Made by a program: the position numbers and the translations under genes | From: Candidatus Falkowiibacteriota bacterium | GTDB lineage: Bacteria > Patescibacteriota > Patescibacteriia > Patescibacteriales > UBA12465 | Reading direction: 5' to 3' | Assembly: GCA_009885285.1 (NCBI GenBank) | Contig: VFKX01000031.1 | Coordinates: 1-33,314 of the forward strand | DNA length: 33,314 nt | Notes under the pieces: model-generated | Seen by the model: the letters and a program-made list of their open reading frames with translations, nothing else | What the model was told of the DNA's origin: nothing | The model's database searches: none | In this document: positions 1-33,314 of the stretch, piece by piece | How positions within the stretch are numbered: position 1 is the stretch's first letter | Layout: every line of letters begins with the position of its first letter

Positions 1-87
1 AATAAATTGAGTTTTCCGCAGTATTTAGCCTCTTGGGATAGATGGCTTAGCGACCGTCAGCAAGAATTAGCTGAAGCTAAGAAATAA
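1..87 (+). CDS. C-terminal end of an unidentified protein
   Basis: The first 28 codons in frame 1 read through to a TAA at 85-87, giving a hydrophilic tail that ends in LAEAKK. The stop is followed 18 bases later by a good intrinsic terminator, which supports this being the true end of a gene whose body lies upstream of the window. The visible residues include an aromatic stretch (FPQYLASWDRWL), but this is too short to assign a family. No function is claimed. Confidence 0.5.
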   Translation, partial: NKLSFPQYLASWDRWLSDRQQELAEAKK

Positions 88-105
88 CTCCATGTGTTAA
101 TTATG

Positions 106-136
106 AAAAGCCCTATTTTGTGTAAGTAGGGCTTTT
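106..136 (+). terminator. Intrinsic terminator after the leading partial gene
   Basis: AAAAGCCCTA (106-115) is perfectly complementary to TAGGGCTTTT (127-136), with an 11-base loop. The 3' arm ends in four T's and the 5' arm begins with four A's, so it could stop transcription in both directions. Confidence 0.8.
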
Positions 137-160
137 ATATAACCTATTAATTCCACGTAG

Positions 161-189
161 CCATTCCAAGTGCGTCCCTCCTTCTCCGC
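161..189 (+). repeat. tRNA-Ser-3'-end-like repeat, copy A (29 bp)
   Basis: This 29-base unit begins CCATTCCAAGTGCG and ends TCCCTCCTTCTCCGC. It is identical to copy D at 1941-1969 and differs from copy C at 1427-1455 at only two positions. The last 15 bases match the T-arm/acceptor end of many bacterial tRNA-Ser genes (from memory, B. subtilis tRNA-Ser(GCU) ends this way before CCA). No cloverleaf can be drawn for the preceding bases. It may be an att-like scar or a mobile repeat end. Confidence 0.75.
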
Positions 190-196
190 GAGTGAG

Positions 197-221
197 AAAA
201 CGCACCTTTGAGTGCGTTTTT
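197..221 (+). terminator. Hairpin with T-run inside the repeat cluster
   Basis: AAAACGCAC (197-205) pairs with GTGCGTTTT (212-220) around a six-base loop and is followed by another T. It sits between repeat copy A and the structured repeat B1, the same arrangement as the hairpin at 1973-1997 between copy D and B2. Confidence 0.6.
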
Positions 222-229
222 GATTGAGC

Positions 230-337
230 GGAAAGGGAGTGAGTCGCCTGCGCGACTCGCGTTCGGGATTCGAAAGGGAGGCGATGTCCGCGTGTGGCGG
301 ACCGCCGAGCCGGGTGATGCAATCCCTCCTTCTCCGG
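230..337. repeat. Structured repeat B1 with tRNA-Ser-like ends
   Basis: The unit starts GGAAAGGGAGTGAGTCGCCT and ends with TGATGCAATCCCTCCTTCTCCG. Its first and last bases are largely complementary, like an acceptor stem. The interior holds two perfect hairpins: GAGTCGC/GCGACTC (241-247 with 252-258) and GTCCGC/GCGGAC (286-291 with 297-302). Both ends are shared with B2 (2001-2093) while the interiors differ. Short open frames on either strand across this unit are not credible proteins. Confidence 0.65.
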
Positions 338-348
338 AGTTTGTCAGA

Positions 349-371
349 AATAAGGTTAAGCCTTATTTTTT
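349..371 (+). terminator. Terminator-like hairpin downstream of repeat B1
   Basis: AATAAGG (349-355) pairs with CCTTATT (361-367) around a five-base loop and runs into six consecutive T's (366-371). No gene ends just upstream, so it may insulate the repeat cluster from the next gene. The bases from here to 577 are AT-rich and show no credible gene. Confidence 0.55.
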
Positions 372-484
372 GGTATCTAAAAGTTCCAAAGTTAGATAGG
401 GATTAAGTAAAAATATTATTAAATAGTGCCGTGATTTGGCTAATATTTATGTATAAAATATATGTTCCAACGTTGACTAATTTG

Positions 485-513
485 TTGATTTTTCAGGTAT
501 TTCGTGGTATTTT
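485..513 (+). promoter_or_regulatory. Possible promoter of the dinD pseudogene
   Basis: TTGATT (485-490), a 17-base spacer and TATTTT (508-513) preceded by TGG form a weak sigma-70-type promoter with an extended -10. A LexA-type operator, which would be expected for an SOS-controlled dinD, was not recognised in the upstream bases. Confidence 0.35.
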
Positions 514-577
514 ATTGATAAGCATGAATAATAAATTTTATATTAAAATTAGTAATTAAAATTAATTTTAAAAATAT

Positions 578-1388
578 ATGTCAGAAAATGTGTTTGAAAT
601 AATTAAAAAGATTGATGATAACGGTAAGGAATATTGGTCTTCAAGAGATTTGTCAAAAGCATTGGAATATACTGATTATCGTAATTTTCTTGGAGTGATT
701 GAAAAGGCAAAAATAGCCTGTAAAAATAGTGAAGAAATTATCCACAACCATTTCGTTGACGCCAACGAGATGGTTGAAATCGGTTCAGGCGCGGAAAAAC
801 CTATTAATACAGTTTGTCTTTCCAGGTATGCCTGTTATTTAATCGTACAAAATTCAAATCCCACCAAAGTAGTGGTGGCTAAGGGGCAAACCTACTTTTC
901 TATTCAGACCAGAAGACAAGAAAATAAAGATAGTTTAATCGAAGACAATAATCGTATTTTTTTGCGGGCTGAAATGAGAAACATAATACTTCATTAACAA
1001 AAACTGCTTCGCTGGCCGGCGTTGAAAATTATGCTATTTTCAGAATTATGGTTACAAAGGTTTGTATGGCGGCCTTACAATGCAAGATATTCATATTAGA
1101 AAACGATTAACAAAATCCCAAAAAATTCTTGATCATATGAATAGTGAGGAGCTAGCCGCTAATTTGTTCCGTGCTACCCAAACCGATGCAAAAATAAAGC
1201 GGGATAATATTAAGGGTCAAATGAATGCGAATTTGGCGCACTATGAGGTTGGTCAAAAAGTTCGTAATACCATTGTTAATCTTGGTGGAACCATGCCGGA
1301 AGAACTTCCTACGCCTGATGCAATCGGAAAAGCGAGTACGAGAATAAAAAAATCAAAAAAGGTTAAAAAGATTGAATTAACAAAATAA
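578..1388 (+). pseudogene. dinD: DNA-damage-inducible protein D (DinD), broken by two frameshifts
   Basis: Frame 2 from ATG 578 gives 139 residues matching the N-terminal half of E. coli DinD, with the stretches LSRYACYL and QTYFSIQTRRQE. Frame 3 gives the C-terminal half (KILDHM, LAANLFRATQT, GGTMPEELPTP). Between them a short frame-1 segment (about 982-1040) encodes the missing linker, including SLAGVENYAIF. Restoring one base near 981-982 and one in the TTTT run at 1037-1040 would give a single protein of about 270 residues, close to the roughly 274 of E. coli DinD. As written, translation stops at 995-997. DinD is an SOS-induced protein that in E. coli inhibits RecA filaments. The gene is AT-rich compared with the core genes downstream. 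The two single-base losses may be true decay or sequencing errors. Confidence 0.85.
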
Positions 1389-1426
1389 AAGGTATTAGAC
1401 AAGTTTAGCGGGAGTAAGGTTTAGAA

Positions 1427-1455
1427 CCATTCCCAGTGCGTTCCTCCTTCTCCGC
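1427..1455 (+). repeat. tRNA-Ser-3'-end-like repeat, copy C
   Basis: The same 29-base unit as copies A and D, with two substitutions (CCCAGTGCGTT in place of CCAAGTGCGTC), again ending CCTCCTTCTCCGC. It lies 38 bases after the dinD stop codon. The structured B-type repeat does not follow this copy. Confidence 0.75.
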
Positions 1456-1462
1456 ATAGTAA

Positions 1463-1490
1463 AAATAGCCCTATTTAGGTTTATTTTTTT
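1463..1490 (+). terminator. Weak terminator-like hairpin after copy C
   Basis: AAATA (1463-1467) can pair with TATTT (1472-1476) around GCCC, followed after a few bases by a seven-T run ending at 1490. The short AT stem makes it a weak candidate. Its position directly after a repeat copy matches the hairpins after copies A and D. Confidence 0.35.
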
Positions 1491-1535
1491 ATCGAGAGTT
1501 TATCAGTTTATGACAGTATGTAATAATTTTAATAT

Positions 1536-1940
1536 ATGAAATTTACAGAATCAATAAAAAAAGATTTAAATATAGAGCAAATAGATTCTCTTATGGATTC
1601 AGTTGGCTGGACTAGTCATAGAGGAGAAGAAAAGTGGCGAGAGATTTTAAGTAAATCGTCCTTCGTTTATAGTGTTTACGATGAAAATAAAATGGTTGGT
1701 TTTGGTAGAATATTAGAAGATGGGGCGATGTGCATGTTTTATGATATTGTGGTTCACTGTGATTATCAGGGTAAAGGAATAGGAAAAATGATAATGAACA
1801 GTTTATTGGATCAAACTAAAGACAAAAACTATATTTCAGTTAGCTTATTCGCTTGGCCAGAAAATAAAGATTTTTTAATCCCTTTTTATAATAAGTTTGG
1901 TTTTGAGCTTTTTGAAACTGGAATGAGACTTAAGAAATAA
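1536..1940 (+). CDS. GNAT family N-acetyltransferase
   Basis: This 134-residue protein has the GNAT fold signature. A central strand with YDIVVHCDYQG leads into the acetyl-CoA pyrophosphate-binding loop QGKGIG at about residues 74-79, and the C-terminal FYNKFGFE matches the usual motif B region. Such enzymes transfer an acetyl group from acetyl-CoA to an amine. The substrate cannot be read from the sequence. The stop codon TAA at 1938-1940 is immediately followed by repeat copy D, and copy C lies 80 bases before the start, so the gene is bracketed by repeats like a cassette. It is AT-rich. No Shine-Dalgarno is visible before ATG 1536. Confidence 0.85.
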   Translation: MKFTESIKKDLNIEQIDSLMDSVGWTSHRGEEKWREILSKSSFVYSVYDENKMVGFGRILEDGAMCMFYDIVVHCDYQGKGIGKMIMNSLLDQTKDKNYISVSLFAWPENKDFLIPFYNKFGFELFETGMRLKK

Positions 1941-1969
1941 CCATTCCAAGTGCGTCCCTCCTTCTCCGC
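1941..1969 (+). repeat. tRNA-Ser-3'-end-like repeat, copy D
   Basis: Identical over 29 bases to copy A at 161-189. It begins at the base after the acetyltransferase stop codon, with no spacer. Confidence 0.8.
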
Positions 1970-1972
1970 AAG

Positions 1973-1997
1973 AAAACCACCGTGAGGTGGTTTTTTT
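1973..1997 (+). terminator. Intrinsic terminator after the acetyltransferase
   Basis: AAAACCACC (1973-1981) pairs perfectly with GGTGGTTTT (1986-1994) around GTGA, followed by three more T's. It is a strong rho-independent terminator between repeat copies D and B2. Confidence 0.8.
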
Positions 1998-2000
1998 GGT

Positions 2001-2093
2001 GGAGAAGGGAGTGAGCCGCCTCCGCCATACGCCAACCGGCGAAGGCGGATGGAGGACCGCTGAGCTGAGTGATGCAATCCCTTCTTCTCCGCA
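2001..2093. repeat. Structured repeat B2 with tRNA-Ser-like ends
   Basis: The unit starts GGAGAAGGGAGTGAGCCGCC and ends TGATGCAATCCCTTCTTCTCCGC. The ends are complementary (GGAGAAGGGA with TCCCTTCTTCTCC, three extra bases). Its last roughly 38 bases match B1 (230-337) except for a few transitions, while the interior is different and GC-rich with short self-complementary stretches such as CCGCC/GGCGG. The 5' end (GGAGAAG) and 3' end (CTTCTCCG) together resemble a tRNA-Ser acceptor stem, but no anticodon arm is evident. Confidence 0.65.
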
Positions 2094-2155
2094 GTAAGGT
2101 AAATAATGGAGACTAAGCTCTATTATTTAGTGAAAAATAACTTATATTGGAACTA

Positions 2156-2196
2156 ATTCACTAATTATTGACATTTATTAGTGAATGGTATATAAT
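2156..2196 (+). promoter_or_regulatory. fic promoter with palindromic operator over the -35 box
   Basis: TTGACA (2168-2173), a 17-base spacer and TATAAT (2191-2196) form a consensus sigma-70 promoter. A perfect 10-base inverted repeat, ATTCACTAAT (2156-2165) and ATTAGTGAAT (2177-2186), brackets the -35 box with an 11-base spacer, the position expected of a repressor site. A further half site (TTTAGTGAA) lies near 2126. The start codon is 25 bases downstream of the -10. Confidence 0.8.
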
Positions 2197-2220
2197 ATTA
2201 GCAATTAATAATAAAAATCT

Positions 2221-3141
2221 ATGTCGATAACAAAGCCAATAAAAAATTATATTACCGCCCTAAAAAGCGAGTTCGATTCTTTGCGTAAGGGCAAAGAATC
2301 TCTTTTGGTAATGATTGACGAAGTTGAGGCGCCAGAAAGTGTTTATAATTCCAACGCGATTGAAAATTCCACTCTCACACTAAAAGAAACCGAGAAAATT
2401 CTTTTAGACATGGAGGTATCTCGTGATGTATCTGTCCGTGAGGTTTATGAGGCAAAAAATCTAGCAAGGGTTATTGCTTATATGCGTAACAAAGTTCAGG
2501 AAAAAGAAATTAGTAAAGAAATTATTTTACTATTACACCAAATGCTTATCGGTGGAATTAACGATGAAATTGCAGGCCGTTTTAGAGCGCCAGGTGAATA
2601 CGTTCGTGTTGGGACGCATATTGCTCCAGCACCCGAACTGGTAGAAAAAATGATTAATGAGACTATTGTTAGACATACAAGCGACTTGTCTGAATATTTT
2701 CTGGATAAAATTGCTAAATTCCATTTAGAGTTTGAAACTATTCATCCATTTTGTGATGGAAATGGCCGCATTGGACGCATTTTAATTTGTTTTCAACTTC
2801 AAAGACTTGGTTTTCCGATGATTATTATTCGTGATCGAGATAAGAAAGAGTATTATAAATCCTTTGATAAATATAGAGAACAAGAAAATACCAAGCAAAT
2901 GGAAAAAGTTGTTTCATTGGCGTTAACAGAATCTTTGCATAAAAGAATCGCGTATCTTAAAAGTGAAAAGATAATTGCTTTATCTATTTTTACTAAAAAT
3001 AATAATTTATCCGCTCCGGCCATAACAAACGCCGCTCGACGGCAGAATATCCCGGCTTTTAGGGAGAGGGGTGTTTGGAAAATCTCCGAAAAATATATTT
3101 ATAATCCAGGAAGGAAATTAGAACGACATGTTATTATTTAA
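2221..3141 (+). CDS. Fic family protein, class II (N-terminal inhibitory helix)
   Basis: This 306-residue protein carries the full Fic motif HPFCDGNGRIGR at residues 175-186, whose His and Arg are needed to transfer AMP (or a related nucleotide moiety) from a nucleotide to a hydroxyl of a target protein. An inhibitory-helix motif SNAIEN at 44-49, matching [S/T]xxxE[G/N], places it among Fic proteins that inhibit themselves through their own N-terminus. GRFRAPGEYVRVG (near 118-130) is the usual segment preceding the core. The C-terminal 60-70 residues look like a small winged-helix region, as in many Fic proteins of this type, and could bind DNA. The gene has a consensus promoter with a palindrome. 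A gene for an immunity-like protein starts 9 bases after its stop. No free antitoxin is present. The target is unknown. Confidence 0.92.
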   Translation: MSITKPIKNYITALKSEFDSLRKGKESLLVMIDEVEAPESVYNSNAIENSTLTLKETEKILLDMEVSRDVSVREVYEAKNLARVIAYMRNKVQEKEISKEIILLLHQMLIGGINDEIAGRFRAPGEYVRVGTHIAPAPELVEKMINETIVRHTSDLSEYFLDKIAKFHLEFETIHPFCDGNGRIGRILICFQLQRLGFPMIIIRDRDKKEYYKSFDKYREQENTKQMEKVVSLALTESLHKRIAYLKSEKIIALSIFTKNNNLSAPAITNAARRQNIPAFRERGVWKISEKYIYNPGRKLERHVII

Positions 3142-3150
3142 TCCTAACCA

Positions 3151-3642
3151 ATGAAAAAATACTCACTGGAAAACCAAAAAATACTGGCTACCTGGGCAGC
3201 TGACTGTGCTGAACAGGTCTTACCTCTTTTTGAATCAGTCCATCCTGATGATAAGCGTCCGCGTCAGGCTATGGAAACTATTCGTCAGTGGGTTAAAGAC
3301 GGAGTCTTTAAGATGTCAGTTATTCGCGGGGCATCTCTAGCCGCTCATGCCGCTGCCCGGGAAGCGAAGGGAATTGACGCGGCTGTTTGGGCCGCTCGGG
3401 CTGCTGGTCAAGCCGTTGCTACCGCACATGTGACGCAGCATGCTTACGGCGCTGCTTACTATGCCTTGAAAGCGATAGGTGCAGCCAATCAGGCAAGCGC
3501 GGAAAAGAAGATTAAGGCCGCCTATGCTTGGCAGGCGAAACGTCTCCCTGCCAGGATACGTTCGGAAATTATGGGGAGAATTATAGTTGAAAAGAGCAAG
3601 CGCGGACTTGCCATTAAGATTAAAAAGGGCGATGATTTCTAA
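3151..3642 (+). CDS. Putative immunity protein (Imm-5-like, Ala-rich)
   Basis: This 163-residue, mostly helical protein has an alanine-rich middle (LAAHAAAREAKG, WAARAAGQAVATAHVTQHA) and an N-terminal CAEQVLPLFE...DDKRPRQAMETIRQW segment. Both are characteristic of a family usually annotated as 'putative immunity protein'. In that family the conserved Asp, Arg and His residues recur, but the biochemical role is not established. It lies 9 bases after fic and 1 base before the next gene, so cotranscription is likely. Base composition is richer in GC than fic, suggesting the accessory region ends at or just before this gene. Whether it acts against Fic is speculation. Confidence 0.7.
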   Translation: MKKYSLENQKILATWAADCAEQVLPLFESVHPDDKRPRQAMETIRQWVKDGVFKMSVIRGASLAAHAAAREAKGIDAAVWAARAAGQAVATAHVTQHAYGAAYYALKAIGAANQASAEKKIKAAYAWQAKRLPARIRSEIMGRIIVEKSKRGLAIKIKKGDDF

Positions 3643-3643
3643 T

Positions 3644-4000
3644 ATGATAACTAAGAAAAAAGCTGTTAAAGGCGTAGTCGCCACTTTCGGATATCTCTTG
3701 TCGCCATTGTCCTGGTGGAATGATATCTTTTTGAATATCCCTTTAGCCTATGGCTTTGCCTATCTCTTTGGCCTGATTTCCCGAGACCTGTTCTTTCCGA
3801 TGATGGTACTTGGCTATTGGCTGACTAATATTGCTGGCTTGATGCTGATGCATTACGGAGTTAAAGGATTAATCAAAAAGAATCAGAAACGCTATAGTCG
3901 CGCGGACTTGGTTAAGGATATCGCCTTCTCATTATTGTATACTTTAGTGATTACGATTTTTATCTCTCTGGGTTGGCTGAAGTTCCCGCTGGGAAATTAA
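3644..4000 (+). CDS. Small multi-pass membrane protein of unknown function
   Basis: From ATG 3644, one base after the preceding stop, this is a 118-residue protein. Hydrophobic segments at about residues 33-55 (AYGFAYLFGLISRDLFF), 53-72 and 90-112 suggest three membrane spans with a basic loop (KKNQKRYSR) between the last two. An in-frame upstream ATG at 3587 would lie inside the previous gene and is disfavoured. I do not recognise a family. It follows the immunity-like gene directly and may be its partner. Confidence 0.6.
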   Translation: MITKKKAVKGVVATFGYLLSPLSWWNDIFLNIPLAYGFAYLFGLISRDLFFPMMVLGYWLTNIAGLMLMHYGVKGLIKKNQKRYSRADLVKDIAFSLLYTLVITIFISLGWLKFPLGN

Positions 4001-4026
4001 GCTTTTCTTGTCTTTGTGCTAAAATA

Positions 4027-4052
4027 AAAAGTATAGACAATCTATAACTTTT
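4027..4052 (+). terminator. Imperfect hairpin before the GyrI-like gene
   Basis: AAAAGTATAGA (4027-4037) pairs with TCTATAACTTTT (4041-4052) with one bulged A and a three-base loop. The 3' arm ends in four T's just before ATG 4057, so it may end the upstream transcript or lie in the leader of the next gene. Confidence 0.4.
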
Positions 4053-4056
4053 ATTT

Positions 4057-4596
4057 ATGAAAAAATTTATCTTTCTAGGCTTCCTACTGTTACTGGTTAT
4101 CGCCGGTATTTTTTTGAATTACCATGGTGTTTTTAAGAAACCGGTCATCGTCGAGAAAGAGATGGGGCCTTTCTATTTGGTGTATGAGGAGCATCGCGGC
4201 GCCTATAAGAATATCGGTCCGGTGATGGATAAGGTTTATCAAACCCTAGTTAGCGAAGAACAGATTCAGCCCACTAGAAGCATGGGCATATATTATGATA
4301 ATCCTCAGACGACGGCCGAGGCTGACTTGAAGAGTCTCGGCGGCTATCTAATTGAAGATAATAACCTGGAGCAATTGCCTTTCTTGCAAGATAAATATCA
4401 GGTTAAGAAGATTGAGAGCGGTCAGTTCATGGTGCTGGAATTTCCATATCAGGATAAATTCTCAATCATAGCCGGTACGATGATCGCTTATCCGGCGATA
4501 AATAAATATATTGTCGAGCATGGTTATCAGCCGCGCGAGACGATGGAAATTTATGATCTGCCGAATGGGAAAATTATTTATCTAATGGGCCTCTAA
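4057..4596 (+). CDS. Membrane-anchored GyrI-like domain protein (TEX264-like layout)
   Basis: This 179-residue protein begins with a single hydrophobic segment (about residues 4-23) followed by a GyrI/AraC-effector-binding-type domain. Recognisable landmarks are GPFYLVYEEHRGAYKNIG at about 37-54, MGIYYDNP near 83-90 and a C-terminal EIYDLPNGKIIYLM strand. The GyrI-like fold binds small molecules or proteins in DNA gyrase inhibitors and transcription factors. In eukaryotes a membrane-anchored version occurs in TEX264. Here the domain has no DNA-binding partner and would be tethered to the membrane, probably facing outward if the N-terminus is a signal anchor. The ligand is unknown. The next gene, a NUDIX hydrolase, starts 11 bases later. 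Confidence 0.75.
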   Translation: MKKFIFLGFLLLLVIAGIFLNYHGVFKKPVIVEKEMGPFYLVYEEHRGAYKNIGPVMDKVYQTLVSEEQIQPTRSMGIYYDNPQTTAEADLKSLGGYLIEDNNLEQLPFLQDKYQVKKIESGQFMVLEFPYQDKFSIIAGTMIAYPAINKYIVEHGYQPRETMEIYDLPNGKIIYLMGL

Positions 4597-4607
4597 CATA
4601 AAAACAT

Positions 4608-5006
4608 ATGTCAAAAATAATGATTGCCTCTGGGCCAGTTATCATCGAGGATAACCGCGTTTTATTGACTAAGCACGGTGCTGATGAATTCTGGAAATTT
4701 TGCGGCGGCCGGGTCGATGAGACTGAAGTTGATATTAAAGAAACAGCTATCCGCCGGGCCGGGGAAGAGCTCGGCTTGGAGATTGAAATTTTAAATGACC
4801 AGCCCTTTTTCTATTATGTAGAAAAAGAAATAGGAGGCGCACGGGCCAGTATTATTCTCGCTCATTTTCTGGCGAAACGACAGAGTGAGGTAGTGCCCGG
4901 TCCGGAAACCCGTGAGTGGCGCTGGATTGATATAAATGAACTGGATAAAGAAAACTTAGCTCCGAATATCCGCCCGACTTTAGAATATTTTAATTTTTTG
5001 AAATAA
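4608..5006 (+). CDS. NUDIX family hydrolase
   Basis: This 132-residue protein has a NUDIX box at about residues 34-58: GGRVDETE, then eight residues, then RRAGEELGLEI. NUDIX enzymes cleave nucleoside diphosphates linked to another group, using the acidic residues of the box to bind a divalent metal. Compared with the consensus GX5EX7REUXEEXGU there is one extra residue before the helix, and the Glu after Arg is replaced by Arg, although EE-L-G is kept. The substrate cannot be predicted. It is 7 bases upstream of the first sensor gene, and all neighbours are on the same strand. Confidence 0.88.
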   Translation: MSKIMIASGPVIIEDNRVLLTKHGADEFWKFCGGRVDETEVDIKETAIRRAGEELGLEIEILNDQPFFYYVEKEIGGARASIILAHFLAKRQSEVVPGPETREWRWIDINELDKENLAPNIRPTLEYFNFLK

Positions 5007-5013
5007 CTAAGGT

Positions 5014-6213
5014 ATGTATTTATCGTATTACGCACTGGCGCAGTTTCTGGCAGTGGCTATTTATTTAAACATTGCCATTGTCGTTCTGCGCAAGAATTCT
5101 CGAGAAAGGCTTAATCAAGTTTTCTTTCTATTGATGTTGAGCTTGATCCTCTGGGGTGTGACCGGGATGGCTCGTTTGATGGTAGTGCCGGTAAAGACCG
5201 CTATTCATCTGACGCAGCTGGGCAGCTTGGGTTGGCTGGTTTTTCCGAGCTTGTTTGTCTGGTTCGTGTTGGTGTTTATTAAGTCAGGTGCTCTGCAAAA
5301 GACAGTCACCTATTTTTATCTCTTCTTGCCATCGGTCTGTCTTGTGGCGATTGAATATTTTCGGCCCTTTCGGCTGCCCGCCGAAAATGATACCTATATC
5401 TGGGTTAACTCCTTCGGGACTTATTTATTTGTCGCGTATCTTCTGATATTTTTTCTCTTTGCTCTGTATTGCTTAGCCAGGTATCATAAACGAATGGAAA
5501 TTAAACTGTACCGGCAACAGGCCGCCCTGCTATTTATCAGCACCCTTGTTTCTTTGTGCTTGGGAATTATCATTGAGTTTTTTCCTTTTCCTTCTCAGTT
5601 CGTTCTGATTCTGGGTACCGGCAATACTTATTTGTCTTTTTGGGTGGTCGGTATGTTCCTGGCAGTTGTCCGTTATAAGCTATTTGATTTGAACTTTACC
5701 CTGGCTGGTCAAAATATTGTTGATAATATGACCGAAAATCTTCTGTTGTTGGATAGAAACGGACGGATTGTCGATGTTAATAAGCGCACTGCTAAGGCTT
5801 TGCAACTAACAAGCCACGATATTAAGCGCCAGGATTTGAGTACCTTTTTTGACAGCAGTACTCTGGCTGCCATCGGGCAGATGATTGCGAATAAGCATGA
5901 CCTGGCTGGCGTCGATACAAGTATTAAGCGCGCTGATGGCGAATTATTGCCGGTCTTATTTTCCTGTTCTTGCGTCCGGGAGGGGGAGGATGTCTTCGGC
6001 TGGGTCTGTATCGCTAGCGATATTGCGCAGCGGAAAAAAGACGAATCAGCCATCAAGACAAAAAATACTGAATTACAAGCTAAGCTCGATGAGTTGGAGA
6101 CCGTGCAGAAGGCCATTATCGCTCGCGAACTGGCTATGGTTGAGATGAAAAAGGAAATTCATGCCTTGGAGGCGGCCATTGCGACGACTGCGGCCGGTAA
6201 TAAGATTTTATAA
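5014..6213 (+). CDS. 7TM-PAS-coiled-coil sensor protein lacking a kinase domain (paralog 1)
   Basis: This 399-residue protein starts with seven hydrophobic segments (about 7-27, 35-55, 64-89, 96-116, 128-157, 169-192, 196-221), resembling the N-terminal 7TM region of some histidine kinases. A PAS domain follows (about 232-335, with LLLLDRNGRIVDVNKRTAKAL and a final GWVCIASDIAQRKK). A charged coiled coil (about 340-388) ends the protein. No H-box, ATP-binding domain, GGDEF or other output domain is present, so it would need a partner to signal. The next gene is a tandem paralog. The lack of output could reflect a scaffold or membrane-stress sensor, which is inference. Confidence 0.8.
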   Translation: MYLSYYALAQFLAVAIYLNIAIVVLRKNSRERLNQVFFLLMLSLILWGVTGMARLMVVPVKTAIHLTQLGSLGWLVFPSLFVWFVLVFIKSGALQKTVTYFYLFLPSVCLVAIEYFRPFRLPAENDTYIWVNSFGTYLFVAYLLIFFLFALYCLARYHKRMEIKLYRQQAALLFISTLVSLCLGIIIEFFPFPSQFVLILGTGNTYLSFWVVGMFLAVVRYKLFDLNFTLAGQNIVDNMTENLLLLDRNGRIVDVNKRTAKALQLTSHDIKRQDLSTFFDSSTLAAIGQMIANKHDLAGVDTSIKRADGELLPVLFSCSCVREGEDVFGWVCIASDIAQRKKDESAIKTKNTELQAKLDELETVQKAIIARELAMVEMKKEIHALEAAIATTAAGNKIL

Positions 6214-6223
6214 TTATTAACAT

Positions 6224-7436
6224 ATGAACGTTTCATTTCTTCTCATCTTGGAGTTTATTGCCGTCGTTGTTTACATAAATTTAATGGCGATTACTTTGTA
6301 TCGTAATCCGCGGAATCGCTTGAACCAGGTGGCGGCTTTATTCGTCGCTTGTTTCCTGTTCTGGGGAGGCAGCATTCTCTTTATCTGGAATCCTGACTTA
6401 TCCGACAGAGCTGTATTTTTGGCTGATAAAATCGGCAGCCTCGGCTGGATGTCATTTGCCAGTTTTTTTTCTGTGGTTTGCTCTGGTTCTGACTGAAAAC
6501 AAAGCCTTATTAAGAAGAAAGATTTTTTATTTAATAAATTTTCTCGTCCCCGTCGTCTTAATCGTCATTAATTACCGCGAGCCCTTTCGGATCTTAGTGC
6601 CGGATAATTATTACGTCTGGTCATATATTTGGGCTAACTCTATTGGAGCATATGCCTTCTTTGCTTATTACTTGACGTTCTTTTCACTCGGCCTATTTTT
6701 ACTATTCCGCCATTATCGCCGCGTAAAAATCACTCTCTATAAAAAGCAGACCTTAATTATTATGGTCACTTCTTTAATCTCCTTGATTACTGGAACTTTC
6801 GCTGACGTAATTCTGCCGATTTATACGGGAATGGCGACGCCCTCCTTCGGATCGATGCTGATTATGTTCTGGATCCTGGGGATGTTTTATGCTATTAATA
6901 ATTACCGGCTTCTGGATTTATCCTTTACTTTAGCCGGTCAGAATATTATTAGTAATATTTCCGATAACCTCTTTTTGCTGGACAAGGAAGGTCGCATTGT
7001 TGATGTTAATAATCAGGCCTTAAATTTTTTGCAGCTAGATAAGGCAAGTATCTTGCACCAGCCCCTAGCGGATTTCTTTCGAGGCGAAACTACCGATGCA
7101 ATTCGGCAGATGATAAGCCAGCGAACTAGCCTGATCAACCGTGACACGATTATTGTCATGAAAAGCAAAGTTTTGAAGCCAGTCTTATTGTCCTGCTCGC
7201 TAACGAAAGGAGATGATGGCATGCTCTTGGGCTGGGTCGCAGTTATCAGCGATATTTCCCATCAGCAAGAGGCAGCGGTTACTTTAGCGGCTAAGAATGA
7301 GGAGTTAGAGACTAAGCTGGATGAGCTGGAAAAGTTTCAAAAGATTATTATGGATCGCGAGTCTAAGATGGCAGAACTTAAAATCAGAGTTGATGAGTTG
7401 CGGCAGCAGACTGGCATGGCGGCTCTGATTAAGTAG
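6224..7436 (+). pseudogene. 7TM-PAS-coiled-coil sensor (paralog 2), frameshifted in a T8 run
   Basis: The first part (from ATG 6224) encodes three membrane segments and runs into the wrong frame at a T8 tract (6463-6470), stopping at 6494-6496. The other frame continues to the TAG at 7434-7436. Removing one T restores a continuous protein of about 403 residues with ...SLGWMSFASFFLWFALVLTENK, which aligns with paralog 1 (...SLGWLVFPSLFVWFVLVFIKS). The rest is the same layout: 7TM, a PAS domain (LFLLDKEGRIVDVNNQALNF ... GWVAVISDI) and a C-terminal coiled coil. No kinase domain is present. The shift may be a homopolymer sequencing error, a phase-variable tract, or a real mutation. Confidence 0.8.
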
Positions 7437-7459
7437 GGGTGACGGAGAAGGACGGAGAA

Positions 7460-7482
7460 GGGGCTTGACGCCTCTTTCTTTT
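7460..7482 (+). terminator. Terminator overlapping the downstream promoter
   Basis: GGGGC (7460-7464) pairs with GCCTC (7470-7474, one G-T pair) around TTGAC, followed by TTTCTTTT. The loop contains the -35 box of the next promoter. Directly before it is a tandem 10-base repeat, GACGGAGAAG, at 7441-7450 and 7451-7460. Confidence 0.5.
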
Positions 7483-7512
7483 GGGAATATAATTAGATAC
7501 ACATCTAATTAT
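7465..7512 (+). promoter_or_regulatory. Promoter of the SdpR/SdpI pair with palindromic operator
   Basis: TTGACG (7465-7470), 17 bases and TATAAT (7488-7493) form a strong promoter. A perfect inverted repeat, ATAATTAGAT (7489-7498), ACAC, ATCTAATTAT (7503-7512), covers the -10 box and start site, and a further TCTAATTAT-like half site follows. AT-rich palindromes of this kind are typical ArsR-family operators, so the ArsR-type regulator encoded 17 bases downstream probably represses its own operon. Confidence 0.8.
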
Positions 7513-7528
7513 CTAATTATCAACCTTA

Positions 7529-7798
7529 ATGTTTCTCAGCCAAACTTTCGCCGCCTTAGCCGATCCGAATCGTCAGAAAATCATCAAATGCCTAAAGCGT
7601 TCGGAATTGCCAGTCAGCGCCATTGCGCAAAATCTGGACATCACTCTGGCGACTTTGTCGCATCACTTAGATATTCTCCGCCGCGCGGATCTGGTTAGTT
7701 CGCGTCGCGAAGGCCGGCAAATTTTTTATGAGCTCAATCTGAGCGTGGCCGACGAATTACTGGAGGGAGTGGCAAAGATGTTTAAGACAGGAAAGTGA
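7529..7798 (+). CDS. ArsR-family transcriptional regulator (SdpR-like autorepressor)
   Basis: This 89-residue winged-helix protein is typical of ArsR regulators: FAALADPNRQKIIKCL (first helices), then a helix-turn-helix AIAQNLDITLATLSHHLDILRRADLV, then the wing with SSRREGRQIFYEL. No metal-binding ELCVC motif is present. The gene lies 46 bases upstream of an SdpI-type gene, the arrangement of Bacillus sdpR-sdpI, where SdpR represses the pair and is captured by SdpI when toxin is present. A perfect palindrome over the -10 box just upstream supports autoregulation. No sdpC-like toxin gene is in the window. Confidence 0.9.
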   Translation: MFLSQTFAALADPNRQKIIKCLKRSELPVSAIAQNLDITLATLSHHLDILRRADLVSSRREGRQIFYELNLSVADELLEGVAKMFKTGK

Positions 7799-7844
7799 TT
7801 AATTACCTGTCAGCTATTAAAATATTAATTATAAAAATAATCTT

Positions 7845-8510
7845 ATGAAAAATCCCCTGCATTTATCTTGGCAGACAGAAATTTGGCCGACGCTGATTAC
7901 GCTTTTAGCTATTGCCTTAAGTCTTTGGTCTTATCCGCACTTGCCGGCCCAGGTCGTCACGCATTGGGGCTTTTATGGCGAACCTAATGGCTGGAGCAGC
8001 CGAACCTTCCACGCGATTCTGTTTCCCGGAATTTTAGTGTTTATGTATGCTTTATTAAGCATTGTGCCGCTGTTTGATAAGGTCGGCCAGCGCTATGAGG
8101 AATTTGCTGGTGTTTATCGGACGATGCGCAACTTAATCATGTTGGTTTTTCTGGTTATTTTTATGGCGGCCACGGCGAGTAATCTCGGCTATGTAGTTAA
8201 TATGGGAGCGGCGGTGGCCGGAGTAATCGGCATGATGATGGCGGTCTTGGGAAATTATTTCGGCAAGCTGAAGCGTAACTCCTTTATTGGCATTCGCACC
8301 CCTTGGACTTTGAAATCTGATAATGTCTGGAATAAGACACATCGTCTGGGCGGCCGAGTCTTTATTGTCTGGGGGCTGGGTTTAATGATTACTCCTTGGC
8401 TTGCTCCGAAGATTGCTTTGGTTATTGTCATGGGCGGGATCATTGCCATTATTATTGGTTTAACTGCATATTCTTATTTTCTATTTGCCAGAGAAAAGAA
8501 AGGCCTGTAA
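7845..8510 (+). CDS. SdpI family protein (DUF1648 plus SdpI signature)
   Basis: This 221-residue membrane protein has about six hydrophobic segments. It carries an N-terminal DUF1648 motif (LPAQVVTHWGFYGEPNGW, about residues 33-50) and the SdpI signature NSFIGIRTPWTLKSDNVWNKTHR near 145-167. In Bacillus subtilis SdpI gives immunity to the SdpC killing peptide and relays its presence to SdpR. Many bacteria carry the pair without a toxin, where the role is unknown. Here it is paired with an ArsR-type regulator directly upstream. It probably sits in the cytoplasmic membrane. Confidence 0.9.
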   Translation: MKNPLHLSWQTEIWPTLITLLAIALSLWSYPHLPAQVVTHWGFYGEPNGWSSRTFHAILFPGILVFMYALLSIVPLFDKVGQRYEEFAGVYRTMRNLIMLVFLVIFMAATASNLGYVVNMGAAVAGVIGMMMAVLGNYFGKLKRNSFIGIRTPWTLKSDNVWNKTHRLGGRVFIVWGLGLMITPWLAPKIALVIVMGGIIAIIIGLTAYSYFLFAREKKGL

Positions 8511-8557
8511 GATATAAATAGGATTAAGAAAAGAGTCGGGAAATATATATCAATATC

Positions 8558-9517
8558 ATGAAAAAAAAATCAAAAAATAAATTTAACAAAATATTAATCG
8601 GAGCTGGCTCGGTTCTACTTCTTATTTTAGTTATTTATTATTGGTCGGTTATTAAGACTGGCTCGCTCACTCAAGACGATGCAAAGCAAATTATTCCGGC
8701 CTCGGTTATACCAATAGGGACAACTATAAATAAACCTGCACAAAATTCTGCTTATACCTCAACCTCAACCTCTACCTCTACCTCAACCTCTATTTCTGTT
8801 TCTGTGCCGGTTATTTCTCCGGCACCAGTTAAACCGCCAATCAAGGCTACTCCATCAGAACCAGCTTCTCAGCCGACAACTCCAGTAATTCCTATCACAA
8901 CTTCGGCTGTACCAGTTAAAGCGTCTTCATCTATCGTGCTAATTTCTGTGCCGTTTACTGCTCAGGCTCCTTTGGGAGAATGGAGTGATGAACGCCAGCA
9001 GGATGGCTGTGAAGAAGCATCAGTCGCTATGGCCATGGCTTGGGTTAAGAATGAAAAGAATCTTTCGCCGAGTATTTGGTTGTCTCGGATTATCGCGCTG
9101 GCGGATTTTGAACAGGAAAAATACGGCGAGCACCGTGATGTAGGTGTGGCTGATGTCATTAGTTGGCTGTTTGAAGATTATTATGGCTATAGCCGGGTAT
9201 CCGCTAAGAGCGTAGCCAGTACTTCTGATATCGTCAAAGAACTAGAAGCAGGTCATATCGTCCTGATTCCGTCCGATGGCCGGGCTTTGCATAATCCGTA
9301 TTTTACCGCCCCCGGTCCGGAGGAGCACATGCTCGTCATTAAGGGCTATGATTATCAGACTAGTGAATTCATTACCAACGATCCGGGCACGCGACGCGGC
9401 GAAAGTTATCGCTATAGTGCAAAGACCATCTTTGCAGCCATCCGACCTTATGTGACCGGCTATAAGCTGCCTTTCCCAGAGAAGCTGGAGAGGGAAATGA
9501 TCGTGGTGAGTAAATAA
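8558..9517 (+). CDS. Secreted or anchored C39-like peptidase domain protein
   Basis: This 319-residue protein has a basic N-terminus, one hydrophobic segment (about 12-29), and a long Ser/Thr/Pro-rich linker with TSTSTSTSTS (about 67-125). A peptidase C39-like domain follows from about 128. The probable catalytic Cys is residue 151 in QQDGCEEAS, the His is residue 257 in EEHMLVIKGYD, and NDPGT follows. The papain-like fold hydrolyses peptides, possibly cell-wall or secreted substrates. The linker suggests the domain is displayed outside the membrane. The linker DNA (8757-8793) is an imperfect ACCTCY repeat. A bidirectional terminator follows. Confidence 0.85.
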   Translation: MKKKSKNKFNKILIGAGSVLLLILVIYYWSVIKTGSLTQDDAKQIIPASVIPIGTTINKPAQNSAYTSTSTSTSTSTSISVSVPVISPAPVKPPIKATPSEPASQPTTPVIPITTSAVPVKASSSIVLISVPFTAQAPLGEWSDERQQDGCEEASVAMAMAWVKNEKNLSPSIWLSRIIALADFEQEKYGEHRDVGVADVISWLFEDYYGYSRVSAKSVASTSDIVKELEAGHIVLIPSDGRALHNPYFTAPGPEEHMLVIKGYDYQTSEFITNDPGTRRGESYRYSAKTIFAAIRPYVTGYKLPFPEKLEREMIVVSK

Positions 9518-9543
9518 AGACAATCGTTTCGTTTTTTATATCA

Positions 9544-9573
9544 AAAAAGCTATCCCAGACAGGATAGCTTTTT
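9544..9573. terminator. Bidirectional terminator between convergent genes
   Basis: AAAAAGCTATCC (9544-9555) pairs perfectly with GGATAGCTTTTT (9562-9573) around CAGACA. It ends both the C39-like gene (plus) and the minus-strand three-gene group. Confidence 0.9.
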
Positions 9574-9612
9574 AAATAGGCAAAATAATTTTTAAGTAGC
9601 CTTTGATTATCC

Positions 9613-10140
9613 TTATTCAATGCAGCAATTAACCACTTTCTTAACTAGTGCGCCGAGCTTGGCACCAAAACCAGACGGTTCCTTGTCTTCGTTATTCAAG
9701 GCACCGTCTTCAATTTTTTTAACATCACCGAGGTCAATCAGCTTCATATTCAGGCCCCAGAACATAGAATATAGTTCATAGGCTTTGCCGAACAGGTCCT
9801 GTGCCTCCTCCTTATTGCCTTTGCTCTGAGCCTTCGTGCCCACTTCCATTAAACGATAGGACGCGCCGAGTAAATGCTTGGAAATGCACCAGACTTCACC
9901 CTCGTATTCTTTAATGATTTTCTTTAAGAGGTCTTTACGCATTTCCCGGACCTCAGCTAGTAAATCATAATACTTCGGATTGCCGGTCTTAGCACCGGTA
10001 AAGAAGAAATGCTCCTCAATGCTGACCAGGTTCATAATTGCGATGCTCAAATCTTGGTCAGAAGAAAGATCAAGGATATTATCTTTTTTGAGCTGATCGA
10101 CTTTCTCAATCATCTCTTGGAGGCTTAAGATATTGGACAT
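9613..10140 (-). CDS. Helical cytoplasmic protein of unknown function
   Basis: This 175-residue, charged and mostly helical protein has no signal peptide and no recognised domain. It contains EEHFFFTGAKTGNPKYYDLL and an amphipathic C-terminal helix ending VVNCCIE, with two adjacent cysteines near the end. The layout resembles four-helix proteins with a conserved EEHFF-type segment, but I cannot name a family. It starts 14 bases after the CPVC membrane protein gene and is probably the last gene of that operon, which may link it to the same redox function. Confidence 0.7.
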   Translation of the reverse strand: MSNILSLQEMIEKVDQLKKDNILDLSSDQDLSIAIMNLVSIEEHFFFTGAKTGNPKYYDLLAEVREMRKDLLKKIIKEYEGEVWCISKHLLGASYRLMEVGTKAQSKGNKEEAQDLFGKAYELYSMFWGLNMKLIDLGDVKKIEDGALNNEDKEPSGFGAKLGALVKKVVNCCIE

Positions 10141-10154
10141 ATAATTGGGCTTAA

Positions 10155-10673
10155 TTATCTAGTTAAAAAATAAAAGATGAGGCTTAATACAGCTAAGGCG
10201 CCGACTGGCATCGCGACTTTCTCAAAAGGGAAATGCGCATGGCCGAGTCGTTTTTTAATACTATTGTACCAGAGAGTCATAACCAGGAAGCCGACGCTGC
10301 CCAGGGCAATGCCAAGTATCAACTTGTCTATACCCCAGAGAGTATTGCCAGGATTGCCGATGAATCCTTGGTTCCAAAGCGGCCAGATGGTTAAGATGTA
10401 ATATAGAGCGCCGATTAATAAGTCGCGGGCGTCTTTGTTGCCGAGGTTCCAGTTTTTCTTATTGAGCCAATTAATAGTCCAGAAAGTGATGGCCACCAGC
10501 ATACCGCCAACCCAGAGGCCGGCAATTGCATCATCAATGCCCAGATATTCGCTGAGGCCGAGGCCAGCCCCAACAGCAATGACGCAGACCGGGCAAACAG
10601 CCTGCGCTTTTGCGGCTGCCATGAGGCCAAGAGCGGTTAACAGAGCAACTGATTTATTGTTTGATATAGTCAT
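10155..10673 (-). CDS. Membrane protein with an N-terminal CPVC motif (candidate redox partner)
   Basis: This 172-residue protein has a hydrophobic N-terminus (residues 8-25, ending AKAQA) directly followed by a CPVC motif at residues 27-30. Three or four further membrane segments follow (about 48-68, 84-103, 115-138, 150-169). The motif sits where a periplasm-facing redox site would be. The gene directly follows a thioredoxin-like gene (3 bases between them), which suggests that the pair exchanges electrons or disulfides, in the manner of DsbB/VKOR-type systems. It lacks recognisable VKOR or CcdA motifs, so the family is unknown to me. Confidence 0.65.
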   Translation of the reverse strand: MTISNNKSVALLTALGLMAAAKAQAVCPVCVIAVGAGLGLSEYLGIDDAIAGLWVGGMLVAITFWTINWLNKKNWNLGNKDARDLLIGALYYILTIWPLWNQGFIGNPGNTLWGIDKLILGIALGSVGFLVMTLWYNSIKKRLGHAHFPFEKVAMPVGALAVLSLIFYFLTR

Positions 10674-10676
10674 AGA

Positions 10677-11051
10677 TTATTTATGAGCTTGAAAGTATTC
10701 AATGATCGGCTCATCGCCCATATAACATGTTTGGCCGTCGAAGAAGAAAGGAACACCCAAGCCTTGGGCCGTATCAATTTTGCAAAGGCGAGCCTTTCTT
10801 TCCATGAGGGTGGCATTGGCCTGATTATTTGAGACTTCTTTCTCTTCGAATTTTATCTTGGCTTTAATGCCATTGGCTTCGACATAGGCGGCGACATTCT
10901 GGCAATGCGGACAAGTATCGCTATAGAAGAGGATCATGGCTGGCGGCGTCTTGGCATAAATCAGGGCCCCGATAATAATGGCGGCGCTGGAAATAATTAT
11001 CAGACCGACCGCCAACGCATTTTTTCGTACATATTTTTTTATTTTATCCAT
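10677..11051 (-). CDS. Membrane-anchored thioredoxin/glutaredoxin-like protein
   Basis: This 124-residue protein has one N-terminal membrane segment (about 12-33) and a small thioredoxin-fold domain with CPHC at residues 47-50 (FYSDTCPHC). The conserved cis-proline is in LGVPFFF. Two further cysteines (RLCKID, QTCYMGD) are present. CPHC is the active-site motif of DsbA-type oxidases, so disulfide formation outside the membrane is a reasonable guess. It is the first gene of a compact group with the CPVC membrane protein and the helical unknown protein. Confidence 0.85.
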   Translation of the reverse strand: MDKIKKYVRKNALAVGLIIISSAAIIIGALIYAKTPPAMILFYSDTCPHCQNVAAYVEANGIKAKIKFEEKEVSNNQANATLMERKARLCKIDTAQGLGVPFFFDGQTCYMGDEPIIEYFQAHK

Positions 11052-11130
11052 ATAATTTCTCTGATTATTTAATGATTATTGCCCGGATAAGTAAATCCGA
11101 GTAAATCAATAATAGCATATTCTCAGACCT

Positions 11131-12876
11131 TTAGCGATAATTTTTGATTTTATCTGTGATTTCCGCAATGAAGTCGTCTTTAGAAATATCTCGAGTTTCC
11201 ATGGCGCCGCGGTCGCGAACGGCCAGAGTCGGGGAATTAGCTTCCTTGTCGCCGATAACGAGCATGTACGGTACTTTAGTATTAACTGCTTTACGAATTT
11301 TGTTGCCGACAGTTTCGTTGGCATCATCAATCTCCGTACGGATGCCGACTTTCTTTAAATCGGCTGCTAATTTCAAACAAGCCGGAATATGGTTCTCGGC
11401 TACGGAGATAATCTTGACCTGAACTGGGGATAACCAGACCGGGAAGGCGCCGGAATAATGTTCAATGATGACACCCATGAACCTTTCTAATGATCCTAAG
11501 AGGGCGCGATGGATAACGACCGGAGTTTTCTTGCTGCCGTCGGAATCAGTATAACTTAATTCAAAGCGTCCTGGTAATTGGAAATCTAGTTGAATGGTGG
11601 CTAGTTGCCATTGGCGACCGATAGCGTCCTTAACTTTGACATCAATCTTCGGGCCATAGAAAGCGCCATCGCCTTCATTAATCTTATAGTCAAGCTCGGC
11701 GTTAGCTAAAGCAGCTTTTAAATTATCCTCGGCTTTATCCCAGACCGCTTTTTCGCCTAAGAATTTTTCCGGACGAGTGGATAAATGAATTTCATCAATA
11801 TTGAGATTGAAGATTTGATAAATGCTCTTGATTTTTTTCAGCAGAGTTGAGATTTCATCAAGAATCTGGTCGGGCCGAGCAAAAATATGGGAGTCGTCTT
11901 GAGATAAACTGCGGACGCGGGTCAGACCATGGAGCGTGCCTGATTTTTCATTGCGGTAGAGGGTGGTAGTTTCTGCTAAGCGCAACGGCAGATCACGATA
12001 AGAATGGATATCGCGCTTGAAGACTAGCATGTGGGCCGGGCAATTCATCGGTTTGATGCCGAGGTCGCATTCGTCGTCGGAGTGATGCAGAATAAACATA
12101 TCTTCTTGATAAAGTTCCCAGTGGCCGGATGTTTTCCAGAGTTCGGCGTTAAGTAATTGCGGAGTCCTGACTTCGCGGTAACCTTCGCCATATGAATGTT
12201 CACGAGTGAACTTTAATAATTCCAGGAAGAAAGTCATGCCATGAGGCAATAGGAAGGGGATGCCGGGAGCCCATTCGTGCATCATGAATAGATCTTGCTC
12301 TTTCCCAATCTTCCGATGATCTCTTTTTTCCGCTTCGGCCATCATCTTCAAATAAGCGTCGAGCTCATCCTTAGTGTCAAACGCCAGACCGTAGATGCGG
12401 GTCAACATCTTGTTTTTCTCATCGCCGCGCCAGTAAGCGCCGGCCAGTTTTTCGAGCTTGAAGCTCGCTGGTTTTATCTGGTTAGTATTTTCGACGTGCG
12501 GACCGCGACAGAGATCATTGAATTTTCCGACAGTATAATAAGAAACGACGGTCTCGCCCTTAGCTTTTAGGTCAGTGATAAGTTCCGCCTTATAGATTTC
12601 GCCTTCGGCCTGGGCTTGCTTGATACCATCGTCAACTGACTGCTCGCTCCGCTCAAATTTCAAGTTCTGTTTGACGAGATAATTCATCTTCTTTTCAATT
12701 TCTTTCAGATTGGCATCGCTGATCTTCTCGTCGCCGAAATCGATATCATAATAGAAGCCGTTTTCAATGGCCGGGCCGATGGCTAGTTTTGCGTTCGGCC
12801 AGAGCTCTTTGACGGCTGAGGCTAAGAGATGCGACAAGGAATGGCGCTTCACTTCTGCACTGACTTCGTTTTTCAT
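11131..12876 (-). CDS. thrS: Threonyl-tRNA synthetase lacking the TGS domain
   Basis: This 581-residue enzyme joins threonine to tRNA-Thr. It begins almost directly at the N2 editing domain (RHSLSHLLASAVKEL at about 11-25, later CRGPHVEN). The class II catalytic core follows (GIKPMNCPAH with zinc-ligand Cys 279, LHGLTRVRSLSQDDSHIF, HRALLGSLERF), then the C-terminal anticodon-binding domain (VKIISVAENH...). E. coli ThrRS is about 642 residues because of an extra N-terminal TGS domain, absent here. An in-frame ATG at 12945 lies in the leader terminator region, so the start at 12876 (MKNEVSAEV) is preferred. Expression is controlled by the T-box just upstream. Confidence 0.96.
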   Translation of the reverse strand: MKNEVSAEVKRHSLSHLLASAVKELWPNAKLAIGPAIENGFYYDIDFGDEKISDANLKEIEKKMNYLVKQNLKFERSEQSVDDGIKQAQAEGEIYKAELITDLKAKGETVVSYYTVGKFNDLCRGPHVENTNQIKPASFKLEKLAGAYWRGDEKNKMLTRIYGLAFDTKDELDAYLKMMAEAEKRDHRKIGKEQDLFMMHEWAPGIPFLLPHGMTFFLELLKFTREHSYGEGYREVRTPQLLNAELWKTSGHWELYQEDMFILHHSDDECDLGIKPMNCPAHMLVFKRDIHSYRDLPLRLAETTTLYRNEKSGTLHGLTRVRSLSQDDSHIFARPDQILDEISTLLKKIKSIYQIFNLNIDEIHLSTRPEKFLGEKAVWDKAEDNLKAALANAELDYKINEGDGAFYGPKIDVKVKDAIGRQWQLATIQLDFQLPGRFELSYTDSDGSKKTPVVIHRALLGSLERFMGVIIEHYSGAFPVWLSPVQVKIISVAENHIPACLKLAADLKKVGIRTEIDDANETVGNKIRKAVNTKVPYMLVIGDKEANSPTLAVRDRGAMETRDISKDDFIAEITDKIKNYR

Positions 12877-12923
12877 ATGGTTAGAGTTAGATATAAATAA
12901 GGTTGATAAAATAATCGGACTAT

Positions 12924-13130
12924 AAAAAAAGTCCCCTCCTCGCAAAAACAGTAAAAACTGCTTTTGTCAGGACGGGACTTATCCGGCGCTCTCGGCGCCA
13001 ATTTCTGGTCTCGCGGTTCCACCTGGCTTTTCTCCTTTATATTAAGGAGAACTCTTTTGACTGTGGCGGGCATTTATTTTAGAAAAAAATTTCTAACCGG
13101 GGTTGGTAGTCCCAGATGCCTGTAAACATT
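12924..13130 (-). ncRNA. T-box riboswitch leader of thrS (ACC specifier, reduced stem I)
   Basis: On the minus strand the conserved T-box core AGGTGGAACCGCG is at about 13025-13013. Downstream, AAGTCCCGTCCT and AGGAGGGGACTT form a terminator ending in seven U's (12930-12924). CAGG of the core can pair with the overlapping CCTG to form the antiterminator. Upstream, CTGGG and CCCGG close a small hairpin whose loop contains ACC (13107-13105), a threonine codon and likely specifier, all within a GGCAT/ATGCC stem. Another hairpin (TTCTCC/GGAGAA) separates this from the core. Uncharged tRNA-Thr would bind the specifier and the core and permit thrS transcription. Stem I is much shorter than usual. 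Confidence 0.88.
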
Positions 13131-13136
13131 GATATT

Positions 13137-13165
13137 ATTATAATAGCCCCGGCTGTTTTTGTAAA
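13137..13165 (-). promoter_or_regulatory. Promoter of the thrS T-box leader
   Basis: On the minus strand TTTACA (13165-13160), a 17-base spacer and TATAAT (13142-13137) predict a start near 13130. This places the start just upstream of the specifier hairpin and so limits how large stem I of the T-box can be. Confidence 0.75.
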
Positions 13166-13198
13166 GAGGCGAGGGGTATGTGTACCTGTATATAACAG

Positions 13199-13873
13199 TT
13201 ATCCCTTAGCCAGTACTAATCCGTATACCTTATCCGCGCCTTGCGCCTTTAAGACTAGAGCGGCTTCATTTAAAGTTGCTCCGGTGGTGGCGACGTCGTC
13301 AATAATGATAACGCTGCGGCTGTCCAGTTGTGGGCCAGTATAAGCAAAAGCGCCTTTAATATTGTCCGTTCGTTCCGAGCCGTTAAGGGTTGCCTGCGGC
13401 CGTCCGTGTTTAGTTCTGGTAAGCTCAAGAGATAGTTCATAGGAAAAATTAGCGGCGAGTTCGCGTGCTAAAATTTCCGCCTGATTGAAACCGCGCCAGC
13501 GCAGGCGTTTCTGGGAGAGGGGAATCGGCATGACAATTAAATCTGCCGGAAAAGATATTTCCGGCTTAAGGCAGGCTAAACCCAATTGGCCCGACCAGTA
13601 GAAAGATAAAAAATCTGCCAAGGGTTGGCCGAGCGCGGTAATGAAATTATATTTGAATTTCTTGATTAATCCGGCTAGGAGCGGATCTTCGTAGTCACCG
13701 GCGATAAATATATTATCAAGCGCCGGGAGCTCAAGTTTTTCTGGGCTGCCGCATTTTAGTTCGCGCGCGCAATTCGGGCAAAGCCAGACTCCTTCTGTTT
13801 GACAACCCAGACACTCAATAGGGAATAAGAGATCTATTAGGAAGTTTTTTAATTTAGCTAATATTTTTGGCAT
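13199..13873 (-). CDS. comF: ComF family phosphoribosyltransferase-like protein
   Basis: This 224-residue protein has an N-terminal zinc-finger-like pair of CxxC motifs (CLGC 21-24, CPNC 32-35) and a type I phosphoribosyltransferase core. The PRPP-binding signature VIIIDDVATTGATL is at about 188-201, and RWRGFNQAEILARELA and RTKHGRPQATLNGSERTDNIKGAF are typical of ComF/GntX. ComF is needed for natural DNA uptake in several bacteria, acting with helicases on incoming single-stranded DNA. Its closeness to a pilus cluster fits competence, but other competence genes are not in the window. No symbol beyond the family level is certain. Confidence 0.92.
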   Translation of the reverse strand: MPKILAKLKNFLIDLLFPIECLGCQTEGVWLCPNCARELKCGSPEKLELPALDNIFIAGDYEDPLLAGLIKKFKYNFITALGQPLADFLSFYWSGQLGLACLKPEISFPADLIVMPIPLSQKRLRWRGFNQAEILARELAANFSYELSLELTRTKHGRPQATLNGSERTDNIKGAFAYTGPQLDSRSVIIIDDVATTGATLNEAALVLKAQGADKVYGLVLAKG

Positions 13874-13897
13874 AGTACTTTGCGGCGATTACATGAG

Positions 13898-14003
13898 CTT
13901 GGTTGATATTTTTGAGCGCATATGATTTCTGTGAAAAAAATCAGTCATTGATCGACTGATTTTTTTCACAGAAATCATTTAAGCGTAAAAAATATCAATC
14001 AAG
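13898..14003. repeat. Long palindrome (about 50-base arms) between comF and the propeller gene
   Basis: The inner arms 13922-13946 and 13954-13978 are perfectly complementary over 25 bases around a 7-base loop, with A7/T7 inside the stem. The complementarity continues outward imperfectly: CTTGGTTGATATTTTT (13898-13913) matches the complement of AAAAAATATCAATCAAG (13987-14003). It begins two bases after the stop codon of the minus-strand propeller gene, so it may act as a very strong terminator, or be a MITE-like foldback element. Confidence 0.8.
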
Positions 14004-14005
14004 TG

Positions 14006-15250
14006 CTATGGCAGGTCTATTTTATAAATCTGGCCAGTAGTCTTGTCGGTAAAGTATAAATTATCTTTGTCAGCCGGCACCATCACTTCGGAAATGTTAT
14101 AAGCGCCATCAGGAATAGCCACTAATTCTTTCGTGCCGGTTACGAGATTTATTTTATATAAATTATCCTTAGTCTTGTCGGCTAGTTCAGGAAACATGCC
14201 GGAGCCTTTTTCTAAAGTTTCCGGTACGGCGCAATATACTTCATTATTTGAGGCGAAAGTACATTTATCGGCCCAGGTGTTTAAACTGATGCTCTGGCGG
14301 CCTTGGCCGATGTTGTCGCTACTCGCGCCGACTATCCATAATTGTGGATTGAGGTCAGTGGCGGTGCTATAAACGCTATACAATAATTTATCGCCGGTAG
14401 TCGACCACTTTGATTCGAAACCGCGACCCTCAACGACAGTTGATTTATAATTTTCGCCGTTTAAGCCGACAAAGAAAACCTCTTGGCGATTGAAATCCAG
14501 TCCCTCCGTATAGGTGGCGACAATCTGGTTGTTTGGCGACCAATTAACCTGGACATTTTTGTCATTGGTGCCGATGTTTTCCAGGGCGGTCGCTTTCGAA
14601 CCGTCGTCATTAGCCACGACGAGCCAGCGATTTTCCGGATCCATGCCCAAGCTCTTAGAAATTATCTGGCCGCTGTCGGGCGAGAAGGAGAAATCCTGCC
14701 AATGAGCCGGCAAAGTAACCTGCGTTTTCTTTTCGAAATTGTACAGAATCTTATTGCCGTCCGGATATTGGATAATGGCTTGATTTTTGTCGGGCGCCCA
14801 GGTCACTTCATCAACATTAAAGAAAACCTTATCGCTTAAAGGAATGACATTGCCGTTATCGTCGAGACGATAGAACTTGCCGTCGTTCTTGTCATAATAT
14901 TGAATCTGACCGTTGTCGCTTAAGGTCGAGCCGAGAGTCGGAGTCTTGGTCATGGTTTGAATCTTAGTGATGCCGCCGTCGGCGATGGCACTGACACCGG
15001 TTGTCGGCGGAGCTTCGGTCGGAATAGTGATGCCTCCAGGCAGGACACCACCGCCGATTATCTCGCCGGTCGTCGATCCGAGTCCGGCACTAGGCAGCCC
15101 CGAGATTGTTCCGGGGGTGGAAGTGGCAACGGGCGTCACGACAGCCGTCGTTTGGAAGAAAAACATCCAGAGTAGATAGCCGATTCCGAAAACGAAGATA
15201 AGAAAACCGAAGATAAAAAAAACTTTTTTGAAGCGGCTGAAAAAATTCAT
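14006..15250 (-). CDS. Membrane-anchored beta-propeller-like (WD40/TolB-type) protein
   Basis: This 414-residue protein starts with a cytoplasmic basic stretch and one membrane segment (about 9-31). A low-complexity Thr/Gly/Pro linker follows (about 35-90), then a domain with repeated short beta-strand units: VTWAPDKNQAIIQYPDG, FSFSPDSGQIISKS, VNWSPNNQIVATYTEG and SKWSTTGDKLLYSVYS. Such units build propellers of the TolB/WD40 type, which bind proteins or polymers. The domain would lie outside the membrane. The gene is transcribed away from pilM, which starts 113 bases beyond its start. The shared upstream region might tie it to pilus biogenesis, although no partner is proven. Confidence 0.75.
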   Translation of the reverse strand: MNFFSRFKKVFFIFGFLIFVFGIGYLLWMFFFQTTAVVTPVATSTPGTISGLPSAGLGSTTGEIIGGGVLPGGITIPTEAPPTTGVSAIADGGITKIQTMTKTPTLGSTLSDNGQIQYYDKNDGKFYRLDDNGNVIPLSDKVFFNVDEVTWAPDKNQAIIQYPDGNKILYNFEKKTQVTLPAHWQDFSFSPDSGQIISKSLGMDPENRWLVVANDDGSKATALENIGTNDKNVQVNWSPNNQIVATYTEGLDFNRQEVFFVGLNGENYKSTVVEGRGFESKWSTTGDKLLYSVYSTATDLNPQLWIVGASSDNIGQGRQSISLNTWADKCTFASNNEVYCAVPETLEKGSGMFPELADKTKDNLYKINLVTGTKELVAIPDGAYNISEVMVPADKDNLYFTDKTTGQIYKIDLP

Positions 15251-15258
15251 ATGTTCGC

Positions 15259-15287
15259 TTGTTTAATGTTTCTAAATAATATATAAT
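15259..15287 (+). promoter_or_regulatory. Possible promoter of the pilus operon
   Basis: TTGTTT (15259-15264), 17 bases and TATAAT (15282-15287) point toward pilM. The -35 box is weak. This element lies close to the oppositely oriented promoter at 15305-15333, so the two transcripts would overlap at their 5' ends. Confidence 0.4.
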
Positions 15288-15304
15288 TGTTGTATACTTA
15301 TATT

Positions 15305-15333
15305 ATTATATACCAGTGGGTGGGATAATTCAA
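15305..15333 (-). promoter_or_regulatory. Promoter of the beta-propeller-like gene
   Basis: On the minus strand TTGAAT (15333-15328), a 17-base spacer and TATAAT (15310-15305) predict a start near 15298, about 48 bases before the start codon. Confidence 0.65.
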
Positions 15334-15362
15334 TTTAAAATGGGTCAGGCCCAATAAAGTTT

Positions 15363-16415
15363 ATGAGTTTTTTTTCTTTTGGCGGCGATAACCTTTTCCT
15401 CGGCATTGATATTGGTGATTCGTCTTTGAAAATGGTGGAACTAAAGAAAAAGAATCGTCAGATTTATCTGTCCAATTACGCTTTTAGCGAGAATGTTTCC
15501 GAAGTTAATTTCATGAAGATAGACGATACGTCTTATCTGGCTAAAGCGATTAATAAAGTGCGGATGGAATCGGGAATTAGCGCCAAGAAAGTGACGGCCT
15601 CGTTGCCGACTTTTGCAGTTTTCTCCTCAATTATCAATGTTAATAATGTTGATAAGAAAAATATGGTGGAAACGGTTAACGAAGAAGCGAAAAAAGTTAT
15701 TCCTTTGCCGCTCGATGACATGACTTTGGATTGGAAAACTATCCCTGACGCTGACGGCAAAGTTCAGACTAAGGGTAATCTGCAAGTATTTTTAACCGGT
15801 AGTCCAAAGAAATTGGTCCGCAAATATATCGATATCTTTAAGGCAGCGAAGTTAGAATTAGCAAGTCTGGAGACAGAAACATTTTCGCTGGTCCGGTCGC
15901 TGGTGGGTGATGACAAGTCGACGGTAATGATTGTGGAAATCGGCGCCAATAGCACGGACTTATTTATCGTTAAGGAAAGCATCCCGGTTTTAAACAGAAG
16001 TTTGGCAGTCTGTGCTTCGACGGTCACCCGCGTTTTAGCCGAAAAGTTAGGCTTATCATTTTCTCAAGCTGAACAATTCAAATTTGATTTGAGTGTGACG
16101 CTTAATGCCGATTCTCATGAAGAGTTGCCGCAATTATTGATTAAGTCGCTTGAGCCAATCGTGACGGAAATGGAATATATGTTGGATTTCTTTCAGTCTC
16201 AGAACAAAGGGGCTGTGGAAAAAATTATTTTGTCAGGCGGCGGAGCTTTGCTCCTCAACTTGGCTGATTATTTATCAAAGCGCTTGAATTTAAAAGTTAT
16301 TATTGGTGATCCTTGGAGCCGGGTCCGTTACCCGGAAGAACTGAAGCCGGTTTTGGCGGAGGTCGGGCCGCGCTTGGCGGTCGCCATTGGTTTAGCCATG
16401 CGGGAAATTGAATAA
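15363..16415 (+). CDS. pilM: Type IV pilus inner-membrane platform protein PilM (actin-like)
   Basis: This 350-residue protein has the actin/FtsA-like ATPase fold of PilM: LFLGIDIGDSSLKMVEL at about 11-27 (phosphate loop 1), VMIVEIGANSTDLFIVKE near 190-207 (phosphate loop 2) and IILSGGGALLLNLADYL near 290-306 (adenosine motif). PilM sits in the cytoplasm and binds the N-terminus of PilN to form the pilus assembly platform. It is the first gene of a tightly spaced series (pilM, pilN, pilO, small anchored protein, pilB, pilC; gaps 2-10 bases). The length matches the family (about 350). Confidence 0.92.
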   Translation: MSFFSFGGDNLFLGIDIGDSSLKMVELKKKNRQIYLSNYAFSENVSEVNFMKIDDTSYLAKAINKVRMESGISAKKVTASLPTFAVFSSIINVNNVDKKNMVETVNEEAKKVIPLPLDDMTLDWKTIPDADGKVQTKGNLQVFLTGSPKKLVRKYIDIFKAAKLELASLETETFSLVRSLVGDDKSTVMIVEIGANSTDLFIVKESIPVLNRSLAVCASTVTRVLAEKLGLSFSQAEQFKFDLSVTLNADSHEELPQLLIKSLEPIVTEMEYMLDFFQSQNKGAVEKIILSGGGALLLNLADYLSKRLNLKVIIGDPWSRVRYPEELKPVLAEVGPRLAVAIGLAMREIE

Positions 16416-16423
16416 ATAAACAA

Positions 16424-17050
16424 ATGTTTTTGCAAAAAAGCAAACAAAATAAAACTGAAGGCAAAAGAAAACATGAACTTCAGAACCCGAAAATCTTAGA
16501 AGTCAACTTGATTAAAGAGGAGACAACGATTGTTTTTGATTGGCGTAAGAATTTATTAGTCCTGGCGGCAGTACTGTCATTAGCCATGCTTTTACTGGTT
16601 GAAGTGTATTTCGGCCTTAATTGGTGGGAAAAGCAGGAGGCGATTCAGATTCAAAGTTTGAATGAAAAGGTGGTTAAGCTGGACGCCGAATCCAATAAAC
16701 TGAAAAAAGCGGCCAGCGCCGCCCTGTCTTATAAGGAGAAGTCCATGGTCTTTACCGGTCTGTTAGATAATCATGTGTATTGGAGTAATTTTTTCGCCTG
16801 GCTAGAAAAAAACACTTTAAGTTCTGTGCAGTTCGGTGGCTTTTCCGGAAAACTCGACGGCAAATATTCTTTTGCGGCGGACGCTGATTCTTATGCTGAC
16901 GTTTCTTGGCAAATTAAGACTTTATTAAATGACCCGCTGACTAAGAGCGCAAAAGTATCAAGCGTAGCGGCCGGCAAGAGTACAACTAAGAATGGCGGAG
17001 TGGCTTTCACTTTAAACCTTGAAGTTGATCCGAAAATTTTTAAGAAATAA
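16424..17050 (+). CDS. pilN: PilN-like pilus assembly protein
   Basis: This 208-residue protein has a cytoplasmic N-terminal tail containing KILEVNLIKEE, which corresponds to the NLLPW-type PilM-binding motif of PilN. A single membrane segment (about 44-64) follows, then a coiled coil (about 70-108) and a small alpha/beta domain. This layout and the position between pilM and pilO identify it. It is more diverged than pilM and pilB, so the name rests partly on gene order. The stop codon is one base before the pilO start. Confidence 0.8.
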   Translation: MFLQKSKQNKTEGKRKHELQNPKILEVNLIKEETTIVFDWRKNLLVLAAVLSLAMLLLVEVYFGLNWWEKQEAIQIQSLNEKVVKLDAESNKLKKAASAALSYKEKSMVFTGLLDNHVYWSNFFAWLEKNTLSSVQFGGFSGKLDGKYSFAADADSYADVSWQIKTLLNDPLTKSAKVSSVAAGKSTTKNGGVAFTLNLEVDPKIFKK

Positions 17051-17051
17051 A

Positions 17052-17669
17052 ATGGCTAATCAACCTATCAAAAAACAGGATTATCTCAACCTCTTCTTAA
17101 ATGATTATTTTAATATTATTTTGGCGGTGGTGCTGATTTTATTCTTAATTGCTTCCTATTTTATATTTTTGGCCCCGAAATTTCAATCGACGCAGGAAGC
17201 CATCCGCGTCAATACTGAAGAAAAGCAGATTTTATTTGAAACGACGCAGAAAAGACTGGCGAATCTGAAGGCCTTACAGGAAGTTTATAGCAAGATTAAC
17301 CCGGCTGATTTACAGAAATTCAATAGCGTTTTGCCGGATAATTACGTCCGGGAGCGTCTGTACGGCGAACTTGATGAAGTCATTAGCTCGGGCGGCTGGA
17401 TTTTGTCCAGTGTAGAAATTACTCCGTCTGAACAGCTGGTTAAGGAAGTGGCAACCGAAGAAACTGCCGGTACGCCTGCTCAAAATAAAAAAATCGGCAC
17501 CGTTCAAGTCAGGTTGAGCATATCGGCTATTGATTATGCCGGATTTAAAAAATTATTACGCGTTTTAGAAAGTAATTTACGGTTATTTGATATCACTGAT
17601 GTCCAGTTCTCGCCGAGTTCCGGAGGCGCTGGTATTACTTTAACGACCTATTATTATCAATCCCTTTAG
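17052..17669 (+). CDS. pilO: PilO-like pilus assembly protein
   Basis: From ATG 17052 the protein has 205 residues, with a single membrane segment (about 20-40), a coiled coil (about 45-75) and a ferredoxin-like domain in the C-terminal half. This is the PilO layout. PilO pairs with PilN in the inner membrane and helps align the pilus machine. The upstream in-frame ATG at 17019 would overlap pilN by 32 bases and is less likely. A short stretch (EVATEETAGTPAQNKKIG, about 137-154) looks like a flexible insertion. Confidence 0.82.
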   Translation: MANQPIKKQDYLNLFLNDYFNIILAVVLILFLIASYFIFLAPKFQSTQEAIRVNTEEKQILFETTQKRLANLKALQEVYSKINPADLQKFNSVLPDNYVRERLYGELDEVISSGGWILSSVEITPSEQLVKEVATEETAGTPAQNKKIGTVQVRLSISAIDYAGFKKLLRVLESNLRLFDITDVQFSPSSGGAGITLTTYYYQSL

Positions 17670-17673
17670 CCCT

Positions 17674-18075
17674 ATGAAAAAAGCTTCGCCGGCCATCATT
17701 TATTTCATCGTTATCATTGTTGTCTTGACGGGACTCGGCTTGTTTCTATTCAGGGAAGCGCTTTTAACTGCGGCGCGGCAAAAAACAGGTGTGAATTCAG
17801 CGGCTAAAGTATCCGACATTAGCGCGATTGTCGTCACAGTGGCCTCTTCGTCTGCGCTCGACACTAGTATTTTGAAATTACCGCGCTTTACGGCCTTGGT
17901 TAACCACGTGACTAATTACGACTATGATAATGTTTGCTGGCGTCCGGATGCTGTGGCGACAAAAGTAATTTCTATTTCGGAAGTCGGTCAGGATAATGAA
18001 GCTAGTAGCACGGCCGCTCGGGTTAATGCCTGCGCTGTGGGCAATAATTCACCTTTTAGTACGGTGAAAAAATAG
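17674..18075 (+). CDS. Small anchored protein in the pilus operon, unknown
   Basis: This 133-residue protein has one N-terminal membrane segment (about 7-25) and a Ser/Ala/Val-rich extracellular part with two cysteines (NVCWRPD, VNACAVGN) that could form a disulfide. It sits where pilP is found in proteobacterial operons, 4 bases after pilO and 7 before pilB, but shows no PilP or lipoprotein features. It is probably part of the pilus platform because of its position. The function is unknown. Confidence 0.65.
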   Translation: MKKASPAIIYFIVIIVVLTGLGLFLFREALLTAARQKTGVNSAAKVSDISAIVVTVASSSALDTSILKLPRFTALVNHVTNYDYDNVCWRPDAVATKVISISEVGQDNEASSTAARVNACAVGNNSPFSTVKK

Positions 18076-18082
18076 ATTATAT

Positions 18083-19840
18083 ATGGATAAGAATGAACAA
18101 TTGATCAGCATCTTGCTATCAAAAAAAATAATCACAGCCGCTAAAGCTGAGGAAATCAATAAGGCTCCTTTGACTAATAAAGGAGACTTAGATGCTTTTT
18201 TAATCAGCCAGAAAATTGTGACCGGCGAGCAATTAGCGGAAATTCGGGCCACTATTTACGGCATGGCTTATTATAACCTGACCAACGAAGAAGTGCCCGA
18301 GCAGGTTGTCCGCTTCCTGCCTGAAGAAATCGCTAAGACCTATAATGTCATCTGTTTTGGCCGAGAAAATAATGTTTTGAAAATCGGTTTGACCGAGCCG
18401 AATATGAAGGGCATGGAGGCTGTTAATTTTTTAGCGACTGATGAAAAGCTGCAAGTGCAATATTTCTTAATATCCGTGGCTAGCTGGCAGAAAATTTTCA
18501 AGCAATATCAGAAAATTGAGCAAGAAATTTCTAGCGCTTTAGAGATTAAGGCTAAGGAGGAAGGGGAGGAATTAGTCACGGTTAATACAGAGAAAGAAGA
18601 GTTGAGCACTGAAGACATCAATAGCGCTCCGATTTCCCGCATTGTGTCCGTTATTATCCGTCACGCCGTCGAGGCGCGCGCTTCAGATATCCACATCGAA
18701 CCATTCGCCAAAGAAAGCCGCGTCCGGTACCGTATCGACGGCATTCTCCATACTTCGTTAACCTTGCCGAAGAGCATTCATAATGCCATCATTGCCCGTA
18801 TCAAAGTGCTCGGCAAATTAAAATTAGATGAAACTCGTATCCCGCAAGACGGCCGCATTCGTTTAATTGTCAGCAAGAGGGAAATCGATTTCCGCGTTTC
18901 AACTTTGCCTTTAGCCAGTAGTGAGAAGGTCGTGATGAGAATTCTCGATGTCTCTAAGGGCGCTCCGGGCCTGGAGGAACTGGGCTTTAATAAGCTAGCG
19001 CTTTCTCGCATTAATGATGGTATTAAGAAAACTAGTGGTATCTTCCTGGTTACCGGTCCGACCGGTAGCGGTAAAACTACAACCTTATATGCCATGTTGA
19101 ATATTCTTAATCAGGAAGGCGTTAATATTTCCACACTCGAAGACCCTATCGAATATGAGATGAAGGGAGTCAATCAATCGCAGGTCCGACCTAAGATTGG
19201 TTTTTCTTTCGCCAATGGCTTACGCTCGCTCTTGCGCCAAGATCCTAATATTATCATGGTCGGAGAAATTCGCGACGAAGAAACGGCCGATTTATCCATC
19301 AACGCTTCGCTGACCGGCCACTTAGTTTTATCAACTTTGCATACTAATGACGCGCTTGGCGCGGTTTTCCGCCTGCTGGATATGAAAGTAGAGCGCTTCT
19401 TATTATCTTCAACGTTAAAAACGATTGTCGCTCAGCGTTTAGCTCGGCGTTTATGCGAGAATTGCAAACAGGAAACGACTTTGGCGCCGGATGTGATTGA
19501 GAGCTTAGTCGCTGATTTAAAGGATGCGCCATTCAATATCGTTCAAGCGGAACTACCGAAACTTACAGACGTGAATAAGTTGTTGGATAGCCATAAAATA
19601 TTTAAAGCAGTCGGTTGTCCGCGCTGCGAAATGACTGGCTATTCCAGCCGCGTCGCAATTTCTGAAGTGATTGAAATAAACGAAAAACTGCGCCAGATAA
19701 TCGATGAGGGTAAGGTTAGCTTGGATATTAACACAGTTAAACAGACGGAAGATTTCTTATCGATTAAGCAAGACGGTATCATTAAGATTCTGCAAGGAAA
19801 GACGACTATCGAAGAAGTTTTAAGGGTTATCGAGAGTTAA
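18083..19840 (+). CDS. pilB: Type IV pilus assembly ATPase PilB
   Basis: This 585-residue GspE/PilB-type ATPase powers pilus extension. An N-terminal MshEN-like domain (about 1-150) precedes a long charged linker. The ATPase core has the Asp box region (RASDIHIEPF), Walker A GPTGSGKTT at 325-333, IIMVGEIRDEETA (Walker B) near 387-399 and the His box HLVLSTLHTND. A tetracysteine zinc motif follows (CENC 458-461, CPRC 512-515). The length is typical for PilB. The C-terminal 45 residues after the zinc site are a little longer than in many homologs. No pilT retraction ATPase is in the window. Confidence 0.95.
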   Translation: MDKNEQLISILLSKKIITAAKAEEINKAPLTNKGDLDAFLISQKIVTGEQLAEIRATIYGMAYYNLTNEEVPEQVVRFLPEEIAKTYNVICFGRENNVLKIGLTEPNMKGMEAVNFLATDEKLQVQYFLISVASWQKIFKQYQKIEQEISSALEIKAKEEGEELVTVNTEKEELSTEDINSAPISRIVSVIIRHAVEARASDIHIEPFAKESRVRYRIDGILHTSLTLPKSIHNAIIARIKVLGKLKLDETRIPQDGRIRLIVSKREIDFRVSTLPLASSEKVVMRILDVSKGAPGLEELGFNKLALSRINDGIKKTSGIFLVTGPTGSGKTTTLYAMLNILNQEGVNISTLEDPIEYEMKGVNQSQVRPKIGFSFANGLRSLLRQDPNIIMVGEIRDEETADLSINASLTGHLVLSTLHTNDALGAVFRLLDMKVERFLLSSTLKTIVAQRLARRLCENCKQETTLAPDVIESLVADLKDAPFNIVQAELPKLTDVNKLLDSHKIFKAVGCPRCEMTGYSSRVAISEVIEINEKLRQIIDEGKVSLDINTVKQTEDFLSIKQDGIIKILQGKTTIEEVLRVIES

Positions 19841-19850
19841 TCTTTTCATT

Positions 19851-21056
19851 ATGCCGATTTATAAATTTCAAGCTCAAGACCAAAACGGGAGGATTAAGCG
19901 CGGTGAAGTCGTCGGCTTATCGGAAAGCGACGCGACAACCAAGATTGCCAAGAAAGATTTAAATATCATTGCCCTGGTTGATGTCACCGACACTTTCATG
20001 AGTAAGCTTTCTCGGTTAATCGCCCCGATTAAGACGAAGGATCTGGTAGTTTTTTCGCGCCAATTTTCTGTAATGATTTCCGCCAATGTGCCTGTCGTCG
20101 AATCTTTAATTATTTTGATTGACCAGACAAATAATATCTCGCTTAAGACCATGATTTCTGATATCGCTTTCGAGGTTGAGAGTGGCGCTTTCTTGTCTGA
20201 CGCATTTGCGAAGCGGCCGAAGATATTTTCTGATTTTTTTATTAATATCGTCAGGAGCGGTGAAACTTCCGGTAAGCTTGATGAAGTTTTGAGTTATTTG
20301 GCTGACGAAATGGAAAAAAGTTATGACATGGCTGCCAAGATTAAAGGCGCCATGATTTACCCGGTCTTTATCATTTCCGCTTTATTCGGCGTTGGTATCG
20401 TCTTAATGGTTTACGTCATTCCGAATCTGACCGCAATTTTGACAGAAACCGGAGCTGAATTGCCAATCTCTACCCGTATTGTCATTGGCGCGTCAGATTT
20501 TCTGCGCAATTATGCCGTAATGATTATCTTGAGCGTTATTGGTATCGGCGTGGCCATTAAGTTTTATATTAAAACCTATAGCGGCCACCGCAATCTGGAT
20601 TTAATGAAGCTGCGTCTGCCTATTTTCGGTAAGCTTTTTAAATATATTTATCTGATGCGTTTCTCTCGGTCATTATCCACTTTGCTAAAGGGTGGCGTGA
20701 CGATTACTCGGAGTTTGGAAATTGTGGCGGAAGTAGTTGGCAATCTAGTTTACAAGGAATTGATTTTAGAAACCCTGGAATCAATCAATGATGGCAACCC
20801 ATTTTCCACAGTTTTTGAAGCTTCAAATTATGTACCGAAGATGGTACCGCAGATGATTTCTGTTGGTGAAAAAACCGGCAAGATCGATTCGGTTTTAGAT
20901 CGCGTCACGGATTTTTATACCCGGGAAAGCAGCAACATGTTAGATAACTTAAGTAAGCTGATGGAGCCGTTAATCATGGTCTTAATGGGTGTCGGCGTCG
21001 GTGTGATGGTGGCGGCAGTGCTCTTGCCGATGTACAACTTAGCGAGCCAATTCTAA
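19851..21056 (+). CDS. pilC: Type IV pilus inner-membrane platform protein PilC
   Basis: This 401-residue protein has the two repeated T2SF domains of the PilC/GspF family. The first is at about 65-190 (FSRQFSVMISANVPVVESL, AFAKRPKIFSDFFINIVRSGETSGKLDEVL), with a matching second copy at about 265-390 (FSRSLSTLLKGGVTITRSLEIV, VPKMVPQMISVGEKTGKIDSVL). Hydrophobic segments lie near 168-192, 220-240 and 375-395. PilC sits in the inner membrane and couples PilB to pilin assembly. It is the last gene of the tight pilM-pilC series. Confidence 0.95.
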   Translation: MPIYKFQAQDQNGRIKRGEVVGLSESDATTKIAKKDLNIIALVDVTDTFMSKLSRLIAPIKTKDLVVFSRQFSVMISANVPVVESLIILIDQTNNISLKTMISDIAFEVESGAFLSDAFAKRPKIFSDFFINIVRSGETSGKLDEVLSYLADEMEKSYDMAAKIKGAMIYPVFIISALFGVGIVLMVYVIPNLTAILTETGAELPISTRIVIGASDFLRNYAVMIILSVIGIGVAIKFYIKTYSGHRNLDLMKLRLPIFGKLFKYIYLMRFSRSLSTLLKGGVTITRSLEIVAEVVGNLVYKELILETLESINDGNPFSTVFEASNYVPKMVPQMISVGEKTGKIDSVLDRVTDFYTRESSNMLDNLSKLMEPLIMVLMGVGVGVMVAAVLLPMYNLASQF

Positions 21057-21071
21057 AGGGCTGTTAAACTC

Positions 21072-21100
21072 TTGCGCCTAAAATTTAAAAATGTTATACT
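21072..21100 (+). promoter_or_regulatory. Promoter of the major pilin gene
   Basis: TTGCGC (21072-21077), a 17-base spacer and TATACT (21095-21100) predict a start near 21107. The resulting leader of about 125 bases is unusually long for this window and contains A-runs and a near-palindrome (TTCTCACGAGTGAA, about 21187-21200). Confidence 0.6.
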
Positions 21101-21232
21101 GATGATAATCGTAGCGAAGAGTAAAAAAAAATAAAAAAAATTGCGTAAATAATTAAAAATTAATTCATCTTTAGCAGCCGGTCTATTCTCACGAGTGAAT
21201 CGCCATTGCTAATTATGATAGGATCCGATTTT

Positions 21233-21670
21233 ATGAAAAAAAATAAACCAGGGTTTACCTTAATCGAACTGTTGGTAGTTATCGCCATCATCGGCTTGCT
21301 ATCAACTCTATCCATTCTTGCCTTGAATACGGCGAGAGCTAGAGCGCGCGATGCGAAACGTATTTCCGATGTTAAACAGATTCAGACAGCCTTGGAAATG
21401 TATTATAATGACACTGGCGATTATCCGACTACGGCCAGCGGCGGCGCTGCTATTGCCAGTGCAAACGGCACTTTCTTGCGGCAGATTCCTGTTCCTCCGC
21501 TTCCGACTGACGGTACTGCTTGCGGCACCGGTGTTACAAAGTACACTTATACAAAGACCGGAAGCACTGGTAGTGACTCTGCCTATACTTTGGAATACTG
21601 TTTAGGTGCTACTGTCAGTAACATCACTGGTAATGTTTTGCATACTTCCACTCCAGCCGGCATTAATTAG
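21233..21670 (+). CDS. Type IV major pilin (prepilin)
   Basis: From ATG 21233 the protein has 145 residues with a short leader KKNKPG, then the prepilin processing site G|FTLIELLVVIAIIG with the conserved Glu at +5. The hydrophobic helix forms the pilus core. The head has the YYNDTGDYPTT motif common to Gram-positive-type and CPR pilins and two cysteines (TACGTG, EYCLGA) that could form the D-region disulfide. It has its own promoter and terminator, in line with high expression. A peptidase (PilD) is needed for processing but is not in the window. An in-frame ATG at 21206 would add a nine-residue extension and is less likely. Confidence 0.93.
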   Translation: MKKNKPGFTLIELLVVIAIIGLLSTLSILALNTARARARDAKRISDVKQIQTALEMYYNDTGDYPTTASGGAAIASANGTFLRQIPVPPLPTDGTACGTGVTKYTYTKTGSTGSDSAYTLEYCLGATVSNITGNVLHTSTPAGIN

Positions 21671-21692
21671 AAACATAATTGGTCTCAAATAG

Positions 21693-21730
21693 AAAGAGCT
21701 CGTCCGCCAGCTGGCGGAGGGGCTCTTTTC
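21693..21730 (+). terminator. Intrinsic terminator of the pilin gene
   Basis: AAAGAGC (21693-21699) pairs with GCTCTTT (21722-21728), and inside it TCCGCC pairs with GGCGGA around AGCT. The stem is followed by a T-rich end. Confidence 0.85.
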
Positions 21731-21752
21731 TTGTTAAATAATATGAGATATA

Positions 21753-21761
21753 TGCTATAAT
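21753..21761 (+). promoter_or_regulatory. Extended -10 promoter of the femX-like gene (leaderless)
   Basis: TGCTATAAT (21753-21761) is an extended -10 box with no good -35. Only six bases separate it from ATG 21768, so the transcript should begin at or within a base or two of the start codon. Confidence 0.6.
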
Positions 21762-21767
21762 TATTAA

Positions 21768-22784
21768 ATGGAGATATTTTATTTTAGTATTCAAAAAGAA
21801 TTAGACGATTTTATTAGAGACGCAGCCGATCAACGCGGAGCGGAGTTTTTGCAGTCTTGGCGCTGGGGAGAGCTTCTGAAGGCGGAGAAGGCCTCAGTTT
21901 TGCGGCTTGGAGTCCGGCGCACGGTCGGCCAGAAGCTAAGGTCGGGCGCTAGTCATGAAATCTTAGCAGCTGCGACTATGGTTAAATATTCCTTGGGCGC
22001 AGGTTTAACATATTGGTATGCGCCGCGCGGTGTTATATACAACAAACAATTATCGGACAATGACCGAATTACTACGGAAAATTATTTATATTTAGAAACA
22101 AAAAAGATTGATCCGGCGGCAGTTTTTATGAGAATTGAGCCGGCAACGGCAATTGCCGAAAATATTTTTGGCTGTAAAAAAACTATTGATTTGCAGCCCA
22201 AGCAGACTTTGATTCTCGATATAAATAAAAGCGAGGCGGAATTGCTTCAGGAAATGCATCATAAGACCCGCTATAATGTAAATTTAGCGGTTAAAAAAGT
22301 GGTAATCATTAAAGAAGGGGACTTGTCTGATTTTCCGGAGTTCTGGCGCTTGATGAGTCTGACCGGCACCCGCGATGATTTTCGTTTGCACAGCGAAGAG
22401 CATTATCGTCATCTCTTAAGTATCGGGTCCGATGTAATCAAGTTTTATTTCGCTGTTTATGAGGGGCGAAATATCGCTGCCGGCATATTTTATTTCTGGG
22501 GCGATAAGGCGACATATTTGCACGGGGCGAGCGATAATGAATTCCGCAATGTGATGGCCCCGTATTTATTACAATGGACAGTAATTAAACAAGCAAAAAA
22601 AGAAGGTTTTCGTTATTACGATTTTTATGGCATCAATGAAGATAAATGGCCTGGTGTGACGCGCTTTAAGCAGGGCTTCGGCGGGCGAGTAGAGAATTAT
22701 CTTGGCACGCATGATATTGTTTTCCGTCCCGGCCTATACTGCGGATATGGGTTGATAAGAAAATTAAAGAGGCTAGTAAAATAA
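21768..22784 (+). CDS. FemAB/FemX-like peptidoglycan bridge aminoacyltransferase
   Basis: This 338-residue protein has the two GNAT-like subdomains of the Fem family. Signature stretches include MHHKTRYNVNLAVKKVV near 162-178, FYFAVYEGRNIAAGIFYFWGDKATYLHGAS near 226-255 and the C-terminal YYDFYGINEDKWPGVTRFKQGFGG. Fem enzymes add amino acids from aminoacyl-tRNA to the lipid II stem peptide, building interpeptide bridges on the cytoplasmic side. The amino acid used cannot be told. An RR-rich stretch (VRRTVGQKLRSGASHE, about 48-63) may be a lineage insertion. A short inverted-repeat terminator follows directly. Confidence 0.88.
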   Translation: MEIFYFSIQKELDDFIRDAADQRGAEFLQSWRWGELLKAEKASVLRLGVRRTVGQKLRSGASHEILAAATMVKYSLGAGLTYWYAPRGVIYNKQLSDNDRITTENYLYLETKKIDPAAVFMRIEPATAIAENIFGCKKTIDLQPKQTLILDINKSEAELLQEMHHKTRYNVNLAVKKVVIIKEGDLSDFPEFWRLMSLTGTRDDFRLHSEEHYRHLLSIGSDVIKFYFAVYEGRNIAAGIFYFWGDKATYLHGASDNEFRNVMAPYLLQWTVIKQAKKEGFRYYDFYGINEDKWPGVTRFKQGFGGRVENYLGTHDIVFRPGLYCGYGLIRKLKRLVK

Positions 22785-22785
22785 A

Positions 22786-22849
22786 AAATCCCCCTGATGG
22801 GAGATATTTATGGTTCCTTTGCGGTTCCAATCCGAACTTGACACTTGGC
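22786..22849 (-). ncRNA. Candidate small RNA, copy 1 (antisense to the ybeY leader region)
   Basis: On the minus strand an extended -10 TGATATAAT (22864-22856) predicts a start near 22849. The transcript would contain GGAACCGCAAAGGAACC and end in a hairpin (ATCTCCC, loop ATCA, GGGGGAT) with a T-run at about 22789-22784. Copy 2 at 23335-23405 has the same order, and the distance from the -10 box to CCGCAA is the same 32 bases. No open frame is seen in it. On the plus strand the same hairpin could end the femX-like transcript. No known RNA family was recognised. Confidence 0.5.
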
Positions 22850-22867
22850 AAAATAATTATATCAAAT

Positions 22868-23320
22868 ATGTTGGAAATCAACAATACAACTAGTGCTAAG
22901 GTAAATAAAAAAAAGCTGGAATTAATTGCCGAAAAATTTTCGCAAACTTTTAAAAATAAGGGCGATATTTCTCTGGCGATTGTCGGGCCGGCGCGGATAA
23001 AAAGCCTGAATCGGGATTATCGCGGCTTGGATAAGGCGACGGATGTTCTGTCTTTTACAGAAGAACGCGAAATTATTATTAATTTTTCTGATACTCAGAA
23101 ATTGAAAAAATATCAGTCCATGTTTACAGAACTGGGCTATGATATCAGTAGCGCGAAGAGCAAGGCGAGAACAGGAAAAATAAAAGAATATCTCTTATAT
23201 TTCCTATTCGTGCACGGCTTATTGCATTTGGCCGGCTATGACGACATGTCTGAGTCGGAGCGTTTGATAATGATAAGAAAAGGCCGAGACTTTTTGCAGA
23301 AAATTGGGCTGGATTGGTAA
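22868..23320 (+). CDS. ybeY: Endoribonuclease YbeY (16S rRNA maturation / ribosome quality control)
   Basis: From ATG 22868 the protein has 150 residues. It has the family landmarks LNRDYRGLDKATDVLSF near 46-62 and the metal-binding motif HGLLHLAGYDD near 117-127. YbeY is a zinc-dependent single-strand RNase that helps 16S rRNA 3'-end maturation and ribosome quality control. In the usual motif HGxLHLxGYDH the third zinc ligand is His. Here the residue is Asp, which could still coordinate a metal but would change its affinity. An in-frame start at 22838 (MTLGK...) is less likely because the family begins close to LEINN. The candidate small RNA copy 1 overlaps the region just upstream. Confidence 0.9.
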   Translation: MLEINNTTSAKVNKKKLELIAEKFSQTFKNKGDISLAIVGPARIKSLNRDYRGLDKATDVLSFTEEREIIINFSDTQKLKKYQSMFTELGYDISSAKSKARTGKIKEYLLYFLFVHGLLHLAGYDDMSESERLIMIRKGRDFLQKIGLDW

Positions 23321-23334
23321 TTTACGGTAGTGGA

Positions 23335-23405
23335 AAATAAAAAATCCCCCAATTGGGAGATTTTTATACTTCCGTTGCGGATCCGGTTGAGCCAAACTTA
23401 ACAAT
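23335..23405 (-). ncRNA. Candidate small RNA, copy 2 (minus strand, downstream of ybeY)
   Basis: On the minus strand a promoter TTGACG, 16 bases, TATAAT (23439-23412) predicts a start near 23405. The transcript would contain GGATCCGCAACGGAAG, which folds as TCCG-CAA-CGGA, and end in an intrinsic terminator (AAAAATCTCCC, loop AATT, GGGGGATTTTTT) at about 23366-23341. Its core and hairpin match copy 1 with about 75 percent identity by eye, and the promoter-to-core distance is identical. It lies in the 169-base gap between ybeY and the next gene. Confidence 0.6.
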
Positions 23406-23411
23406 ATATTA

Positions 23412-23439
23412 ATTATAGCAGGATAAATATTCTCGTCAA
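23412..23439 (-). promoter_or_regulatory. Promoter of small RNA copy 2
   Basis: TTGACG (minus strand, 23439-23434), a 16-base spacer and TATAAT (23417-23412). It drives no known protein gene, which is the main reason to consider a non-coding RNA here. Confidence 0.6.
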
Positions 23440-23469
23440 TTTTCTTTATTTCAAGTATCCCGCTCGCCA

Positions 23470-23478
23470 TGCTATAAT
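23470..23478 (+). promoter_or_regulatory. Extended -10 promoter of the large secreted protein gene
   Basis: TGCTATAAT (23470-23478) ends 11 bases before ATG 23490, so the leader would be only about five bases. No clear -35 box is seen. Confidence 0.55.
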
Positions 23479-23489
23479 ATTCATAGCTT

Positions 23490-24941
23490 ATGAATTTTGT
23501 CCCCGGAAAAAATAAGTATTTCTTGCCTGTGCTGGCGCTAACTTTAGCGGCCGGTCTTTTTGCTTTCCGGTCGGCAGGAGCGACTATCTCCACGCTGCGC
23601 GGGGCGGCCTGGTATGGTAGCCAATATAAATATGTCTATTTTGACTGCTTAGATGATATTACCGGCGATCGTTTAGATGTTACGGGTAATATCACGACGC
23701 CGCCTGGCTTCCGTTTTTATACCACGCCGTGCACGAGTATTGTTCATCACTCTGCAATTTTGACCAATAATAATTTAACCGGCGATGCCTGGAACTCCGT
23801 TCTCGGCTATATCTCGCTTGACGGTACTGCCACTCCGCCAGACGGTGGGGCTAGTATTAATTCTATTTGTCCGACAACTTGCAATCCGAGTAATGATTGC
23901 TGGGCTTGCTATAATCCGGCTGACCAGAAAATCTATGGCTGGGGTCGGGTTGATGCGAGCGGGGAATGGATAAAATTTAACAGCGCTACGACGACGCCGG
24001 TAAAGAATCAGGGCTGGGATTATCTTGGAAATTCCGTTTTGCCGGGCCATAATATTCAGCCAGGAGATTTTGTCGGCGACGCCTCGAGCAATCTCGGTTA
24101 TTTAAGTTTTAATTGCGAAAGCGAGCTCGGCGGGGCCGGGAATTGCGGTTTGCGGGACTATAAGGTTTATATTAGTAATTTGCAAATTGGCCACTTATCC
24201 GCCCCGAACTGGGGGTTCTTGGAAGCCTGTAGCGGTGGGGCTTTAAAGGCCGTTTTAAAATGGGACTTGCGCAGCGGCGAGCAGGATGGTTATGAAGTAG
24301 TGGTGAATGACAGTCCGAGCTTTGCGACGAGCAGCGGTGATTATCTCTGTTGGAGTGGTGTGAAGACTCCGGCCGTGGCCTCGCAATACATTATTCCCAA
24401 TACCGACCCGAATTGTCAGGCCCTAGATTATAATAGTAATTATTATTGGTGGGTGCGTCTCTATGATTTGATCGACGGGGAATATGTGCCGACGGAATGG
24501 TATAAATTTGGCGGCGTCGACGGACACAATGGTTTAACAGACGGTCAAACAGACGGTAATCCGGATAATAATATCCAGACCTTTTCCACTTATCTTCATG
24601 AGTTCACTAGTCCTTTCTTTACCTGGACCCCTTATGACATTCTCGTCGCGACTTCAACGGAATTTGAAGCTTTGACCGGCTCCCGTTATTTTTCTTCAGC
24701 CACTCCCGCTTTACCCCAGAGTTGTTTCGGTAATAATTGCCGTTTCCTGTGGTCGACTAATGACCCTTTAGCTATCATCTCTAATCCGACTGGCGCGACG
24801 ACCTCCATGACTTTTTTTAGCGCGACTGGCACAACGGTTTCCTTACGCCTGACTGATCCCGATGATTATGTCTGCACGATGTCCACCGTTATCCGCATTA
24901 ATTACGGCCTGCCGATTTGGCGCGAAGTGAAGGCGGAATAA
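23490..24941 (+). CDS. Large secreted protein of unknown function in the pilin region
   Basis: This 483-residue protein has a signal peptide (basic start, hydrophobic LPVLALTLAAGLFAF, then SAGA). The exported part has many Asn, Asp, Gly, Trp and Cys residues. Cys-rich stretches (CPTTCNPSNDCWACYN near 125-140; SCFGNNCRF near 430) suggest disulfides. A middle segment (WDLRSGEQDGYEVVVNDSPSF ... YYWWVRLYDL) resembles fibronectin type III-like beta-sandwich repeats, and the C-terminal part (RFLWSTNDPLAIISNPTG...VSLRLTDPDDYVC) a PKD-type fold. It heads a run of four genes for pseudopilins and a PilX-like protein and may be pilus-associated. Confidence 0.75.
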   Translation: MNFVPGKNKYFLPVLALTLAAGLFAFRSAGATISTLRGAAWYGSQYKYVYFDCLDDITGDRLDVTGNITTPPGFRFYTTPCTSIVHHSAILTNNNLTGDAWNSVLGYISLDGTATPPDGGASINSICPTTCNPSNDCWACYNPADQKIYGWGRVDASGEWIKFNSATTTPVKNQGWDYLGNSVLPGHNIQPGDFVGDASSNLGYLSFNCESELGGAGNCGLRDYKVYISNLQIGHLSAPNWGFLEACSGGALKAVLKWDLRSGEQDGYEVVVNDSPSFATSSGDYLCWSGVKTPAVASQYIIPNTDPNCQALDYNSNYYWWVRLYDLIDGEYVPTEWYKFGGVDGHNGLTDGQTDGNPDNNIQTFSTYLHEFTSPFFTWTPYDILVATSTEFEALTGSRYFSSATPALPQSCFGNNCRFLWSTNDPLAIISNPTGATTSMTFFSATGTTVSLRLTDPDDYVCTMSTVIRINYGLPIWREVKAE

Positions 24942-24957
24942 TTTAATTTTTATCCCC

Positions 24958-25554
24958 ATGAAGAACCAGCGCTTAAATAAATATTCCGGGTCCAGGTCAG
25001 CCTTCACGATTATTGAAATGGTGGTCAGCTTATCGATGATTTCGATTGTCGCGGCGCTCTTTATCGCCAATTACCGCACGGCTAATAAGCGGACGGATTT
25101 AATTATGAATGCTCAGAATCTGGTAGCTGATCTGCATTTGGCACAGAATAATACTTTGGGTCTGGTGAAATATAACGGCGAAGTGCCGGCCGGCGGCTGG
25201 GGCATCTCTTTTGACGTCAATCAAAATTACTATACTTTATTTGCCGATCTCGATGCGCCGGGTACGAGCGGTTACTTAGAAATGGATGAAGCGACGGAAG
25301 CGTTGCCGGCTTATGGCGCTCGTAAGACGTATCTGCCGGCCGGTATTTTTAATACAAGATTAATGACTAACGGATCCCTGGATAATGCTCAGGCCAACAT
25401 TACTTTCTTGCCGCCAGATCCGCGGACTAATATTTATCGAGTTGGCGCGGCCGCTACCTCTTCATCGCTCATTATTGAGCTGCAGGAGGGAAGAAATCTA
25501 TCGGTGAAGACCGTGCGGGTTAATTTTTTAGGGCTAATTGAAGTGCTTGATTGA
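24958..25554 (+). CDS. GspH-like type IV pseudopilin
   Basis: This 198-residue protein has a leader of about 15 residues ending SRSA, then F-TIIEMVVSLSMISIVAALF with Glu at +5. The residue before the cleavage site is Ala rather than the usual Gly. The body is beta-rich, in line with minor pseudopilins of GspH/FimU type. It starts 17 bases after the large secreted protein and ends two bases before the next pseudopilin, so the group is an operon. Minor pseudopilins prime pilus assembly. Confidence 0.85.
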   Translation: MKNQRLNKYSGSRSAFTIIEMVVSLSMISIVAALFIANYRTANKRTDLIMNAQNLVADLHLAQNNTLGLVKYNGEVPAGGWGISFDVNQNYYTLFADLDAPGTSGYLEMDEATEALPAYGARKTYLPAGIFNTRLMTNGSLDNAQANITFLPPDPRTNIYRVGAAATSSSLIIELQEGRNLSVKTVRVNFLGLIEVLD

Positions 25555-25556
25555 TT

Positions 25557-26054
25557 ATGAAGAATATTTTTTCAAAAAATGGCTTTACGCTGGTCGAGAT
25601 TATCGTCGTCCTTTATATTATGTCGATGGGCCTGGTTGGCGTTTTATCTTTAATTATTCAGAATATCCAAAGTCAGAGTTATAATAAGAGTAACTTAATC
25701 GCTTATCAGCTCGCTCAAGAAGGAGTAGAACTGGTCAGGAAGGTTAGAGATAATAATTGGCGCGATAGTTTGCCATATGACACGAATTTAGCAGCCGGCG
25801 ATTATTTTATGGACTATGCCGACAGCGCGCCGACTATTCACAATCCATCAGCACCAGAAGAACTCTTAATGAACTTAGATACTAATAATTTCTATATCCA
25901 CGGTCCGGGCCCGACCACGACGCCGTTTTCCCGGTTGATTACCATCGAAGCTTTAAATGACCATTCTTTGCGCATTATTTCTAAGGTTAGCTGGGGTGAT
26001 CATAGCCGGAATTATAATTATAACCTGGAGACGGTTCTATATAATTGGCGTTAA
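25557..26054 (+). CDS. PilV/GspI-like type IV pseudopilin
   Basis: From ATG 25557 the protein has 165 residues with a short leader KNIFSKNG, then G|FTLVEIIVVLYIMSMG with Glu at +5. The following AYQLAQEGVELVRKVRDNNW is a common signature in PilV-like minor pilins. A TTG two codons upstream is an alternative start but is less likely. It lies between two other pseudopilin genes. Confidence 0.87.
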   Translation: MKNIFSKNGFTLVEIIVVLYIMSMGLVGVLSLIIQNIQSQSYNKSNLIAYQLAQEGVELVRKVRDNNWRDSLPYDTNLAAGDYFMDYADSAPTIHNPSAPEELLMNLDTNNFYIHGPGPTTTPFSRLITIEALNDHSLRIISKVSWGDHSRNYNYNLETVLYNWR

Positions 26055-26059
26055 TAACC

Positions 26060-26614
26060 ATGAAAAATATATCCAGACAACTAGCTGCTTTTTCTCTCAT
26101 TGAGGTGCTCGTCTCGGTGTCTTTGTTTTCGGTTATCATTCTGTCCACGACGCAGATTTTTAAGATGGTCATTGACAGTCAACGCAGCGCGATTGCGACT
26201 CAGAATGTTCAGGAAAGTTTAAAATACTTTTTGGAGGTGACCGGTAAAGAAATTCGCATGGCTCAGAAGAATGCCGGGGATTGTCCGGGGATTCCTGATG
26301 ATGAGATTTATGCAGTCGGCAGTAATGCTTACGGAGATACCTTAACCTTCAAAAATTATTATCAGGAATGCGTGACTTATTCACTTGATCAGAGTGGGGA
26401 AGAGCAGCGATTTGTTATTCAGCGTGATGCTATTTCTGATTTTATTTCACCGGCGAAAATTCGCATCGACCGCTTAACCTTCGTTTTGTCAGGCGGAGCG
26501 GCGACGACTCAGCCGGCCGTCACCTTAAATCTGCGCGCTCATGCCCTTAGACAAGGTGAATTCAAGTCGCAAATGGACATTCAGACGACGATGACGTCGC
26601 GGTATTATAAATAA
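26060..26614 (+). CDS. PilW/GspJ-like type IV pseudopilin
   Basis: From ATG 26060 the protein has 184 residues. The leader KNISRQLAA precedes F-SLIEVLVSVSLFSVI with Glu at +5. As in the first pseudopilin the residue before the cleavage site is Ala. Length and position match PilW or GspJ, which cap the pseudopilus tip complex. It starts five bases after the previous stop and ends two bases before the PilX-like gene. Confidence 0.82.
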   Translation: MKNISRQLAAFSLIEVLVSVSLFSVIILSTTQIFKMVIDSQRSAIATQNVQESLKYFLEVTGKEIRMAQKNAGDCPGIPDDEIYAVGSNAYGDTLTFKNYYQECVTYSLDQSGEEQRFVIQRDAISDFISPAKIRIDRLTFVLSGGAATTQPAVTLNLRAHALRQGEFKSQMDIQTTMTSRYYK

Positions 26615-26616
26615 TT

Positions 26617-27012
26617 ATGGCTCTCATGTTTTATATTAAGACTGTATTTAGTAAAACAGCTATTAGGGAAAAGCGGGGCAGCGCCCTGATTTTGACGATG
26701 TTTATTCTGGCCGGCATGCTGATCGTCTCTCTGGGTGGGGCGTATGTGGTTTTTCTCGGCATTAAAGCCGGCGGTATCCAAGCGCAGTCTACGCGTGCTT
26801 ATTACGCGGCTGAGTCTGGCACCGAGCGCTTGCTCTGGGAGTTGCGGTGGAATAGTGCCTCATATAGCTCCTCAACCGATATTTCTTTGTTTAATGAAAC
26901 GCTGTCTACCGGCGGAAATTATGATGTCTATTACGTGGAGTTTCCGCCTTTAGTTTTTCGGTCAATCGGGGAATTTCAGAATTCGAAGCGGAGTGTGGAA
27001 ATTAGGATTTAG
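26617..27012 (+). CDS. PilX-like minor pilus protein
   Basis: This 131-residue protein has an N-terminal segment RGSALILTMFILAGMLIVSLGG (about 20-41), then a helix with TRAYYAAESGTERLLWELRW, which is the PilX_N/GspK-type signature. It lacks the conserved Glu at +5 that the other pseudopilins have. This is typical of the GspK/PilX class. It is the last gene of the pseudopilin operon and is followed by about 510 bases without a long gene. Confidence 0.82.
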   Translation: MALMFYIKTVFSKTAIREKRGSALILTMFILAGMLIVSLGGAYVVFLGIKAGGIQAQSTRAYYAAESGTERLLWELRWNSASYSSSTDISLFNETLSTGGNYDVYYVEFPPLVFRSIGEFQNSKRSVEIRI

Positions 27013-27093
27013 AGAGATAATATCTATTGGTAATGTATGATATTAGTTGATAGAATGCTAAAATTGTCGCGAATAAGCTTTTAAAATGTCGCA

Positions 27094-27186
27094 ATGATAT
27101 TATTTTATGAAATAAATAACATCTCTAATCTTAAGCAAATATTCATTGACCAATTTGAGGATGCCGTCAATAATTATTTTAAATAG
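27094..27186 (+). CDS. Possible micro-ORF of 30 residues
   Basis: ATG 27094 opens a frame ending at TAG 27186 that would make a protein-like peptide (MILFYEINNISNL...NNYFK). An extended -10 (TGCTAAAAT, about 27055-27063) is 30 bases upstream, and a hairpin with T-rich 3' side follows at 27188-27205. The peptide could be a gene remnant or a real small protein. It has no recognised family and no Shine-Dalgarno. Confidence 0.25.
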   Translation: MILFYEINNISNLKQIFIDQFEDAVNNYFK

Positions 27187-27290
27187 TAAACAATTTAATT
27201 TGTTTGCTGAGGGTGTAATCTAAAAATTAAGCCTAATAATGTCTATTATTAGATAAAAAGTGAGGTCAAATATTTCAGTGTAAGAAATTA

Positions 27291-27313
27291 TTGACACTAA
27301 AATGAGTTTAGTG
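27291..27313 (+). promoter_or_regulatory. CACTAAA inverted repeat overlapping a TTGACA box
   Basis: TTGACA (27291-27296) overlaps CACTAAA (27295-27301), which is inverted as TTTAGTG at 27307-27313. A further CACTAAA is at 27328-27334. The half site and the TATTGACA context echo the fic operator at 2156-2196. No good -10 follows at 17 bases, so it may be an operator remnant or an inactive promoter. Confidence 0.4.
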
Positions 27314-27416
27314 CATCATTTTCTGCTCACTAAATGTAATATTGAGTGCCGGCAAGAAAGATAGACATGGCTATTAACGGAGCGCAGAAATGCAGACATA
27401 ACCTTATCTATCTTAA

Positions 27417-27445
27417 AATAGTATACATCGGTAATGTATACTATT
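27417..27445. promoter_or_regulatory. Perfect 12-base palindrome upstream of the surface-protein promoter
   Basis: AATAGTATACAT (27417-27428) and ATGTATACTATT (27434-27445) are perfectly complementary around CGGTA. It ends 17 bases upstream of the -35 box of the next gene, where an activator or repressor could bind. A degenerate copy is at 27018-27045. Confidence 0.6.
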
Positions 27446-27461
27446 GGATGATATTATTCAT

Positions 27462-27490
27462 TTGTGACAGATATAAATAAATGCTATAAT
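27462..27490 (+). promoter_or_regulatory. Promoter of the NVGIG-type surface protein
   Basis: TTGTGA (27462-27467), a 17-base spacer and TATAAT (27485-27490) within TGCTATAAT, giving a predicted start near 27497 and a leader of about 29 bases. Confidence 0.65.
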
Positions 27491-27525
27491 TCTGTTAAGT
27501 AATAAGTCCAAAAAATAAATTTCTA

Positions 27526-29289
27526 ATGCCGCTATTTTCAGGACAAAAATTTTATTTATTTCTCGCTATTTTGATAATCAATGGTGTTTTTTTGTTATCC
27601 GGTTGGCCTCAGGCCGCTTCCGCTTATCACTCCACCTCCAGCTATGATAAATTATTTAACGATACTCTGACCTCCGATAACTGGAACGATCTTTTTGATG
27701 ACTATGTAAACACTTGGCTGCCGGTTTCTTTGAATGGTCCGGTCGGTATTGCGACGGCCGCTCCGGCTTCCGGATTGGATGTCAACGGCACCATTAGGGG
27801 TAGTCTCATTCTCTCGACCGGCAATGTCGGCATTGGGATAAGTAATCCGGGCGCGGCTTTAGAGGTTATTCCGGCTTCCGGCTATGCTATTCTGGCCGGT
27901 AATTATAAAATAGGGAATGTGGCTTTGCCAACCGCGGCCGCTGACGCCGCCACTAAGGGGTACGTCGATTCTTTTGTGGCTACCGCTACCAGCTCTTTGA
28001 CTTCTGTTTGGGGAGGGACTCTTGGAGGGCATATTTGGAATGCTAATTCAGGGAATGTGGGAATTGGAACGACGACACCATCAAGCGCCTTGGAAGTTAA
28101 TGGAGTTATTACCTCCCCAATTAATACTGGTACAGTAATAAAATTAGGTGCAAACATCGACTCTGCTTTAGCGGCTCCGGTGGTTATTGATATGGGAGGC
28201 ACGTATAGCAATAGCAGGGGATTACATCCAAAGTTGATGCTGTATAAAGCTAGTGGTATCGAGTTAGGGTTTGGATTTACAGGCGGTGGCCATTTTGAAT
28301 ATATTACTAATACTCCGGGAGACCACGTATTCTATTCAGGCACGGTTGCGGATATGAACATTCTTTCCGCGGGAGCCGGGGCACGGCTTCCTTCAACTGG
28401 AGTTTTTGGTTTTAGTAACACAACTGCCATTACTGCTGCAGACACTGGCATTTCGCGTCTATCGGCAAATAAAGTTGCTGTTGGTAACGGGGCACAGGGT
28501 GATTACAGCGGAACTTTAATTGCCGGCAACGTTGGAATTGGAACGACAACTCCAGTCGCAAAATTACATGTTTACGGTGATGGAACATATTCTGCTTTAT
28601 TTATGAATGGCAACGTCGGTATTGGTACAGTCGCTCCTTCAGCTGCTCTTGAGATTGTCCCCGCCACCGGCTATTCCATCCTCGCTGGTAATTACAAAAT
28701 CGGTAATGTCGCCCTTCCAACAGCTGACGGTGACGTCGTCACTAAGGGCTACCTTGATTCCGCCCTTGGCACTTCAACCGCTACTGGCTTTATGCCCTTA
28801 TCCGGCGGTATTATGACCGGAGCTATTGATATGGGCAGTCAGAATATGACGAACTTGAATAACTTGACCGTTAACAAAATTACCGCCACCACCATCGATC
28901 CACTCTATAATATCGGCGGTATTAATTACTCAACGTTTGCTCCATCCATCGCTGGAGGCGTTAAGGAAGAGTATGTCGGCAAGGCTAAGATTTCCGAACT
29001 AAACGGCAAGGAATATGAAGTGGTGATTGACTTTAGTCAGGTAAAGAAAGGCGGCGACCTCTGGGTCTGGCGCCAAGTAGTTGAGTTTAATAAAGAGGCT
29101 GTCGAAGTAGCGATTACGCCTTACGGCAAGTTTGCCCAGGTCTATTATTTCATTGATAATAATAAGCTGATTTTCCGAGCTGATAAGCCGGTGGAAATTT
29201 CCTATCGCTTAATCGCTAAGCGATACGACTGGCGTGATTGGCCGACTTTGTCGCTCGATCAAGAAACACAGGGCGTAATAATCAAATAG
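27526..29289 (+). CDS. Modular secreted surface protein with NVGIG repeats (tail-fibre-like)
   Basis: This 587-residue protein has a signal peptide (about 1-33) and repeated short modules GNVGIGTTTPxxxLxV, at about 100-115, 175-192, 340-352 and 360-375. Similar modules occur in phage tail fibres and in surface proteins with chaperone-type ends. A longer unit is duplicated: GYAILAGNYKIGNVALPTA near 118-136 and GYSILAGNYKIGNVALPTA near 382-400, each followed by a TKGY-DS segment. The C-terminal part (from about 480, EEYVGKAKISELNGKEYEVV ... RYDWRDWPTLS) is a distinct globular domain. A cell-surface adhesin or fibre is likely; the ligand is unknown. The next NVGIG-type gene starts at 33076. Confidence 0.8.
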   Translation: MPLFSGQKFYLFLAILIINGVFLLSGWPQAASAYHSTSSYDKLFNDTLTSDNWNDLFDDYVNTWLPVSLNGPVGIATAAPASGLDVNGTIRGSLILSTGNVGIGISNPGAALEVIPASGYAILAGNYKIGNVALPTAAADAATKGYVDSFVATATSSLTSVWGGTLGGHIWNANSGNVGIGTTTPSSALEVNGVITSPINTGTVIKLGANIDSALAAPVVIDMGGTYSNSRGLHPKLMLYKASGIELGFGFTGGGHFEYITNTPGDHVFYSGTVADMNILSAGAGARLPSTGVFGFSNTTAITAADTGISRLSANKVAVGNGAQGDYSGTLIAGNVGIGTTTPVAKLHVYGDGTYSALFMNGNVGIGTVAPSAALEIVPATGYSILAGNYKIGNVALPTADGDVVTKGYLDSALGTSTATGFMPLSGGIMTGAIDMGSQNMTNLNNLTVNKITATTIDPLYNIGGINYSTFAPSIAGGVKEEYVGKAKISELNGKEYEVVIDFSQVKKGGDLWVWRQVVEFNKEAVEVAITPYGKFAQVYYFIDNNKLIFRADKPVEISYRLIAKRYDWRDWPTLSLDQETQGVIIK

Positions 29290-29311
29290 ATTTAAGGATT
29301 ATCTCCAGTTG

Positions 29312-29320
29312 TGCTATAAT
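29312..29320 (+). promoter_or_regulatory. Extended -10 promoter of the cupredoxin gene
   Basis: TGCTATAAT (29312-29320) without a clear -35 box, predicting a start near 29327. Confidence 0.5.
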
Positions 29321-29393
29321 AAGAGTAATAAATATAAAATTTATAAACATGTCTCCCCGGCCCATACGCCTCAGGGAACTAATAACTAAAAAT

Positions 29394-30029
29394 ATGGAAC
29401 CAAAATCAAAAAAAATGTTAGTTCTGGTGGCCGTGGTTATCGTGGTCGCCTTGATTGTTCTGGTTGCAGCCATGCAGAGCCGGAAAAATATGCAGCCGGA
29501 GGCCACTCCGTCTGATAATCAGACTAATACTCAGACGCAAACTACTCCGGAAGCTACCACTAGCGCTCCGGTCATCGCTTTGCCGGAAGCCATTAAGGAT
29601 GCGACTATTGTCGCTCCTGGAGCCAGCCCTATCACTAAGGATGATAAGGTAGTGACTCTTGATGGGAAACAGACTGTAAATAACGTATCTGAAACTTCTC
29701 CCTTAGCTCCGTCTCAGAGCGGTCCAGTTAAGATAGATAATTTAGCGCCGAGCGTTATTAAGATAACTGCTAGTGCCAGCGGATACACTCCGAATTCCTT
29801 TACCGTCAAGCCAGGGGCCGCGGTAACGGTCGCCCTGACTGGTATAGATTCAGCGCATACCTTGGTTTATGAGGACGCATCTATGTCTGCCGTTGACCTC
29901 GGTGTCTATAAGGATGAAACTAAGGTTATCTCCTTCAATGCTCCGACTAAACCAGGTGAATATATTTTCTTCTGCAACGTCGGCGCCCATCGTTCTCGTG
30001 GCGAGCAGGGCAAGATGATTGTGAAATAG
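29394..30029 (+). CDS. Membrane-anchored cupredoxin domain protein
   Basis: From ATG 29394 the protein has 211 residues, with a basic start, a membrane segment (about 8-25), a Thr/Pro/Ala-rich linker (about 30-105) and a C-terminal cupredoxin-type domain (about 120-211). The candidate copper ligands are His in DSAHTLVYED, then Cys, His and Met in FFCNVGAHRSRGEQGKM, the His-Cys-His-Met set of type 1 copper sites. It could carry electrons or bind copper outside the membrane. Start sites at 29349 or 29238 are possible but lie before the membrane segment and have no Shine-Dalgarno support. An intrinsic terminator follows. Confidence 0.85.
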   Translation: MEPKSKKMLVLVAVVIVVALIVLVAAMQSRKNMQPEATPSDNQTNTQTQTTPEATTSAPVIALPEAIKDATIVAPGASPITKDDKVVTLDGKQTVNNVSETSPLAPSQSGPVKIDNLAPSVIKITASASGYTPNSFTVKPGAAVTVALTGIDSAHTLVYEDASMSAVDLGVYKDETKVISFNAPTKPGEYIFFCNVGAHRSRGEQGKMIVK

Positions 30030-30049
30030 TTAAATCGAGCAGAGAATTA

Positions 30050-30080
30050 AAAATGCCAGCCCATAAGGTTGGCATTTTTT
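30050..30080 (+). terminator. Intrinsic terminator of the cupredoxin gene
   Basis: AAAATGCCAGCC (30050-30061) pairs with GGTTGGCATTTT (30067-30078, one G-T) around CATAA-type bases and ends in a T-run. Confidence 0.85.
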
Positions 30081-30121
30081 ATTTGTTGAGTATGTTTAAT
30101 TTTACATCATTTTTGCAAATA

Positions 30122-30150
30122 TTGTTATATTTAAATACATATGGTAATAT
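30122..30150 (+). promoter_or_regulatory. Promoter of the Panacea/MazF operon
   Basis: TTGTTA (30122-30127), 17 bases and TAATAT (30145-30150) preceded by TGG. The start codon is 20 bases downstream. The XRE domain of the first gene product probably binds here, but no clear palindrome was identified. Confidence 0.45.
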
Positions 30151-30170
30151 TGAGTCATTGATATAAATAT

Positions 30171-31010
30171 ATGATTAATAAGCGAAACTTAGGCAAAAAA
30201 ATAAAGGAGTTGCGTGAGTCAAATGGGTTGAGCCAGGAAAAATTAGCTATGAAAATAAAGCTATCCAGAGCAGCCGTTACTCAAATAGAGACTGGTAATC
30301 GTAGTCTAGAATTTTTAGAATTAGCAAAGATAGCTAGTATTTTTAATCTCAAAACAGACTATTTTTTATATGAAGAAGATTTGCCTAGCCTGAATATTAA
30401 GCTGGAAGATACTTTGTATAAATTTAATCCAGATAAGCTAAGGAATGTAATTTTGTATATATTGCAAAAATGTGCCGGTAAGCCTAATCTCGGCGAAACT
30501 GTTCTTTATAAACTTCTTTACTTTATTGATTTCGATTATTTTGAGATAAACGGCCAGCCGATGATGGGCCTCAACTATGTCCATTTGCAATTCGGACCCG
30601 TCCCTGTTTTGAGTGAATATGCCCCCGTTATCGAAACAATGAAAAAAAATCAGGAGTTAAAAATAATTTCCCAGGATTATTTTGGTATGAGAATAAAGAG
30701 ATATTTGAATTTAATTGACTATCCGGCGAACGCTTTAGATTATAACGAAATTAGAATTATTGATGATGTTATTAATCTTATGTCAAATTGGTCAGCCCGA
30801 AAGATTGAAGAATATGCCCATGGCGACGCCCCTTGGCAGTTAACTAATGACAGGGCCGTTATTCATTATAATCTGGTCAGTGAGCGGCGAGGGATATATG
30901 CTAAGAAAGACGATGAATTAAAATATTTTTCAGATTTTAGCGCTAGAGATATTTTAAAAAGTACTGGCCCAATATCTAAAGAGGATTATGATTATTATGA
31001 AAATTTATGA
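30171..31010 (+). CDS. XRE helix-turn-helix plus Panacea (DUF4065) antitoxin
   Basis: This 279-residue protein has an N-terminal XRE domain (about 6-62: IKELRESNGLSQEKLAMKIKLSRAAVTQIETGNRSLEF) and a Panacea/DUF4065 domain (about 92-265). The latter's signature includes ETVLYKLLYFIDFDYFEINGQP and HLQFGPVPVLSEYA. Panacea domains are found in antitoxins that pair with many unrelated toxins. Here the partner gene, a MazF-like toxin, overlaps the last codons. The XRE part probably represses the operon. The gene is AT-rich and sits between two terminator-bounded genes of different composition, which suggests recent gain. Confidence 0.88.
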   Translation: MINKRNLGKKIKELRESNGLSQEKLAMKIKLSRAAVTQIETGNRSLEFLELAKIASIFNLKTDYFLYEEDLPSLNIKLEDTLYKFNPDKLRNVILYILQKCAGKPNLGETVLYKLLYFIDFDYFEINGQPMMGLNYVHLQFGPVPVLSEYAPVIETMKKNQELKIISQDYFGMRIKRYLNLIDYPANALDYNEIRIIDDVINLMSNWSARKIEEYAHGDAPWQLTNDRAVIHYNLVSERRGIYAKKDDELKYFSDFSARDILKSTGPISKEDYDYYENL

Positions 31011-31360
31011 TGAGAAAAGGAGAATTAAACTTTGGGGATATTGTTTGGACAGAATTCGATCCCAGCGTGGGTAATGAATACCAGAATAAACGCCCTGCGC
31101 TTGTTGTTCAGTCTGATAAACAGCTAAAAAGGTCAAATTTAGTGACAGTTATCCCGCTAACTTCGAATACTACGGCTAATGTTAATGATGATATTCTTAT
31201 TATTGCCGATACGCAAAATCATTTACGAACTAACTCGATGGCAAAAGTCTATAATGTGGTCTCTTTTGATTACAGTCGCTTTCATAAAGTTATTGGTCGC
31301 GTTAATCCTCAATTATTATCTATAGTTAAGCAATATTTTAAGAAACATTTCGACTTATAG
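31007..31360 (+). CDS. MazF/PemK family endoribonuclease toxin
   Basis: This 117-residue protein has the MazF core: GDIVWTEFDPSVGNEYQNKRPALVVQSD at about 10-37, then NLVTVIPLTSN at about 44-54 and a C-terminal IGRVNPQLLSIVKQYF helix. MazF toxins cut single-stranded mRNA at short sites. The ATG at 31007 overlaps the stop codon of the Panacea antitoxin gene by four bases, as expected for a coupled toxin-antitoxin operon. A second ATG three bases later is also possible. Its cognate antitoxin is presumably the XRE-Panacea protein instead of a MazE. Confidence 0.9.
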   Translation: MMRKGELNFGDIVWTEFDPSVGNEYQNKRPALVVQSDKQLKRSNLVTVIPLTSNTTANVNDDILIIADTQNHLRTNSMAKVYNVVSFDYSRFHKVIGRVNPQLLSIVKQYFKKHFDL

Positions 31361-31368
31361 ATTTTTAT

Positions 31369-31438
31369 AAACTTTATAAAGTTTAGCCATTTTTGACTAA
31401 CTTTATAAAGTTACGAAATAATCAGTTTATGATATAAT
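31369..31438 (+). promoter_or_regulatory. Two AACTTTATAAAGTT palindromes and a promoter
   Basis: The 16-base palindrome AAACTTTATAAAGTTT (31369-31384) and the 14-base AACTTTATAAAGTT (31399-31412) have centres 29 bases apart. An extended -10 TGATATAAT (31430-31438) follows 17 bases after the second palindrome's edge, with no consensus -35 in the right place. The palindromes are well placed to be repressor or activator sites for the gene at 31467. Confidence 0.6.
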
Positions 31439-31466
31439 ATAATTATAAATAGTCACTTATTTCTCT

Positions 31467-33023
31467 ATGGCTGTCAAGCCAAAATCTAGCGCCAGAGCTA
31501 AGGCTCAGGCTATTATAATCGCTAAAGAAATTCTGTTATTCGTGGCTATTATTATGGCCGCTATCGTCTTTTATCTTGTCGCCTATTATTTTTGTCTTTA
31601 TCTTCTGGAGAAGGGGTATATCTCCGCGACGGTCGATAGTCCGAGGAAGGTCACTATTGTTATCTCTGGCGAATCTTTCGTTGACCGGGTCTCCAGCTTA
31701 AATAAAATTCAAGAATTGATTGCGCCTGATGTGGCTGAAGTTTTAATGGAGCCGGAATCATCAAGTCAAAGCTCGGAGGCGGCGCTAGCCAGCACCTCGG
31801 AAGAAACTATTCGCTCTGATAATGGTATCGCGCCCAATATTGCTGATCCGAGCCTGGTTTTTGGTTCCCATTTCGATACTTTTGCTAACGCGAGTTATAT
31901 CAACTCTAAAGATACGACTCTTTATCACGACAAGCTGGCGGCTGCGTATTTTTTTGCGCCTGACTATGTCTTCGGACCGGCCGAGGATAATATTAATACT
32001 GACGATAAAGATATTTTAAACAGCGTTAGTCTTAGTCCTTTCAAGCAGATGAATTCCGATCGTCGCTGCCTGGGAAATGATTGTCTGGAGCAGACAGGGA
32101 AACAATTGTCTTTTCGTGGCCATGAGCTAGCTTTACCGGTTGAGCTGAATAGTCGTGATATCGCCGCGGTTTCTATCGGTGCGCTGACCAAGCGCTGGCT
32201 AATTGGCGTGACTGTTAATAACGCCGGGAAGTATGAAGGCTTAATCTATAGTTTTGACGGCCAAAGTTTTTCCCGTGTCCTGACTCCGGAGCCGATTATT
32301 TCTGCCTATTACGGCGTCTTCGGTTTCGGTGGCGGGGAAAATAATTATCTGGCCATTTATGGCGCTTATAAAGGCATTGCTTATCATTTTCAAGGCGCCA
32401 AGGTTAATAATGTCAGCAATTTTTTTGATTTCCGCGTGATGGATGGCGGGTTTAAGCCAGAGGTCTTATTTACCGCTTTTGAAACTAATATTGTTTGGTA
32501 TGTTTACAGCTCCACGACCTATAAGCCGATGCTTATTAAACTTTGGCAGAATCGAGGCGAGGAGATTGCCGGAGAGCTTGTCTATAATATCTTTAGTCGC
32601 GGCGATGATTCAGCGGTGTTTAAACTGAGCCGAGCGGAATATGACGGCATTACGCTGCTGGCAAAGATTAAAAAAAATAATCAGGATTTTTGGTACTACT
32701 TACGCGATCAGGGCTTTAAAAATAAAGCCGGTGGACAACTGGTTACAGCGCCACTAGCTCATGACGGCTATTCTTCGCAGATTACCATTACCAATATTGA
32801 AGAAGCGCGGTTCGGCATTGATGCGATGAGTGCCACCAAGGCTGATTTTTTCTTTTCTATTAATAATCAAGACTGGCTTAAGCTCGGGCAGAAAAAAAGA
32901 GTGAAAGTGGAAATAGCCCCGACCAGAAGTTATTTTCTTAAAGTAGTTTTGCCGCAGTCAGAAGACCGCTTTTACTCCCCGTTTATCAGTGAAATTTCCT
33001 TTAATTATTATTGTCGCAAATAG
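31467..33023 (+). CDS. Large membrane-anchored extracellular protein, unknown
   Basis: This 518-residue protein has an Ala/Lys-rich N-terminal tail, one membrane segment (about 22-47), a Ser/Glu-rich linker (about 92-125) and a large beta-rich outer part. The middle (RWLIGVTVNNAGKYEGLIYSFDG ... YYGVFGFGGGENNYLAIYGAYKG) contains repeated strand-turn units like those of a beta-propeller, and the end (IDAMSATKADFFFSINNQDWLKLGQKKRVKVEIAP) resembles a beta-sandwich. Two cysteines (CLGNDC near 202-207) may form a disulfide. No family is recognised. It is followed by the start of a second NVGIG-type gene, so both may belong to a surface-structure locus. Confidence 0.7.
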   Translation: MAVKPKSSARAKAQAIIIAKEILLFVAIIMAAIVFYLVAYYFCLYLLEKGYISATVDSPRKVTIVISGESFVDRVSSLNKIQELIAPDVAEVLMEPESSSQSSEAALASTSEETIRSDNGIAPNIADPSLVFGSHFDTFANASYINSKDTTLYHDKLAAAYFFAPDYVFGPAEDNINTDDKDILNSVSLSPFKQMNSDRRCLGNDCLEQTGKQLSFRGHELALPVELNSRDIAAVSIGALTKRWLIGVTVNNAGKYEGLIYSFDGQSFSRVLTPEPIISAYYGVFGFGGGENNYLAIYGAYKGIAYHFQGAKVNNVSNFFDFRVMDGGFKPEVLFTAFETNIVWYVYSSTTYKPMLIKLWQNRGEEIAGELVYNIFSRGDDSAVFKLSRAEYDGITLLAKIKKNNQDFWYYLRDQGFKNKAGGQLVTAPLAHDGYSSQITITNIEEARFGIDAMSATKADFFFSINNQDWLKLGQKKRVKVEIAPTRSYFLKVVLPQSEDRFYSPFISEISFNYYCRK

Positions 33024-33039
33024 TCAAACGTGGTACAAT
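33011..33039 (+). promoter_or_regulatory. Promoter of the last, truncated gene
   Basis: TTGTCG (33011-33016), 17 bases and TACAAT (33034-33039) preceded by TGG. The -35 box overlaps the stop of the preceding gene. Confidence 0.5.
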
Positions 33040-33075
33040 TCAGTCAAGAAAGTGTTTTAATATAAAAATATACCT

Positions 33076-33314
33076 ATGTCTAGAAAAATCATTGTTGCTT
33101 TATTAATCGGAGCTCTGCTTGTCATCAGCGGACCGCAGGCCCAAGCCGGTCCGACTTTTGAAACTGGCATTACTATTGCTTCCGGCACAGCCATTACTTT
33201 AAACGGCACGCCGCCGCGGTATATTGACTGGAGTACGGTGATTGGCGGGGGAGGTAGCTGGACGACGAGCGGGAATGATATTTATAATGCGAATTCTGGG
33301 AATGTGGGGATTGG
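33076..33314 (+). CDS. N-terminal part of a second NVGIG-type surface protein
   Basis: ATG 33076 opens a frame that runs to the window end (79 complete codons). It begins with a clear signal peptide (IIVALLIGALLVISGPQAQA, cleavage after AQA) and ends in NANSGNVGIG, the same module found in the 27526-29289 protein. The DNA of the last 30 bases closely matches the repeat at about 28040-28070, so the two genes share or exchange modules. The rest lies beyond the window. Confidence 0.85.
   Translation, partial: MSRKIIVALLIGALLVISGPQAQAGPTFETGITIASGTAITLNGTPPRYIDWSTVIGGGGSWTTSGNDIYNANSGNVGI

Follow-up and report, generated by a model that had tools for sequence, protein, structure and literature searches.

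What are the two minus-strand elements that lie on either side of ybeY in the window, meaning the whole 33,314-nt stretch of DNA analysed, and what might they act on? The initial annotation described in each gap a promoter, a CCGCAA core and a terminator hairpin, and took the elements for possible regulatory RNAs or leader-like elements. All three parts are present on the minus strand in both, here named W1 and W2, and the distance from the -10 box to CCGCAA is 32 positions in each, as described. The elements had also been placed opposite protein genes; they do run antisense to the operon direction, but both sit in gaps (W1 between FemAB and ybeY, W2 between ybeY and the next gene), and only the W1 -35 box falls inside ybeY codons.

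Two related putative minus-strand RNA genes beside ybeY

The features are given below. H1, H2 and H3 are segments complementary to a tRNA-like RNA: H1 joins the sRNA 5' end to the 5' arm and loop of the hairpin at the anticodon position, H2 pairs with the D-arm, and H3 with the 3' arm before the T-arm.

21768..22784, plus strand: FemAB-family gene (Pfam PF02388, 137 bits), ending beside the W1 terminator
22785..22849, minus strand: W1, orphan antisense sRNA, putative transcript of about 65 nt
22788..22805, minus strand: W1 intrinsic terminator, called by the terminator scan
22824-22819, minus strand: W1 CCGCAA core
22821..22830, minus strand: W1 H2 segment TTGGAACCGC, 10 continuous pairs with the D-arm GTGGTTCCGG (shuffle p 0.005)
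22832..22849, minus strand: W1 H1 segment, mismatched complement of the tRNA-like hairpin 5' arm and loop
22856..22861, minus strand: W1 -10 box TATAAT, read from the sequence
22879..22884, minus strand: W1 -35 box TTGTTG, by eye, 17-nt spacer, within ybeY codons
22868..23320, plus strand: ybeY (Pfam PF02130, 77 bits), between W1 and W2
23338..23405, minus strand: W2, orphan antisense sRNA, putative transcript of about 67 nt
23340..23365, minus strand: W2 intrinsic terminator, palindromic, usable on both strands
23368..23373, minus strand: W2 H3 segment GGAAGT, facing GCTTCC before the T-arm (p 0.18 alone)
23380-23375, minus strand: W2 CCGCAA core
23377..23386, minus strand: W2 H2 segment CCGGATCCGC, pairing with the D-arm GTGGTTCCGG with one mismatch (p 0.022)
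23391..23405, minus strand: W2 H1 segment, 15 continuous pairs with the tRNA-like RNA
23412..23417, minus strand: W2 -10 box TATAAT, with TG before it, from the promoter scan
23434..23439, minus strand: W2 -35 box TTGACG, from the promoter scan, 16-nt spacer

No gap is needed to align W1 with W2 between the -10 box and the U-run, and over 51 nt at the 3' end they are 84% identical. Their likeness is not due to chance, since exact copies of the 15-nt core motif occur at just two places in the 1.43-Mb genome, W1 and W2, and since a third homologue is present in the same genome (G000:C34:2562-2632, 84%, E=2e-15). The latter emerged when W2 was searched at the DNA level against the genomes of the family, where weaker matches were also seen elsewhere. 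W1 and W2 are homologous to the partner sRNAs of complete units, in which an sRNA gene accompanies a tRNA-like gene. The W2 promoter has 11/12 consensus matches in the promoter scan.

No Rfam family reaches its gathering score in the window, W1 and W2 included, and such matches are also absent from L037, L010, L012, L011, L014 and L024; the best sub-threshold match is Phe_leader, with 30 bits against 55. The 483-aa protein encoded after W2 (window 23490-24938) has no Pfam match.

A tRNA-Ala-like RNA and its complementary partner

The third sRNA copy is adjoined upstream, on the same strand, by a 71-nt tRNA-Ala-like RNA (G000:C34:2438-2508) that contains CCGAACTTAACAG, the exact complement of CTGTTAAGTTCGG in its sRNA. 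There are four tRNA-like genes in this genome, and none in the window. The tmRNA model RF00023 matches the C34 copy partially, below the cut-off. Members of the tRNA-like family are 70-72 nt long. Their 7-bp acceptor stem carries G3:U70, and A73 serves as discriminator; the T-arm is canonical, the D-arm is miniature (3-4 bp) and contains GG, and the anticodon position is taken by a U-turn hairpin whose loop has 7-9 nt. ARAGORN makes no call at the scanned tRNA-like loci, although it finds ordinary tRNAs in the same set. A model of the RNA built from an alignment of 17 genes (R1) separates the two classes in the family, true members scoring at least 53 bits and ordinary tRNAs under 47. The fold is supported by covariation among 63 members (94.3% of cells paired, compared with 74.9% after shuffling), with 248 both-side changes against 64 in shuffled alignments and none of 500 shuffles as high.

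G3:U70 and A73 are found in 64 of the 64 units while acceptor pairs 4-7 covary, the invariance of G3:U70 being partly a matter of hit selection, since the founding set already had it and the pattern search required it. AlaRS relies chiefly on G3:U70 to identify alanine tRNAs (PMC6451123). With both of these tRNA-Ala identity elements, the tRNA-like RNA is a candidate AlaRS substrate and may be alanylated. An extra or special AlaRS was considered and rejected, as no genome in which AlaRS was found has more than one strong match to it. The family AlaRS genes (e.g. G000:C2:36047-37354) are mostly frames of about 590-640 codons, below the usual AlaRS length, and may be missing the tRNA-elbow-binding C-terminal domain.

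In the loop, U33 is kept, position 37, a purine in decoding tRNAs, is C in 55/63 members and the triplet is not fixed; the last two features make decoding unlikely. UAA, UGA and UAG are striking in the first 17 members only, and the idea of a conserved stop codon was dropped when other members proved to carry CGA, UGU, CUC and GCG. A YUNR U-turn motif is present in 54/63 loops, compared with 26.8 after shuffling. Two 75-nt variants, L253 (G577) and L260 (G542), have a longer D-arm, a TTTGACA loop and weak upstream partners, and are possibly intermediates between true tRNAs and the tRNA-like family.

Among the first units found in relatives, the sequences differ while the arrangement and the complementarity are the same, and in an all-against-all comparison the cognate sRNA ranks best or second-best for the neighbouring tRNA-like RNA in 15 of 17. 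Across 62 pairs, 89.9% of H1 cells are paired, against 60.6% with shuffled partners, and both-side changes number 319 against 86 (0/1000); with one pair per family, 89.3% are paired against 56.2%. These H1 figures lean upward, because H1 was located by its complementarity, whereas H2, H3 and the blind test described below are independent of that location. Cognate pairing exceeds permuted pairing for H2 (z=14.3; 5.9 with one pair per family) and for H3 (z=8.6; 3.3 with one pair per family), while both control segments, the acceptor 5' strand and the T-arm, are at or below 0. H3 crosses H1 and H2, so the simultaneous formation of all three helices is putative.

The sRNA, 60-80 nt long, consists almost entirely of pairing segments and terminator, and no conserved reading frame is seen in the alignments of either RNA. 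Short tag frames, GCA ACG GAA GTA TAA in W2 and GCA AAG GAA CCA TAA in W1, had been entertained as parts of a two-piece tmRNA; neither is conserved in other sRNAs, and the candidate was rejected. CCGCAA turns out to be the end of the D-arm-pairing segment, and not, with the hairpin, the conserved heart of the design that it had been thought to be. What is conserved is a set of three segments able to pair with a distinct, tRNA-like RNA. Regulatory RNA was nevertheless the right class.

W1 and W2 retain this complementarity in H1 and H2. In W1, H1 GCCAAGTGTCAAGTTCGG pairs, with mismatches, with CCGAACTTAACAGTCGGC of the tRNA-like RNA (shuffle p 0.0005); in W2, standard pairs including G-U are formed at 15/15 positions between H1 ATTGTTAAGTTTGGC and GCCGAACTTAACAGT (shuffle p 0.0005). 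H3 alone is significant in neither. The predicted net binding to the C34 copy is -18.0 kcal/mol for W1 and -16.7 kcal/mol for W2, compared with -19.0 kcal/mol for its own sRNA, and for the other three tRNA-like copies in the genome W1 and W2 are predicted at -9.5 kcal/mol or weaker.

Promoters of the sRNAs average 10.3/12 consensus matches and those of the tRNA-like RNAs 7.3/12 (shuffled 7.0), the sRNA promoter being the stronger in 37 of 39 units. H1 typically starts 6-7 nt past the -10 box, and so presumably forms the RNA 5' end. Covarying complementarity together with an own promoter and terminator, judged by consensus matches, makes it well supported by sequence that the sRNA family consists of base-pairing antisense RNAs.

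YUNR U-turns are used for fast docking in antisense systems. In the mechanism that we propose, the sRNA 5' end would dock on the U-turn loop and invade the 5' side of the hairpin (H1), and would next open the D-arm (H2) and capture the 3' strand (H3). The L-shape would then be lost, the acceptor/T-arm minihelix alone would remain, and the tRNA-like RNA would be inactivated. The loss of D-arm and hairpin on pairing, the stronger sRNA promoters and the U-turn together suggest inactivation by an excess of antisense RNA. We consider it highly probable that the sRNA is an antisense RNA that pairs with, and probably unfolds, a tRNA-Ala look-alike, which is a statement of mechanism and not of purpose. 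What can be read from the sequences is two RNA genes, their coupled evolution, the constraint on G3:U70, the promoter imbalance and the orphan state of W1 and W2; from these we infer transcription, alanylation by AlaRS and inactivation.

Distribution of the units and the state of W1 and W2

A total of 64 units was collected across Patescibacteria (CPR). A strict pattern built on the tRNA-like RNA only was run over 84,980 species and gave 27 hits, of which all with a lineage in the title are CPR (Falkow-, Davies-, Gottesman-, Magasanik-, Peregrini-, Brenner- and Doudnabacteria, Patescibacteria or Parcubacteria). The pattern loci from further CPR lineages have a partner in 8/8 cases. A wider model, R2, run on 381 genomes of the class, has matches at E<=1e-8 in 45 genomes, ordinary tRNAs among them; among its new hits no longer than 72 nt, 14/16 are accompanied by a complementary partner (p 0.04 or better), compared with 0/17 for ordinary tRNAs. 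Viral contigs contain no match to the strict pattern, and spread on viruses was set aside within the scope of that pattern.

The sRNA gene is found downstream of, upstream of, convergent with or divergent from the tRNA-like gene, the upstream and divergent partners appearing as new arrangements among the R2 hits. Four gene arrangements argue against leader and attenuator readings, and T-box, leader or attenuator were rejected on these grounds; the earlier suggestion of leader-like elements is not supported. Convergent partner sRNAs on the opposite strand are seen at L124, L128, L129, L136, L184, L185, L186 and L198, in several lineages. In family f66 the tRNA-like gene has an apparent terminator of its own, and the tRNA-like genes of G116 and G102 encode CCA. 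The module occurs patchily, in 19 of 39 family genomes, with one to six copies per genome that mostly have distinct pairing addresses. At least 23 units are intergenic and antisense to both flanking genes, and most lie beside unrelated genes, e.g. ligA and gatC.

G036, which belongs to the same genus, has a complete unit in the FemAB-ybeY gap and another in the gap between ybeY and the next gene, the sRNA of the first being degenerate. G025 has a complete unit in the first gap, and in most other relatives the gap is empty. The proposal that these are conserved small transcription units, and more than terminators, is supported by the units of G025 and G036 in these gaps; conservation of terminator hairpins alone, which had been named as the pattern that would speak against it, holds for G031 only. 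The FemAB-ybeY gap of G031 (L216) contains nothing but a W1-like terminator hairpin, which may mark the end point of a unit's decay. Given the units of G036 and G025 and the terminator of G031, W1 and W2 are most simply read as the leftover antisense halves of two modules whose tRNA-like half has been deleted; that the tRNA-like half goes first is suggested by a few loci. A W2-like sRNA at L012 (G027:C19:5445-5534), in a genome with no detected tRNA-like gene, is a further case of an antisense-only locus.

On their predicted pairing, W1 and W2 probably act in trans on the C34 copy, but they could instead be relics. We think it somewhat unlikely that they are themselves dead and persist because their palindromic terminators also end the FemAB and ybeY transcripts. 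Such a terminator stands alone in the same gap of G031, either terminator could also work on the plus strand, and W1 has lost its original -35 box and has a mismatched H1. However, TATAAT is perfect in both, the W2 promoter is nearly consensus, and in both RNAs H1 and H2 match the C34 copy well beyond shuffled expectation, with a predicted binding energy close to that of the cognate sRNA.

Possible roles of the RNA pair

The likeliest reason for the patchy multicopy spread is addiction, with an RNA toxin and an RNA antitoxin, to which we would give slightly less than an even chance. Patchy presence, one to six copies, intergenic antisense placement and surviving antisense halves fit an addiction module, and the stronger promoters on the antisense side are a further indirect sign. 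Tentatively, an alanylated tRNA-Ala mimic could poison translation or the supply of alanyl-tRNA, with the antisense RNA restraining it and W1 and W2 serving as anti-addiction elements.

It is less probable, and on balance doubtful, that the tRNA-like RNA is a useful carrier of alanine, for FemAB-type peptidoglycan bridging or lipid alanylation, tuned by its antisense RNA. The invariant G3:U70 and A73 and the non-decoding loop agree with such a carrier, a FemAB-family gene is the neighbour of W1 and of two complete units, and pseudo-tRNAs with cell-wall effects are known (PMC3399842). However, many relatives have FemAB without any unit, most units have unrelated neighbours (ligA, gatC), and presence is patchy (19/39). 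Dependence on FemAB is not supported, since FemAB occurs without the module; in many genomes it even lies next to ybeY with no unit.

A positive role for the sRNA, in which the two RNAs form one particle like a two-piece tmRNA-type RNA, is improbable. Three intermolecular helices, with H3 pseudoknot-like, exceed the needs of a simple antisense RNA, the tRNA-like RNA scores on the tmRNA family model (below cut-off), and the pair is conserved across a phylum. Against this, the sRNA is nearly all pairing segments and terminator with no conserved frame, the promoters imply an excess of sRNA, W1 and W2 survive without a local partner, the free tRNA-like RNA has a covarying D-arm and hairpin that would be lost in the complex, and the same genome has a full-length tmRNA (G000:C17, L087 501-886), for which ARAGORN reports the unusual tag VKTTSAFTWNVPSYAPVMA. 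An ordinary resemblance of two unrelated terminators with chance promoters can be dismissed: AT-rich intergenic DNA does yield many promoter-like sites and terminators do look alike, but the homology is ungapped over the whole transcript, a third copy exists and pairing is cognate-specific in 62 units.

The putative toxin-antitoxin pair has its closest parallels in type VIII modules (SdsR/RyeA, CreTA), where both members are likewise small non-coding RNAs and partner-specific. Some CreT toxins act on tRNA function (PMC8501985). Here, by contrast, one RNA is tRNA-Ala-like, its partner pairs through three segments, no Cas complex is implied and toxicity is putative. With hok/Sok, RNAI/RNAII and pMV158 RNAII the system shares a short sRNA, a terminator and a strong promoter, and plasmid-copy and type I antisense RNAs likewise set a single-stranded 5' tail on a YUNR loop (compare PMC4485353). 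The target here, however, is a tRNA-like non-coding RNA and not an mRNA or replication primer, and the partner gene lies up- or downstream on either strand. The tRNA-like domain of tmRNA has G3:U70, A73, the T-arm and a reduced D-arm in common with the present RNA, in keeping with the partial RF00023 match, whereas the latter is 70-72 nt long with no mRNA-like domain or tag, and exists alongside a separate full tmRNA. The Bacillus cereus tRNA-Other is also a tRNA-shaped RNA outside decoding (PMC3399842). In contrast to it, the module described here has a partner as a constant feature. For tRNA-Other we know of no antisense partner. Bacterial Y RNAs (YrlA) contain a tRNA-like module but are not known to have an intact 7-bp acceptor stem with G3:U70 or an antisense partner. 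To our knowledge, there is no earlier case of a tRNA-like RNA with a dedicated antisense RNA. We found no description of the system in full-text searches of open-access literature, absence there being no proof of novelty.

Should the tRNA-like RNA turn out to be simply an RNA toxin, the system would be less novel, amounting to a variant of type VIII systems. The module may, however, be a new RNA-RNA type of toxin-antitoxin system or a regulated alanine carrier. A conserved, fast co-evolving pair of non-coding RNAs, recognised neither by the tRNA finder nor by the Rfam families used here, occurs across Patescibacteria, and a largely uncultured radiation gains a testable entry into CPR RNA regulation.
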